The position numbers and the translations under genes were made by a program. From assembly GCF_000147335.1 (NCBI RefSeq), contig NC_014501.1:1302001-1366000 (forward strand): DNA of 64,000 nucleotides, given 5' to 3'. Shown here piece by piece: positions 1 through 64,000 of this stretch. Below the pieces are notes generated by a model, which saw only the letters and a program-made list of their open reading frames with translations, had not been told where the DNA came from and ran no database searches. How positions within the stretch are numbered: the first letter of the stretch is position 1; every line of letters starts with the position of its first letter. Source of the DNA: Gloeothece verrucosa PCC 7822 (GTDB lineage: Bacteria > Cyanobacteriota > Cyanobacteriia > Cyanobacteriales > Microcystaceae).

Positions 1-189
1 ATCGAGTCGGTGAGGGGTTGTATCATCTAGGTGAAGGTCATGAAAAGTCGGCTCTGTTTCGGGAACTTCTAATTTTTCCAGCAAGACCGGTTTACTCTCT
101 TGACTGGCTTCATAGATGAGAAAGTTGCGAGCGCGACCTGTTTTACCGCCAATCGTTTCAAAATTTTGGCTAACAACAGCAAATTTCAT
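1..189 (-). CDS. NifX/NifB-C-like domain protein, C-terminus outside the window
   Basis: The first 63 residues of a protein are read leftward from an ATG at 189; the frame is still open at base 1. The N-terminus (MKFAVVSQNFETIGGKTGRA, then RNFLIYEA) resembles the dinitrogenase iron-molybdenum cofactor domain of NifX, NafY and the NifB tail. That domain begins with a short beta strand, a G-x-[FT]-G-R-A turn and an F-L-x-Y-E strand. In nif clusters such domains carry FeMo-cofactor precursors; standalone copies are of unknown role. No other nif gene is visible here, so a nitrogen-fixation role cannot be claimed. The domain call is moderate because only a third of the protein is seen. Confidence 0.6.
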   Translation of the reverse strand, partial: MKFAVVSQNFETIGGKTGRARNFLIYEASQESKPVLLEKLEVPETEPTFHDLHLDDTTPHRLD

Positions 190-295
190 TGCTCATCTAT
201 CCTTTTAATTCCGCTACTTCCATCTTAGCATTGGATTTCTTCAGCTTAACGCCAATTATGTTAGAGTATCCTAACCAACTCGAGCAAGAAGGCTT

Positions 296-946
296 ATGTC
301 TGAGCAAAATTTTCCCAATCCTCTTAATCCCTACCCGTTAGAACATTACAAACGGTTATGCTTTCTCAAAAACATCATTAAAAACCCTAACATTATCATT
401 GGTGACTTTACTTATTATGATGATTTCGAGAATCCTGAAAACTTTGAAAAAAACGTGCTTTACCACTTTGATTTTATCGGAGATAAATTAATCATCGGCA
501 AATTTTGTGCCCTTGCGAGTGATGTTAAATTTATTATGAATGGCGGCAACCATCAGCTTAATTATTTTACCAGTTATCCGTTTTCAATTTTCGGTCAAGC
601 CTGGGAAAAAGCAGAACCCGATTCCTGGCCTTACAAAGGAGATACCATCATAGGTAATGATGTATGGATTGGCTATAATGCTGTGATTATGCCGGGAGTA
701 ACCGTAGGAGATGGGGCAATTATTGGCGCTAAGGCAGTGGTGACTAAAAATGTTGAACCTTATACCATTGTTGCCGGAAATCCCGCCCAACCGATTAAAA
801 AACGTTTTGAGGATGAGGTAATTGATATTTTGCTTAAACTGCAATGGTGGGATTGGGAAATAGCGAAAATAACTGAACATTTATCTATTCTTTCTAGCAA
901 TGATTTTTCCGCTTTACAAGCACTAATTAAAGATGACTTCAATTAG
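296..946 (+). CDS. Hexapeptide-repeat acetyltransferase, CatB/Vat (XAT) type
   Basis: This 216-residue protein belongs to the left-handed beta-helix acyltransferases related to xenobiotic acetyltransferases (Vat(D), CatB). Visible marks are the N-terminal NPYPLEHYKRLCFLKNII block, the IGDFTYY segment, and hexapeptide-like repeats in DTIIGNDVWIGYNAVIMPGV and VGDGAIIGAKAVVTKNV. The family active-site His is in the NGGNHQLNYF loop, and the tail reads PYTIVAGNPAQPIKKRF. The reaction would be acetyl transfer from acetyl-CoA to a hydroxyl, in the cytoplasm. Most chromosomal members have unknown substrates, so antibiotic resistance should not be assumed. The downstream glycosyltransferase overlaps it by 14 bases, which suggests translational coupling and perhaps a joint role in glycan modification. 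Confidence 0.85.
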   Translation: MSEQNFPNPLNPYPLEHYKRLCFLKNIIKNPNIIIGDFTYYDDFENPENFEKNVLYHFDFIGDKLIIGKFCALASDVKFIMNGGNHQLNYFTSYPFSIFGQAWEKAEPDSWPYKGDTIIGNDVWIGYNAVIMPGVTVGDGAIIGAKAVVTKNVEPYTIVAGNPAQPIKKRFEDEVIDILLKLQWWDWEIAKITEHLSILSSNDFSALQALIKDDFN

Positions 947-1619
947 CCTTATTATTCCCGTTTTAAATGAAGCCTCTACTCTGGAAAAAACCGTTTTAAG
1001 ACTCTTAGATGATACAGAAATAGAAATTATCGTTGTCGATGGAGGTAGTCAGGATGAAACCGTTAAAATATCCCAAGCTTTAGGGGTAAAAGTCTTCTGT
1101 TGTAACCAAACTGGTCGCGCCCATCAGATGAATATAGGGGCATCAACAGCAACAGGAGAAATTCTTATATTCTTACACGCTGATACTATTCTTCCGCAAG
1201 ATTATAAACATTGGGTTAAGACTACTTTATCTAATCCTAAAATTATTGCCGGGGCGTTTGAATTAAAGATTGATAGCGAGAAACTGTCTTTAAGATTAGT
1301 TGAAGCAATGGTTAATTTGAGGTCGCGTTTTCTATCTCTTCCTTATGGCGATCAAGCTTTTTTTCTCTATGCTTCTGTTTTTCGAGACATGGGAGGTTTT
1401 GCTAATATGCCCATTATGGAAGATTATGAGTTTATTCAACGCTTGCGGCGCAAAGGAAAAATTTCTATTGCACCTGTATCAGTCATAACATCAGATCGTC
1501 GTTGGCGAAAATTAGGGGTTATTAAGACAACTTTAATCAATCAATTAATTATTATTGGCTATTATTTAGGAATTTCTCCAGATCGGTTAGCGGCTTTTTA
1601 CCGAAGACAACCCAAATAA
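933..1619 (+). CDS. Family 2 glycosyltransferase (TIGR04283-like)
   Basis: A 228-residue GT-A fold glycosyltransferase. It opens with SLIIPVLNEASTLEKTV, followed by EIIVVDGGSQDET for nucleotide-sugar binding and ILIFLHADTILP, which holds the metal-coordinating acidic motif. A later MEDYEFIQRLRRKGK segment matches the [ED]D-x-[ED] region. The length and the wording of these motifs match the short 'transferase 2, rSAM/selenodomain-associated' group, whose acceptor is unknown. The start overlaps the upstream acetyltransferase by 14 bases, so the two are probably translated from one message. No membrane segment is evident except a mildly hydrophobic C-terminal helix. Confidence 0.85.
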   Translation: MTSISLIIPVLNEASTLEKTVLRLLDDTEIEIIVVDGGSQDETVKISQALGVKVFCCNQTGRAHQMNIGASTATGEILIFLHADTILPQDYKHWVKTTLSNPKIIAGAFELKIDSEKLSLRLVEAMVNLRSRFLSLPYGDQAFFLYASVFRDMGGFANMPIMEDYEFIQRLRRKGKISIAPVSVITSDRRWRKLGVIKTTLINQLIIIGYYLGISPDRLAAFYRRQPK

Positions 1620-1705
1620 ACTGCACCTTGGCCCGAAAAAAACCTGTTTCCATCTAAAACAATTTTTTCGGTGGGTGGAGTGAGAACCTTGCCAGTCATG
1701 AATAG

Positions 1706-2620
1706 TTAGTTTAGGTCGATAATAAACACCCAGTCTTTATATTTGGGGTCTTGATTTAAGGTAATTGCTGTTATTTTTTCTCTCAATTTATCAGTAATGG
1801 GACGCTCTTGTGGTAGAGAATAATTTTCTATGCGATTGACGGGGGAAATTTTCGCCGCCGTTCCACATAAAAATACTTCATCAGCGATAAATAATTCTGT
1901 CTTATCAACGGCTCTTTCTATGACAGTAATTCCCAAATCTTGAGCCACTTTAATGACACTATCTCGGGTAATTCCTTCTAAGATATCTTGTTCAAATCCC
2001 GGGGTAATTAATTGTCCATTTCTAACAATAAAAATATTCATCCCTGTGGCTTCACAGACTTTGCCCTGAGAATTCATTAAAATAGCTTCATCAAAACCTG
2101 ATTCTACGGCTTCAGTTTTAGCTAATGCAGAGGTTATATATGCCGCGCTAATTTTTCCTCTTAAGGGAAAGCTTCGGTCTTCTTGTCTATACCAAGAACT
2201 AATCCGACAACTGATTCCATCAGCCGATAAATATTCACCCATTTCTAAGCCATAAACAAAGAAATCTTTTTCTATGTTATGTAATCTGGGGGCTATTCCT
2301 AAACCTGAACTATAGACTAATGGACGAATATAAAAAGGTTTAGTCGGTTTATTTTTTTTTACAAAATCAATAATTATTTGTTGAATTTTATCCGCCGGTA
2401 AATCATGATGAAGGAATTTTGCACTAAGGCTGAGGCGTTTACAATGGCGGTCTAGTCTAAATAGTAACACTTGTTCAGGGTTTTCGGGGTTGGGTATTCC
2501 TCGCAATCCTCCAAAGGCGGCTGTGCCATAATGTAGCGCATGGGTGGCTATGGAAATATTAGCCTTTTCAAAGGGGACAAATTGGTTTTGAAAGTAGGCA
2601 AAAGGGAGAAAATCGTGCAT
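1706..2620 (-). CDS. ilvE: Branched-chain amino acid aminotransferase
   Basis: This PLP fold-type IV aminotransferase (304 residues, the usual family length) interconverts Val, Leu and Ile with their 2-oxo acids, using 2-oxoglutarate/glutamate. Landmarks are the N-terminal THALHYGTAAFGGLRG segment, RLDRHCKRLSLSAKFL, the catalytic-lysine region RGKISAAYITSALAKTEA, the cofactor segment NSQGKVCEATGMNIFIV, the LEGITRDSVI motif and the FLCGTAAKISPV phosphate-cup segment. It reads away from the glycosyltransferase upstream on the other strand and lies 44 bases downstream of the M61 peptidase gene on its own strand. D-amino acid aminotransferase and aminodeoxychorismate lyase share the fold, but the GGLRG and EATGMN wording favours IlvE. 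Confidence 0.92.
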   Translation of the reverse strand: MHDFLPFAYFQNQFVPFEKANISIATHALHYGTAAFGGLRGIPNPENPEQVLLFRLDRHCKRLSLSAKFLHHDLPADKIQQIIIDFVKKNKPTKPFYIRPLVYSSGLGIAPRLHNIEKDFFVYGLEMGEYLSADGISCRISSWYRQEDRSFPLRGKISAAYITSALAKTEAVESGFDEAILMNSQGKVCEATGMNIFIVRNGQLITPGFEQDILEGITRDSVIKVAQDLGITVIERAVDKTELFIADEVFLCGTAAKISPVNRIENYSLPQERPITDKLREKITAITLNQDPKYKDWVFIIDLN

Positions 2621-2664
2621 CTTTTATTCAGGGGTCAGTGGTTATGGGTAAAAACTTATAACTG

Positions 2665-4437
2665 TTAACTTTTAAGCCATCCGTAATGGTTTTCTTGTTG
2701 ACTGGGAGAGAGATTTTTCATCTTTACGAGTTCATAGCGACTGGGTTGGGGGGCAGCCAGTTCGACTGTCAGCGTCCTCAATTCATCTTGATGAAAAACG
2801 GTTATTTTAATTTTATCACCAGCTTGATAATCTTTAAGCCGCTCATTTAATTGGTTCGCCGTTATTTTTATGCCATCAAGTGCTAATAACTCATCTTCGG
2901 CATCTATTCCAGCTTGACAGGCGGGTGAACCGATTTCTACAAATTTTATTTTTTCTTTACCATTTTCACTTTGAGCTTTAATTCCCAAGCTAGGGATAGC
3001 TTCTTGTTCTATTACTTTCTCCAGTTGTAAGCCAAAGGGTTCTAAGTATTCCTCAAAGGGTAATTCATCAGTTCCGTCAATATATTTTGCCAAGAAATCA
3101 TTTAAATCCATTCCCGCCACTGATTCAAGGATTTCTTGTAACTGTTGGGGAGTAAAACCGATTTCTGATTTGCCAAATTTTTCCCATAACTGACGCATCA
3201 CATCATCGAGTGAACGTTGATTATTGTGGCGTGAGCGAATGAGCAAATCTAATAATAATGAGACTAATTCTCCTTTAAGATAATAGGATATTTGACTATT
3301 ATCACTGTTAGCATCTCGCCGATATAATTTAATCCAAGCATCAAAACTAGATTCCCCGAGAGTTTGTACTTTCCGTCCGGGAATTTGTAAGTAACGGGTA
3401 ATATCTTTACTGAAGTTTTCTAATAAGTTTTTGCTGTCATAAAGTTTTGCCCAATAGGGAATGACAATATCATAATAGCTGGTTGTGCCTTCTGAAAACC
3501 ATAAAGATGTGGTATAGTTTTCGGCTTCATAATCAAAAACTTCTAGGGCTTTTGGGCGAATTCGTTTAACATTCCATAAATGAAAGAATTCATGAGCGAC
3601 TAATTGCAGAAAAGCATTATATTGAGATTTGTCTCGAAATCCGAAACGCGAATAAATGAGGGAACAAGAATTTTTATGTTCTAAGCCGCCATAACCATTG
3701 CCGCTTAGATGCAGTAAAAACAGATATTTCTCGTAGGGTAACCCGCCAAATAATTCTGCTTGTACCTTAATAATTTTTTGAGTATCTTCGATAATTTTAG
3801 CGGCCACTGCATTGCCTTGTCCCCAAATGGCTAATTGATGGGGTTTACCTAATACGTCAAACTCATAAAGTTGATGAATCCCTATTTCAAAAGGACTATC
3901 CACTAAGGTATCAAAATCTTGAGCTTGATAGGTATGTTCTTGGCCTGGGATGGCCGGTAAAGCGGTAGTGACTCGCCAATCCGGATGAGGCGGTACAATG
4001 GTGACGGTGATGGGATGTTTTTCTAAACCCGGAACAAAAAAGAAGAGAGCGGCTCCGTTAAAATAGCCGTGAGTAGCATCTAAATGGTTGGTCCTGACGG
4101 TTAACTCATGGGCAAAAACACGGTATTTAACCGTTATTTCTGAGACGGCAGAAGTTTCAATTTCCCACTCGTTTTTGCGGGTTTTTTGACTGACTAAAAC
4201 TTGACCTTCGGGACCGCTAGCGCAAAAATCCTGCACTAATCTGGCATATTCTCGCACTAAATAAGAACCCGGAGTCCATACAGGCATTTTTAAAGTTAAT
4301 ACAGAAGCTTGCCACCCTTTAACTTGTAGCGTTACTTCAAATAAGTGGGAAGTGGGTTGTCCCATAGCCACTTGATAAGAAAGGGTTGGGAGATTTTCTG
4401 TGATGAGTTGCTGTGGTGCTAAGGCGGCTTTAGTCAT
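2665..4437 (-). CDS. M61 family aminopeptidase with PDZ domain
   Basis: A 590-residue zinc metallopeptidase of the glycyl-aminopeptidase (M61) family. The zinc-binding HExxH motif lies in QLVAHEFFHLWNVKRIRP, and the downstream glutamate region is SLWFSEGTTSYYDIV. The N-terminal half is a beta-rich domain typical of M61 (VTLQVKGWQASVLTLKMPVW). The C-terminal hundred residues form a PDZ-like domain (IGSPACQAGIDAEDELLALD). There is no convincing signal peptide, so it is probably cytoplasmic. It lies 22 bases downstream of the Crp-like regulator on the same strand and may share its transcript. Substrates of cyanobacterial M61 enzymes are not established. Confidence 0.88.
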   Translation of the reverse strand: MTKAALAPQQLITENLPTLSYQVAMGQPTSHLFEVTLQVKGWQASVLTLKMPVWTPGSYLVREYARLVQDFCASGPEGQVLVSQKTRKNEWEIETSAVSEITVKYRVFAHELTVRTNHLDATHGYFNGAALFFFVPGLEKHPITVTIVPPHPDWRVTTALPAIPGQEHTYQAQDFDTLVDSPFEIGIHQLYEFDVLGKPHQLAIWGQGNAVAAKIIEDTQKIIKVQAELFGGLPYEKYLFLLHLSGNGYGGLEHKNSCSLIYSRFGFRDKSQYNAFLQLVAHEFFHLWNVKRIRPKALEVFDYEAENYTTSLWFSEGTTSYYDIVIPYWAKLYDSKNLLENFSKDITRYLQIPGRKVQTLGESSFDAWIKLYRRDANSDNSQISYYLKGELVSLLLDLLIRSRHNNQRSLDDVMRQLWEKFGKSEIGFTPQQLQEILESVAGMDLNDFLAKYIDGTDELPFEEYLEPFGLQLEKVIEQEAIPSLGIKAQSENGKEKIKFVEIGSPACQAGIDAEDELLALDGIKITANQLNERLKDYQAGDKIKITVFHQDELRTLTVELAAPQPSRYELVKMKNLSPSQQENHYGWLKS

Positions 4438-4459
4438 TACCTCTTGAGTTGAGAAATTA

Positions 4460-5143
4460 TTAGAGTTGTTTAACCAGATGATTTAGCTGTTTAAGGTTAC
4501 TGAGGGCTAAAGTTTGATGAGATTTATCGATTTCAATCCATCCTTTATGGTGAATGCTTTCTAGTATTTTACCTGTTTCTTCTTCATTAATACCAGCCAG
4601 GTCCGCTAAGTCTGAGTCAGGAATATATAATATTTCTGTGCCTCTTTCGGTGGACTGACCATAATTTTCGGCTAAGGCGATCAAGGTTTTGACGAGTCTG
4701 ACTTTGGCTGAGTATTGAGATAACAGAAAGCGGCGATAAGACTGACGGACTCGTTTAACGGTAAGTTGTAGCATCCGATGATGCAGTTGGGGTTCTTTAT
4801 ACAACATTTGGATAAAACGTTGGGCTGATATAGACACGAGTTCTACATCAGATAGGGCCACAACCTCGGTTAAACGCGGCGCTTCATCCAAAACGGCCAT
4901 TTCTCCGAAGCAATCCCCTCGACTTAAAATATCTAATGTGACTTGCTGTTCTCGGGAACTATAGCGGATTTTGATCCAACCCGATACCACGAAAAAAACC
5001 GCTTTGCCCCAATTATCCTCGGTAATTAAGACAGTATCTTTGGGATAGTCCTGTTCTTCTACCACCGATAGTAGCCACTCAAGGGTGTCAGCACTGGCAA
5101 AGTCAAATAGAGGGAAAATCTCGCTAAAAGCGTTTGTTTCCAT
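4460..5143 (-). CDS. Crp/Fnr-family transcription regulator
   Basis: A 227-residue regulator with an N-terminal cyclic-nucleotide-binding beta-roll (about residues 10-125). The phosphate-binding cassette has the wording GDCFGEMAVLDEAPRLTEVV, close to the GEhALh-x-x-x-PRTAT consensus, although the canonical Arg-Thr pair is Arg-Leu here. A long dimerisation helix follows, then a winged HTH (about 150-227: DSDLADLAGINEEETGKILE as recognition region). The ligand is unclear: the altered cassette could mean cAMP, another ligand or none. It precedes the M61 peptidase by 22 bases in an apparent operon. Its targets cannot be read from the sequence. Confidence 0.88.
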   Translation of the reverse strand: METNAFSEIFPLFDFASADTLEWLLSVVEEQDYPKDTVLITEDNWGKAVFFVVSGWIKIRYSSREQQVTLDILSRGDCFGEMAVLDEAPRLTEVVALSDVELVSISAQRFIQMLYKEPQLHHRMLQLTVKRVRQSYRRFLLSQYSAKVRLVKTLIALAENYGQSTERGTEILYIPDSDLADLAGINEEETGKILESIHHKGWIEIDKSHQTLALSNLKQLNHLVKQL

Positions 5144-5337
5144 TAAAGGTCTGTCAAGATGAAGATATAGGCTTCTACTAGGTCTATTCTATGGGGAGAA
5201 CAGTCCAGAATTCGGGAATAAGGGGTTAGCTGATACCATTATTGTACTCCCCAATAGTTAAAAGCTTATTCTTAAATTACAGCACACCCGCGAATTTTTG
5301 CTCAAATTTATCAACTCTTGTCAACCCAACTACCTCT

Positions 5338-5997
5338 CTAAACCGGTGTTAGGTCTTGGTTAGCTAAGGTTAGTAAGTTACGCACTTCGTCGTCACTGGT
5401 TTGGGAAAAATCTTGATACCAAAGGCTTATAGAATGTAAGGGTTCTGGTTGTTGCCAACAGATCACTTGATCCACTTCAGAGTTTAACTCTTGACAGGTT
5501 TCCGGGGGAGCAACCGGAACCGCGATGATGATTTTGCTAGGATGATGTTGTTTTAGGGTAGCAATAGCCGCGCGGACCGTTGAACCGGTGGCAATTCCAT
5601 CATCTACTAGAATAATCGTTTGCTTCTCTAAATCTGGAAAAGGCCGATTTTCCCGATAAAGGCGGTCTCGTCTTTCTAACTCTATTTGTTCGCTGTCTGC
5701 CACTTGTTCGATAATCTCATCGCTGATATTTAACCAGCCTACAATCTCCTGATTAATCACTCTAACGCCTCCTGCACCGATGGCTCCCATCGCTAACTCT
5801 TTTCGCCCCGGAACGCCCAGTTTTCGCACTAAGCACACATCTAGCGGTAAATGCAGTTTTTTGGCAATTTCAAAAGCCACCGGCACCCCGCCTCGGGGAA
5901 GGGCTAAAACTAATACATCTGAACGGTTGGCATATTCAGCTAAGGGGATGGTCAATAATTGACCCGCGTGGGTTCGATTTTCTAAAATTTCAGTCAT
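5338..5997 (-). CDS. Phosphoribosyltransferase-domain protein
   Basis: A 219-residue type I PRTase-fold protein. The PRPP-binding signature is clear (TIILVDDGIATGSTVRAA), and the N-terminal region LVLALPRGGVPVAFEIA followed by DVCLVRKLGVPGRKELAMGA matches the group of free-standing PRTases often annotated only as 'phosphoribosyltransferase'. The substrate base or ligand is not known for this group. It ends with a segment (SISLWYQDFSQTSDDEV) seen in the same group. It stands alone, with 194 bases to the Crp gene and a 326-base gap upstream. Confidence 0.85.
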   Translation of the reverse strand: MTEILENRTHAGQLLTIPLAEYANRSDVLVLALPRGGVPVAFEIAKKLHLPLDVCLVRKLGVPGRKELAMGAIGAGGVRVINQEIVGWLNISDEIIEQVADSEQIELERRDRLYRENRPFPDLEKQTIILVDDGIATGSTVRAAIATLKQHHPSKIIIAVPVAPPETCQELNSEVDQVICWQQPEPLHSISLWYQDFSQTSDDEVRNLLTLANQDLTPV

Positions 5998-6323
5998 AAT
6001 GGTAGGTCCCTTGTGCTAACTATATTGTTATGGGGAAAGTTAAGGGCGGCTCAAAGTATGCTCCTAGACAATGGGTAAATAATTTGTTTGAAAATATATT
6101 GATGAGATCATCTAATGGTCTAGTCCTGATTGAAAGAGCAACAGCGAGTTAGGGCTTTTCTCTATCTATAGCTTAACAACTTCTTTTGAATATCAATGTT
6201 AAAATATATAGCAGGGCGAAAAAGTCAGGGATAAGCCGCTAAAATATGATCAAGGATTGATGGTAAAATCCCGTTAAAATCCCTTTAAATAAAATTTATA
6301 GAAAAAGAGTTTATAAAAAAATT
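5998..6323. other. Intergenic region between divergent genes
   Basis: This 326-base AT-rich gap separates the phosphoribosyltransferase gene (leftward) from the archease-rtcB operon (rightward), so it must hold both promoters. No ORF with a recognisable product, no RNA gene and no clear hairpin was found. No consensus promoter could be assigned with confidence, and no strong Shine-Dalgarno sequence precedes the archease ATG. Confidence 0.5.
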
Positions 6324-6746
6324 ATGCCGGAAACAAGAGAAATATTAGGATTTGAAGAAATTGAACATACGGCTGATTGGGCTTATCGAGTTTGGGGAAG
6401 CAATTTAGAAGAGTTATTTATTAGAGCCGCTCAAGGATTATATTACTTAGCCGGAGCTAAACTCGGTGAGGGGGAAAGCATTGAGCGAGAAATAGAAGTG
6501 AGGGGAATAGATGCAGAAAGTCTATTAGTAGCGACTTTAAATGAATTATTGCACCTCCATGACCAGGAAAATTTAGCCGTTGAGACTTTAAATATTCTGC
6601 TTTTTGAACCCACAAGGATGGAAGCTAAATTAAGTTTAAAACCCGTTCAAGAATGGATTAAAGATATTAAAGCGGCTACCTATCACAACATTGCTATTAA
6701 ACCCACCGAGGAGGGGTTAGAAGTCACCCTTGTATTAGATGTTTAA
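6324..6746 (+). CDS. Archease, activator of RtcB RNA ligase
   Basis: Archease is a small protein that speeds RtcB guanylylation and broadens its nucleotide use. The 140-residue product matches the family length. Visible marks are the metal-binding N-terminal motif [13 protein letters not shown], the [17 protein letters not shown] helix, the central [18 protein letters not shown] segment, and the C-terminal [19 protein letters not shown], in which archeases place further acidic metal ligands. It lies 20 bases upstream of rtcB on the same strand, which is the classic functional pairing and supports the call independently. Confidence 0.93.
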
Positions 6747-6766
6747 AATGTCAAAAAAGCAAACCC

Positions 6767-8218
6767 ATGATTACTAAACAAGACTGTCGGAAAATCAATA
6801 ATTATATCTGGGAAATTTCCACCTCTTTTAAACCGCAAATGACGGTTCCGGTTTGGATTTTTGCCGATGAGGAACTGTTAGAAGAAGCCCTAAAAGATTT
6901 ATCAGTTACTCAAGCGGTTAATGTGGCCTGTTTACCCGGTTTAGCCGGCCATGTGGCCATTATGCCCGATGTTCATCAAGGCTATGGGATGCCTATTGGC
7001 GGCGTGATGGCGGCGCGAGTTCCCGATGGGATTATTTCGCCGGGGGCAGTGGGATATGATATTAACTGCGGCGTGAGAGTGTTAGCCTCCGGAATAGACT
7101 ACAAAAGCGCTAAACGTCATCTACCAGAGTTAGCCACTGCCCTCTATCGTAACTGTCCTAGCGGCGTAGGCGGTAAAGGCAGCGTTCCCCTATCTGCCGA
7201 GGAATTAGATAAAATGTGCCGTCAAGGGGCAAAATGGGCACTCGAAAAAGGTTACGCCACCGAAGAAGACTTACAGCGTACAGAAGAATTTGGTTGCTTG
7301 GAAGGGGCAGACCCCAATAGTGTCAGTAAGCGGGCAAAAGATCGCGGTAGAGGGCAACTGGGGACTCTAGGGGCAGGAAACCACTTTTTAGAGGTGGATG
7401 TGATCGAAGAAATTTTCGATCAGGATGCGGCTGATATTATGGGGCTTTATGAGGGTTGCCTCGCCATTCAAATTCACTGCGGTTCAAGAGGGTTTGGGCA
7501 TCAAATTTGTACTGACTATGTACAAGATTTTCAACTGGCTGTGATTAATTATGGCATTCAATTACCAGACCGAGAGTTAGTTTGTGCCCCAATTAGTTCT
7601 AAAGAAGGTCAAGCTTATTTAGGGGCGATGAAAGCGGCGGCGAATTTTGCTTTTGCTAACCGTCAAACCTTGGCCTATCACGCGCGGCAAAGTTTTGAGG
7701 AGGTGTTTGGTTCTCAAACGGGTAATCATGCCCTACGTCAGGTGTATGATATTGCCCATAATATGGCCAAGATTGAGCAACATAATATTAATGGGGAAGA
7801 GATGACCGTCTGTGTCCACCGCAAGGGCGCGACTCGGGCTTTTGGTCCTGGGTTTGAAGGGTTACCCCCAGAATATCAAGAAATTGGTCAGCCGGTGTTG
7901 GTGCCGGGTTCGATGGGTACCGAAAGCTGGATACTGTTGGGAACTGAGGCGAATGATGCTTTGTCTTTTGGTTCGAGTTGTCATGGGGCCGGACGGGTGA
8001 TGAGTCGCAGTAAGGCCAAAAAGGAAATTCGCGGCGAACGCCTTAGAGGAGAGTTGGAAAAAGAGGGGATCAATGTCCGCGCCGGTTCTCTGCCGGGACT
8101 CGCTGAAGAAGCGCCGCAAGCTTATAAGGATGTTAACCGTGTGGTGGAAACTGTCAGTCAGGCGGGTATTGCCCATAAGGTTGCGCGTCTACGTCCGGTG
8201 GCGGTGGTTAAGGGATAA
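6767..8218 (+). CDS. rtcB: RNA-splicing ligase RtcB (3'-phosphate/5'-OH RNA ligase)
   Basis: This enzyme joins RNA 2',3'-cyclic phosphate or 3'-phosphate ends to 5'-OH ends using GTP and Mn2+. The 483-residue length is that of an intein-free RtcB. The Mn ligands and active site are all visible: [12 protein letters not shown] (Asp and Cys), [35 protein letters not shown], and the guanylylated histidine in [11 protein letters not shown]. The [12 protein letters not shown] motif is intact. It follows the archease gene by 20 bases, so both are likely cotranscribed. In a cyanobacterium, where no tRNA needs RtcB for splicing, the likely role is RNA repair after endonucleolytic damage. Confidence 0.96.
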
Positions 8219-8621
8219 ATAAAGATCAGGTGGGCATTGCCCACCATAATAATGTTTTATTTCGCGCAAAGGACCCAAAGGAGAATGCTAAGAGGTTTTC
8301 TGTGGGGATTATTTTATTTTTGATTATCACAGAAACGTTTGAAGAGGAAACATTTGAGGTAAAACTGGCAAGTTCGTCTGTACATTTAATTTAGCATACT
8401 TCCTTATCTAACCTCATCACTTTACTTTTGAGAGATGTCGATCACTCTATAGGGGTAATACCATTAAGAAAGATAGTAGTAAACATTACGTTAAAAATTC
8501 TGAGATCGGTAATCAACATCCCCTAAGTTCGCTAAACCGAATTAATCTGTTTTTTAACCAAGTTACGATCAAATTAACTATTAAATATTTAGGATTCAGT
8601 TTCAATTTAAGGAGACTAAAA
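8219..8621. other. 403-base intergenic region
   Basis: This gap after rtcB holds one perfect interrupted palindrome near its left end (annotated separately) and otherwise AT-rich sequence without a credible ORF. The right end provides the leader of the coiled-coil gene, with a clear AAGGAG-type ribosome binding site at about 8609-8614. No RNA gene was recognised. Confidence 0.5.
8229..8245. repeat. GGTGGGCA-type interspersed palindrome, copy 1
   Basis: GGTGGGCATTGCCCACC: two 8-base arms around a single centre base, a few bases after the rtcB stop. The same palindrome, slightly varied, occurs at 27534, 60990 and 63197, always between genes. It can act as an rtcB terminator hairpin, but no T run follows it. 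The spread of near-identical copies suggests a REP-like element rather than independently evolved terminators. Confidence 0.75.
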
Positions 8622-9410
8622 ATGGTAGCATCTATCCCTATTAAAGAGAGACTAACTAACGCTTTACAACAGGCACAAAATACCGAAAATCAAGATAGTG
8701 ATAATATTAGAGCAATCCTCAAGGAAACCATCACTCAAGCCGCCACCGAAGCCGAACAAGACCCAGAAAAACTACACTCTATTATTAAAGAGTCTATTGC
8801 CGCTACTCTTGATACTTTTCTAGAAAAAGGAAAAGAAGGAGAAGAAGAACTAACCGCTTGTCTAGAAGGCATTATTGAGGGCATTAGTTCCTCAAAACGT
8901 CAAGCTATCTCTCAAAATCAAGCGGAAATTCAACGACTTCAAAATCAAGTTGAATCTGACGAAGAAGCTTTAGAAAATCAAATTGATTCCGCTTTGGTTG
9001 AAATTAAAAATACTGTCAAAGATCGCTCAGAAAATGTTAAAAAAGCGATTAATGTGGCAATTAATAACTTAAAAGATAGTGAAGAGGTCGGTCTTTTACA
9101 AAAACGCTATGCTCAACTGAAAGCACAACTCGCCGTCATCCAAGCGAATTTAGCCAGCCGCTATGGGCAAGAATTTGATGAAGTTAAACGCTATTTAGAT
9201 GAAGCGAAAACTTGGTATGATCGCGCTCAAAAAGACCCCGAAAATTTCTCTAAGAAAATAGGAACTAAGCATCAAGAATTTGAAACTAAACTCGGAGAAA
9301 CGGGGACGGCATTAGCCAAAAAAGAACGACAAGTTAAACAGCTTTTACGGGAATTATGGAACTCTCTCAGAGAAGCTTTTCAAGACCATAAAGATTCAGG
9401 CGTAAAGTAA
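8622..9410 (+). CDS. Coiled-coil protein of unknown function
   Basis: A 262-residue, highly charged and almost entirely helical protein, rich in Glu, Lys, Gln and Ala. Heptad-like stretches run from about residue 85 to 250 (for example QNQAEIQRLQNQVESDEEAL). There is no signal peptide, membrane segment or catalytic motif. A strong ribosome binding site (AAGGAGACTAAAA before ATG) fixes the start. The N-terminal part carries two similar segments, NIRAILKETITQAATEAEQD and KLHSIIKESIAATLDTFLEK, suggesting a small internal duplication. The family was not recognised. It ends 15 bases inside the convergent gene on the other strand. Confidence 0.75.
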   Translation: MVASIPIKERLTNALQQAQNTENQDSDNIRAILKETITQAATEAEQDPEKLHSIIKESIAATLDTFLEKGKEGEEELTACLEGIIEGISSSKRQAISQNQAEIQRLQNQVESDEEALENQIDSALVEIKNTVKDRSENVKKAINVAINNLKDSEEVGLLQKRYAQLKAQLAVIQANLASRYGQEFDEVKRYLDEAKTWYDRAQKDPENFSKKIGTKHQEFETKLGETGTALAKKERQVKQLLRELWNSLREAFQDHKDSGVK

Positions 9411-18823: not shown

Positions 18824-20862
18824 AAATAAGTATAGCGTCTCAGACTTCGCTCATAATCTTGCAGTAAAAGTTGAGCTTCCTCTAGGGTAATTCGATTATC
18901 TTGTAAAGCTTGTTCAGTCCGATGACGAATCGTTTCTAATAAATCTTCGCCATTATATTGAACATAGCCTAACACTTCAGTAATCGTATCTCCTTTGACT
19001 AGATATTCTATTTGATGACCTTTCGGATTCATTTTAATATGAACCACATTGGTGTCACCAAATAAATTGTGCAAGTTGCCCATAATCTCTTGATAAGCTC
19101 CTACCAAAAACATTCCCAGATAATAAGGATCTTTTGAGTCAACATTATTGCTCGATGACTGTTCGGCTTTTAAAGGATGCAATTCTAGCACATCTTTGAC
19201 ATCCTTCAAATCAATAAACTTATCAATTTTGCCATCACTATCACAAGTTAAATCGGCTAAAATTCCCTTTTGGGTAGGTTCTTCGGTTAAGCGATGAATC
19301 GGCATAATGGGAAAGAGTTGATCGATGGCCCAAGCATCGGCGGCTGACTGGAATACCGAAAGATTCACATAATAAATAGAAGCCATGATTTTCTCTAAAT
19401 CTTCCAAATCATCCGGCACATAATCTTGTTTTTTCACGATTTCGGAAATTTTTCCGCAACAAGCCCAATAAATTTCTTCAACTTTTGCTCGTTCTTTCAG
19501 GCTCAAATAGCCAAAGTTAAATAAACTAATAGCTTCTTCCTTAAATTGCATCGCATCGTGAAAAGTTTCTTGATAGTTTTCCTCATTAATTAAATTGTAA
19601 GTTTCTCGAATATTGCGGACAATTAAATGTTCTTTTTCCGTCCCAGGAAGCGAAGGAGTGCGGGGCACCTCACTGCTTCCCAGAACATCAAAAATTAACA
19701 CCGAATGATGAGCGGTGATCGCCCGTCCACTTTCACTAATTAATACTGGCGCGGCAATATTTCGCTCTGCACAGGCTTCTTGTACCTCAGCGACAATATC
19801 ATTAGCATAATTCTGCATATTGTAATTTTTGGAGACGTAAAAATTGGTTTTTGAGCCATCATAATCTACTCCTAAACCGCCTCCCACATCCAAATATTGC
19901 ATCGAGGCACCTAAATTTACCAACTCGCCGTAAATTTGAGCCGCTTCTCGGATCGCGTCTTTAACCACAGTAATCGAGGAAATTTGAGAGCCTACATGAT
20001 AATGAAGCAATTGTAAGCAATCTAGCATTTCTGATGCTTGTAAACGATGGACTACCGCTAGAATTTCCGGGATAGTTAAACCAAATTTAGCCCGCTCCCC
20101 GCTAGAATTACCCCATCGTCCTATGCCTTTGCTGCTTAATTTTGCCCGCACCCCTAAAATAGGTTTAATGCCAAATTGACGACTAATTTCTATGGCGATA
20201 TCTACTTCTTTTAACTGTTCAATGACAATGATCGGTTTAAGTCCGATCCGAGTTGCTAATAGAGCCGTTTCGATATATTCTCGGTCTTTATAGCCGTTAC
20301 AGATCAGCAAAGGGGATTGATTATTCTGTGGGTTTTCGGCAGGTTCTAGGGTGGCTAAAGCGATCATTAGCTCAGGTTTTGAGCCGGCTTCAAGTCCGAA
20401 TTGAAAAGGTTTTCCGTAGCGTACCAAAGACTCGACAATGTGACGATGTTGGTTACATTTAATCGGATAAACGCCACGATACACATTCGGATAATTGTAA
20501 CGAGCAATGGCCTTAGCAAAACAGGCATTGAGCCGCTCAATGCGATCCGCGAGAATATCGGAAAAACGAATCAGCAGAGGTAGTCCGATATTTCGCCGAC
20601 GTAAAGATTCTACCAACTCATACAAATCTAATGAACCACCGCGATCACCTTCGGGGGATACCGTAACATGGCCTACGGTATTAATGGAAAAATAGGGTTC
20701 GCCCCATCCTTTAATGCGGTAAAGATGCTCGCTATCTTCGATGGTCCACTCAGTGGCTATTTCTTGCTGATCGCTTTTAGCAATTTCTCTTAGATTCTCT
20801 TGTAGAGCAATTTTTAAGTTTTCTGATTCTTGAGCTAATTTGGCTTTAGCCTGTCCGCCCAT
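18808..20862 (-). CDS. speA: Biosynthetic arginine decarboxylase
   Basis: This PLP enzyme (fold type III) converts arginine to agmatine for polyamine synthesis. The 684-residue length is typical of SpeA. Landmarks are the PLP-lysine segment RGVYPIKCNQHRHIVE, the FGLEAGSKPELMIAL strand, the HYHVGSQISSI motif, the glycine-rich PLP-phosphate loop DVGGGLGVDYDGSKT and the catalytic-cysteine region LADLTCDSDGKID. The final residues (DSH) and stop codon are contributed by the adjoining heptad repeats, so the natural C-terminus may have been slightly altered by repeat expansion. It stands alone, with a divergent gene upstream. Confidence 0.96.
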   Translation of the reverse strand: MGGQAKAKLAQESENLKIALQENLREIAKSDQQEIATEWTIEDSEHLYRIKGWGEPYFSINTVGHVTVSPEGDRGGSLDLYELVESLRRRNIGLPLLIRFSDILADRIERLNACFAKAIARYNYPNVYRGVYPIKCNQHRHIVESLVRYGKPFQFGLEAGSKPELMIALATLEPAENPQNNQSPLLICNGYKDREYIETALLATRIGLKPIIVIEQLKEVDIAIEISRQFGIKPILGVRAKLSSKGIGRWGNSSGERAKFGLTIPEILAVVHRLQASEMLDCLQLLHYHVGSQISSITVVKDAIREAAQIYGELVNLGASMQYLDVGGGLGVDYDGSKTNFYVSKNYNMQNYANDIVAEVQEACAERNIAAPVLISESGRAITAHHSVLIFDVLGSSEVPRTPSLPGTEKEHLIVRNIRETYNLINEENYQETFHDAMQFKEEAISLFNFGYLSLKERAKVEEIYWACCGKISEIVKKQDYVPDDLEDLEKIMASIYYVNLSVFQSAADAWAIDQLFPIMPIHRLTEEPTQKGILADLTCDSDGKIDKFIDLKDVKDVLELHPLKAEQSSSNNVDSKDPYYLGMFLVGAYQEIMGNLHNLFGDTNVVHIKMNPKGHQIEYLVKGDTITEVLGYVQYNGEDLLETIRHRTEQALQDNRITLEEAQLLLQDYERSLRRYTYLVDSH

Positions 20863-21134
20863 AATTTTTTTCTCTTGCTTGATATATAACGTCTGACGCT
20901 CAGCCGTGCCTAGGGCACAAAACTCCTATCAGATCATAGCATTATTTTTTCGGCGGTAGGGTTCACAAGTTGGCTTCGCTACCCTATGATACAATTTCAA
21001 CAAACTTACTCGGTTTGAAATCAGATGCAACTGAGCCGCGTGGGGACTGGAACTCACTGTCGACTGACTCGTCTGTTGGAATTATCAAACCTATCTCAAA
21101 TAGTTTTATATCTTTAATCTCACTCAAAACATTT

Positions 21135-21659
21135 ATGAGAATTTTAGATTCAAAAGGACGTTTATTCGGTAAATTAAGTATTCTTGACTTAGGTGCGGCT
21201 TTAGTCATCCTCCTCGTAATTATTGGGATTTTTGTTGTTCCTGGCACATCAGGAACTAGCACTATCGCTCAAGTCGCCACAAAACCCATTGAAGTCGATG
21301 TGATTGTCCGAGGATTAAGTGTTTTAGATCCCGAGGCTTTGCTAAATCAGTTTCAAGAAGAAAAGAAAACTAATATTATTATTCGCAATCAACCCGCCGG
21401 ACAACTCAACATTAAAACCGTTAATGCCTTACCGAGAAGAATTGCTGTACCTCAACCCGATGGTACGGTTAAAGCCTTAGAAGATCCCCGAAGAGAAACC
21501 GCCTATTCTCAAGATTTGATTATGACGCTTGCCGGTCAAGCCCAAATAACTGATACTGGGGCTGTAGTCGGTGGACAAAAAGTTAAAATTGGCACCACGA
21601 TTGAGCTAGAAGGAAAAAATTATAACTTTAATACCAGCGTGATTCAAGTCCGCACATAA
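21135..21659 (+). CDS. DUF4330-type membrane-anchored protein
   Basis: From the chosen ATG the product is 174 residues: a short cytoplasmic start (MRILDSKGRLFGKLSILDLG), one membrane segment (AALVILLVIIGIFVVP) and an extracytoplasmic beta-rich domain ending GTTIELEGKNYNF. This arrangement matches the DUF4330 family of cyanobacteria. The frame stays open upstream to 20970, but the extra 55 residues are of low complexity and unlike the family start, so the internal ATG was chosen. The function of DUF4330 is unknown; a single helix plus periplasmic or lumenal domain suggests an envelope or thylakoid role. Confidence 0.75.
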   Translation: MRILDSKGRLFGKLSILDLGAALVILLVIIGIFVVPGTSGTSTIAQVATKPIEVDVIVRGLSVLDPEALLNQFQEEKKTNIIIRNQPAGQLNIKTVNALPRRIAVPQPDGTVKALEDPRRETAYSQDLIMTLAGQAQITDTGAVVGGQKVKIGTTIELEGKNYNFNTSVIQVRT

Positions 21660-21690
21660 CCCGCTTATTCAAGCTCAATCTTTTCCTAAC

Positions 21691-21735
21691 AAGCATTCCT
21701 GATAACTTAACTTCGCCCTGGGAATGCTTTTTTTA
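21691..21735 (+). terminator. Rho-independent terminator after the DUF4330-type gene
   Basis: AAGCATTCC at 21691-21699 pairs with GGAATGCTT at 21721-21729 and is followed at once by a T run (TTTTT). The loop is about 20 bases. Position 32 bases after the stop fits. Confidence 0.75.
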
Positions 21736-21752
21736 AGCATAATTTGAACCTC

Positions 21753-21848
21753 TTAAAAAGCTAAACAGAAGCCAGCAAAAACCGATAAAATCGTCGCAAG
21801 TAAAGTAATAGTTAAAACTTCTCGATCTGCTTGTGTCATAGAATACAT
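21753..21848 (-). CDS. Candidate 31-residue single-helix membrane protein
   Basis: A short leftward frame encodes MYSMTQADREVLTITLLATI, then LSVFAGFCLAF, then stop. A second ATG at 21839 would give 28 residues (MTQADREV...). It has a hydrophilic N-terminus with charged residues and one 18-20-residue hydrophobic helix. That is the usual design of the tiny thylakoid subunits of photosystems, cytochrome b6f and NDH-1. I could not match it to a named subunit. A weak AGG lies 6 bases upstream of the first ATG. It is below the length cut-off of most gene callers. Confidence 0.45.
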   Translation of the reverse strand: MYSMTQADREVLTITLLATILSVFAGFCLAF

Positions 21849-21965
21849 AAAAACCTGAATTTGTCAATACCACTTTTCTAGAATAGCCAAAAATTCTAGC
21901 CGCCTTCTGTGACTAGAGATAAATACAAAAAATCTGAAAGTGATTCCTGAAAATTTCCTCAAACA

Positions 21966-23678
21966 TTAATCGAGTTTAGCTTGCCATTTAGCGAGGGCAT
22001 TTTTGGCCATCTGATGAGCCGAAGTCCCCGCAGGCACTAATTTAGCTGTGGCGATGGCGCTTTGATAATCTCCTTGTTTGGCGCGAGAATTAGCCAGTCG
22101 ATAAATTTTTTGACTCCATTGTTCAATTAACTCTTGAGCTTGCTTATAACCTGGCTCTGAGGAGCGGATTTGTCTTAAAATTGTAATCCCCTGATTGTAA
22201 GAAGAAGCTAACGCGGGTTGAATTAAGGCTTTTGCCCCATCTATCAAGGCTTGGTTAACTTGTTGTTGTTTGACTTGCACCTGCCAAGTTTCGATCGCCT
22301 TGAGTGCCGCGTTATAAACTTGCTTCTGTTGAGGAGGAACTAACTTAGCGGCTGCGATGGCATCCTGAAAATTCCCTTGTTTTGCCCTTCCTTGAGCAAT
22401 ATCTAAAATCATCTCACTCCAACGAGCCATTTTTTCTTGGGCTTCCTGATAAACAGGGGAAGATAAAGGAATTTTGCCGACTTCCTGGATTGCCCGATTA
22501 AAGCTAGAGGCTTGATTTTCCTTGAGATAAGTAGTAGCCTGCTTCAGCAACTCCCGTTGAGATTCAAGCTGTGCGGTTGAATATTGAAACGAGGATGTTA
22601 ACTCTGGACTAGAATCAGGAGCCAGCAAGGTCCATCTAGCCCCATAAATGAGCAAAAATAAAACTAATAACACAAATACTCCCCCCAACCACAACCATTT
22701 TCCGTCATGAGGCGGCTCAATTTTTACAGATGAGGGCAGGAAGAATTGATAAGTCGTCATGGGTATTGTCTCTTCAGGTTCAGGCTGTGTCATGGTATGA
22801 GTCACCTCCAGAGCCGGAAGTAGGGGGAAATTAGGGGCACTCTTGTCTTCAATAGAGACATTAATCGCTGAAATAGGTTGGGGAACCGAACTTGTTGACG
22901 ACTGTTTTAACGGCTCAAAATCCGATTGAGTTATGTCTAATTTTTCTCTTTGAATAGAAGCAAATAAAGATTGAGAACTAAAAGCGAGACTCGGACTAAT
23001 GACGATCGGACTTAATACTAATTTTTCCCCAGAGAAACTAATAGAGGGTAGGCGATCTCCAAGATATTGAGCTAATTTGCTTAAGGTAATCTCTCGACGA
23101 TAATAACGTAAAGCTTCTAACAGGGCAGAGGTAAAAATCCCTTGACTTAAGGTTGTTTCCGAAGACTGTCGTAGCGAAAAAATTAGCCCTATTTTCTTGT
23201 GTTTAGCTAAATTAATACTCTGCTGTCCGACTTTTGTCGGAGAACCTGAAAGGTAAAGATTGAGGATCACTAATATAGGACGGTCTGTTTGCTGCTGTAA
23301 GATGTCTAAGATAGTGCTGACACGAATACCCGTATGAGCAACATCTTGAGGGTTGCCATCAATGGGCATCAGATAATCTTCTCCCTGATAATTTAAGCCA
23401 TAACCCAGGAAAAAAAACCATAATGGGGTATTTTGGGGGTTTAATCTGTCTATATTGTTCAGTTTTAACCAGTTTAATAAGTTATCTCCATTGGGATAAG
23501 CGGAAAGACCGCTAAAGGTACCAGAGGTATCACTCAGGAGCAATAGTTGCCGCTCGGGAATGTTTACCTCTTGTCTGAAAAACTGATAGATCGCTTTAGC
23601 ATCCCCTTCACCGTGATTTAGTGGCGGGAAAAATTGATAACGACTAATGCCAATGACTAGGCATTGGTAACTCTCCAT
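21966..23678 (-). CDS. Caspase-like (orthocaspase) protein with lost catalytic dyad
   Basis: The N-terminal 235 residues have the caspase-hemoglobinase (C14/orthocaspase) pattern: CLVIGISRYQFFPPLNHGEGDA, then WFFFLGYGLNYQGEDYLMP and ILVILNLYLSGSP. In active enzymes these last two carry the catalytic His (GHG) and Cys (D-x-C-x-SG). Here both positions are tyrosine (Tyr93 and Tyr142), so it should be proteolytically inactive. A membrane segment lies at about 328-346. After it come two similar repeats of about 95 residues (QGNFQDAIAAAKLVPP and QGDYQSAIATAKLVPA) in a helical C-terminal region. A scaffold or signalling role is plausible. Confidence 0.85.
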   Translation of the reverse strand: MESYQCLVIGISRYQFFPPLNHGEGDAKAIYQFFRQEVNIPERQLLLLSDTSGTFSGLSAYPNGDNLLNWLKLNNIDRLNPQNTPLWFFFLGYGLNYQGEDYLMPIDGNPQDVAHTGIRVSTILDILQQQTDRPILVILNLYLSGSPTKVGQQSINLAKHKKIGLIFSLRQSSETTLSQGIFTSALLEALRYYRREITLSKLAQYLGDRLPSISFSGEKLVLSPIVISPSLAFSSQSLFASIQREKLDITQSDFEPLKQSSTSSVPQPISAINVSIEDKSAPNFPLLPALEVTHTMTQPEPEETIPMTTYQFFLPSSVKIEPPHDGKWLWLGGVFVLLVLFLLIYGARWTLLAPDSSPELTSSFQYSTAQLESQRELLKQATTYLKENQASSFNRAIQEVGKIPLSSPVYQEAQEKMARWSEMILDIAQGRAKQGNFQDAIAAAKLVPPQQKQVYNAALKAIETWQVQVKQQQVNQALIDGAKALIQPALASSYNQGITILRQIRSSEPGYKQAQELIEQWSQKIYRLANSRAKQGDYQSAIATAKLVPAGTSAHQMAKNALAKWQAKLD

Positions 23679-23762
23679 CTATTCCGTTCACCCCTCACAC
23701 ATTTTTAGGTTGTATGAAGGGAGAATCTTTAAATTAGTTTCTGCTGTTAACTAACCCGGCTG

Positions 23763-25481
23763 CTAAATGATTTGAGTGCCCGGGTTTGAGGGCCTAAGTT
23801 CCCATCTTTCCCCCTCTAAAAACTCTAGAATTAGCTGATGGTATTGACTTAAGCTAGGACGATGACCAACACTAATAAAAGTGGTTTCTGTTTCTAGGAG
23901 ATGTTCGTAGAGATTTTTTTCGTTGCCAATATCTAAAGCACTGGTGGCTTCGTCTAAAATAGCATATTTAGGACGACTAATCAGCAAACGAGCAAAAGCT
24001 ACTCGTTGTTGTTCTCCCAAAGAAAGCAGCACTGACCAATCTTTTTCAAGTTCAAAACCGCCAAATCTTTCCGCTAAGTCCCCTAATTTCACCATCTGCA
24101 AGATTTCTTCCAGTTTTTGGTTACTAATATCCAGGTCTATATTAGGATAAAGCAGTTGTTCGCGCAGTGTCCCTAAAATCATATAAGGACGCTGAGGTAA
24201 AAAGAAAATTTCTTCAAGTTTAGGACGATAAATCGCTCCTGTTCCTGATTTCCAAAGTCCGGCAATGGCTCTTAATAAAGAACTTTTTCCACAGCCGCTT
24301 GCTCCCATCACTAATAACCCTTGTCCAGGTTGCAGAGAAATGGATAAGTCTTGGAAAAGAGTTCTTTGATAGTTAGGGGTTTCTAAAGTTAAATGTTCAA
24401 TTCCTAAACGATTAGCTTCTATAGTATCAATGGTTGGCCTAGGAATGATTTCTCGTCTTTTTTCTGTGGGGGTTGGCTCTAGATACTCATGAAATGTGTA
24501 TAAACGATCAACTCCGGCAGCAAAGCTAGTCAAATTCTGAAACTCACTCACAATAATATTAAGGGAGTAAAAAATCTTCAAAAATGCCCCTTGAGCTTCT
24601 CGTACTGCCCCCACTTCAAATTGTCCTGATAAAACCGAAGGAGCAACAATTACCGCCGGTAAAATGTAAGGGATAAATTCATAAATGTTTTGAAACATTC
24701 CTAAATATAAATTTGTCCAGATAATTAGGCGATTGTAATTATCAAAAACTCGTTTAAATAATTCCTTTAATTGGTTTATTTCTCGTTCTTCTCCTCCATA
24801 AAAAGCAATGGATTCAGCATTTTCTCGAATCCGAACTAATCCAAAACGGAAATCAGCTTCTTTTCTTAACTGTTCAAAATTTATTTTAATCAGTTTATTA
24901 CCATATATTCCCGTAGTGATTAAAACCCCAAAAACCCCATAAATTAACAGGAAAAAAACTAAAGAGGGGGAAAACTTCCAAAGAACCACACTAAAAGCAA
25001 TAACGGTAAAAACTGACTGAAGAATTAACAAACAATAGTTCAAAGAAGATAGAGTAAAACTTCTAATGTCTTCAGTAATTCGTTGATCTGGATTGTCAAT
25101 TTCGCTGGTGAAATAATTAATCTTATAATAAGATTTGTTGCTAAAATATTCATTTAAAAAACGATGAGTTAACCACTGTCGCCAATAAAGACCTAGCTTG
25201 TCTTGGCAATAATAAAAGCCGGTAAATAAGGGAACATAAATAATTAAGACCCCCAGAAAAGTAAAGATACTATTCCAAAATCTCTTAAGATTTTTATCAG
25301 CTAAAGCCGAAAAAATTTCTCCCTGTTGAGTATTTATCGTGACATTTAATTGAGTATAAATAACTAATAAAACGATGAGAAGTGCGAGAAGACCAAGGGC
25401 CCGCCATTTTTCATTGCTCCACCAGTAGAGTTGTGCGATCGCCCAAAACCGCTTGAAAAATTTCAGATTTAATCGTTTCAT
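23763..25481 (-). CDS. ABC transporter, fused permease-ATPase of the SbmA/YddA (BacA) type
   Basis: A 572-residue half-transporter. The N-terminal membrane domain (about 1-330, six helices) has the family segment YYKINYFTSEIDNPDQRITEDI, characteristic of the ABC_membrane_2/BacA-YddA-ALD group. The ATPase follows with Walker A LLVMGASGCGKSSLLRAIAG, signature SLGEQQRVAFARLL and Walker B YAILDEATSALD. Relatives move peptides, vitamin B12 or acyl-CoA; the substrate here is unknown. It probably works as a homodimer. It sits 84 bases upstream of the caspase-like gene on the same strand. Confidence 0.9.
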   Translation of the reverse strand: MKRLNLKFFKRFWAIAQLYWWSNEKWRALGLLALLIVLLVIYTQLNVTINTQQGEIFSALADKNLKRFWNSIFTFLGVLIIYVPLFTGFYYCQDKLGLYWRQWLTHRFLNEYFSNKSYYKINYFTSEIDNPDQRITEDIRSFTLSSLNYCLLILQSVFTVIAFSVVLWKFSPSLVFFLLIYGVFGVLITTGIYGNKLIKINFEQLRKEADFRFGLVRIRENAESIAFYGGEEREINQLKELFKRVFDNYNRLIIWTNLYLGMFQNIYEFIPYILPAVIVAPSVLSGQFEVGAVREAQGAFLKIFYSLNIIVSEFQNLTSFAAGVDRLYTFHEYLEPTPTEKRREIIPRPTIDTIEANRLGIEHLTLETPNYQRTLFQDLSISLQPGQGLLVMGASGCGKSSLLRAIAGLWKSGTGAIYRPKLEEIFFLPQRPYMILGTLREQLLYPNIDLDISNQKLEEILQMVKLGDLAERFGGFELEKDWSVLLSLGEQQRVAFARLLISRPKYAILDEATSALDIGNEKNLYEHLLETETTFISVGHRPSLSQYHQLILEFLEGERWELRPSNPGTQII

Positions 25482-25696
25482 TGTTTTGTTATACCATTTT
25501 GATCAATTAAAACAACAAATTGCTCTAGCAGTAAAGGGTAAGGGTAAATCTATCAGCTTTCCCTTTTTTGTTTCACTTTTTTCTCATGCTTACTATTGGT
25601 AGCATAGTTTGGTTATACTTGTAGCCTATTGGGGTTACCCATCCTCGACAAGCTCTATAATAGAAAGGTTGTCCTTATATAGTTAAAGGAGTAATT

Positions 25697-25876
25697 ATGG
25701 CAGTTCCTAAGAAGAAAACCTCAAAAGCCAAACGAGATCAGCGCCGCGCCACCTGGAGACGGCAAGCGGCTTTACAAGCTCAAAGAGCCTTATCTCTGGG
25801 TAAATCAGTGCTAACAGGACGTTCTAATAGCTTTGTCTATCCACAGGATGAAGAAGAAGAAGACGATGAAGAATAA
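25697..25876 (+). CDS. rpmF: 50S ribosomal protein L32
   Basis: A 59-residue basic protein beginning [20 protein letters not shown], the standard L32 N-terminus, and ending in an acidic tail ([11 protein letters not shown]) usual for cyanobacterial L32. The zinc-binding cysteines of C+ L32 types are absent. The ribosome binding site AAAGGAG lies at 25685-25691. A perfect TATAAT at 25656-25661 could be its -10 box, although no good -35 is seen at proper spacing. Confidence 0.95.
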
Positions 25877-26036
25877 ATAAAATATACGTTATAACTAATC
25901 TAGGTATTAGCCTAACCATAGCCAATACCTACCCACCTATCACCTAATCCCATTTTCCATCCTTCCACCAGTCGAAGGAGGGATTAACCCATCATTGTTA
26001 TTATGTTGTTGTGTTCCACTAACGGCTCTCAAAACT

Positions 26037-26633
26037 ATGTTAGGGAAATTCTTTAACAAACCAGACCCCGAATTAAGTGATCGCGTTCCCCCCGGTCAAT
26101 ACTTAACTAAAGGGTTTCCTGTCCTTACCTACGGTGAAACCCCTGTGATCGGCACCAGCGAATGGCAATTTAGCGTCTGGGGAATGGCTAAACCCAAAAC
26201 TTTTACCTGGTCAGATTTTATGAATCTGCCGCAACATGAATTCACTCAAGACTTCCACTGTGTCACCCGTTGGTCAAAATTAGATGTCCAATGGACAGGA
26301 ATTAAAGTCAGTGATTTTATGAAGCTGATCGAACTTGAACCCGGGGTAACTCATGTTATGCAACATTGTTATGGGGGTTACACGACTAATTTAGACCTTG
26401 ATGAATTTTGGCGAGAGGATAACTTTTTCGCCTTTAAATTGTTTGGTGAACCTCTGCCGGCAGAACATGGAGGACCCATGCGGTTAGTAGTCCCTCATCT
26501 CTACGCTTGGAAAAGTGCCAAGTGGATCAATGGGTTAGAATTCCTGGCGGCTGAAGAACCGGGCTTTTGGGAACGAAACGGCTATCATAGACGCGGAGAT
26601 CCTTGGACAGAGGAAAGATATGGAGGACTTTAA
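26037..26633 (+). CDS. Molybdopterin-dependent sulfite-oxidase-family protein
   Basis: From the ATG at 26037 the product is 198 residues; a longer reading from a TTG at 25995 adds a Cys-rich stretch unlike the family. It matches the oxidoreductase molybdopterin-binding domain of YedY/MsrP and sulfite oxidases. The Mo-ligating cysteine lies in TQDFHCVTRWSKLDVQWTGI, with later segments VMQHCYGGYTTNLDLDEF and PLPAEHGGPMRLVVPHLYAW. No Tat signal is present and no heme partner gene is near, so this is the small cytoplasmic type with unknown substrate. Confidence 0.87.
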   Translation: MLGKFFNKPDPELSDRVPPGQYLTKGFPVLTYGETPVIGTSEWQFSVWGMAKPKTFTWSDFMNLPQHEFTQDFHCVTRWSKLDVQWTGIKVSDFMKLIELEPGVTHVMQHCYGGYTTNLDLDEFWREDNFFAFKLFGEPLPAEHGGPMRLVVPHLYAWKSAKWINGLEFLAAEEPGFWERNGYHRRGDPWTEERYGGL

Positions 26634-26778
26634 CCGTTAAGCGTTATCAGTTTTCATCGGTGACTACTGACCCCTGATAATAGCTGTAACCTATGTCCTG
26701 ACTGGCTTTTAAGGATGGAACAATCTGTTAGGGGTAGGTGTCTTTGCACTAAAAGATTCACAAAGGACAATCCCTGCG

Positions 26779-27456
26779 ATGTCTGAGGTTAAATATAATG
26801 CTCCTATCACACTTTCGACGCTCATGGTCATAGGGGTAAGCGTCATTACCTTTACTTCTATTGGGTCAATTGCTTCGAGTCGAGCGCAAGCTTTATCTAG
26901 TCCCCAACCATTGGCTAAGACTTCTAATAATCTCATTTTACCAGCCGGCACGCAAATCCCCGTTAAATATGACCAATCCGAGAAAATTCTCTTAACAAAA
27001 GAAGATACAATGGCTCTAACTTTAAAGGTCGCTACTAATATCACTTATGCAGATGGGACAATTATTATCCCAAATGGCAGTGAAATTGTTGGCGAAATTA
27101 AACCTTCCGGCAAAGGGTCTCAGTTTTTTTCCCAAAAAATTTTCATTAAATCCCCAAATCAAACTCATTTACAAACCTCTTTAGATGCTATTTCTCAAAT
27201 CATAACTAAAATAGAAACCCTGATTAAAGGAGTGGATACAGAACAAATTTTAAAAGGAGCCACTTTAGGAAATAAGGCAGAAAACTTAATAGCCTCTTTT
27301 AAAAATTATAACCGCCACCGAAGAAGAACCGTCAATTCATCGGAATTAGAAGCCTTAGCCGGCTGGTTTTTAAGTTCAGAAACTTTAGAATTAATTTCAA
27401 TTAATCCTGAAAAAGATTTGAATTTAACTTTGCGTTCCGAGCTAGTTTTAAAATAG
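26779..27456 (+). CDS. Exported protein with VirB10-like beta segment, function unknown
   Basis: A 225-residue protein with a hydrophobic N-terminal segment (LSTLMVIGVSVITFTSIGSI) that is a signal peptide or anchor. The middle contains LPAGTQIPVKYDQSEKI and later YADGTIIIPNGSEIVGEI. That pair resembles the [IL]PAGT...IP-x-GS-x-[IL]xG wording of TrbI/VirB10-type C-terminal barrels. No conjugation genes are nearby, so only a shared fold is suggested. The region from about 145 on is helical and basic. Confidence 0.6.
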   Translation: MSEVKYNAPITLSTLMVIGVSVITFTSIGSIASSRAQALSSPQPLAKTSNNLILPAGTQIPVKYDQSEKILLTKEDTMALTLKVATNITYADGTIIIPNGSEIVGEIKPSGKGSQFFSQKIFIKSPNQTHLQTSLDAISQIITKIETLIKGVDTEQILKGATLGNKAENLIASFKNYNRHRRRTVNSSELEALAGWFLSSETLELISINPEKDLNLTLRSELVLK

Positions 27457-27531
27457 TTTTTTGAAACAATGTAGAGACTTGGCCGGGGCTAGTCTTTCTC
27501 CATTCAAAAACCAGATTAATCGTTGATAACC

Positions 27532-27552
27532 AAGGTGGGCAGTACCCACCTT
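27532..27552. repeat. GGTGGGCA-type interspersed palindrome, copy 2
   Basis: AAGGTGGGCAGTACCCACCTT lies between two convergent genes. The arms pair except around the centre. It may serve as a two-way terminator. It is the same family as the copies at 8229, 60990 and 63197. Confidence 0.7.
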
Positions 27553-27557
27553 TAAAA

Positions 27558-28145
27558 TTATCTCTGTACAGGAATAAAAGAAGCACTAACACTATAATTA
27601 ACAGGAACTATTTGAGCCGCAAGTCCTTGACTCATTAACTGTTGAACTCGTTTTTGTGCCTCTCCTTGTTCAGTAAATAATCCTGCGTAAATCGCTTCAT
27701 TATTAGTCTGAAGATAGGCAAAAGGTTCTATCTGTCTTACCTGTGATAATAAAGATTCATCGTTGGAGATGGCTTTTTGTACCATCACCTCAACCCGATA
27801 AAATTCTACTAATTTATCACCAGCATTCGCAGGCGTTGAGTAATAGGGTTGAGGCGCTTGAAAATTATACTCTTGCTGTACAGATTGAGATGGCGGTGGG
27901 GTTGGAGTAGACTCAAAATAAGGAATTGTCGTTATCGTCTCGCCTTGTTCAGATGATGAAGTCTCATCTATGGGTGTCATGGATGGCGGAGGCGGCAGTT
28001 CACTTAGCAGCAAAGGCGAAGTTTGAGCAATGGACATAGCACAATAGGTAATATTCCAACCCGTCAAACCTGAAAAGATTAACAAAAATTGACTGAGTTG
28101 TCCAGAAAATTTCCCTGATAGAGAAAATAGGCGAATCTTAATCAT
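27558..28145 (-). CDS. Secreted protein with SPOR-like C-terminal domain
   Basis: A 195-residue protein with an N-terminal hydrophobic segment (about 14-40) and a Pro/Ser/Thr-rich linker (STPTPPPSQSVQQEY). The C-terminal 70 residues resemble a SPOR domain: VEVMVQKAISNDESLLSQVR, then IYAGLFTEQGEAQKRVQQL and GLAAQIVPV. SPOR domains bind denuded peptidoglycan glycans. A role at the septum or cell wall is therefore an inference. It converges with the preceding exported protein. Confidence 0.65.
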   Translation of the reverse strand: MIKIRLFSLSGKFSGQLSQFLLIFSGLTGWNITYCAMSIAQTSPLLLSELPPPPSMTPIDETSSSEQGETITTIPYFESTPTPPPSQSVQQEYNFQAPQPYYSTPANAGDKLVEFYRVEVMVQKAISNDESLLSQVRQIEPFAYLQTNNEAIYAGLFTEQGEAQKRVQQLMSQGLAAQIVPVNYSVSASFIPVQR

Positions 28146-28321
28146 GATTTTTATTCCTCACACCATCTACTTAAATGAGTTAGAAGTTGATACACAACAA
28201 GGGTGAGGAGTGAGTAGAAATTAGTGGTTAGTGGGTCTTTAACTACGCCTCAATTATACCGTTGATAATGTTAGCATTGATGAGACGAATAATTAATTAT
28301 GACAAATTCATCTTTAAATCT

Positions 28322-29383
28322 ATGAACCCAGTCGTCGTCGGCCTATCCGGTGGAGTTGACAGTTCTACCGCCGCCGCTACCCTACATCATCAAGGATATG
28401 AAGTCGTTGGTCTAACCCTTTGGTTAATGAAGGGGAAAGGACAATGCTGTAGTGAGGGGATGGTAGATGCCGCTTTTATTTGTGAACAGTTGGGAATTCC
28501 TCATCATATTGTCGATAGCCGCGACGTTTTTCAGGAAAATATCATAGATTATTTAGTATCGGGTTATGAAGCCGGTATTACCCCTTTACCCTGTTCTCAG
28601 TGCAATAGGGCGGTTAAATTCGGCCCCATGTTACGCTATGCGCGTCAAGAGTTAGGCATTGACTGTATTGCTACCGGTCATTATGCCCGAATTCGCTATG
28701 ATGAAACGACTCAACGTTATCAATTATTACGCGCCGTTGATCGCAATAAAGATCAATCCTACTTTCTCTATGACCTAACTCAAGATTTATTGGCGGGTAC
28801 AATTTTTCCATTAGGAAATCAAACCAAGGAAGAAACCCGACGTATTGCCAATGAGTTTGGACTGAAAACAGCCGATAAACCCGAAAGTCAAGATTTATGC
28901 TTAATTGAGGCTCATGGGTCAATGCAGGCGTTTTTAGACCAATATATCCATCAAAAAGAGGGCGATATCGTTGACCTCAAAGGGAAAGTCTTAGGAAAGC
29001 ATAAGGGTATCCATCACTATACTATCGGTCAACGCAAAGGCATCGGAGTAGCTGCGGCTGAACCGCTCTATGTGGTTAAATTAGACCCAGTGATGAATCA
29101 GGTTATCGTGGGAAACCGCGCCGATGCCGGCAAACCCGAATGTAGCGTTAGCCGCATGAATTGGGTTTCTATTGCTGAACCTTCTAGTCCTATTCATACT
29201 GAAGTACAAGTGCGTTACCGGAGTTCTGCGGTTCCTGTGGATGTGATTCCTTTAGGCGATAATCGCGTTAAATTGGTGTTTGATGAACCTCAGTTTGGGA
29301 TAACTCCCGGACAAGCGGCTGTGCTTTATGATGGAGAGGTGCTACTCGGCGGCGGCATTATTGAGAAATTTCCAGATTCTTAA
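28322..29383 (+). CDS. mnmA: tRNA 2-thiouridylase MnmA
   Basis: MnmA thiolates U34 of tRNA-Lys, -Glu and -Gln. From ATG 28322 it has 353 residues. The PP-loop ATP motif [18 protein letters not shown] opens the protein. The catalytic cysteines lie in [15 protein letters not shown] and [10 protein letters not shown], and the [20 protein letters not shown] segment is typical of the tRNA-binding domain. The frame is open further upstream (TTG at 28262 and ATGs at 28268 and 28280), but family members begin at [11 protein letters not shown]. One substrate, tRNA-Gln(UUG), is encoded at 14.5 kb. Confidence 0.95.
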
Positions 29384-29461
29384 GCGCTAAATTTATATGT
29401 GTAGGTTGGGTTGAGGCGGCGAAGGAAACGAAACCCAACATTATTTTTAACTTTTGTGCCT

Positions 29462-29701
29462 ATGAAAACATTAATAAAATTAAAGATTGAACGTTTTTTT
29501 GAAAATGAAGCCGAGTATTTTGTCGCCACCAGTGATGATTTACAAGGGTTAGTGGCAGAGGGAAAAACGATACAAGAAGCGATAGAAATTGCTGAAGATG
29601 TAGCTAAAGGTTTGTTAGCTTTGGAAAAAGAACTCAATGATAGTTTGCAGTTACAAGCTGTCCCCTCTCAGTTTGAATATCCGCTAATTATGGAGGTGTA
29701 A
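29462..29701 (+). CDS. HicB-like antitoxin
   Basis: A 79-residue protein with the partial RNase-H-like fold of HicB: LKIERFFENEAEYFVATSDD, LQGLVAEGKTIQEAIEIAED. The following gene starts on its stop codon (TAATG at 29699-29703), which is the normal hicB-hicA coupling. The partner toxin is broken (next entry), so this is probably a residual antitoxin. An upstream extension of the frame to 29411 is unlike HicB, and the ATG at 29462 is preferred. Confidence 0.75.
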   Translation: MKTLIKLKIERFFENEAEYFVATSDDLQGLVAEGKTIQEAIEIAEDVAKGLLALEKELNDSLQLQAVPSQFEYPLIMEV

Positions 29702-29853
29702 TGGGGCGGTTAGCAGGGTTTTCTTATCGAGAAGTGACTAAAAGGTTCAGTATTGAGGGGGTATGGGGCGATCGCTTAAAGTTTCTCAAGAATATATATC
29801 ACGAGTTAAGTCATCTCTACAACGAAATGGTTATCCGTCTCAGCAAGCACTAG
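29701..29853 (+). pseudogene. Truncated hicA toxin remnant
   Basis: The frame begins MGRLAGFSYREVTKR, which matches the N-terminus of HicA mRNA interferases (G-F-S-x-R-E-V-x-K-x-L). It then departs into unrelated residues and stops at 29853, after 50 codons. The double-stranded RNA-binding core and the catalytic histidine of HicA (G-[SR]-H-x-[IVL]) are missing. From 29763 the DNA is also read in another frame as the start of an HTH-ATPase gene. A deletion or recombination near 29748-29765 therefore appears to have fused the first 15 codons of hicA to foreign sequence. Confidence 0.7.
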
Positions 29854-30836
29854 CTGATGATGCCGGCTTTTCTTTATCTACCGTTAAAAACTTTCTCAAT
29901 GGTAAACCAATAGATCACCTGAATTTTATTGAACTGTGTGAAAAACTCGGGTTAGATTGGCAAGAAATCAGTAAAACTGAGCTTATCTCTGATGACATTT
30001 CTCTAGAAAATTCTCCTTTTATTACAGGAACTCCCATTACTCACCCTCGTTATTTTTTCGGCAGAGAAAAGGAAGTCAAGCGGCTTTTTAATCTTCTGAA
30101 ACGTCATCCTCTACAAAATGCGGCTATTATTGGTAAGCGCCGCAGTGGGAAAACTTCTTTATTACACTATCTTAAAACGATTACAACTACTCCTGTTAAC
30201 CTGTTACGCCCGGCTCAAAAATCGGATTGGTTGCGCTATCCTGAACATTATCAATGGGTGTTTGTGGATTTTCAAGATTCCCGCATGGCTAGTCAAGAAT
30301 ATTTATTACGTCATATTTTAGAGGGGTTAGAAATATCTTTATCTGGAGACTGTAATTTAGACCGATTTATGGACATAGTCAGTAGTAAATTAAATACTTT
30401 TTCGATTATTTTAATGGATGAAATAGGAACGGCTTTAGATAGATATTCCCAATTAGATGATGATTTCTGGAGTAGTTTACGCTCTTTAGGAACTAACCAA
30501 ACTAGAGGTAAGTTAGCTTTTATTTTAGCGGCTCATGAGTCCCCTATTGAATTATCCAAAAATACTGGGCATGATTCGCCTTTTTTTAATATCTTTGGTT
30601 ATACAACTGTTTTAGGAGCTTTGACGGAAACAGAAGCGTTAGAATTAATCAATAGTTCTCCTATTTCTTTTGCTCAAGAAGATATAGAATGGATTTTAGA
30701 ACGGAGTCAATGTCATCCTTTTTTGTTACAGATTCTTTGTAGAGAAAAGCTATGGAGTTTGGAAGATGGGGAAATAGCGGAAGATTGGAAAGAGGAAGGT
30801 TTAAGGGAAATTAATCCATATTTATATTTATTATAG
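29763..30836 (+). CDS. HTH-domain P-loop ATPase (AAA/STAND-like)
   Basis: A 357-residue protein. Residues 5-65 form an XRE-type HTH (QQALADDAGFSLSTVKNFLN). They are followed by an ATPase core beginning at the YFFGREKEVKRLFNLLKRHP box, Walker A AAIIGKRRSGKTSLLHYL and Walker B FSIILMDEIGTALDR. The FGRE...GKRRxGKTSLL wording is that of the AAA_16/AAA_35-type NTPases common in cyanobacteria, often sensors or regulators. GAGGGGG just before the ATG is the ribosome binding site; a HIP1 octamer straddles codons 2-5. The end (LREINPYLYLL) is abrupt, so the C-terminal winged-helix part seen in relatives may be truncated. Confidence 0.8.
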   Translation: MGRSLKVSQEYISRVKSSLQRNGYPSQQALADDAGFSLSTVKNFLNGKPIDHLNFIELCEKLGLDWQEISKTELISDDISLENSPFITGTPITHPRYFFGREKEVKRLFNLLKRHPLQNAAIIGKRRSGKTSLLHYLKTITTTPVNLLRPAQKSDWLRYPEHYQWVFVDFQDSRMASQEYLLRHILEGLEISLSGDCNLDRFMDIVSSKLNTFSIILMDEIGTALDRYSQLDDDFWSSLRSLGTNQTRGKLAFILAAHESPIELSKNTGHDSPFFNIFGYTTVLGALTETEALELINSSPISFAQEDIEWILERSQCHPFLLQILCREKLWSLEDGEIAEDWKEEGLREINPYLYLL

Positions 30837-30843
30837 CACTCTA

Positions 30844-30894
30844 ACCATGAAGGGTTGGGGACAACCGAACAAAGCCCGCCTGCGCGGGCTAAAT
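30844..30894 (-). repeat. AGCCCGC palindromic element, copy A
   Basis: The core at 30875-30892 is AGCCCGC-CTGC-GCGGGCT, a 7-bp stem with a 4-base loop. Read on the minus strand it is followed by TTTGTTCGGTTG and a CCAACCCTTCATGG segment, the same order of parts as copies B (31235) and C (34203). It lies just after the HTH-ATPase stop. Confidence 0.8.
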
Positions 30895-30929
30895 ACACAA
30901 ATATTTAATTTTTGAAAAATGTATAAATT

Positions 30930-31196
30930 ATGATTCAGGAATTGGTTGATTTAAAAGAAAGTATTTTAAGCGGGCGTTATCAAGATGCTTTGGCTATTGT
31001 CGATGAATTGGAAGGAATGGGCAAACAGGCAATTATTAGAAATATTGAATCATTTTTAGTTAGGCTGTTAATTCATTTAATTAAAAATTAAGTTGAGGAA
31101 CGCTTAACTAATTCTTGGGTTGCTTCTATTGTTGATTCAATTAGTCAAATTAAAAAGCTCAATTTGAAGGATAATAAAACATCTTATTATATTTAA
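30930..31196 (+). pseudogene. DUF29-like gene interrupted by one in-frame stop
   Basis: The frame from ATG 30930 encodes MIQELVDLKESILSGRYQDA, then LAIVDELEGMGKQAIIRNIE and SFLVRLLIHLIKN. It meets TAA at 31089 and continues in the same frame as VEERLTNSWVASIVDSISQI to a second stop at 31194. The region (IxELExMG...LVxLLxHLIK...W) resembles the helical DUF29 family of cyanobacteria, in which the position of the stop would fit Gln. One C-to-T change (CAA to TAA) therefore explains it. Function of DUF29 is unknown. It is flanked by palindrome copies A and B. Confidence 0.7.
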
Positions 31197-31234
31197 CAAT
31201 ACAAAATATAGATTACCTAACCGTTTTATATTCT

Positions 31235-31252
31235 AGCCCGCGAAGGCGGGCT
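31235..31252 (+). repeat. AGCCCGC palindromic element, copy B
   Basis: AGCCCGC-GAAG-GCGGGCT, followed by CTTCGCTCG and, at about 31267-31281, AACCCTTCAGGGTT. It is the same element as copies A and C. It lies upstream of the repeat-containing ATPase gene. Confidence 0.8.
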
Positions 31253-31279
31253 TCGCTCGTATAGCCGAACCCTTCAGGG

Positions 31280-31420
31280 TTACGGCGCTTTAGGGTTACT
31301 CAAAAAAACATAGATCCAAACCGCAACAGTCGCAACCAGCAACAACGGAGGAGATTGAATTAGTGACATATAAATCACTATAATCTCCAATAAGGTTTTG
31401 ATGTTATCTAAATCTTTCAT
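31280..31420 (-). CDS. Candidate 46-residue membrane protein
   Basis: A leftward frame encodes MKDLDNIKTLLEIIVIYMSL, then IQSPPLLLVATVAVWIYVFL and SNPKAP. It has a charged amphipathic start and a strongly hydrophobic stretch of about 20 residues (24-43), consistent with one membrane helix. AAAGGG lies 7-8 bases upstream of the ATG. The stop codon falls inside palindromic element B. No family was recognised. It could be a small toxin-like or regulatory membrane peptide, or a chance frame. Confidence 0.4.
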   Translation of the reverse strand: MKDLDNIKTLLEIIVIYMSLIQSPPLLLVATVAVWIYVFLSNPKAP

Positions 31421-31578
31421 AAATGCCCTTTGAACTCGACAATTTAACTATCCCCTAGGGAAAGTTGAGAACCGAGGCGAGAAAAAAAGAAAAATAGCTG
31501 ACTTTAGGTTGACTAGAGGGTGAGATATAGTTGAGTTATAGAGTAGGCAACTACAAACGAATAAATTTTAATTTGCCT

Positions 31579-34065
31579 ATGCCCTCATTACCTCCCAACC
31601 TGTACAACCATTCTCCCGAATTACACCCTAATCTGTTTATCGGTAGTTTACAACTTCTTTACTGGTTAATATGCCGCCCTAGCGCTTGGAATAATTACAT
31701 CGAACGCCTCAAAACTGGAGGTTCTGTCTGGAAAAATAGGGCATTCTGGCGGGCACTCCTTCAGGGATATATAATTTTACCCTTGTTCGAATATCTCTTA
31801 ATTATTTTAGGATTCTGGGTAAGAGGCGAGTTAACACAAGAAGTTGCTTTTCTTGTGGCGGGAGGCGTGGCGTTTGGCGTGGCGGGTGGCGTGGCGGGTG
31901 GCGTGTACTTTGGCCTGTCCTTTGGCGTGGCGGGTGGCGTGGCGGGTGGCGTGTACTTTGGCCTGTCCTTTGGCGTGGCGGGTGGCGTGTCCTTTGGCGT
32001 GGCGGGTGGCGTGGCGGGTGGCGTGTACTTTGGCCTGTCCTTTGGCGTGGCGCTAGGCGTGGCGCTAGGCGTGGTGGCAGGCGTGGGGGTAGGCGTGGAG
32101 AAAGGCGTGGAGAAAGGCGTGGAGACAGGCGTGGGGGTAGGGGTGATCTTTGGCGTGATCTTTGGCGTGATCTTTGGCGTGGCGGGAGGCGTGATCTTTG
32201 GCGTGGCGGTAGGCGTGATCTTTGGCGTGGCGTTTGGCGTGGCGGTAGGCGTGGAGAAAGGCGTGGAGACAGGCGTGGAGACAGGCGTGGGGGTAGGCGT
32301 GGTGGCAGGCGTGGCCGTAGGGGTGGCGTTTGGCGTGGCAGGAGGAGTGGTTTCTTGTATCAGCATTATTCTTTACTTCTACCGCTCTTTTTTTGCCTTT
32401 CCTCTACTCTTTCTCTGGGACAATTTTATCTATCGTCTCGATCAAATACTTTTCTCAAAAAAACCTAGGCTTCTCCGTTATAACGCCGCTTTTTGGGATG
32501 AATATCAATTCTTACCCCTACTGGGCCTAGATAAACATCTTCTCTTAATCCTAGAACGCAACCCCATCGAAGGACAAGCCGCCCTCAACTACCTACTAGA
32601 TACCCGTCAAAAATGGGCGGCACAAGCCGCACTACTAGAATTAGAATGGCGTAAACTAGAACGCTGTCAAGACATTATTACCTTATCCCAAGTCCATCAA
32701 ATTCTAGCAGAAAGTAGCGAGGAAGATTCTCTAAACAAACTTTTTAACTCTTTCAAAACCATTAGCGAAGACGTTAACTCTGCCCTCAACCAAAAAAGCA
32801 TCTTTAACCAGCGTACAAACCTAGAAAATATCTCTAAGCACCTAGAACAAACTATCTCAGGAATAAATCTCAGTAATAATAAATATGCCCCTCGTTTATC
32901 TACTATTGCCCGCCATTGGCAACAAATCATCACCGATAAAATAGAAGAACTCAGAGAATTAGTTGAATATCATCAAGAAATCGATAACCCTTACATCTTT
33001 GGTGTACCCCTCAATGAACAAATTCAAATCTTTATGGGGCGTACCAGCATCGGATTAAAAATCGAAAAATTAATCATTGATCGCCGCCGCCCTCCCATCT
33101 TACTCTATGGACAGCGCCGCATGGGCAAAACTTCCCTCCTCAACAACTTAGGAAAACTCCTACCTAACTCTATTATTCCCCTATTTGTTGACTTACAAGG
33201 GCCAGTATCTAGTTCTAAAGATCATATAGGACTACTCTACAATATCGCTAGACAGATGCAAGAATCAGCCAAGCGGCAAAACTACTTAAAACTACCCCCA
33301 ATAAGCAGAGAAATTTTAGCCGATGATCCCTTTACTCGTTTTGATGAATGGTTAGATGGAGTCGAAGAAATTTTAGGAGAAAAAGTCGCCTTATTATCCC
33401 TCGATGAATTTGAAACTTTAGATACAGCAATTACTAAAGGAAGATTTGATGAAGAAGATGTCTTAGGGTATCTGCGCTATCTGATCCAACATCGCCCTAA
33501 ATTTAAAATCATGATCGCAGGGAGTCACACTCTAGAAGAATTTCAACGGTGGGCGAGTTATTTAATCAATGTACAGGTGTGTCACGTCAGTTATTTACAA
33601 GAAGAAGAAGCGAGAAAATTAATTGAAAATCCCATCCCAGAATTTACCCTACGCTACGAACCCGAAGCCGCAGAAAGAATATTAAAAATTACCCGATGTC
33701 ATCCCTGTTTAGTACAATTATTATGTTCAGAAATCGTCAACTATAAAAACGAACAACCTACCGAAGTCCGACGACTAGCCACCCTAAAAGATATAGAAGC
33801 CGCTATCCCAGAAGCACTACAGACGGGAAGTTTCTTTTTTGCTGATATTGAAACGAATCAAATTGATGAAATAGGTTTAAAAGTATTACGATTTATCGCC
33901 CAAAAAGGAGAAGGAAAAATAACAGATTATCAAACTTTAAAACAACACTTTGAGCCAGATTTAGAAGCGGCTTTAGAATTGCTATTAAGGCGGGAATTAA
34001 TTGAGCCGCTAGACAATGGCTACTGTTTCCAAGTGGAATTAATTCGTCGTTGGTTTATTGAATAA
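31579..34065 (+). CDS. Membrane P-loop ATPase with 40 tandem G-[VL]-x-x tetrapeptides
   Basis: From ATG 31579 the protein has 828 residues (a TTG at 31531 would add 16). Residues about 65-85 are hydrophobic (LLQGYIILPLFEYLLIILGF). Residues 96-255 are 40 uninterrupted tetrads of form G-[VL]-x-x. A second hydrophobic segment follows (CISIILYFYRSFFAFPLLFL). After a coiled linker comes an ATPase core with a MGRTSIGLKIEKLI box, Walker A LLYGQRRMGKTSLLNNL, Walker B VALLSLDEFETLD, and a C-terminal winged-helix-like part (LELLLRRELIEPLDNGY). The ATPase is of the same group as the gene at 29763. G every fourth residue is a continuous GxxxG glycine-zipper pattern, suggesting packed membrane helices. 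Confidence 0.85.
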   Translation: MPSLPPNLYNHSPELHPNLFIGSLQLLYWLICRPSAWNNYIERLKTGGSVWKNRAFWRALLQGYIILPLFEYLLIILGFWVRGELTQEVAFLVAGGVAFGVAGGVAGGVYFGLSFGVAGGVAGGVYFGLSFGVAGGVSFGVAGGVAGGVYFGLSFGVALGVALGVVAGVGVGVEKGVEKGVETGVGVGVIFGVIFGVIFGVAGGVIFGVAVGVIFGVAFGVAVGVEKGVETGVETGVGVGVVAGVAVGVAFGVAGGVVSCISIILYFYRSFFAFPLLFLWDNFIYRLDQILFSKKPRLLRYNAAFWDEYQFLPLLGLDKHLLLILERNPIEGQAALNYLLDTRQKWAAQAALLELEWRKLERCQDIITLSQVHQILAESSEEDSLNKLFNSFKTISEDVNSALNQKSIFNQRTNLENISKHLEQTISGINLSNNKYAPRLSTIARHWQQIITDKIEELRELVEYHQEIDNPYIFGVPLNEQIQIFMGRTSIGLKIEKLIIDRRRPPILLYGQRRMGKTSLLNNLGKLLPNSIIPLFVDLQGPVSSSKDHIGLLYNIARQMQESAKRQNYLKLPPISREILADDPFTRFDEWLDGVEEILGEKVALLSLDEFETLDTAITKGRFDEEDVLGYLRYLIQHRPKFKIMIAGSHTLEEFQRWASYLINVQVCHVSYLQEEEARKLIENPIPEFTLRYEPEAAERILKITRCHPCLVQLLCSEIVNYKNEQPTEVRRLATLKDIEAAIPEALQTGSFFFADIETNQIDEIGLKVLRFIAQKGEGKITDYQTLKQHFEPDLEAALELLLRRELIEPLDNGYCFQVELIRRWFIE
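31864..32343 (+). repeat. 12-base coding minisatellite, 40 units, with 48-base higher-order repeats
   Basis: The unit is GGCGTGNNNNNN, in phase with the reading frame, 40 copies without interruption. A 48-base higher-order unit (encoding GVAGGVAGGVYFGLSF) occurs three times exactly, at 31876, 31924 and 31996, with a 24-base partial unit between the second and third. A second composite (GVEKGVETGVGV-like) occurs around 32092-32151 and 32248-32299. All units are multiples of three, so copy-number change keeps the frame. Several other frames are also open across it for this reason. Confidence 0.95.
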
Positions 34066-34202
34066 GCGGCTCTCTCCTCATCTAGTCTAAACTTTGATTA
34101 ATTTGATTATGTGAGCAACTATGAGCAGTTTTATCGATAATTTTCTCAAAATCCAGCACTCTTATAGTATTCATTTAATCATCTTAATCATAGTTATAAT
34201 TT

Positions 34203-34220
34203 AGCCCGCGTAGGCGGGCT
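34203..34220 (+). repeat. AGCCCGC palindromic element, copy C
   Basis: AGCCCGC-GTAG-GCGGGCT, followed by TTGTTCGGTTGG and CCTTCAGGGTAAAGG. It lies downstream of the tetrad-repeat ATPase, in the same orientation as copy B upstream, so that gene is bracketed by direct repeats. Confidence 0.8.
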
Positions 34221-34267
34221 TTGTTCGGTTGGCCCTCATCCTTCAGGGTAAAGGCAAAATCTTAAAT

Positions 34268-35200
34268 TTATAAAGCTTGGGCCCTCAACCAAGCAACCGG
34301 TAAAAAAAGCATTTTTTGAGCCGTTGGGACATAAGCCCGTTTAGTAAAGACATCATAGTCATTCATTTCTATCACATCTAAAATACCCTGATAGAGCATC
34401 AATGCCGACCAAACAGGCCAACGAGAATCAGGACTAAGGGCACGAATGCCGCGTTCTGCTTCATCGTAATATTTCCTTGCTCTAGAAATTTGAAAACGCA
34501 TCAAAGCACGCCAACGATCATCAATTACCCCGTTAAACAAATCTTCTTCAGAGTAATCAAATAATTTTAAATCTTCTAGCGGCAAGTAAATGCGGCCTCG
34601 TCCGGCATCTTCTCCCACATCCCGAAGAATATTCGTTAACTGGTTAGCAATTCCCAGAGCGATCGCTTCTTCAGTAGGAATATAAAGCGGCTGATCCTTT
34701 TCCCAGGGGGCTGTTCGATATCTTTCATCTACCCCTAGTACCGCACTCGACATCAACCCCACTGTCCCCGCTACTCGATAACAGTACAGGTTCAATTCTT
34801 CAAAGGTTTCATAGCGACTGCGGTAGAGATCCATTCGCTGTCCGGCGATCATATCTCGAAAGGGGGCAATATCCATCGGAAAGCGTTTTAACGTATCTAC
34901 CAAAGCCACATCCGCATCATCTAGGGGATGACCAGCAAAGACACTTTCGAGATGGTCTTCCCAGCGATCTAGGGTTTCTGGCGTGGTTAATTTGGCATTG
35001 GGGCCATCCACCAGTTCGTCTGTACGACGACACCACACATAGATCGCCCAGATAGCTTGACGTTTTTCTGGCGGCATCAATAAAGTGCCTAAATAAAACG
35101 TTTTAGAGTATTTCTCTGTAATCTGGCGACAGAGTTCATAAGCCTCTTCAATCGAGGCTAGAGGTTGGGTTGGTTGAGTCGGTCTAGGCAGTTGCAGCAT
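34268..35200 (-). CDS. crtB: Phytoene synthase
   Basis: CrtB condenses two geranylgeranyl diphosphates to phytoene, the entry step of carotenoid synthesis. The 310-residue product has the first Asp-rich region in [13 protein letters not shown] and the second in [20 protein letters not shown]. The substrate-binding segment [14 protein letters not shown] also matches the squalene/phytoene synthase family. It lies 159 bases downstream of the desaturase gene on the same strand; the pds-crtB order is conserved in cyanobacteria, so cotranscription is likely. Confidence 0.97.
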
Positions 35201-35359
35201 TCAGCAGAGGCAGAATGATGGTCTATTATAGGGATATTGAGCCGTAAGCCAATTAAAATTCTCTCATTCATTGGGTCTTTAGTCATTAGTAACTCAGCAA
35301 AAACTTTGCAAAACTTGAGAAATTAAATTCCCAAGAAGACTAATGACTATGGACACCAT

Positions 35360-36790
<1,431 letters not shown>

Positions 36791-36970
36791 CTACTTAATC
36801 GCTGCTTGTGTTTAACATCTTTTTTATTATACTTTGCATTTTGTAACATTTTCTTTAACAAGATAAAATTCGAGGAAAATTTAGATCATACACAATTGTT
36901 GACAATAGACTGTCACCCTAGTCAAAGTCGTTGTAAACTTAGCTTTGCTGCGGATTTACGAGGATGTGAA

Positions 36971-37366
36971 ATGGAACTCGAATACCCCGATGATCTAAGA
37001 TATCTCGATACTCACGAATACGTTCGTCTAGATGGCGAAATTGCAACCATAGGCATTAGCGCTTATGCGATCGAACAACTCGGTGATCTGGTTTTTCTAG
37101 ACTTACCCGAAATAGGAGATCCGGTAGAAGTGGGTGAAACTTTTGGTCGTGTCGAATCGGTAAAAGCGGTTGAGGACCTTTATCCTCCCGTGTCTGGTAC
37201 GGTAATAGAACGCAATGAAGCGATGATCGACTCTCCAGAACACATCGCCGATGATCCCTATGGGGAAGGATGGTTATTAAAAATACGGGTGGTCAATCCT
37301 GATGCTGAACTTGATGAAACCTTAACGGCCGACGAGTATCGCGCTCAAGTAGAAGGAGACACCTGA
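36971..37366 (+). CDS. gcvH: Glycine cleavage system H protein
   Basis: The lipoyl carrier of the glycine decarboxylase complex, important in cyanobacterial photorespiration. From ATG 36971 it has 131 residues, the family length. The lipoylated lysine lies in [15 protein letters not shown]. It begins [20 protein letters not shown], a standard H-protein start. The frame is open upstream to 36806, but that stretch has no H-protein similarity. P, T and L protein genes are not adjacent, which is usual in cyanobacteria. Confidence 0.95.
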
Positions 37367-37401
37367 AGGTTGATCCTCTCAAAGAGCGAATCTACCTATG
37401 T

Positions 37402-37423
37402 CCTCAGATCCTTGGGTCTGAGG
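37402..37423. terminator. Hairpin between convergent gcvH and downstream gene
   Basis: CCTCAGA at 37402-37408 pairs with TCTGAGG at 37417-37423 around an 8-base loop. It lies 36 bases after gcvH and 22 bases from the end of the convergent gene. No T run follows, so the terminator role is tentative. Confidence 0.4.
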
Positions 37424-37444
37424 CTATCTGTTCTGATGACATTT

Positions 37445-37783
37445 TCAATTAGCAACTAAATGCCATTGACGATGCTCTCCGATTTGCTGCTGAATTTCCT
37501 TGAAGCGCTGCCAACAGTGATTGTACTGCTGTAAAGGGAGTTCATCACTCTTAACCACCCAAGTCAAGGGAACTTGCTGATTGTGGACTTTGGTCGCATC
37601 AATAAAAACATCTACACTGACTAGCTTAGAAAAAGCGATATTCCCCGGCAGTTCCCGGGCCATGATATAGCCGAGTGCCTCAAAAATGATTTCAAAACCG
37701 CACGAATCGAGAATTTCATTGAGTAAAGAGGGGAGTTGCTCGATCTCAGCGTTAACTAAATAAGAACAAGTATAGCGAGCCAT
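37445..37783 (-). CDS. Conserved-looking small soluble protein, unknown
   Basis: A 112-residue protein with mixed alpha/beta composition and no signal or membrane segment. It begins MARYTCSYLVNAEIEQLPSL; residues 45-65 (ELPGNIAFSKLVSVDVFIDA) and the WQRFKEIQQQI helix are distinctive. I do not recognise the family. The frame is clean and the codon use typical, so it is likely real. It sits convergent to gcvH and divergent from rpsB. Confidence 0.7.
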   Translation of the reverse strand: MARYTCSYLVNAEIEQLPSLLNEILDSCGFEIIFEALGYIMARELPGNIAFSKLVSVDVFIDATKVHNQQVPLTWVVKSDELPLQQYNHCWQRFKEIQQQIGEHRQWHLVAN

Positions 37784-38003
37784 AAAAATTAGCCTAAATT
37801 ATCTAGCTGTGATCAATTTTAATCAAGATTCTCATCTTCGATTCCTCATTCAAAATTTTTGCCCCCCGAAAAAAAATCCTCGACTTCTCCCCCAATATGC
37901 TATCCTAGAAAAGTTGTCTAATTTACGCACATCTAGGGGTTCGGGTGTTTCAACAACGAAATTCACCTGGATGGAGGCTAAACCCGAATAGGAGAAAAAA
38001 TAA

Positions 38004-38816
38004 ATGTCAGTTGTAACTCTTAATGAATTACTCGAGTCAGGAGTTCACTTTGGTCATCAGACTCGTCGCTGGAACCCCAAAATGGCTCCCTACATCTATA
38101 CGGCTCGTAACGGAGTTCATATCATCGACCTGGTACAAACCGCCGAATTGATCGAGGAAGCTTACGACTATATGCGTAAAGCCGCCGATCAAGGCAAAAA
38201 ATTCCTGTTTGTGGGAACTAAGCGTCAAGCGGCTGGAATTATTGCACAAGAAGCCCTACGTTGTGGCTCTAACTTCGTTAACCAGCGTTGGTTAGGAGGA
38301 ATGCTCACCAACTGGGAAACCATCCGCACTCGGGCTGAACGTCTAAAAGAATTAGAAGAGATGGAAGAAAGCGGGGCCATCTCTCGACGACCCAAAAAAG
38401 AAGCGGCTGTTTTACGTCGAGAATTGTTTAAACTGCAAAAATATTTGGGCGGCATTAAAACCATGCGCCGGATTCCCGATGTAGTGGTGATTATTGACCT
38501 AAAAAGGGAATATAACGCCGTTCAGGAATGTCAAAAATTAGGGATTCCCATTGTGGCCTTGTTGGATACTAACTGCGATCCTGACTATGTAGACGTGCCC
38601 ATTCCGGGGAATGATGATGCAATTCGCTCAATTAAACTGATTATTGGGAAACTCGCCGACGCGATTTATGAAGGTCGTCATGGAGAAGTCGCCCCGGATG
38701 AAGATTATGAAGATTTTGATGAAAACTTAGAAAACGACTACGAAGAAGAAGACAACTACTCACAGGCAGATTGGGCATCTAAATATTCTGACGATGATGA
38801 GGAGTCTGACAGATAA
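38004..38816 (+). CDS. rpsB: 30S ribosomal protein S2
   Basis: A 270-residue S2. The N-terminus [25 protein letters not shown] and the [16 protein letters not shown] segment are diagnostic, and [20 protein letters not shown] matches the family core. An acidic tail of about 40 residues ([19 protein letters not shown]) extends beyond the bacterial core and is seen in cyanobacterial S2. AGGAG at 37990-37994 precedes the start. It is followed after 52 bases by tsf, the conserved rpsB-tsf pair. Confidence 0.97.
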
Positions 38817-38868
38817 TTCATCTACTGATCGTGTAATCATGGTTATAGTTTAAACACACCAAATAAAG

Positions 38869-39729
38869 ATGGCGGAAATATCGGCAAAACTGGTCAAAGA
38901 ATTACGGGAAAAAACCGGCGCTGGCATGATGGACTGCAAAAAGGCGCTTTCCGAAAACGAGGGTGATCTTGTTAAAGCTACAGAATGGCTGCGACAAAAA
39001 GGCATCACCTCGGCTGAGAAAAAATCCGGACGCATTACGGCCGAAGGGCTAGTTCATAGCTACATCCATACAGGCGGCCGTATAGGGGTCTTGGTGGAAA
39101 TCAACTGTGAAACCGACTTTGTCGCCCGAGGAGATACCTTTAAAGAACTCGTCAACAATGTGGCTATGCAGATTGCCGCTTGCCCTAATGTTGAATACGT
39201 CAATGTAGAAGACATCCCCGAGGCAGTTGCCCAAAAAGAAAAAGATATAGAAAAAGGGCGCGATGATTTAGCTGGTAAACCCGATAACATTAAAGACAAG
39301 ATTGTTGAAGGTCGTATTGGCAAACGACTCAAAGAACTGTCCTTAATGGACCAGCCCTACATTCGAGACCAAAGCATTACTGTAGCAGAGTTAGTTAAGC
39401 AAACCATTGCTCAATTAGGCGAAAATATTCAAATACGTCGGTTTGTACGCTTTGTTCTCGGCGAGGGAATTGAAAAAGAAGAGAAAAACTTTGCTGAAGA
39501 AGTAGCTGCCCAAACCGGACAAAAAGTTGAAGAACCCAAAGCTGAAACAGCTACAGTAGAACCCCCTGCGGCTGAACCCGTAGTCGAAGTCGAAGCCCCT
39601 GCGGCTGAAGCGGTAGTGGAAGTAGAACCCCCTGCGGCTGAGGTTGAAACTAAAAACGAACAACCCAAAGCGCAGCCTGACAACAAACCCAAAGCCAGTC
39701 CTGCTAAAAAAGGGAAAAAGAAAAAGTAA
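38869..39729 (+). CDS. tsf: Translation elongation factor Ts with repetitive C-terminal tail
   Basis: EF-Ts recycles EF-Tu-GDP. The core (about 1-215) is typical: [40 protein letters not shown] and the C-terminal dimerisation region [20 protein letters not shown]. After it, residues about 224-286 are an unusual Pro/Ala/Glu/Val tail. It contains three near-copies of a PPAAE-VVEVE unit (30 bases each, about 39560-39650) and a Lys-rich end. The tail is probably disordered. It is preceded by rpsB and ends in a strong terminator. Confidence 0.96.
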
Positions 39730-39756
39730 GTTAATTCTCTTAACTCTGCTGTTTCT

Positions 39757-39797
39757 AAGGCAAAAGCAAGAAACTTTTCTTTGTCTTTTGCCTTTTT
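39757..39797 (+). terminator. Rho-independent terminator of rpsB-tsf
   Basis: AAGGCAAAAG at 39757-39766 and CTTTTGCCTT at 39785-39794 form a perfect 10-bp stem with an 18-base loop, followed by a T run. It stands 28 bases after the tsf stop. Confidence 0.85.
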
Positions 39798-39888
39798 ACT
39801 ATATTGATTAATAACTTTTTACAGTTAAGAGCATTTAAACTTAATCTTTAAATTATCCAGTAATTTAGGCACAGAAAGCTTATCTATT

Positions 39889-40791
39889 ATGGCTAGTAAA
39901 ATTCAAAAACTTAAAGAAGAATTAGCTATCCTTGAAAATCAGACTTCCTTACTCTATGCTGAAGCTAAGGAAACCTATCAAAAATATTTAAAGACTTTAA
40001 GTCAGTCTGTTCAAAAACAATTAATATTAGCGGTTTATCAGATTTGTACTCAATCCTATCCTCAAGCTTTTCTTAAATTATCTTACAGTCAAAGACAAAA
40101 AATTCAAGAAAATATCAAAAGTCTCGGCAAAACCCTTGACCCTAAGCTTCTCAGTTATTTAGATAAAACAGATAACTTAGACTCAGAACCTGGCGCGAGT
40201 TTAAATATCATGGAACAAATGCTATTAAATTTATCAAATACTGAAACACCAGAAGAAGAAAAAACAATCGAAGACGAATTGTTATTACCCGTAGAATCAA
40301 CCACACCCAAGAACACAGTAATTAATAATCCCAATCATTTAGTGAACTGGTGCAAAATGCTTGAACAAGGGATTGTTACCACTTTAAATAATTTATCTAA
40401 AGAGGTTAATCATTTATTACAACAAGCTCATATTTTGCCTTCTCAATTGCCTCCTCAAGTGTTAGATATGGCTATTCAAGCCGAAGAAGCAGGTCAACCG
40501 ATGAGTGGCAGTCCCAATCTTTTAAATGTTATCGTAGAAACCGGAGCAAAAAATCTGGATGAAACAGCAGAAGAACCGGAAATCCCCTCAAAAATTACTA
40601 AAATTACGGCGCTTCATTTGCGCCTATCAGAAATCGAATTTGCTGATGCTAATTTAAGCTTACATCATAGAGAAATTAGAAATTTACTAGAGAAAATCGC
40701 TCAACTTAGAAAACAATACCAGAAAAAACAACGAGAATGTGCCGTTGCTGAAGCTGAAGCCGCTTGGCGGGCTTGCTGGTATGAAGAATAG
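39889..40791 (+). CDS. Coiled-coil protein of unknown function
   Basis: A 300-residue, almost wholly helical protein: MASKIQKLKEELAILENQTS opens it and LHHREIRNLLEKIAQLRKQY closes it. The charged middle part (about 100-140, rich in Glu and Pro) looks disordered. No signal, membrane segment or known domain is visible. The C-terminal segment AEAEAAWRACWYEE is a conserved-looking end. It follows the tsf terminator and so has its own promoter. The family was not recognised. Confidence 0.75.
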   Translation: MASKIQKLKEELAILENQTSLLYAEAKETYQKYLKTLSQSVQKQLILAVYQICTQSYPQAFLKLSYSQRQKIQENIKSLGKTLDPKLLSYLDKTDNLDSEPGASLNIMEQMLLNLSNTETPEEEKTIEDELLLPVESTTPKNTVINNPNHLVNWCKMLEQGIVTTLNNLSKEVNHLLQQAHILPSQLPPQVLDMAIQAEEAGQPMSGSPNLLNVIVETGAKNLDETAEEPEIPSKITKITALHLRLSEIEFADANLSLHHREIRNLLEKIAQLRKQYQKKQRECAVAEAEAAWRACWYEE

Positions 40792-40895
40792 TTAACAGTT
40801 AACAAAGAATTTTAATCAGAAATTCCCCTAATCCCTGAATAAAATCAACAGTTAACTGTTCACTTGTCACTCTTATCAATTATCAACAATGTTAA

Positions 40896-41105
40896 TTATG
40901 TGTCGGTAGAGTGCTGTTTATTTTGAATATGACTTAAAATCGTTTCTTGAATCTCCCCAGGAGTCATAGAAGCAGGATAAACTTGACTGGAGGGTTGAGC
41001 CGTTAAACGATCAACTAAGGCATAAAATGCTTCTTGATCATCCGGATGAGTAGCAACATATTTCCTTAATTCAGTTTTGCTCATTTGTTCAAAATTTGGC
41101 TTCAT
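40896..41105 (-). CDS. Small cyanobacterial protein, DUF6887-like
   Basis: A 69-residue protein with N-terminus MKPNFEQMSKTELRKYVATH, PDDQEAFYALVDRL. It is clearly related to the product of 58035-58244 (MTKPDFSKMTRQELRAYILA). That pattern, M-[ST]-[KR]-x-[ED]-L-R-x-Y-[VI]-x-x-H-x-x-D, fits a short cyanobacterial family I recall as DUF6887, often paired with a DUF6888 protein. The presumed partner is encoded just upstream with a 4-base overlap. The organisation is toxin-antitoxin-like, but activity is unproven. Confidence 0.7.
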   Translation of the reverse strand: MKPNFEQMSKTELRKYVATHPDDQEAFYALVDRLTAQPSSQVYPASMTPGEIQETILSHIQNKQHSTDT

Positions 41106-41281
41106 GATAAAAATTCCCAGTTACCATCACGACTAACTAAAATTTGTATATCCTCACCCGCTAAAATGAATACTTTACCATTACGCTCATCTAAACGCAC
41201 CATATAAATAGGTTGGTAAGCCGTTGTTAAAGACTGACATAAGTATAAAGATTTCAGTGCTTGTTCTACTGTTGGAAGAAT
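41102..41281 (-). CDS. DUF6888-like partner, start codon unclear
   Basis: The leftward frame encodes SILPTVEQALKSLYLCQSLT, then TAYQPIYMVRLDERNGKVFI and LAGEDIQILVSRDGNWEFLS. Its TGA overlaps the ATG of the DUF6887-like gene. The pattern (YQPIYxxRxDER...[VI]xILAGExxQI) matches the short family usually found beside DUF6887. There is no ATG, GTG or TTG between the previous in-frame stop (near 41318) and the conserved part. An ATT at 41281, with GAGG about 5 bases before it, is the only plausible start. The gene may use a rare start or have lost its start. Confidence 0.5.
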   Translation of the reverse strand: MLPTVEQALKSLYLCQSLTTAYQPIYMVRLDERNGKVFILAGEDIQILVSRDGNWEFLS

Positions 41282-41403
41282 ACTTACCTCGTTAAAATAC
41301 TCTTGAATATTCCTATTTTACTTAAATTTATAGATTGGGTACTCTCCACCTTCCCCCCAATTCGCAAATCCGATAGGATAATATAGAGCCATATAGATGT
41401 ACT

Positions 41404-43860
41404 ATGACCGAGACACCAGACTGGATACGATTACAGAAAGCCCTATCAGTAGAAGCGGAAAGAGGGTTTACAGACTTACAGGGGAACCAATACCGCTTTC
41501 ATGAGTTTCTCTGTTTAAATTTCGGACAGTCTCCCCCCATCGGAACCTCGTTAGATGATCGCCGGCGTTGGCAAGAAATGGCGGTTCAGTTTTCCCGTTA
41601 CCCCGACTTAACTCTCACTCAACGACAACAGTTAGTCGCCGAAACTCGCCGCTTTTTGCAAGACTTACGACAAACCCTAGAAACCCCTCAAGAACCCCCA
41701 ACCCCTAAATTACCGAAAACTGCGCCCGTTACTCACCAAACCTCTCAAACGAGACAGATTACCCTCGATCAACCCCTGAGCGCTTTAGTAGAAGTAGGCT
41801 ACCGTAAAAGTGACTTATTAGCCCGTTTGGGATTAAAAACGGTACAAGACCTTCTATTTTATTATCCGAGAGACCATATTGATTATGCTCGTCAAGTAAA
41901 TATTGCTAATCTAGTGGCCGGAGAAACCGTTACCATTATAGGTACAGTTAAACGCTGTAACTGTTTTACCAGTCCCAAAAATAAACAACTTTCTATTTTT
42001 GAACTATTAATTAAAGACCATACCGGACAAATCAAATTAAATCGCTTTTTTGCCGGAAATCGCTTTACTAACCGAGGTTGGCAAGAACGACAAAAACGAT
42101 TATATGCTGTGGGTTCTCTAGTAGCGGCATCGGGTTTAGTCAAACAAAATAAATATGGATTGACTTTAGAAAATCCCGAAATAGAAGTTTTAGATAGTCT
42201 CGGTTCTAATATTGAATCTCTGAAAATAGGTCGGGTTTTACCGGTATATCCATTAACCGAAGGAGTTCCAGCAGACCTCATTAGAAAAGCCGTCATTGAA
42301 GCAATGGGTGCAATTGCTCAACTTAAAGATCCCCTGCCCAAAGATATACAAAATAGCTATGGATTAATTAAATTAAAAGAGGCAATTGCGAATATTCATT
42401 ATCCCGAAACGCCCGAAATTCTTGCTCATGCCAGAAGACGCTTAGTTTTTGATGAATTTTTCTTTCTGCAATTAGGCTTTTTACAACGTCGTCAAGAACA
42501 AAAACAAACCCAAAAAAGTGCGAGTTTTAATCCGAGAGGAGAACTCATAGAAAAATTTAATGAAATATTACCCTTCGCTTTAACGGGTGCCCAAAAACGG
42601 GTGATAGGGGAAATTCAACAAGATTTAAAAGGCACTACACCCATGAACCGGCTAGTACAAGGAGACGTGGGTTCAGGAAAAACGATCGTAGCCGTTTTCG
42701 CCATTTTAGCCGCTATCCAATCCGGTTATCAAGCCGCTTTAATGGCTCCCACAGAAGTCTTAGCCGAACAACATTATCGTAAATTAGTAGGATGGTTTAA
42801 CCTGCTTCATCTTCCTGTAGAACTGCTAACCGGTTCGACAAAAGTCTCTAAACGTCGAGAAATTCATGCTCAATTAGAAAGCGGAGAATTACCCTTATTA
42901 GTGGGAACTCATGCTTTAATTCAAGACCCCGTTAACTTTCGGAATTTGGGGTTAGTAGTAATCGATGAACAGCATCGTTTTGGGGTGCAACAACGGGCGC
43001 GGTTATTAGCAAAAGGACAAGCCCCTCATGTTTTAACCATGACTGCCACGCCGATTCCTCGTACCTTAGCTTTAACGATACATGGGGATTTAGATGTAAG
43101 TCAAATTGATGAATTGCCCCCCGGTAGACAACCCATTCAAACAACAGCATTAAGCGGAAAAGAACGAACTCAAGCTTATGATTTAATTCGTCGAGAAGTA
43201 GCCCAAGGACGACAAGCTTATGTGATTTTTCCCCTCATCGAAGAATCAGAAAAATTAGATGTTCGTGCCGCCGTAGAAGAATATAAACGCTTATCGGAAA
43301 CGATCTTTCCGGATTTTCAGATCGGGTTATTACATGGGCGCATGAGTTCAAGCGAAAAAGATGAAGCATTAAACGCTTTTCGGGATAATAAAACTCAAAT
43401 TATTGTGTCAACCACAGTGATTGAAGTAGGGGTAGATGTGCCCAATGCGACGGTAATGTTAATTGAAAATGCCGAACGTTTCGGGTTATCTCAATTACAC
43501 CAATTGCGGGGGCGTGTGGGTAGAGGTTCTCATAAATCTTACTGTCTGTTAATGAGTAGTAGCCGCACCCCGGATGCTCATCAACGTTTAAAAGTATTAG
43601 AACAGTCTCAAGATGGCTTTTTTATCTCAGAAATGGACTTGCGTTTTCGGGGACCTGGGGAAGTGTTGGGAACTCGTCAGACAGGTTTACCGGATTTTGC
43701 TTTAGCCAGTTTAGTGGAGGATCAAGAAGTATTAAACATTGCCCGTCAAGCCGCAGAAAGGATTATGATGGCTGATTCCAGCCTTAAGACGATGCCATCT
43801 TTGAAAAAAGCCTTAGATGAAAAATATCAACGAATGTTAGGGGCTGATATCTTAACTTAA
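41404..43860 (+). CDS. recG: ATP-dependent DNA helicase RecG
   Basis: RecG remodels stalled replication forks and Holliday junctions. At 818 residues it has an N-terminal extension of about 120 residues beyond the E. coli type, common in cyanobacteria. The wedge/OB domain (VTIIGTVKRCNCFTSPKNKQ) is followed by the helicase motifs: Walker A RLVQGDVGSGKTIVAVFAIL, DEQHRFGVQQR as the DExH-like box, TMTATPIPRTLAL, STTVIEVGVDVPNATVM and QLHQLRGRVGRGSHKSYC. The C-terminal GPGEVLGTRQTGLPDF is the RecG translocation hairpin region. Confidence 0.97.
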   Translation: MTETPDWIRLQKALSVEAERGFTDLQGNQYRFHEFLCLNFGQSPPIGTSLDDRRRWQEMAVQFSRYPDLTLTQRQQLVAETRRFLQDLRQTLETPQEPPTPKLPKTAPVTHQTSQTRQITLDQPLSALVEVGYRKSDLLARLGLKTVQDLLFYYPRDHIDYARQVNIANLVAGETVTIIGTVKRCNCFTSPKNKQLSIFELLIKDHTGQIKLNRFFAGNRFTNRGWQERQKRLYAVGSLVAASGLVKQNKYGLTLENPEIEVLDSLGSNIESLKIGRVLPVYPLTEGVPADLIRKAVIEAMGAIAQLKDPLPKDIQNSYGLIKLKEAIANIHYPETPEILAHARRRLVFDEFFFLQLGFLQRRQEQKQTQKSASFNPRGELIEKFNEILPFALTGAQKRVIGEIQQDLKGTTPMNRLVQGDVGSGKTIVAVFAILAAIQSGYQAALMAPTEVLAEQHYRKLVGWFNLLHLPVELLTGSTKVSKRREIHAQLESGELPLLVGTHALIQDPVNFRNLGLVVIDEQHRFGVQQRARLLAKGQAPHVLTMTATPIPRTLALTIHGDLDVSQIDELPPGRQPIQTTALSGKERTQAYDLIRREVAQGRQAYVIFPLIEESEKLDVRAAVEEYKRLSETIFPDFQIGLLHGRMSSSEKDEALNAFRDNKTQIIVSTTVIEVGVDVPNATVMLIENAERFGLSQLHQLRGRVGRGSHKSYCLLMSSSRTPDAHQRLKVLEQSQDGFFISEMDLRFRGPGEVLGTRQTGLPDFALASLVEDQEVLNIARQAAERIMMADSSLKTMPSLKKALDEKYQRMLGADILT

Positions 43861-44033
43861 ACAAAATTTGACTTAAGCAAAACTTAAATATTAGCGACTA
43901 AACTTAAAATAAAAGTTAGGCTACATATTAGGTAGAAATTCTTGCGGTAACTGCTCAGTAGTTTTGAGTCTTAATAGGTTTCTACCTCTGCACTACTCAT
44001 GCCTAACCCATTTAATTCTTAGCTTGTCGGAAT

Positions 44034-46772
44034 ATGCTTAAACCCCTCAAACCCGTTACCGACCCCGCCTACGATATCCTCCGTTCTGAATATCAGCCCC
44101 TAAGCTTTATCTTCAAACCCGACACCGTTGCTGTCATTGGTGCTACAGATAAAGAAGGTAGTGTAGGACGTACCCTACTGTGGAATCTCATCAGTAACCC
44201 TTTTGGCGGCACAATATACCCCATTAATCCCAAACGCCACAATGTATTAGGGATTCAAGCCTATCCCAATATTAAAGCAGTACCTGAACCGGTTGATCTA
44301 GCCGTGATCGCCACCCCCGCGCCAACTATTCCCGGAATTATTGCTGAGTGTGTGGAAGCCGGAGTACAAGGGGCCATTATTATCTCCGCAGGATTTCGAG
44401 AAATTGGTGCAGCCGGACTCGAGTTAGAACGGCAAATTCAAGAAATTGCCCGAGGAAAAATTCGTATTATCGGGCCCAATTGTTTAGGCGTGATGAACCC
44501 TAGAAACGGACTGAATGCCACTTTTGCCTCTGGTATAGCCCGCCCGGGTAATGTAGGATTTATCAGTCAGAGTGGGGCTATTTGTACCGCCGTTTTAGAT
44601 TGGAGTATCTCGGAAAATGTCGGCTTTAGTGCTTTTGTTTCCATTGGTTCGATGCTCGATGTGAACTGGGGAGATTTAATCTACTATCTCGGCGATGATC
44701 CTCACACTCATTGTATTGTGATCTACATGGAATCTATTGGTGATGCTCGCTCTTTCCTCTCCGCCGCGCGGGAAGTGGCCCTCACCAAACCGATTATTAT
44801 CATAAAAGCCGGTCAAACCGAAGCCGCCGCTAAAGCCGCTACCTCTCACACAGGAGCTTTATCCGGGTCTAAAGATGTGTTAGATGCTGCCTTCCGCCGT
44901 TGTGGAGTGTTGGAAGTCAATCGCATTTCAGAAATGTTTGATATGGCAGAATTATTAGGTAAACAATCTCGTTTGCCGAAAGGGCCTCGTTTAACCATTG
45001 TCACTAATGCGGGTGGTCCTGGAGTGTTAGCCACAGATGCTCTGATTAATACCGGTGGAGAATTAGCCGAACTCGCTCCAGAAACTATTGCTAAACTCAA
45101 TCAAATTTTACCCGCAAACTGGAGTCATAGTAATCCTGTGGATATTTTGGGAGATGCCACTCCTGAACGCTACACAAAAGCATTCGATATTATTCAACAA
45201 GACCCTAACAGTGATGGAATATTAGTCATTTTAACGCCCCAAGCCATGACTGATCCCACCCAAACAGCAGAACAATTAAAAGCTTACATCCAGAAAAGCC
45301 AAAAGCCGGTTTTAGCGAGTTGGATGGGAGGAACAGAAATTACTGCCGGTGAAACGATTCTTAATAATAGTCGCATTCCGACTTATCGTTATCCGGATTC
45401 AGCCGCTCGTTTATTTAATTGGCTGTGGAAGTATAGTTATAATTTGCGGGGGATTTATGAAACGCCAGTCTTGCCGCATGACCAAGAAGGAATCCCTAAC
45501 CGCGAGTTAGTTGACGAAATTCTGCAAACCGTGCGCTCCTGTGGACGTACTATTCTAACCGAATCAGAATCTAAGCAAATTTTAGGAGCTTATGGTATTC
45601 CCATTGTCAGGACCGCCACAGCGAAAACTGAAGATGAAGCGGTGGATTTTGCTGAATCCATTGGCTATCCTGTGGTGATCAAATTGTACTCCAAAACGAT
45701 TACTCATAAGACGGATGTGGGAGGGGTACAATTAAATCTGACTGATGAAGAGGCTGTGCGATGGGCTTATCGCGATATTCAAACCTCCGTCACTCAAAAA
45801 GTAGGAGCCGAACATTTCCAAGGGGTGACTGTACAACCGATGCTCAATCTCAGTGGCGGCTATGAATTGATTATTGGTAGTAGTATTGATCCTCAGTTTG
45901 GTCCGGTGTTGTTATTTGGGACCGGAGGACAACTGGTAGAAGTTTTCCGCGATCATGCTATTGCCCTTCCTCCTCTGAATACCACCTTGGCACGACGGAT
46001 GATAGAGCAAACAAAAATTTATAAAGCTCTCCAGGGAGTAAGAGGACGTAAAGCGGTTAATTTAGAAGCTTTGGAATATTTGTTAGTCAGATTTAGTCAG
46101 CTAGTGGTGGAACAACCTTGGATTAAAGAAATTGATATTAATCCTCTGTTAGCTTCTGCGGAACGCTTGACTGCCCTAGATGCTCGTGTGGTTCTTCATC
46201 CCCATGATACCCCAGAAGACCAACTCTCCCACCCGGCTATCCGTCCTTATCCAACGCAATATATTGTCCCTTGGACGATGCCAGATGGAACAGTCGTCAA
46301 TATTCGTCCTATTCGTCCTGAAGATGAACCTTTGATCGTTAAATTAAATCATACGCTTTCAGAAGAAAGTGTTTACTTCCGATATTTTCATCTGATGACT
46401 CTCAGTAGTCGGATTGCTCATGAAAGGTTAACTCGGATCTGTTTTATTGATTATGACCGAGAAATGGCTTTAGTCGCTGAGTATAAAAATCCTGATACCG
46501 GAGAAAAAGAGATTTTAGCTGTGGGGCGTTTAAGTAAACTTCATGGCATTAATGAGGGAGAGTTTGCCATGTTGGTTAGTGATGCTTATCAACGTCGGGG
46601 GTTAGGAACAGAAATGTTGCGAAGGCTGGTTCAAATTGGGAAAGATGAAAAATTAGAGCGCATTAAAGCCGAAATTTTACCGGAAAATCGAGCCATGCAG
46701 CGAGTCTCAGAAAAAGTCGGTTTTCAACTTAAGCGCTCACCTGATATTGTGACGGCAAATTATCAGCTATAA
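44034..46772 (+). CDS. NDP-forming acyl-CoA synthetase fused to GNAT acetyltransferase (Pat-like)
   Basis: The 912-residue protein has the subunit order of ADP-forming acetyl-CoA synthetases. First is a CoA-binding domain ([20 protein letters not shown]), then ligase domains with the phosphohistidine region [14 protein letters not shown]. Next is an ATP-grasp domain ([31 protein letters not shown]). Residues about 755-912 form a GNAT domain: [20 protein letters not shown] and [20 protein letters not shown] as acetyl-CoA loop. This is the architecture of protein lysine acetyltransferases such as Salmonella Pat. Whether the synthetase part is active here is open. Confidence 0.9.
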
Positions 46773-47101
46773 GCTTGTTTCAAAAGCTATTTAGGAGATT
46801 ATGCCCTCTTGCTCCTTTTAAAGACGCTGACACACCGTCAAAATGCAGAAAAACTGGTGCTTTGCCCGCCTGCGCGGGCTAAAATATTTATTAGTATTAA
46901 ATAAATGAAAATTCATGATTAGTTGCGGCGATAACTCGACTATTGAAATTGTAAAGTTTCTGCAACAAATGGGAACACAAACCTTTTCTTAAAAGACTAA
47001 CAGTATATAAATATCAAGCCATCCTAAAAAACTTTAATTTAACCGAGACACTTTGCTCCTCCCACCACACGCCATCTAACCCATACAGTCTGCTAACCCC
47101 A
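46773..47101. other. 329-base intergenic region
   Basis: It contains palindromic element copy D (46863-46880, listed separately) and otherwise AT-rich sequence. A 25-codon frame at about 46917 has no supporting features and is not called. The 3' part supplies the leader of the exported-protein gene. Confidence 0.5.
46863..46880 (-). repeat. AGCCCGC palindromic element, copy D
   Basis: TGCCCGC-CTGC-GCGGGCT: the 6-bp inner stem is intact, while the outermost pair is lost. Loop CTGC is identical to copy A. Only the core is shared; the TTCGGTTG and CCTTCAGGG parts seen in A-C are not recognisable here. Confidence 0.7.
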
Positions 47102-47974
47102 ATGTTTAAACGCCCAAAATTTCTCAAGGAGTTTCGGTGTAATTCTCTATTGGCTATTTTATTAACCGGAGTGCTGATGACAACAAGTCAACAAGCGCAA
47201 GCTGAAACTGACAAAGTGTCTCAAGTCATTTCACCCGCCATTAGCTCTTTCGGATCGTTAAATCTTGTGTCTGATGTGTATCCCGAAGCAGTAGAACCCG
47301 CCGTCAATGATCCCCTGAATAGTCCCTATCCTATTCCTTGGGAATGGATACAGAAAACTCAAGCTGAATTTACAGAAAAAGGCGTTTCCGGTTTACGCTA
47401 TTATCGTAGTCCCTCTTTAGTGTCTCCAGATGGAGAATATGCTGTCTATACCCGCGTTTCCTTCTCAGTTGAACCGGAAATGTATCGCTCACGGGTAACT
47501 AGCGTTATGTTTTTGGAAAATTTGCACACAGGAGAATTACAAGTTATTCGCGCTCAATCTCCTTTTGCCGAGCATCTAGCACAACATTATAATGAGGAAC
47601 AAATACCCGGCTTAATGTCCATTTTAATACCGGTTTCCTGGTCGGCAGATGGTAATTACCTTCTTTCAAGACAATTTGAAGGGGTTTTTAATACTTCTGA
47701 GGCTTCTGACTATGCGGTCATCTGGAATCGTCAAAAGCGGCAGACTAAAACCATTAGCCCCAAGAATGACCATGATACCACAGCGATTCTCATGGGATGG
47801 AATTCTAGTAACCCTGAGCAAGTTTTATTTCGTGCTGGTTTTCTCGGGGATGAAGACTGGCCAATGGTTTCAGTTGCTCTTGATGGTCAAACAGTCTTCG
47901 CTAGTCACCAAGAATCAATTACTTATGGTCAACTGACTACCTCGATTTGGAGCGGCTCTCAAGCTTTAGAATAA
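47102..47974 (+). CDS. Exported protein with beta-propeller-like repeats, unknown
   Basis: A 290-residue protein with a signal peptide (residues 1-34: basic start, SLLAILLTGVLMTTS, cleavage near QAQA-ET). The mature part has repeated strand patterns ending in S-x-D-G, such as RSPSLVSPDGEYAVYTRV and PVSWSADGNYLLSRQFEG, typical of WD40/TolB-like blades. It is likely periplasmic. A C-terminal motif of the SGSQALE type closes it. No enzyme motif was found. It reads toward hemJ, 163 bases away. Confidence 0.7.
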   Translation: MFKRPKFLKEFRCNSLLAILLTGVLMTTSQQAQAETDKVSQVISPAISSFGSLNLVSDVYPEAVEPAVNDPLNSPYPIPWEWIQKTQAEFTEKGVSGLRYYRSPSLVSPDGEYAVYTRVSFSVEPEMYRSRVTSVMFLENLHTGELQVIRAQSPFAEHLAQHYNEEQIPGLMSILIPVSWSADGNYLLSRQFEGVFNTSEASDYAVIWNRQKRQTKTISPKNDHDTTAILMGWNSSNPEQVLFRAGFLGDEDWPMVSVALDGQTVFASHQESITYGQLTTSIWSGSQALE

Positions 47975-48136
47975 GGGAGTAGGGTGGGCAAAAGTTTTCA
48001 CTCTTTGGCAGATATTGCTCACCACTCCTCTGTAACGTGAGACTTCTTAAACTTTTATTGAGGATTTGCTTGAGGTATCCATCAACCCACTACACTCACT
48101 AAAAGTAAGTTGGTATTTCTATAAACGATAAGTTTT

Positions 48137-48727
48137 ATGGCTTATTTTTGGTTTAAAGCATTTCACCTGATCGGCGTAGTGGTTTGGTTTGCAGGGTTAT
48201 TTTATTTAGTGCGGCTGTTTGTTTATCACGCTGAAGCTTCTCAACAGCCAGAACCGGCCCAAACGATTCTTAAAAATCAATATGTGATCATGGAAAAACG
48301 CCTCTATAACATTATCACCACTCCTGGAATGGTAGTGACGGTAGCTATGGCGATCGGCTTAATCTCTACAGAAACAGAGGTTTTAAAGTCGGGTTGGTTG
48401 CATATTAAGTTGGCTTTTGTGGTGGCTTTGCTTGGCTATCATTTTTACTGTGGGCGCATTATGAAGCAACTTGAGAAAAATGAATGTCAATGGAGTGGGC
48501 AGCAGTTTCGCGCTTTGAATGAAGCTCCGACTGTGTTATTAGTGGTAATTGTGCTTCTGGCTGTGTTTAAGAATCAATTACCTTTGGATTTAACCACTTG
48601 GTTGATAGTGGCTTTGGTGATTCTGATGGCGGCTTCGATTCAGCTATACGCTAAGAAACGCAGAAAAGACCAAGAAAGATTAATGCAATTGAACTCACAG
48701 GAAGTGAGTAAAGCGGCTGGCACTTAA
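48137..48727 (+). CDS. hemJ: Protoporphyrinogen IX oxidase, HemJ type
   Basis: HemJ oxidises protoporphyrinogen IX to protoporphyrin IX, the step before the heme/chlorophyll branch, and is the usual oxidase in cyanobacteria. The 196-residue protein begins MAYFWFKAFHLIGVVVWFAG, with the conserved heme-ligating His in the first helix. It has four to five membrane helices and the WLHIKLAFVVALLGYHFYCG segment with a second conserved His. It acts in the same pathway as chlD at 11-13 kb, but is not linked to it in an operon. Confidence 0.93.
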   Translation: MAYFWFKAFHLIGVVVWFAGLFYLVRLFVYHAEASQQPEPAQTILKNQYVIMEKRLYNIITTPGMVVTVAMAIGLISTETEVLKSGWLHIKLAFVVALLGYHFYCGRIMKQLEKNECQWSGQQFRALNEAPTVLLVVIVLLAVFKNQLPLDLTTWLIVALVILMAASIQLYAKKRRKDQERLMQLNSQEVSKAAGT

Positions 48728-48816
48728 AGATTATCGCTGTTTGGGGGTGACGAGATAGTTGTTTCTTCAACTGCCCCCATTCTCCCCCCTTCAAAAAAAA
48801 ATTTTTCCTTGGGGGC

Positions 48817-48845
48817 TTGCAATTTAGAAAACTATTTGCTAAATT
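48817..48845 (+). promoter_or_regulatory. Probable promoter of tRNA-Phe
   Basis: TTGCAA at 48817-48822 and TAAATT at 48840-48845 are separated by 17 bases. The -10 lies 30 bases upstream of the mature tRNA 5' end. Both boxes match the sigma-70 consensus at four positions, so the assignment is moderate. Confidence 0.5.
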
Positions 48846-48875
48846 TAATAAACGTGGGAAAAAACAAATCCCCGA

Positions 48876-48948
<73 letters not shown>

Positions 48949-49041
48949 TCTAAACAAAAAGCTTAAATCCCTTACTACAACCGAGTTTCAGGGGTTTAAA
49001 ATGTTTGTGCAGAACTTAGCTTAAATTGTAAACTGACATCG

Positions 49042-49320
49042 ATGGAATATTTATTATCTGTGGGGTTGAGTTTTGAGGCGGCTTCTGGGATACTTCAGCA
49101 GTTGAAGGAATTTGAACCAGATTTTGCTAATCGGGAAATTTTTAAGCGCTTGATGTTAGTTTTTGATGAATCTGTGGGAATACTTAAGTTGAAGGATTTT
49201 AATAGAGAGGAGGCTATCGCTTTTGTTGATAAAGGTTTCCCAGTTATTCCTGTTTGGTTGGATGGGATTTATCAGCAACTTATCAATAAACTCAAAAAAG
49301 CTATTTCTATTCATGGATAA
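49042..49320 (+). CDS. Small helical protein, first gene of the methyltransferase-HerA-NurA operon
   Basis: A 92-residue, mostly helical protein: MEYLLSVGLSFEAASGILQQ, LKEFEPDFANREIFKRLMLV, and a C-terminal helix QQLINKLKKAISIHG. It has no signal, membrane segment or recognised domain. Its last 8 bases overlap the ATG of the methyltransferase gene (49313), so the two are translationally coupled. The position suggests a regulator or accessory subunit of the system. I do not recognise the family. Confidence 0.7.
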   Translation: MEYLLSVGLSFEAASGILQQLKEFEPDFANREIFKRLMLVFDESVGILKLKDFNREEAIAFVDKGFPVIPVWLDGIYQQLINKLKKAISIHG

Positions 49321-50302
49321 TCACAGTAAAATATTGCCTGCCCAAGAAACAAACTCAGGTTGTTATTATGTTGGTGAGGCTGAAAAAGTCTTGAAAGAAT
49401 CCTATTTTTGTAAGTTCAAAGGCCAAATACAGTTAATTTTTACATCTCCGCCTTTTCCTCTTAATAGTAAAAAAAGTTATGGCAATATGCTGGGTGACGA
49501 ATATCTTCAATGGTTTACCGATTTAGCTCCTCTCTTTGCGGAAATGTTAACTGAAGATGGCTCTATTGTTATTGAATTGGGTAATAGTTGGGAATCCCAA
49601 CGTCCTGTCCAATCATTACTGCCTTTACAATCATTGTTGAGTTTTGTTTCGTGTGCAGGAACTAATTTACGCCTTATTCAAGAATTTATTTGTTACAATC
49701 CATCTCGCTTACCTTCTCCTGCTAATTGGGTAACAGTTAACCGCATCAGAACTGTAGATAGTTATACTCGTTTATGGTGGGTAGCTAAAACGGATTCTCC
49801 TAAAGCAGATAATTCTAAAGTATTGCGTCCTTATAGTGAACGCATGAAATACCTTCTTAGAACTGGCAATTATAACTCAGGTAAAAGACCCTCTGAGCAT
49901 AAAATTGGAAAAACTAGCTTTTTAAAAGATTGTGGTGGTTCTATTGCTCATAATTTCCTAGAATTAGACGATATGGACTCTCAAAGAAAAGTTCGTCTAC
50001 CTAATGCTTTTTCTTATTCAAATAGCAGTTCTAATAATTTTTTTGCTAAAACTTGTAAAGAACGGAAAATCACGCCTCATCCTGCACGAATGCCAATGGG
50101 ATTGCCAGCATTTTTTATTGAGTTTTTAACCGATCCTGGAGATTGGGTATTAGACCCTTTTGCTGGTAGTAATACAACTGGATATGCAGCAGCCAGACTA
50201 AATCGAAAATGGTTAGCAATAGATGCAGAAAAACAATTTGTCGAGCAGTCAAAAATTCGTTTTGAAGACCCTACATTAAAAACACAAACACCATCTGAAT
50301 AA
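49313..50302 (+). CDS. Beta-class DNA methyltransferase (N4-cytosine or N6-adenine)
   Basis: From the coupled ATG it has 329 residues. Catalytic motif IV is TSPPF (residues 44-48), and the AdoMet-binding motif I, DPFAGSNTTG, comes late (281-290). That IV-before-I order defines class beta. TSPP[YF] is commonest in N4-cytosine enzymes but is also found in N6-adenine ones. The HPARMPMGLPAFFIEFL segment before motif I is motif X-like. It transfers a methyl group from AdoMet to DNA and would mark self. A longer frame upstream to 49223 only shadows the preceding gene. The next gene follows within 20 bases. Confidence 0.93.
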   Translation: MDNHSKILPAQETNSGCYYVGEAEKVLKESYFCKFKGQIQLIFTSPPFPLNSKKSYGNMLGDEYLQWFTDLAPLFAEMLTEDGSIVIELGNSWESQRPVQSLLPLQSLLSFVSCAGTNLRLIQEFICYNPSRLPSPANWVTVNRIRTVDSYTRLWWVAKTDSPKADNSKVLRPYSERMKYLLRTGNYNSGKRPSEHKIGKTSFLKDCGGSIAHNFLELDDMDSQRKVRLPNAFSYSNSSSNNFFAKTCKERKITPHPARMPMGLPAFFIEFLTDPGDWVLDPFAGSNTTGYAAARLNRKWLAIDAEKQFVEQSKIRFEDPTLKTQTPSE

Positions 50303-50321
50303 ATTTATGAGGATTATTCAA

Positions 50322-52349
50322 ATGAGCATTATTCAGAAACTCACACAACCTAATCTTTTTAAACGTAATAAATCTACGGGTGATTGGGAAACAGGGATAT
50401 TTGTTGGTCGTCCATTTAGACTTAGTTATACTAAAGCAGAAATATTAGTAGCTGATGCTTGGAAGCAACAAGCAAAAGGTATTCCTCAAAGTTGTTTTCT
50501 TTTGGCTTATTATGACAATGAACTTGATAAGCAAAACGATATTGAAGCAGTATTGCTCAGAGTTATTCAACCAACAAAATTACCAACGGATCAAGAGGTA
50601 ATTAGTAGTATGGTTGAATATTATAAAGATGATATAAAAACAGGAGAAACGAAAAAATCTCAGTTAGACACTTTCACTCGTTACGAATTTTCTTTTAGCG
50701 GTTTAGAATGTTCTATACTAGGTTCTTTTTACATTGATGAAAATAGAAAAACTCGTTTTGGGGCAGATTTAGAAAATTTTTATAGTGCCCATAATTACTC
50801 TGTTATTAAGCCTTCAGCAGAGATTTTAAAAGCTATTGTTAACTATCGGGAAAATGGGACTCCCGGAGGCTCTGGAGACATAAAAATTGGTAAAGTTCGT
50901 TATAGTTCTAGTCGACGGTTTCAGCAACAAGAGAATGACGTAATAGTTTATGTTCAAGCTCCTGATTTTGCTGGAACAAGAACTGCTCTTTTTGGAATGA
51001 CTCGAACCGGAAAATCTAACACAGTTAAAAAGATCATTCAATCTTGTGTTGAAATGAGCAATAATGCTCCTTTAACTTTAGATAAAAAGCAAGAAGATCC
51101 AGAAGATGTGCTTAAACGTTTCACAGAAGATAATAACCCTAAGTATCCAATTGGACAAATTATTTTTGATATTAATGGAGAATATGCTAATCCTAATCTT
51201 CAAGATCAAGGCACAGCTATTTTTGATTTATATGAAGAGCAAACAGTTAGATATTCAACAGTTCCTAAAAAAGGCTTTAAGGAAATGAAGGTTAACTTTT
51301 ATAGGGAAATTGAAAACGGTTTTGAAATAATAAAAAGCTATCCTACTATAGCAGAAGACAGAACTAGATTTGTTACAAATTTTAAATCTGTTGATCTGAT
51401 AAAACCGGAAGATTATCAAAATAATCACTCAGCAAGAAATCGTTACGATAGAAAACTTTCCGTATATTTATGTTGTCTTTTCCGGGCTGGTTTTCAAGTT
51501 CCCAATAATTTTACAGTAAGATTTTCAGCGAATCAAAATGTCCGAAATGATGTTAATCCAGATGTTAATCCGTCTTCAGGATTAAATCTTGAAGAAGCTG
51601 CAAATTGGTGGGAAAATTTTTGGAACATTTATGAGGCAGATCCTAATGGCACTTTCAGCAATTATAGGCAACAAAATGAAGGACGTGAATGGGCAGATGA
51701 TGATCTAAAAGCTTTGCTTGTCATACTAACTCGTAGAAGTCGTTCAGGAAAAGATGCTGATTGTTATGGATTTCGTATTCTTAAACCTATTGTAAAACAG
51801 CATACTAGCACTAATCAAGCACCATTTGACCAAGATATTCTCAATAATTTAAGACAAGGCAAAATTGTTATTGTTGATCTTTCACTGGGTAATGCTGAAA
51901 TACAAGCCATCTTTAGTGAAAGAATATGTCAAAGAATTTTTGCTGATGCTATCAGTCGCTTTACTAGCACTCGTCCTAATAATTTTATTCAATTCTATTT
52001 TGAAGAAGCACATAATCTTTTTCCTAAAAAAGATGATAAAGATTTATCCCAAATTTATAATAGATTAGCTAAAGAAGGAGCTAAGTTAAATCTTGGTTTA
52101 ATTTACGCTACTCAAGAAGTGAGTTCAATTAGCAGTAATATTTTAAAAGCAACTCAAAACTGGTTTATATCTCATTTAAACAATGAAGATGAAATTAAGG
52201 AATTGAGAAAATACTATGATTTTAGCGATTTTACAGAGAGTTTAATTCGCTTTAGTCAAGACACAGATAAAGGTTTTGTTCGTATGAAAACTTACAGCAA
52301 TCCTTTTGTGATTCCAGTTCAAATTGATCGTTTTCCTCCTGAAGATTAA
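50322..52349 (+). CDS. HerA-like hexameric translocase ATPase
   Basis: A 675-residue protein from ATG 50322, chosen over 50307 because GAGG stands 9 bases before it. The N-terminal part has the HAS-barrel-like sequence FVGRPFRLSYTKAEILVAD. The FtsK/HerA core shows Walker A LFGMTRTGKSNTVKKI (about 224-239), a second strand IIFDINGEYANP (about 280-291), Walker B FIQFYFEEAHNLFP (about 555-568), and a sensor segment YATQEVSSISSN. HerA proteins pump DNA and pair with NurA nucleases in archaeal end resection; bacterial forms often sit in defence loci. It lies between the methyltransferase and NurA genes. Confidence 0.93.
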   Translation: MSIIQKLTQPNLFKRNKSTGDWETGIFVGRPFRLSYTKAEILVADAWKQQAKGIPQSCFLLAYYDNELDKQNDIEAVLLRVIQPTKLPTDQEVISSMVEYYKDDIKTGETKKSQLDTFTRYEFSFSGLECSILGSFYIDENRKTRFGADLENFYSAHNYSVIKPSAEILKAIVNYRENGTPGGSGDIKIGKVRYSSSRRFQQQENDVIVYVQAPDFAGTRTALFGMTRTGKSNTVKKIIQSCVEMSNNAPLTLDKKQEDPEDVLKRFTEDNNPKYPIGQIIFDINGEYANPNLQDQGTAIFDLYEEQTVRYSTVPKKGFKEMKVNFYREIENGFEIIKSYPTIAEDRTRFVTNFKSVDLIKPEDYQNNHSARNRYDRKLSVYLCCLFRAGFQVPNNFTVRFSANQNVRNDVNPDVNPSSGLNLEEAANWWENFWNIYEADPNGTFSNYRQQNEGREWADDDLKALLVILTRRSRSGKDADCYGFRILKPIVKQHTSTNQAPFDQDILNNLRQGKIVIVDLSLGNAEIQAIFSERICQRIFADAISRFTSTRPNNFIQFYFEEAHNLFPKKDDKDLSQIYNRLAKEGAKLNLGLIYATQEVSSISSNILKATQNWFISHLNNEDEIKELRKYYDFSDFTESLIRFSQDTDKGFVRMKTYSNPFVIPVQIDRFPPED

Positions 52350-52374
52350 ATTAGTTTAAATAAACTCAAAAATT

Positions 52375-53727
52375 ATGGGATATACCAGTAAAAATAACCG
52401 TCGTCCTTTTGAAAGTGCAAGTAAAGCTTCACATCATCATATTATTAAAGATCCAGAGGTTCAAGCAGTAATGCAAAGAATTGAAGAACCTCCTCAAGTT
52501 GAGGATATTTCTACTGAACAATTGATAGAAGATTTTGAACCATCTCAAAATAATCCTGTAGAGGCTATTATTGCCGTAGATGGCGGTTACACAGAAGTAG
52601 TTTTAAATAAAGAATTTCCTTCTCGAACTATCCATTTTTTACAATTTGGAGCTTTATTTTTTAAGTCAGAGGATTTAGCTGAAGTCGATTCATCAGCTTT
52701 TATTGACCCTAAAGATATGGCAAAACTAAAAAATATTCAGCGTCTAAAATTAGCCCTACCTACTCGTAACCTATGCTTTAAAGATAGTAGTACCCTTAAA
52801 GGTACTGTATTAAAAGCAATTTATGAATTTTTTATGAAAAATAATTTAGATGAAGATAAAAGTTTAATAGATACCTTGGCATGGTTTGTATTTCGTAAAT
52901 ATAAACAAGGAAAAAGAACAGAACAAGATAAATACTGGAATTTAGGAAGAAATCCATTAAGTGTAGATAATAATTCAGTTCGTTTATTTGAAAGCGAAAT
53001 GAATAGAAATTATACTTTTAAATGTCCTGAAACTGGAGGAATAATTTATTTAACTGATATTTTTCGGCTTCATGAAGTTATTGATGAAGAAACAGGAGCA
53101 GGCGGTATTTTAGGTTATTTAGTTAATGTAATTGAACACTTAATTATCATTCATTTAATTAGATTATTATGTAACAGACAGCCAGAAATGCTCAAGAAAG
53201 TTTTATTTATTAAAGATGGTTCAACTGGCTTTTTTGGACAAACTGCACAACTTCATGTTGCAATGCAAGATTTAGTCAATTGGCTTTTAGATGAACATAA
53301 TATATTATTAGCTGGATTAGAAAAAAGTGGAGCTTTTGTTGATCACGCTCAAGATATACAAAACAAACTCGACAATGGAAAAGCACTTATTTTGAGTGAT
53401 AATTATATTTATCGTTATATTTTACCGGGAACGGGTGATCCAAATCTTCCTTATGCTTCTACTAGCAACTATGGACATAAACTTATTTTTAAAACTAGAA
53501 ATGGACAAATGTATGTTGTTGCAGTTCCAGTAAGAGAACTTAAGAAAAATCCAACTATTAATGACTTACCAAATTTACAAACTATTTTAGATAATGTAGA
53601 AAAATTACGTTGTGATATGTATGATTCTGCTTTATTCCCTGTAGCTTTAGTAAATAAATTAGTAAGTCTTTCTGCATATCCTAGCCAAAGAATTCTTACT
53701 AAATTTGCTAATAACACTATTAAGTAA
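52375..53727 (+). CDS. NurA-domain nuclease
   Basis: A 450-residue protein with the RNase-H-like NurA pattern: a first strand with metal-binding Asp in AIIAVDGGYTEVVL (residue 69), and VLFIKDGSTGFFG (Asp281), in the position of the second acidic motif. A lysine-containing segment LLAGLEKSGAFVDHA (about 312-326) follows, and then LSDNYIYRYILPG. NurA is a 5'-3' nuclease that docks on the HerA hexamer. It is 25 bases downstream of herA. The N-terminal 60 residues are acidic and probably disordered. Base composition of this and the two preceding genes is more AT-rich than the neighbours. Confidence 0.87.
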   Translation: MGYTSKNNRRPFESASKASHHHIIKDPEVQAVMQRIEEPPQVEDISTEQLIEDFEPSQNNPVEAIIAVDGGYTEVVLNKEFPSRTIHFLQFGALFFKSEDLAEVDSSAFIDPKDMAKLKNIQRLKLALPTRNLCFKDSSTLKGTVLKAIYEFFMKNNLDEDKSLIDTLAWFVFRKYKQGKRTEQDKYWNLGRNPLSVDNNSVRLFESEMNRNYTFKCPETGGIIYLTDIFRLHEVIDEETGAGGILGYLVNVIEHLIIIHLIRLLCNRQPEMLKKVLFIKDGSTGFFGQTAQLHVAMQDLVNWLLDEHNILLAGLEKSGAFVDHAQDIQNKLDNGKALILSDNYIYRYILPGTGDPNLPYASTSNYGHKLIFKTRNGQMYVVAVPVRELKKNPTINDLPNLQTILDNVEKLRCDMYDSALFPVALVNKLVSLSAYPSQRILTKFANNTIK

Positions 53728-53941
53728 AATAAATATTGCATTGTAAATTATATTCAAATCAATTTTTGCCCCTTTCTTATCTCCCCAAATTGCAATTACA
53801 AGCTAATTTGAACGAGAAATCAAGAGTTTGAGGCTACTACTCAGGTTAAAATACCTAGGTAGTGAGCGATTTTAAGCTCCTCTAGACAAAAAAGTTGGGG
53901 AGGATGTCACCTTGTAACTAATCATAATAACTAACCTGATA

Positions 53942-54421
53942 TTATGATTGACCTAATTCCCTCAACTTCTTCAAAACCGCCTCAGCATGACCTTTAACCC
54001 GAACATTCGGCCAAACATAAGCAACTTTTCCATCAGCATCAATTAAAAAAGTAGAGCGAATAACCCCCATATATTCCTTTCCCATAAACTTTTTTAATCC
54101 CCAAACCCCATAAGCACTGGTTACTGTATGCTCCGGATCACTCAGAAGTTGAAGCGATAAATTATGTTTTTCTATAAACTTACCATGAGACTTTTCAGTA
54201 TCCGGGCTAACCCCTACCACCTTAGCATTTAAAGCCGCAAACTCAGGAGAAAAATGCGTAAAATCTATCGCCTCTGTGGTACAACCAGGAGTATTATCTT
54301 TGGGATAAAAATAAAGCACTAACCAATGAGCCGCAAAATGGGACAAACTGATTAAATCACCCTTGTGATCTTTCGCCGCAAAATCGGGTGCTGTTGCTCC
54401 TATCTTAGGTAAATTACTCAT
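53942..54421 (-). CDS. bcp: Peroxiredoxin Q/BCP (thiol peroxidase)
   Basis: From the ATG at 54421 the protein has 159 residues; the 22 extra codons upstream overlap the peptidase gene and are not family-like. The peroxidatic cysteine lies in YPKDNTPGCTTEAIDFT, with preceding APDFAAKDHKGDLISLSHFA and the SFLID-type STFLIDADGKVAYVWPNV. It reduces peroxides using thioredoxin. The resolving Cys five residues later, found in alpha-type BCP, is absent here (TTEAID), so it is probably a 1-Cys or atypical form. It starts 3 bases after the M56 gene's stop, in an operon with it. Confidence 0.93.
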   Translation of the reverse strand: MSNLPKIGATAPDFAAKDHKGDLISLSHFAAHWLVLYFYPKDNTPGCTTEAIDFTHFSPEFAALNAKVVGVSPDTEKSHGKFIEKHNLSLQLLSDPEHTVTSAYGVWGLKKFMGKEYMGVIRSTFLIDADGKVAYVWPNVRVKGHAEAVLKKLRELGQS

Positions 54422-54423
54422 TA

Positions 54424-55287
54424 TTAACAATGTAAAGGAACAGTCGTCAAAGGAAGTAAAGAAAGCGGCAGCCAACTCCAACTCCAATAATTATAAACAT
54501 AAACTAGAGAAGGATTAGACTCATTTAAAAGAGCATTAATTCTTTCTATTAAACGATTTTGATGAACCGACTCATGTAAAGCCGCCGAACAATTAGCGGC
54601 TGAAATCTCAAAACGATCTTCATTAACTTGTTGAGCGACAATCAGTAAAGATTCTGCCAAAAGCAAACCATCTATTTTTTGAGCCGCTTGATAATCTGCT
54701 CTCAACTCTCTTAAAAATAACAAATCCTGCCATAACCCTTCGGTATTAGGTAGCCAAAAGGTCAAAGAACGCAACCATCCTAACCAGAAAAACCAGAAAG
54801 TATCATGATAATCATCATGGGCCTGTTCATGGGCCAAGACAGCTTGTAAATGGTCTTGATCTAAACTATCTAATAACCCCTGACTAATCACTAATTGGGG
54901 TTTCCAAAAGCCTATTTGGGCGCTATAAGGAAAGGCAAGATCAAGAATTCTTGCCCTTTTACCCATAATCATTTTTTCAGGATAAACAGAAAGATTTTGC
55001 AGTGATAGCCAACCTTGATAGGCAAGTTTGAACCCTGAAAAAATAGCGATCAGCAGAAAACCCACTGCCAATAAATAACTATACCAACCGGCCTGTAAAC
55101 CGAACATTTGCCCATGATATCCCATCCAAATTACCGCCACCGAAGTCATCAGCAATAATAAAGGGGGAAACAGAAAAACAAACAGCGATCGCTGCCAACG
55201 GTTCATCCAATTTTCGGTTAAAGATGGCACTAATAAACGAATGCCACAAGCTAACCCTAATGCGCTCAAAATCATGACTAGGTGCAT
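54424..55287 (-). CDS. petP: M56-family membrane metalloprotease, PetP/BlaR1-like
   Basis: A 287-residue integral membrane zinc protease with about four helices and the HExxH motif in LQAVLAHEQAHDDYHDTFWF. A further LRELRADYQAAQ segment supplies the distal ligand. The sensor domain of BlaR1 is absent. It pairs with the BlaI-type repressor gene upstream (the stop and start overlap as TAATG). In Synechocystis such a pair (PetR/PetP) switches between plastocyanin and cytochrome c6: the protease cleaves the repressor according to copper. The symbol is by family and context; petE and petJ are not in this window. Confidence 0.82.
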   Translation of the reverse strand: MHLVMILSALGLACGIRLLVPSLTENWMNRWQRSLFVFLFPPLLLLMTSVAVIWMGYHGQMFGLQAGWYSYLLAVGFLLIAIFSGFKLAYQGWLSLQNLSVYPEKMIMGKRARILDLAFPYSAQIGFWKPQLVISQGLLDSLDQDHLQAVLAHEQAHDDYHDTFWFFWLGWLRSLTFWLPNTEGLWQDLLFLRELRADYQAAQKIDGLLLAESLLIVAQQVNEDRFEISAANCSAALHESVHQNRLIERINALLNESNPSLVYVYNYWSWSWLPLSLLPLTTVPLHC

Positions 55288-55709
55288 TATCGTTTTTCCT
55301 CCCGTTTTTTGCGGATAGCCTGTAAACGAGTTGCAATTTCTGATAATTGTTCTAGACTCGCTGTATCTAGACTATCAGCAAAAGAGGCGACTACATCAGG
55401 ATTACTGACAGCAAGAAAGCGATGTAATTGATCATAAGACTTGATCGCCTGGGCCTGTTTGCGAGAAACTAAAGGTTGCCAGTAAAAAGCCTTACCCTGT
55501 TTATGACAAGTCAACCAACCTTTATTCGTCAAGCGGCGTAGTACCGTCGTCACAGAAGCATAGGCTAACTCTCGGTCTGGATCGGCTAAAATTTGGTCAT
55601 GAACATCTTTAACGGTAGCTGTCCCCATATCCCAGACAATATTGAGAATTTCCGTTTCTAGGGGGCCTAGGGAAAGTTGTTTAGGGCGATAATCAGGTAG
55701 AGGTGGCAT
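55287..55709 (-). CDS. petR: BlaI/MecI-family repressor, PetR-like
   Basis: A 140-residue winged-helix repressor: LSLGPLETEILNIVWDMGTA opens the HTH, SVTTVLRRLTNKGWLTCHKQ is the recognition helix and wing. The C-terminal helices dimerise (ASLEQLSEIATRLQAIRKKR). Proteolysis within the C-terminal half would release it from DNA. The ATG at 55709 follows a TTG two codons earlier. It is coupled by a TAATG overlap to the M56 protease gene. This order matches the cyanobacterial petRP pair, which controls petE and petJ in response to copper. Confidence 0.85.
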   Translation of the reverse strand: MPPLPDYRPKQLSLGPLETEILNIVWDMGTATVKDVHDQILADPDRELAYASVTTVLRRLTNKGWLTCHKQGKAFYWQPLVSRKQAQAIKSYDQLHRFLAVSNPDVVASFADSLDTASLEQLSEIATRLQAIRKKREEKR

Positions 55710-55742
55710 AAGCAATTAAAAATTGAACATTGATCAACAGGG

Positions 55743-56831
55743 TTAACTGGCTAAATCTGGGAATACTTCGCGCACAGCCGGATGAATAAGACGATGACCT
55801 TTAACATTTAACCCTTTAGCTAAGGCAGCATCTTTTTCTAAAGCTTTTAATCCCTCATTAGCTAATTTAAGCACATAAGGTAGGGTACTATTATTAAGAG
55901 CTTGGGTAGCTGTCCAAGGCACTGCCCCGGGCATATTGGGAATACCCACATGAACCACTCCCTCCTCGACATAAGTGGGGTTACTATGGGAAGTGGGATG
56001 AAGGGTTTCAATACAGCCGCCTTGATCCACTGCCACATCGATAATTACTGAACCTGGGCGCATTTTCGAGACTAATTGACGAGAAACTAAGACCGGCGCT
56101 CGTTTGCCGATCACTAATACTGCACCAATAAGTAAATCTGCGTCGGGTACCACCCTTTCTATTTCGGTAGAATTGCTGTACAGCAGTTCTACTCTAGACC
56201 CAAAAAGGCTCTCTAAATAGGATAAACGATCCACGCTGATATCGAGAATTTGTACTTGGGCCCCCATCCCGATCGCCATTTTAGCCGCTTCTGTTCCCAC
56301 GACTCCGCCACCGAGGATAACCACTTTACCCGGACGTACTCCAGGAACGCCGCCTAATAATACCCCTCTGCCGCCTTGCTGTTTTTCTAAATATCTAGTC
56401 CCAAATTGCACCGATAAGCGCCCGGCGATGATACTCATGGGGGTAAGTAAAGGAAGGGTTTTATTAGATAATTCTACAGTTTCGTAGGCGATGGCGCTAA
56501 CACCCGATTCGATCAGATGTTCGGTTAAAGGGCGATCGGCGGCTAAATGAAGATAGGTAAATAGCAATTGTTCTTTGTGTATGTGGGGATATTCTGCGGG
56601 TAGAGGTTCTTTGACTTTAACCACCATTTCCCGGTCCCATACCTCTGTAGCAGTCTTGACAATTTTCGCTCCGGCTTGTTGATAGTCTAGATCAGTAAAC
56701 CCGGCTCCTACTCCGGCTTGGGTTTCTATAAATACGGTATGACCTTTTTCCCAGAGAACCCTTACACTACTAGGACTCAACCCGACTCTAAACTCTTGAT
56801 CTTTAATTTCTTTGGGAACTCCGATTTCCAT
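55743..56831 (-). CDS. ald: Alanine dehydrogenase
   Basis: Ald interconverts alanine and pyruvate plus ammonia with NAD. From ATG 56831 it has 362 residues. Family marks are MEIGVPKEIKDQEFRVGLSP, the catalytic-lysine segment MVVKVKEPLPAEYP, LFTYLHLAADRPLTEHLIES, the NAD-binding VVILGGGVVGTEAAKMAIGM and HVGIPNMPGAVPWTATQALN. All key segments are intact. It is 33 bases upstream of petR on the same strand, which may be only coincidental proximity. Confidence 0.96.
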   Translation of the reverse strand: MEIGVPKEIKDQEFRVGLSPSSVRVLWEKGHTVFIETQAGVGAGFTDLDYQQAGAKIVKTATEVWDREMVVKVKEPLPAEYPHIHKEQLLFTYLHLAADRPLTEHLIESGVSAIAYETVELSNKTLPLLTPMSIIAGRLSVQFGTRYLEKQQGGRGVLLGGVPGVRPGKVVILGGGVVGTEAAKMAIGMGAQVQILDISVDRLSYLESLFGSRVELLYSNSTEIERVVPDADLLIGAVLVIGKRAPVLVSRQLVSKMRPGSVIIDVAVDQGGCIETLHPTSHSNPTYVEEGVVHVGIPNMPGAVPWTATQALNNSTLPYVLKLANEGLKALEKDAALAKGLNVKGHRLIHPAVREVFPDLAS

Positions 56832-57148
56832 TTTAATCCTCAATACCAAATGTTTTGTTATACTTCCACTGTAACGAGGTCTTGTTAGACAAGCCTCTAT
56901 CTCTTGTCGAGGGCTACTGGAATTTATGTTAATTGCACTTTTTCTAAGATAATCCCTATTTTAAAAAAAGTTGCAATAATTATGATTTATTTAATTTTGT
57001 GCTATAATGTAGAGTGTTTCTGTATCCTATTTATCCCTACAGATGTAATTAGTTTTAAGATTTAAAGGGTAAAGTGATCGCTACCTCTTAAAAGTTATTT
57101 TCAATTGATAAAAGTATTAATAAGCTAAAGATTCAGTTGGTGGTTTAA
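56832..57148. other. 317-base AT-rich intergenic region
   Basis: It separates ald from the toxin-antitoxin cluster; both flanking genes read leftward. A rightward TATAAT at 57004 has no -35 box at usable distance. No ORF, RNA gene or strong hairpin was recognised. Confidence 0.45.
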
Positions 57149-57439
57149 TCATGAAAATTGACGGTTAACATCTCTTGCTTGATGTAAAACTCTAATAATT
57201 TCGATTCCCTCGACAGTTTTAGTATAAAAAATAAGATAAGGTTTAACAGGAAAGCTTCTAAGTCCTACTAGCAGATCGTCTCGTTGCTTTCCCAGATCGG
57301 GAAATTGAGATAACATGGGAAATCGGTTTAAAATTTGAGCAATTTGTTGATCGGCTAAGAGTTCATCCTGCTGTGCTAGGTAAACCCAAATATCTTCTAA
57401 ATCTTGTTCTGCCTGCCGTGAAAGACGAAAACGATTCAT
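57149..57439 (-). CDS. ParE/RelE-superfamily toxin
   Basis: A 96-residue toxin with the ParE pattern: FRLSRQAEQDLEDIWVYLAQ at the N-terminus, FPDLGKQRDDLLVGLRSFPV and YLIFYTKTVEGIEIIRVLHQ, then ARDV at the C-terminus. The R-D-D-L-x-x-G-L-R-x-F segment is highly typical. ParE toxins inhibit gyrase, whereas RelE types cut mRNA; the sequence favours ParE. Its ATG overlaps the stop of the preceding antitoxin gene (TAATG). Confidence 0.88.
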   Translation of the reverse strand: MNRFRLSRQAEQDLEDIWVYLAQQDELLADQQIAQILNRFPMLSQFPDLGKQRDDLLVGLRSFPVKPYLIFYTKTVEGIEIIRVLHQARDVNRQFS

Positions 57440-57729
57440 TAAATTTGCTCCTGCTGAAGCCTTTGTTTGCTCCGCATCTTAATCGTTTCAAGCAAACTGG
57501 GCAACGAGGACTCATCATAGTCTGTATAATTACCGTTTTTGAGTTGTTCTGCACCTACTGAAAGATCATGTTGTAAGACTTGCCGTTTATGTTGAAGTTC
57601 TTCACTATTCAAGGATGAAAACTGAATTTTCTGCGCGAGGAGTTGTTGTTCCTCGTCGGTAAGAGAAAGGATAATTTGAGCAAGAGAGTCTATCAATTTT
57701 GTATTAATTGAAGCAGCAGGTTGGCTCAT
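57439..57729 (-). CDS. Antitoxin of the adjacent ParE-like toxin
   Basis: A 96-residue protein. The middle (IILSLTDEEQQLLAQKIQFS) and C-terminal tail (NGNYTDYDESSLPSLLETIK) fit cyanobacterial antitoxins with an N-terminal DNA-binding region and a flexible toxin-binding tail. The call rests mainly on coupling to the toxin (stop/start overlap). No standard MetJ/Arc or AbrB fold can be confirmed by eye. Confidence 0.7.
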   Translation of the reverse strand: MSQPAASINTKLIDSLAQIILSLTDEEQQLLAQKIQFSSLNSEELQHKRQVLQHDLSVGAEQLKNGNYTDYDESSLPSLLETIKMRSKQRLQQEQI

Positions 57730-57740
57730 GATTAAGATTG

Positions 57741-57965
57741 TTAAAATTGATTTTCAAGATCTTCAGGAGAAAGCATTGCCGAATAATGCAAAGATAAGCT
57801 TATCAAGTCAAACTTATCTTGCTCAGTCCAAGTGTCGCTACACTGGATAATAGATACATTTTGCTCAACTAGATCGTTAAGAATAAGTGTTGCCAAGCTT
57901 AAGCGCTCATCTAAGGGTAAGGCACTGACAACCTGTCTGTAGATTTCTTGAGCAGTGTTGGGCAT
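57741..57965 (-). CDS. Small acidic protein upstream of the ParE pair
   Basis: A 74-residue protein (MPNTAQEIYRQVVSALPLDE, RLSLATLILNDLVEQNVSII). It resembles the N-terminal part of short antitoxins found before RelE/ParE genes in cyanobacteria, where RL-x-LA-x-x-IL-x-x-L is common. It lies 11 bases upstream of the antitoxin gene, so three small genes form one unit. It may be an extra or orphan antitoxin. AGGAGG precedes the start. Confidence 0.6.
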   Translation of the reverse strand: MPNTAQEIYRQVVSALPLDERLSLATLILNDLVEQNVSIIQCSDTWTEQDKFDLISLSLHYSAMLSPEDLENQF

Positions 57966-58034
57966 AGTACATCCTCCTACCCTTCATTCTAAATCGATCT
58001 TATTAATGTTGATCTTTGTTGGTACAATACTTTG

Positions 58035-58244
58035 TTAGACGGCTTCTCCTCTGCTCTCCAGTTTTCTTTTAAGGATCTCTTCCATTTCCCTTAAATCTTC
58101 CTCAGTCTGGGGAAATCTATATTTTGGACTATTAGGATCGCTACGTCTAATCAGCGCTTCGATTGCCTCATCATCTTCACGATGAGCTAAAATATAGGCT
58201 CTTAACTCTTGGCGAGTCATTTTACTAAAGTCAGGTTTAGTCAT
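58035..58244 (-). CDS. DUF6887-like small protein, second copy
   Basis: A 69-residue protein, MTKPDFSKMTRQELRAYILA, HREDDEAIEALIRRSDP. It is a paralogue of the 40896-41105 product. The ATG at 58244 has GGAGG 7-8 bases before it and was chosen over an ATG at 58265. Here the usual DUF6888-like partner is absent; instead it follows a PD-(D/E)XK-like gene by 20 bases. A C-terminal tail (EEDLREMEEILKRKLESR) is strongly helical. Confidence 0.7.
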   Translation of the reverse strand: MTKPDFSKMTRQELRAYILAHREDDEAIEALIRRSDPNSPKYRFPQTEEDLREMEEILKRKLESRGEAV

Positions 58245-58264
58245 TGTTGAACCTCCATTGACCA

Positions 58265-58879
58265 TCAGGAAAAATCAAAATTTCCAAGCTTTCTGTTACG
58301 CCAGCAATACTTATAAAGTGCTGTAGTATTCTTACCAAGTTCTATTACTGTACCAATCGGTACAACTACGGCATGAGTATAGAAGGTGAAAAGTTCACGC
58401 TCAAAATACCTAAAGTTCCATCGATATTGGGAATTAGTAAACACTAAATTATCATTAAATTCTGTGATTTTTTCCCAATCATAAAGAAGAACAGATGCGA
58501 GAGGAGTTTTTTTCTTAATATTTTTTAGTTGAGCAGTTTTTAACTTATCATACTTTCGAGATTTTTCATATTTTTTTTTTGCTTCTAGGAATCCTACTCC
58601 TTCAAGTTTCTCTCCCTCCCATGATTCAAATACAACTAAAATTGCAATATCACCATGAGTTTGCTCACACGTACCCTTTAGCTTAAAGGCATCGCATTTG
58701 AGATCAAACGGACGTTCCAAATCAACTATTTTAACTCCATTAATTGTCTTTGTAAGTTTTTTGACTAAGTTTTCTGATAGATAGTCTTCAGTCCAAGGTC
58801 GTGGAAACGTATCTTGAACAACACTGCGAATTTGCTTTTCCAAATGGATAATGAACTCTAAATATTCAATTTGTTTCAT
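58265..58879 (-). CDS. Possible PD-(D/E)XK-fold protein
   Basis: From the ATG at 58879 the protein has 204 residues; a TTG at 58945 would add 22 hydrophobic ones. A candidate nuclease core is present: an N-terminal helix, then GDIAILVVFES with Asp77, the strand GVGFLEAKKKY with Glu99 and Lys101 (E-x-K), and Gln117 in KLKTAQLKNI, a position often Gln in this fold. That order (D...ExK...Q) fits PD-(D/E)XK nucleases. The identification is by pattern only. It could be a restriction-like or anti-phage nuclease of the defence-rich segment. Confidence 0.55.
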   Translation of the reverse strand: MKQIEYLEFIIHLEKQIRSVVQDTFPRPWTEDYLSENLVKKLTKTINGVKIVDLERPFDLKCDAFKLKGTCEQTHGDIAILVVFESWEGEKLEGVGFLEAKKKYEKSRKYDKLKTAQLKNIKKKTPLASVLLYDWEKITEFNDNLVFTNSQYRWNFRYFERELFTFYTHAVVVPIGTVIELGKNTTALYKYCWRNRKLGNFDFS

Positions 58880-58963
58880 ATAGGCTTTTACCAGGATATG
58901 TCTCAATGATATAGAAGCACTTAATGAGAAAAGATAGGATAGCAAAAACCTTTAGTTATTGGG

Positions 58964-59221
58964 TTACTGGTAACTGATCAATTTATTGTATTCTGCGTGT
59001 GTACCAATCCAAAACCACGAAATGCCTTTTTCAACTTCTACGCCTAATGCTCTGTAACCCAACCCTGCCCGGACTGACCAGTATTTACCAACCTTCTTAA
59101 AATGCAGAGAAGGGTGAGACGGATTAACTTTAAGCAATTCGTAACTCTGGTTAGCAGTTTCCTGTACTGACTCAGGTAAAGCATTATAGCATTGCCAGAA
59201 TCGACGAGTGGTATAGTGCAT
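58964..59221 (-). CDS. RelE/ParE-like toxin, second pair
   Basis: An 85-residue protein: MHYTTRRFWQCYNALPESVQ, ETANQSYELLKVNPSHPSLH, FKKVGKYWSVRAGLGYRALG and FWIGTHAEYNKLI. The F-K-x-V-x-x-x-W-S-V-R-x-G-x-x-Y-R-A-L strand series is that of RelE-superfamily ribosome-dependent interferases. Its ATG overlaps the stop of the upstream antitoxin gene by one base. Confidence 0.85.
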   Translation of the reverse strand: MHYTTRRFWQCYNALPESVQETANQSYELLKVNPSHPSLHFKKVGKYWSVRAGLGYRALGVEVEKGISWFWIGTHAEYNKLISYQ

Positions 59222-59421
59222 TAGATTTGTCGACAGTTCCCCGCTTCAAAATCAGCGATCGCCTCTTGAGCAAGAGCTTCTAATTTTCCCTCAGCAATAT
59301 CTTTTTCTAACTGTTCATCCCATCGTTGCTCATCTAATTCATAAAACCATTCCCTAAGTTTACAGAACTCCTCAGACGGAAGTTGGAGAATTGCAGCTTC
59401 TATTTGCTCAGGTGTTAACAT
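59221..59421 (-). CDS. Antitoxin of the second pair
   Basis: A 66-residue acidic protein, MLTPEQIEAAILQLPSEEFC, KLREWFYELDEQRWDEQLEK, IAEGKLEALAQEAIADFEAG. The pattern LP-x-EE-[FL]-x-x-L-x-x-W with an acidic second half and the terminal G-x-x-x-x-[IL] is the common short antitoxin type paired with RelE-like toxins. Coupled translation with the next gene supports the role. A HIP1 site lies within it. Confidence 0.8.
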   Translation of the reverse strand: MLTPEQIEAAILQLPSEEFCKLREWFYELDEQRWDEQLEKDIAEGKLEALAQEAIADFEAGNCRQI

Positions 59422-59660
59422 AAACCTTACGTTACTTTAATTCTCATTTCATTGTAACCTAATTTTTAATCTTTTTCTTAATAATTATTTTCAATTTTCT
59501 CTTTTTATCTAATATCCTGGCCAATTTTCTCGATAACCTCTGGCTTCAAATCAGGCTCAGGATCAACCTTACCCCTAGTGTCATCCTCAAAGCCAAAAAA
59601 AGTGATAGTCTTAGATAGTAATTCCTAATAACTGATGGCTCGTTTAAGTAGGTAAACAAC

Positions 59661-60620
59661 ATGGAAAAACGACAACTCGGTAACTCAGATATCTACATAA
59701 CCCCTATTTTGATGGGAACTTGGCAAGCCGGGAAATGGATGTGGGTTGGTATTGAAGACGAAGAAACCATTAAATCTATACGCGCCGCATTTGAAGCCGG
59801 AATTACCACCATTGACACAGCAGAAGTCTATGGAGAGGGACACTCAGAGAAAATTGTTGCTCAAGCGCTTTCTGATGTACGCGAACAAGTGGTCTATGCT
59901 TCAAAAGTCTTTGCTAACCATCTCAAATATGACCAAGTGATCAAAGCTTGTGAAGGTTCTCTAAAAAACTTAAACACCGACTATATTGATCTCTATCAAA
60001 TTCATTGGCCTGCTGGTTCTTTTAACTCAGAAATTGTCCCCATCGAAGAAACCATGAGCGCCCTTAACCATCTTAAAGAACAAGGCAAAATTCGCGCCAT
60101 TGGTGTCTCAAATTTTTCTCGAACTCAACTCGAAGAAGCCATGCAATATGGGCGTATTGATAGCCTACAGCCGCCCTATTCCCTCTTCTGGCGGCAAGTT
60201 GAACAGGATGCTGTGCCCTACTGTATAGAGCAAAATATCTCAATTTTAGCCTATTCTTCTCTGGCTCAAGGATTGCTAACCGGTAAATTTGGACCCGATC
60301 ACCAATTTGCGCCAGGAGATCATCGGGCAAAAAATAAGCTATTTCAAGGGGAAAACTATCAACGCGCCCAAAAAGCCTTAGATCAAATGCGTCCTATTGC
60401 CGAGCGTTATGGATGTAGTTTAGCAAACTTAGCCCTAGCTTGGTTAATTGCTCAACCCCAAACTAATGCCATCGCCGGGGCACGCAATGCCGAACAAGCA
60501 CAAGGAAACGCTAAAGCCGCAGATGTGCAACTTTCACCTGAAGATATTAAAGAAATAGATCGAATTGGACGACAAGTCACCGATCATTTAGATAATGATC
60601 CGGTGATGTGGAACTGGTAA
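59661..60620 (+). CDS. Aldo/keto reductase
   Basis: A 319-residue TIM-barrel NADPH-dependent oxidoreductase. The catalytic tetrad is visible: Asp and Tyr in TTIDTAEVYGEGHSEKIVAQ, Lys in QVVYASKVF and His in DLYQIHWPAGS. The cofactor region is INAIAGARNAEQAQGN-like near the C-terminus (AQPQTNAIAGARNAEQAQGN). The wording is closest to the general AKR/YghZ-type reductases of small carbonyls; the substrate is unknown. The following gene is 44 bases away on the same strand. Confidence 0.93.
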   Translation: MEKRQLGNSDIYITPILMGTWQAGKWMWVGIEDEETIKSIRAAFEAGITTIDTAEVYGEGHSEKIVAQALSDVREQVVYASKVFANHLKYDQVIKACEGSLKNLNTDYIDLYQIHWPAGSFNSEIVPIEETMSALNHLKEQGKIRAIGVSNFSRTQLEEAMQYGRIDSLQPPYSLFWRQVEQDAVPYCIEQNISILAYSSLAQGLLTGKFGPDHQFAPGDHRAKNKLFQGENYQRAQKALDQMRPIAERYGCSLANLALAWLIAQPQTNAIAGARNAEQAQGNAKAADVQLSPEDIKEIDRIGRQVTDHLDNDPVMWNW

Positions 60621-60664
60621 TTTTTGCTATCAGTTTCCGTCGTAGGAGCGAAAAAGGATAGACA

Positions 60665-60985
60665 GTGAAATATTTTTTCTTATCTGAAGGATGGACTTTT
60701 GAGCGAGTGTGGGAATTTGGCGGACTCTGGGACGAAATGTCCTGGCGGCGAAAACCCCACATTAAGCGGCTTAATATAGGCATGGTAGAACGGGGTCAAG
60801 TTTTATGGCTTCATGAAGTTGAAGACAATATTCTAATGGTAGAAGTTATGCCAACCCCTGATGTTACTAAACCTGGTCCTTTTGGGAAAGTTATTCTCAG
60901 CCGATTACTCACGGGAGAACAAGTGGTAGAATGTCTAGGGAAAGCAGATGGAGTGGTGAAAATTAATGAACCCTCTCAAAAATAA
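60665..60985 (+). CDS. Conserved-looking small protein, unknown
   Basis: A 106-residue protein starting with GTG at 60665, with GGAGCG at about 60646-60651 as a possible weak site. It is rich in Trp at the start (LSEGWTFERVWEFGGLWDEM) and ends VECLGKADGVVKINEP. Predicted beta-rich, no signal or membrane segment. I do not recognise the family. It follows the aldo/keto reductase and may be cotranscribed; palindrome copy 3 lies right after its stop. Confidence 0.65.
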   Translation: MKYFFLSEGWTFERVWEFGGLWDEMSWRRKPHIKRLNIGMVERGQVLWLHEVEDNILMVEVMPTPDVTKPGPFGKVILSRLLTGEQVVECLGKADGVVKINEPSQK

Positions 60986-60989
60986 TTCG

Positions 60990-61006
60990 AGTGGGCAAGT
61001 CCCACT
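60990..61006. repeat. GTGGGCA-type interspersed palindrome, copy 3
   Basis: AGTGGGCAAGTCCCACT has 7-base arms with an AAG centre, five bases after the stop of the preceding gene. It is a diverged member of the family at 8229, 27534 and 63197. Confidence 0.65.
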
Positions 61007-61133
61007 TTATATTATTACTAAAACTAAATGTTCATCGACTTAAACACCAATTAATTTTCAGGCTCAATTCACCTCAATAAAATTTCTTAGCTATACTCGG
61101 TCAAGGTTTTTTCCCAACAATGGAGATTTTAAA

Positions 61134-61772
61134 ATGCCGACAATTGCTATCCATAATGAAGTTATTACCGTGATCATTATTTTTTCCGTCGAGCCTCAAC
61201 AACAGCAAGAATTAATCGATGTAATTGCAGAATTTTTAGCCACCGTAAAACAACAGCCCGGTTTTGTATCGGCGAGTATCCATAAAAGCCTAGATGGGGT
61301 CAAGGTTGCTAACTACGCTCAGTGGAAAACTCGAGAAGATTATCAAGCTTTCCTCAATAATACAGAAGTCCAAGCTAAAGCCGCTAAACTTAGAGAGTTT
61401 AACCCGCCAGATATTCATATTTATGAGGTAGTTTTATCCCAATCAAAAATCGGGACTCCGACCATTTCAAAAGGCGGTTATATCGCTCACTTTGCCCAAT
61501 TTAAACTCACGCCAGATAATCAACCTCGTATGCTAGAATTAGCAGCCGAAAATATCGGCAAAGCAATGCAATTACCCGGATTAGTATCAGCTAATTTTCA
61601 TCGAAGTCTTGACGGAACTCGCGTGATCAATTACGGACAATGGCTTAATGCTGATGCTATCGAAGAACTGAAAAAACAACCCGGATTTGCTTCTGATGCT
61701 CCTTATTGGGAAGGAATTGCTGATAATGAACATCATCTTTATGAGGTGGTCTTGACAGAACCAGTTGATTAA
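61134..61772 (+). CDS. Tandem ABM-domain (dimeric alpha/beta barrel) monooxygenase-like protein
   Basis: The 212 residues contain two copies of an antibiotic-biosynthesis-monooxygenase fold. They are residues about 10-100 (VIIIFSVEPQQQQELIDVIA, QQPGFVSASIHKSLDGVKVA, NYAQWKTREDYQAFL) and about 115-208 (FAQFKLTPDNQPRMLELAAE, LPGLVSANFHRSLDGTRVIN, YGQWLNADAIEEL). The parallel [PG]-G-[FL]-V-S-A-x-x-H-[KR]-S-L-D-G motif shows an internal duplication. Such domains may act on quinone-like compounds or heme; here the function is unknown. A fused pseudodimer is expected. Confidence 0.85.
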   Translation: MPTIAIHNEVITVIIIFSVEPQQQQELIDVIAEFLATVKQQPGFVSASIHKSLDGVKVANYAQWKTREDYQAFLNNTEVQAKAAKLREFNPPDIHIYEVVLSQSKIGTPTISKGGYIAHFAQFKLTPDNQPRMLELAAENIGKAMQLPGLVSANFHRSLDGTRVINYGQWLNADAIEELKKQPGFASDAPYWEGIADNEHHLYEVVLTEPVD

Positions 61773-61828
61773 AAAGAACTCATCAAAAATTTGATAAGCC
61801 CTAATTGTTATTTCCAAGTTTAGGAATT

Positions 61829-62197
61829 ATGCGTCGTTTTAATTTCCGAGAGATTCAATTACAACAATTGCAAATTCCTACTGGCTGGAATGTAGTTTGT
61901 CATCAATTTTATGATGTTGAACCAGATTCTAGTATTTTTAATATTCAAGTAAAAGGACTACTTAATGAAAATATTTGGGAACTTTTTATAGAAGATTTAC
62001 TTCAACTTCAAAACTCTCAATATAATTTAATTTTAGATTTAGGTTGGTATCCTGAAGGCGATCCAAATGGATGTTATAAATTAATCCTGATTCAACATCA
62101 AGACTGGGAAGCTCCACTAGCGACATACCAATCCAAGAAAAAAGATGAAATTGTTAATAAAATTAATTTATGGTTAAGCAATATCAATCCTCAATAA
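61829..62197 (+). CDS. Unknown small protein
   Basis: A 122-residue soluble protein from the ATG at 61829 (MRRFNFREIQLQQLQIPTGW). Tyr- and Trp-rich strands follow (WNVVCHQFYDVEPDSSIFNI), and YNLILDLGWYPEGDPNGCYK. A TTG at 61805 would add 8 residues. The family was not recognised, but the composition (acidic, single-domain) resembles SUKH or immunity-like proteins found next to toxins. That is only a suggestion. No toxin gene is adjacent. Confidence 0.6.
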   Translation: MRRFNFREIQLQQLQIPTGWNVVCHQFYDVEPDSSIFNIQVKGLLNENIWELFIEDLLQLQNSQYNLILDLGWYPEGDPNGCYKLILIQHQDWEAPLATYQSKKKDEIVNKINLWLSNINPQ

Positions 62198-62263
62198 TTA
62201 ATTTTGAGAGTATCAATTAGAAGGCAATCAATATAATTTTATTGAAGCTTTGTTGTTAAAAAA

Positions 62264-63148
62264 TTAAGGTTTTTGATAAGCTCTAATCATTCCTTGAGTT
62301 CCCAGATTTGCCCCTTCACCGTTGTCCATTTCTGCTACGATTTGAAATAGACGAGCGGCTAATTCTACTCCGGGTATTTGATCTAATTCTCCGTTTAGGG
62401 TTTCCTTAACTAATCGCAGGTCTTTTAGGATATGTTTAATCATAAAACCCGGGTTATAATCAGAAGCCGTAATTTTAGGCCCTAAATTCGCTAATGCCCA
62501 AGAACCGGCAGCCCCGGTACTACACACTTCTATCATTAAATTGGGGTCAATTCCCTGTTTTTTTGCCATTTCTATCGCTTCACATAAAGCCACCATGTAA
62601 CCCGAAACTAAGACTTGATTACATAATTTTACTGCTTGTCCACTCCCCACAGGGCCACACAAACGGATCGTTTTTCCCATTGCTTCAAAGTAGGGAAAAC
62701 ATTCTTGGAAATCTTTTTCATTTCCTCCTACCATAATGGTAAGAGTTCCTTTTTGGGCCCCGATATCTCCTCCTGAAATAGGCGCATCCATAAAGCGAAG
62801 ATTATGCTTTTTTAATTCTTCTCCTATCTTAATGGCTGCTTTGCTGCCGATGGTACTAAAATCTACAATTAATGTATTAGGTTGAGCGAAGTTAACGACT
62901 CCTTGCTCTCCTAAAATCACTTCTTCCACATCAGGAACATCTCCAACACAAGTAAAGACAATATCGGCAGTTTCTACCGCTTCCTGGATAGAAGAGACGA
63001 TAATAGCACCTGCATTTTGAGCAATTTCTACCCCGGGACGGTTAAAAGTACGATTCCACCCTTTGACAGTATAACCTTGACGAACTAAATTTGCTGTCAT
63101 GGGAGCGCCCATTACCCCAAGTCCTAAAAATGCAAGTTGTTTGGTCAT
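62264..63148 (-). CDS. NAD(P)-dependent beta-hydroxyacid dehydrogenase (GlxR-like)
   Basis: A 294-residue member of the 3-hydroxyisobutyrate dehydrogenase family (2-hydroxy-3-oxopropionate reductase or glyoxylate/succinic semialdehyde reductase). The Rossmann motif is LAFLGLGVMGAPMTANLV, the substrate loop FMDAPISGGDIGAQKGTLTI, and the catalytic Lys GSGQAVKLCNQVLVSG. AGGAG lies just before the ATG at 63148, which is preferred to a longer frame from 63205. In cyanobacteria a close relative may reduce succinic semialdehyde or glyoxylate. The exact substrate is not determined. Confidence 0.92.
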   Translation of the reverse strand: MTKQLAFLGLGVMGAPMTANLVRQGYTVKGWNRTFNRPGVEIAQNAGAIIVSSIQEAVETADIVFTCVGDVPDVEEVILGEQGVVNFAQPNTLIVDFSTIGSKAAIKIGEELKKHNLRFMDAPISGGDIGAQKGTLTIMVGGNEKDFQECFPYFEAMGKTIRLCGPVGSGQAVKLCNQVLVSGYMVALCEAIEMAKKQGIDPNLMIEVCSTGAAGSWALANLGPKITASDYNPGFMIKHILKDLRLVKETLNGELDQIPGVELAARLFQIVAEMDNGEGANLGTQGMIRAYQKP

Positions 63149-63196
63149 TAGAATTACTCCTAGATCATTAAATTGCTGGTCATAATTAAACGCTTT

Positions 63197-63213
63197 GGTG
63201 GGCATTGCTCACC
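63197..63213. repeat. GGTGGGCA-type interspersed palindrome, copy 4
   Basis: GGTGGGCATTGCTCACC has one mismatch compared with copy 1. It lies between the dehydrogenase start and the end of the methyltransferase gene, so it could end transcription of the latter, but no T run follows. Confidence 0.65.
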
Positions 63214-63244
63214 CGACAAACTTATTCTATTTTATGCTATTTAC

Positions 63245-64000
63245 CTACTTAAAAGTTGTGAGATTCCTAGTTTCTTTCATGCCTGTGGTTCGTGCGGCGG
63301 CACAAACTTCTCCCCAACTGCTAAAGTATTCATCATAATATTTAATGGGAAATTGACCATACTGGATCACTTCTTCACGGGAAGGTAAATAACCTAGCTC
63401 ATGGGCAATTCGTTTCACTTCTAGCTGCAAGGTTTTTTTAGAAACTTGATATTTTTGTTTGATAAGACGAGGCACAGGGCTATTTTTTGCCCTTAAAATA
63501 CGGTCTTCTTTACGAAATGGATCTAAACCTTTTACTATTTCATCATGTCTGTCTATAGCGATTTTAGAATATTCGGGAGAGATTTCTATTCCTATATATT
63601 TACGTCCGATTTGATGAGCGGCTAGAGTAGTCGTTCCTGCGCCATTAAAGCAATCTAATACTACCTCTCCCATTTCAGTAAATAATGAGATTAAACGATA
63701 CATTAAATGGGGGGGAAGTTGACAGGGATGATCCACGCGGCGGCTATTGTGTTTTAATCGATGAATATCTGACCATAAATCAGTTAGAAGAGTGCGGTCA
63801 TTTATGTTTAAATTTTTCCGTTTTTTGATACAGCTAGAACGCAAGCAAAAATCGTCAGCTAAAGGGTTTAAAGCGTTAAAGGTTTCGGGGGCGCTAGTAG
63901 TAGTAGTTATCCCTGATTCACCCATCAAACCCGGTAATTCTCTCGGTTTTCCTTTGCTAAAACATAAAATTGTATAGTGTGCAGGCATGATTAATCTGAC
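63245..64000 (-). CDS. DNA methyltransferase (beta-class), N-terminus outside the window
   Basis: The frame stays open through the right edge (VRLIMPAHYTILCFSKGKPR), so the ATG at 63988 is probably internal. Visible are motif I in VVLDCFNGAGTTTLAAHQI, preceded by HPCQLPPHLMYRLISLFTEM, which is the wording of beta-class N4/N6 methyltransferases. The motif IV (SPPY/DPPY) would lie beyond 64000. The C-terminal 90 residues contain IAHELGYLPSREEVIQYGQF, PIKYYDEYFSSWGEVCAAAR, which resembles the DNA-binding repeat found beside HNH/homing endonucleases. No restriction partner is visible. A different enzyme from the one at 49.3 kb. Confidence 0.85.
   Translation of the reverse strand, partial: VRLIMPAHYTILCFSKGKPRELPGLMGESGITTTTSAPETFNALNPLADDFCLRSSCIKKRKNLNINDRTLLTDLWSDIHRLKHNSRRVDHPCQLPPHLMYRLISLFTEMGEVVLDCFNGAGTTTLAAHQIGRKYIGIEISPEYSKIAIDRHDEIVKGLDPFRKEDRILRAKNSPVPRLIKQKYQVSKKTLQLEVKRIAHELGYLPSREEVIQYGQFPIKYYDEYFSSWGEVCAAARTTGMKETRNLTTFK

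Follow-up and report, generated by a model that had tools for sequence, protein, structure and literature searches.

A DNA methyltransferase–HerA–NurA cassette beside tRNA-Phe in Gloeothece verrucosa PCC 7822, a candidate restriction-modification-like defence system

Gene content and origin of the island

The window, which is the whole 64,000-nucleotide stretch of Gloeothece verrucosa PCC 7822 DNA that was analysed, contains an AT-rich island beside a tRNA-Phe gene (Table 1). The GC content of the segment spanning the methyltransferase, HerA, and nuclease genes is 32.3%, below that of each of the 203 overlapping same-sized windows outside the segment (mean 40.7%, sd 1.7, minimum 38.0%). The island is flanked by hemJ (UPF0093) and AhpC/TSA genes. 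An ORF check located all four open reading frames where the initial annotation had placed them, and its spacings were borne out as well. The first frame starts 93 bp after the end of the tRNA gene and is overlapped for 8 bp by the methyltransferase gene, the distance from the methyltransferase to the HerA gene is 4 bp to the first ATG and 19 bp to the second, and 25 bp separate the HerA and nuclease genes.

Table 1. Positions of the features of the island within the window
Feature	Position	Strand	Basis
tRNA-Phe (GAA), points toward the cassette	48876..48948	+	ARAGORN
5'-truncated cvkR-type MerR gene, HTH lost	49041..49320 (ORF 49042–49320, 92 aa)	+	blastn
Beta-class DNA methyltransferase, M.PvuII-like, predicted N4-cytosine	49313..50302, from ATG 49313	+	PF01555, PDB 1boo
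Methyltransferase catalytic motif IV TSPPF	49442..49456	+	Sequence; invariant in alignment of 11
Methyltransferase SAM-binding motif I DPFAG	50153..50167	+	Sequence; D, P, F, G invariant in alignment of 11
HerA-type hexameric DNA translocase ATPase, TdpA-like	50307..52349, alternative start 50322	+	DUF87, TdpA 8wet
HerA Walker A GMTRTGKS	50994..51017	+	Invariant in 13 HerA proteins
HerA Walker B-region FYFEEAH	51993..52013	+	Invariant in 13 HerA proteins
Predicted NurA-fold nuclease, TdpB-like	52375..53727	+	AF2 model, Foldseek, VIA, Pfam NurA in relatives
Nuclease D69, predicted metal ligand (IAVDGG)	52579..52581	+	Alignment of 18 homologues
Nuclease D281, predicted metal ligand (IKDGS)	53215..53217	+	Alignment of 18 homologues

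The methyltransferase matches PF01555 (2.1e-29) and is similar to M.PvuII (PDB: 1boo) over residues 8–323, with 2.1e-65 for the single sequence and 2e-83 for the profile. Motif IV precedes motif I, and the combination of this order with TSPPF, DxFxGSNTTG and the full-length similarity to M.PvuII places the enzyme among the M.PvuII-like beta methyltransferases of predicted m4C type. Because the alignment with M.PvuII covers the whole length of the protein, N4-cytosine methylation is the best prediction of its type. The sequence CAGCTG, the first candidate for the recognition site of the enzyme, occurs once in 111 kb of the same genome, where 7.8 occurrences are expected, and many palindromes are likewise rare (rank 16 of 64).

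The ATPase matches DUF87 (6.7e-12), and its best match in the PDB is TdpA (8wet; 5e-19 for the single sequence, 3.4e-21 for the profile, with mainly the C-terminal part aligned), which outranks the entries of Sir2-HerA, HerA-DUF4297, and Sulfolobus HerA. It scores 46 and 37 bits against the NCBIfam "HerA_antiphage" models, the cut-offs of which are 800 and 850. Its predicted structure (pLDDT 59) is too poor for a fold comparison.

The window nuclease matched neither Pfam NurA nor, in single-sequence or profile searches, NurA entries of the PDB, and its identity was therefore settled by fold. The AF2 model (pLDDT 79, pTM 0.82) had TdpB and NurA as its top Foldseek matches, and its comparison in VIA resulted in Z-scores of 19.6 for TdpB (316 residues, rmsd 4.3) and 13.4 for SsoNurA, at a sequence identity to TdpB of about 11%. 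The model identifies the protein as a predicted NurA-fold nuclease closest to TdpB. Pfam NurA is weakly matched by 11 of 18 close relatives and reaches 2e-21 in distant ones. Residues D69, E254, D281, and K317 are invariant among 18 homologues, including archaeal and phage ones, at identities from 86% down to 22%. Most members contain a zinc-ribbon-like insert, the cysteines of which are mostly lost in the clade of the window. The nuclease also has a weak match to REase_II of PADLOC (15.8 bits, 0.0012). The initial assignment of the three proteins to a methyltransferase, HerA, and NurA is upheld, that of NurA by the predicted fold and the relatives.

The first reading frame had been proposed to encode a small helical protein belonging to a four-gene operon. 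It is 91% identical over 234 bp (blastn) to an intact gene of the same genome (L033, 8399–8827). The match begins at 49041, past the part encoding the helix-turn-helix, and the intact cvkR copy, at C1:5.2 Mb, has tRNA-Cys nearby and TnsB- and TnsC-like genes as neighbours. The first frame is a cvkR gene truncated at its 5' end, cvkR being the MerR-type regulator of CRISPR-associated transposons (CASTs) of type V-K, and is not a core component. No MerR gene was seen beside the cassette in most of the other loci. The four-gene operon was rejected since its first gene is a cvkR that lacks the N-terminal helix-turn-helix, and the working unit comprises three genes.

The nearest relative of the cassette, in genome G056, has the same gene order, protein identities of about 81–87%, and an intact 141-aa MerR protein (MerR_1 4.6e-12) in the place of the first frame. 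The genes tnsB, tnsC, and tniQ are followed there by nurA, herA, the methyltransferase gene, and merR on the opposite strand, and then by cas12k (NF038191, 425 bits) and tRNA-Leu; the element has TGTACA-type ends. V-K CASTs typically sit downstream of a tRNA gene directed toward the element, with the tRNA at the left end and cvkR beside and divergent from cas12k (PMC9938897). The gene layout in G056 is that of this architecture (PMC9938897), and the cassette there is carried as cargo by a complete V-K CAST. In comparison to the copy in G056, the methyltransferase, HerA, and nuclease genes have dN/dS values of 0.095, 0.104, and 0.181, respectively, which indicates that all three are maintained under purifying selection.

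The window retains the order tRNA, cvkR remnant, methyltransferase gene, herA, and nurA, but cas12k, tnsB-tnsC-tniQ, and recognised ends, all of which are present in G056, are absent from the locus. No CAST terminal repeats were found flanking the cassette, either by eye or by blastn against G056, and the reading of the island as a decayed CAST therefore relies on cvkR, the tRNA gene, and the gene order. It is likely that the island next to tRNA-Phe derives from a V-K CAST that has decayed. The initial annotation rightly described the surrounding genes as ordinary but missed this probable transposon remnant. In the relatives in which an empty site at hemJ/tRNA-Phe was sought, the gene order is too different and no tRNA-Phe gene adjoins hemJ.

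Distribution, partners, and carriers of the cassette

The cassette was compared at 29 readable loci (the window, L004, L006, L008, L009, L012, L013, L014, L016–L023, L025, and L089–L100), which came from a scan of genome contigs (19 loci), whole-genome searches of cyanobacteria and Bacillota, plasmids, and phages. L015 is on the same contig as L006, and L007, L011, and L024, which are cut by contig ends, are outside the 29. The loci are partly non-independent: L006, L017, and L018 are nearly identical to one another, and five loci from Nostocales fall into a single clade. Together they span at least eight bacterial phyla, a haloarchaeal plasmid, and a Vibrio phage. The taxa are Cyanobacteria (including Gastranaerophilales/Melainabacteria), Verrucomicrobiota, Bacteroidota, Bacillota, Synergistota, Bipolaricaulota, Deferribacterota, a haloarchaeon, and a phage, and partial loci were found in Actinomycetota and a Deltaproteobacterium.

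The co-occurrence of the genes anticipated in the initial annotation is evident elsewhere, since HerA adjoins NurA at all 29 loci. This adjacency, together with the dN/dS values of 0.10–0.18, argues that the cassette is not a chance array. HerA is broken or split in L019, L020, L093, and L100, and L091 contains an IS200/IS605 insertion. At L010, which is also outside the 29, HerA was not found and the nuclease carries D69N, which points to decay.

A DNA methyltransferase from one of three families immediately adjoins HerA-NurA in 24 of the 29 loci. The partner is an M.PvuII-like beta methyltransferase in 15 loci (the clade of the window), a permuted PF01555 enzyme in five (L022 from Anoxybacillus/Thermaerobacillus, L091 from Deferribacter, L092 from Halorarius, L097, and L098), and a D12/Dam-like enzyme in four (L093 from the Vibrio phage, L095, L096, and L099). 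The five loci without an adjacent methyltransferase all come from a single lineage of Nostocales; three are on plasmids and have an XRE-type regulator upstream. Their HerA-NurA pair may sometimes act alone or use an enzyme provided in trans, and these loci count against a restriction-modification-like defence function. On the nuclease tree, which has 26 rows and weak deep branches, the methyltransferase-partner label requires five changes (the minimum for four labels is three), and L022 is nested among the M.PvuII-type loci.

The nuclease is present in only three of 386 sampled cyanobacterial genomes, and the rarity of this close clade also counts against such a function. Some methyltransferase homologue was detected at 1e-20 in 45 of the 386 genomes, and M.PvuII-like enzymes at about 44–47% identity are common in one family of the same order, probably Nostocaceae. 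The cassette clade is thus accessory rather than core. The initial annotation had considered that the methyltransferase could be a solitary core enzyme; this does not apply to the clade of the window, whereas distant M.PvuII-like enzymes are widespread in Nostocales. Among Bacillota, 10 of 398 genomes had a nuclease match (G624, G625, and G729 were left out of the locus reading). A scan of viral_contigs with the nuclease profile gave no match; two closely similar Vibrio phage records contain a distant copy.

Genes of other defence systems are located next to several of the cassettes. They encode a CBASS cyclase and a SAVED-HNH effector (L008), KwaB of Kiwa (L025), Dsr2 (L021), AbiEi/AbiEii abutting the methyltransferase (L016), the type I methyltransferase HsdM (L012), a type IIG enzyme (L009), and AbiTii (L089). 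A Tn7-like element that has TnsD and TnsE carries the L022 cassette as cargo, and other copies are located on plasmids and a temperate phage. Both V-K CASTs and Tn7-like elements spread such cassettes.

Proposed function and alternative explanations

We consider it probable that the cassette is a defence system similar to restriction-modification, in which methylation protects self DNA and HerA-NurA degrades unmarked DNA. The methyltransferase would mark a short target sequence in the host chromosome, with m4C as the predicted modification. A HerA hexamer and a NurA dimer may form a single motor-nuclease complex, which would load on DNA and pump the duplex into the nuclease, where it would be degraded if the cognate mark is not encountered. 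In this way, phage or plasmid DNA lacking the mark would be destroyed. The mark presumably blocks the motor or the nuclease rather than an initial cut, and the N-terminal region of HerA and the zinc-ribbon-like insert of the nuclease are candidate sensors of a missing mark. In its action, the cassette would resemble TdpABC with base methylation replacing the phosphorothioate, and it would travel as swappable cargo, here in the apparently decayed V-K CAST. In the TdpABC model, the phosphorothioate stops TdpAB from acting on self DNA. The proposal that the methyl mark may likewise protect DNA draws on that model and on archaeal HerA-NurA, which has a 6:2 architecture and degrades both strands from DNA ends (PMC12977600).

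Unrelated methyltransferases are exchanged next to a single motor-nuclease core, which argues for the methylation state as the decisive feature, and interchangeable modification enzymes on such a core follow restriction-modification logic. The reading as a candidate defence system is further supported by the linkage of the genes across distant taxa, the defence neighbours, the mobile carriage, the similarity to TdpAB, and the purifying selection on the three genes. The coupling of a methyltransferase to HerA-NurA as a restriction arm, put forward in the initial annotation, is thus well supported for three genes instead of four, with the defence activity itself predicted. Classical restriction requires a sequence-specific endonuclease. 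Neither such an enzyme nor an obvious recognition subunit was found in the cassette, which counts against the defence reading.

The alternative that the set persists mainly by post-segregational killing of cells that lose it, with a minor antiphage benefit, is unlikely. The restriction-modification-like layout with the methyltransferase first and the carriage on plasmids and transposons would suit such an addiction module, but the cassettes cluster with unrelated defence systems, and defence and addiction are compatible.

We regard as rather improbable a DNA-donation module like the one proposed for ICETh1 of Thermus thermophilus, with HerA as the pump for chromosomal DNA and NurA trimming that DNA. 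By its description, ICETh1 combines the three functions in a single operon located at a tRNA gene, namely nurA, the HerA-family ATPase gene tdtA, and the PF01555 N4/N6 methylase TTC1880; its reported role is DNA donation, which is lost or strongly reduced when tdtA or nurA is deleted (PMC5365140). The methylase lies next to Tth111II, an enzyme of type IIG, and ICETh1 also includes an integrase (PMC5365140). Against this reading for the cassette, no relaxase, integrase, or pilus gene was found in the window island. Moreover, the transposons, plasmids, and phage that carry the cassette move by their own means, and its neighbours are defence genes.

More doubtful still is a repair module with an incidental methyltransferase, in which HerA-NurA would act on broken DNA ends by resection or degradation, as it does in archaea and Deinococcus. 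It is compatible with the NurA fold, the HerA domain, and the known biology of HerA-NurA (PMC12977600), but it does not account for the adjacency of methyltransferases from three families in most loci, the sporadic distribution in cyanobacteria and Bacillota, or the mobile carriage. In addition, both partners are nearer to TdpAB than to archaeal HerA-NurA, and a 2026 Thermococcus study disfavours end resection (PMC12977600). It is very improbable that methylation is a target signal, as in type IV systems, or that the methyltransferase regulates the operon: these readings are compatible with the sequence but favoured by no tool result, a linked host-encoded methyltransferase would make the host's own DNA a target for degradation, and three unrelated methyltransferase families would each have to be regulators.

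Beyond the proposed protection of self DNA by methylation at this locus, we see an even chance that the cassettes represent a widespread, unnamed type of ATP-dependent restriction, in which HerA-NurA alone carries out restriction and itself senses base methylation, and m4C, permuted N4/N6, and Dam-like methyltransferases are interchanged among bacteria, archaea, and phages. The initial annotation knew of no named system with its gene set, and we found no named methyltransferase-HerA-NurA defence system in the open-access literature, with an earlier description in older or subscription papers being possible. PADLOC-DB 2.0.0 does not name the set and calls its parts generic MTase_II and HerA. 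If the reading is correct, a class similar to restriction-modification would be added to those named in that database, in which a processive motor-nuclease is policed by ordinary base methylation. HerA-NurA would also gain a general immune role, a question that has been open since the archaeal complex was shown to degrade both strands.

Comparison with known systems

The cassette shares an M.PvuII-like methyltransferase along its full length with the type II restriction-modification system PvuII. It differs in having a NurA-fold nuclease beside a motor instead of an R.PvuII-type endonuclease, and, apart from the weak REase_II match of the nuclease, none of its proteins matched a restriction endonuclease family. 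From the mad1–mad8 set of the methylation-associated defence system MADS, only mad8 was matched, weakly, by HerA (43.3 bits, PADLOC), and no other mad gene is present in the cassette. Sir2-HerA (Nezha) and HerA-DUF4297 are likewise antiphage systems in which a HerA ATPase is coupled with an effector enzyme, but their effectors are Sir2 or DUF4297 and they have no methyltransferase, whereas the partner in the cassette has the NurA fold. In HerA/FtsK capture systems, DndFGH, and BREX-related capture, which belong to the work of Iyer and Aravind, a translocase has been recruited into counter-invader systems that also contain modification enzymes (PMC10853773, PMC12839542). Their nuclease and accessory sets are different, and NurA is unmentioned in these two papers.

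The HerA-NurA of archaea and Deinococcus has the same nuclease fold and ATPase family as the cassette and presumably also the 6:2 architecture (PMC12977600). By their descriptions, those complexes have no DNA methyltransferase as an operon partner. In contrast, the cassette clade is sporadic and mobile, and most of its nucleases contain the zinc-ribbon-like insert.

The closest resemblance is to TdpABC (PDB: 8wet, 8wfd, 8y1k), since, among solved structures, TdpA and TdpB match the two partners best, and a DNA-modifying enzyme completes the three-gene set, as in the cassette. TdpABC is a phosphorothioate-dependent defence of thermophiles. No linked phosphorothioation enzyme TdpC is present in the island, in which the linked gene encodes the PF01555 enzyme and the flanks are hemJ and AhpC/TSA; the modifier of the cassette is a predicted base methyltransferase, m4C-like here and permuted or Dam-like in the relatives. 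If the proposed function is correct, the principle of TdpAB would extend from phosphorothioate to common methyl marks.

The nuclease insert and copies on mobile elements

Most relatives of the nuclease carry a zinc-ribbon-like CxxC...CxxC insert (nuclease residues 194–220), most cysteines of which have been lost, in the same alignment, from the nucleases of the window, of Opitutaceae and of G056, the genome in which the closest relative of the cassette is CAST cargo. The gene set of the Vibrio phage locus L093 is the cassette in a phage (see the table).

Features of the window, its genome and related loci
Feature	Coordinates	Remark
HerA (two ORFs), NurA-like nuclease, D12 methyltransferase	L093:1309-5751	Temperate Vibrio phage; beside phage integrase
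HerA split by IS200/IS605 tnpA-tnpB insertion	L091:4126-7924	Deferribacter megaplasmid copy
Separate V-K CAST locus	G000:C6:386944-388909 (L031)	cas12k in two overlapping frames
Intact cvkR-type MerR, then 926-aa protein of unknown function, then TnsC- and TnsB-like genes	G000:C1, L033:8399-14355
Two adjoining ORFs, 96 aa each	window 57149-57729
Second M.PvuII-like methyltransferase, more distant (44%)	G000:C1:2027913-2028875	In the genome of the window (G000)

HerA–NurA loci of Nostocales

Loci L089, L090, L094, L008 and L009 belong to one Nostocales lineage, and the methyltransferase is absent beside their HerA–NurA genes. In the plasmid copies of this lineage, a small XRE-type regulator is located upstream of HerA–NurA. 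The genome of L008, G395, encodes an intact M.PvuII-like methyltransferase (47%) away from the HerA–NurA locus, which might protect in trans.

Other loci and palindromes of the Gloeothece genome

The cas12k of L031, near which tnsB, tnsC and tniQ are located, is probably broken. The intact cvkR-type gene of L033 has a tRNA-Cys upstream. The adjoining ORFs in the window look like a ParDE/RelBE-type toxin-antitoxin pair. Many palindromic hexamers are strongly avoided in a 111 kb sample of the genome, comprising the window and L031–L033: for example, CCATGG was expected 14.8 times and CTGCAG 12.6 times, and both were seen 0 times. This avoidance suggests that the genome has met many restriction systems in its past.
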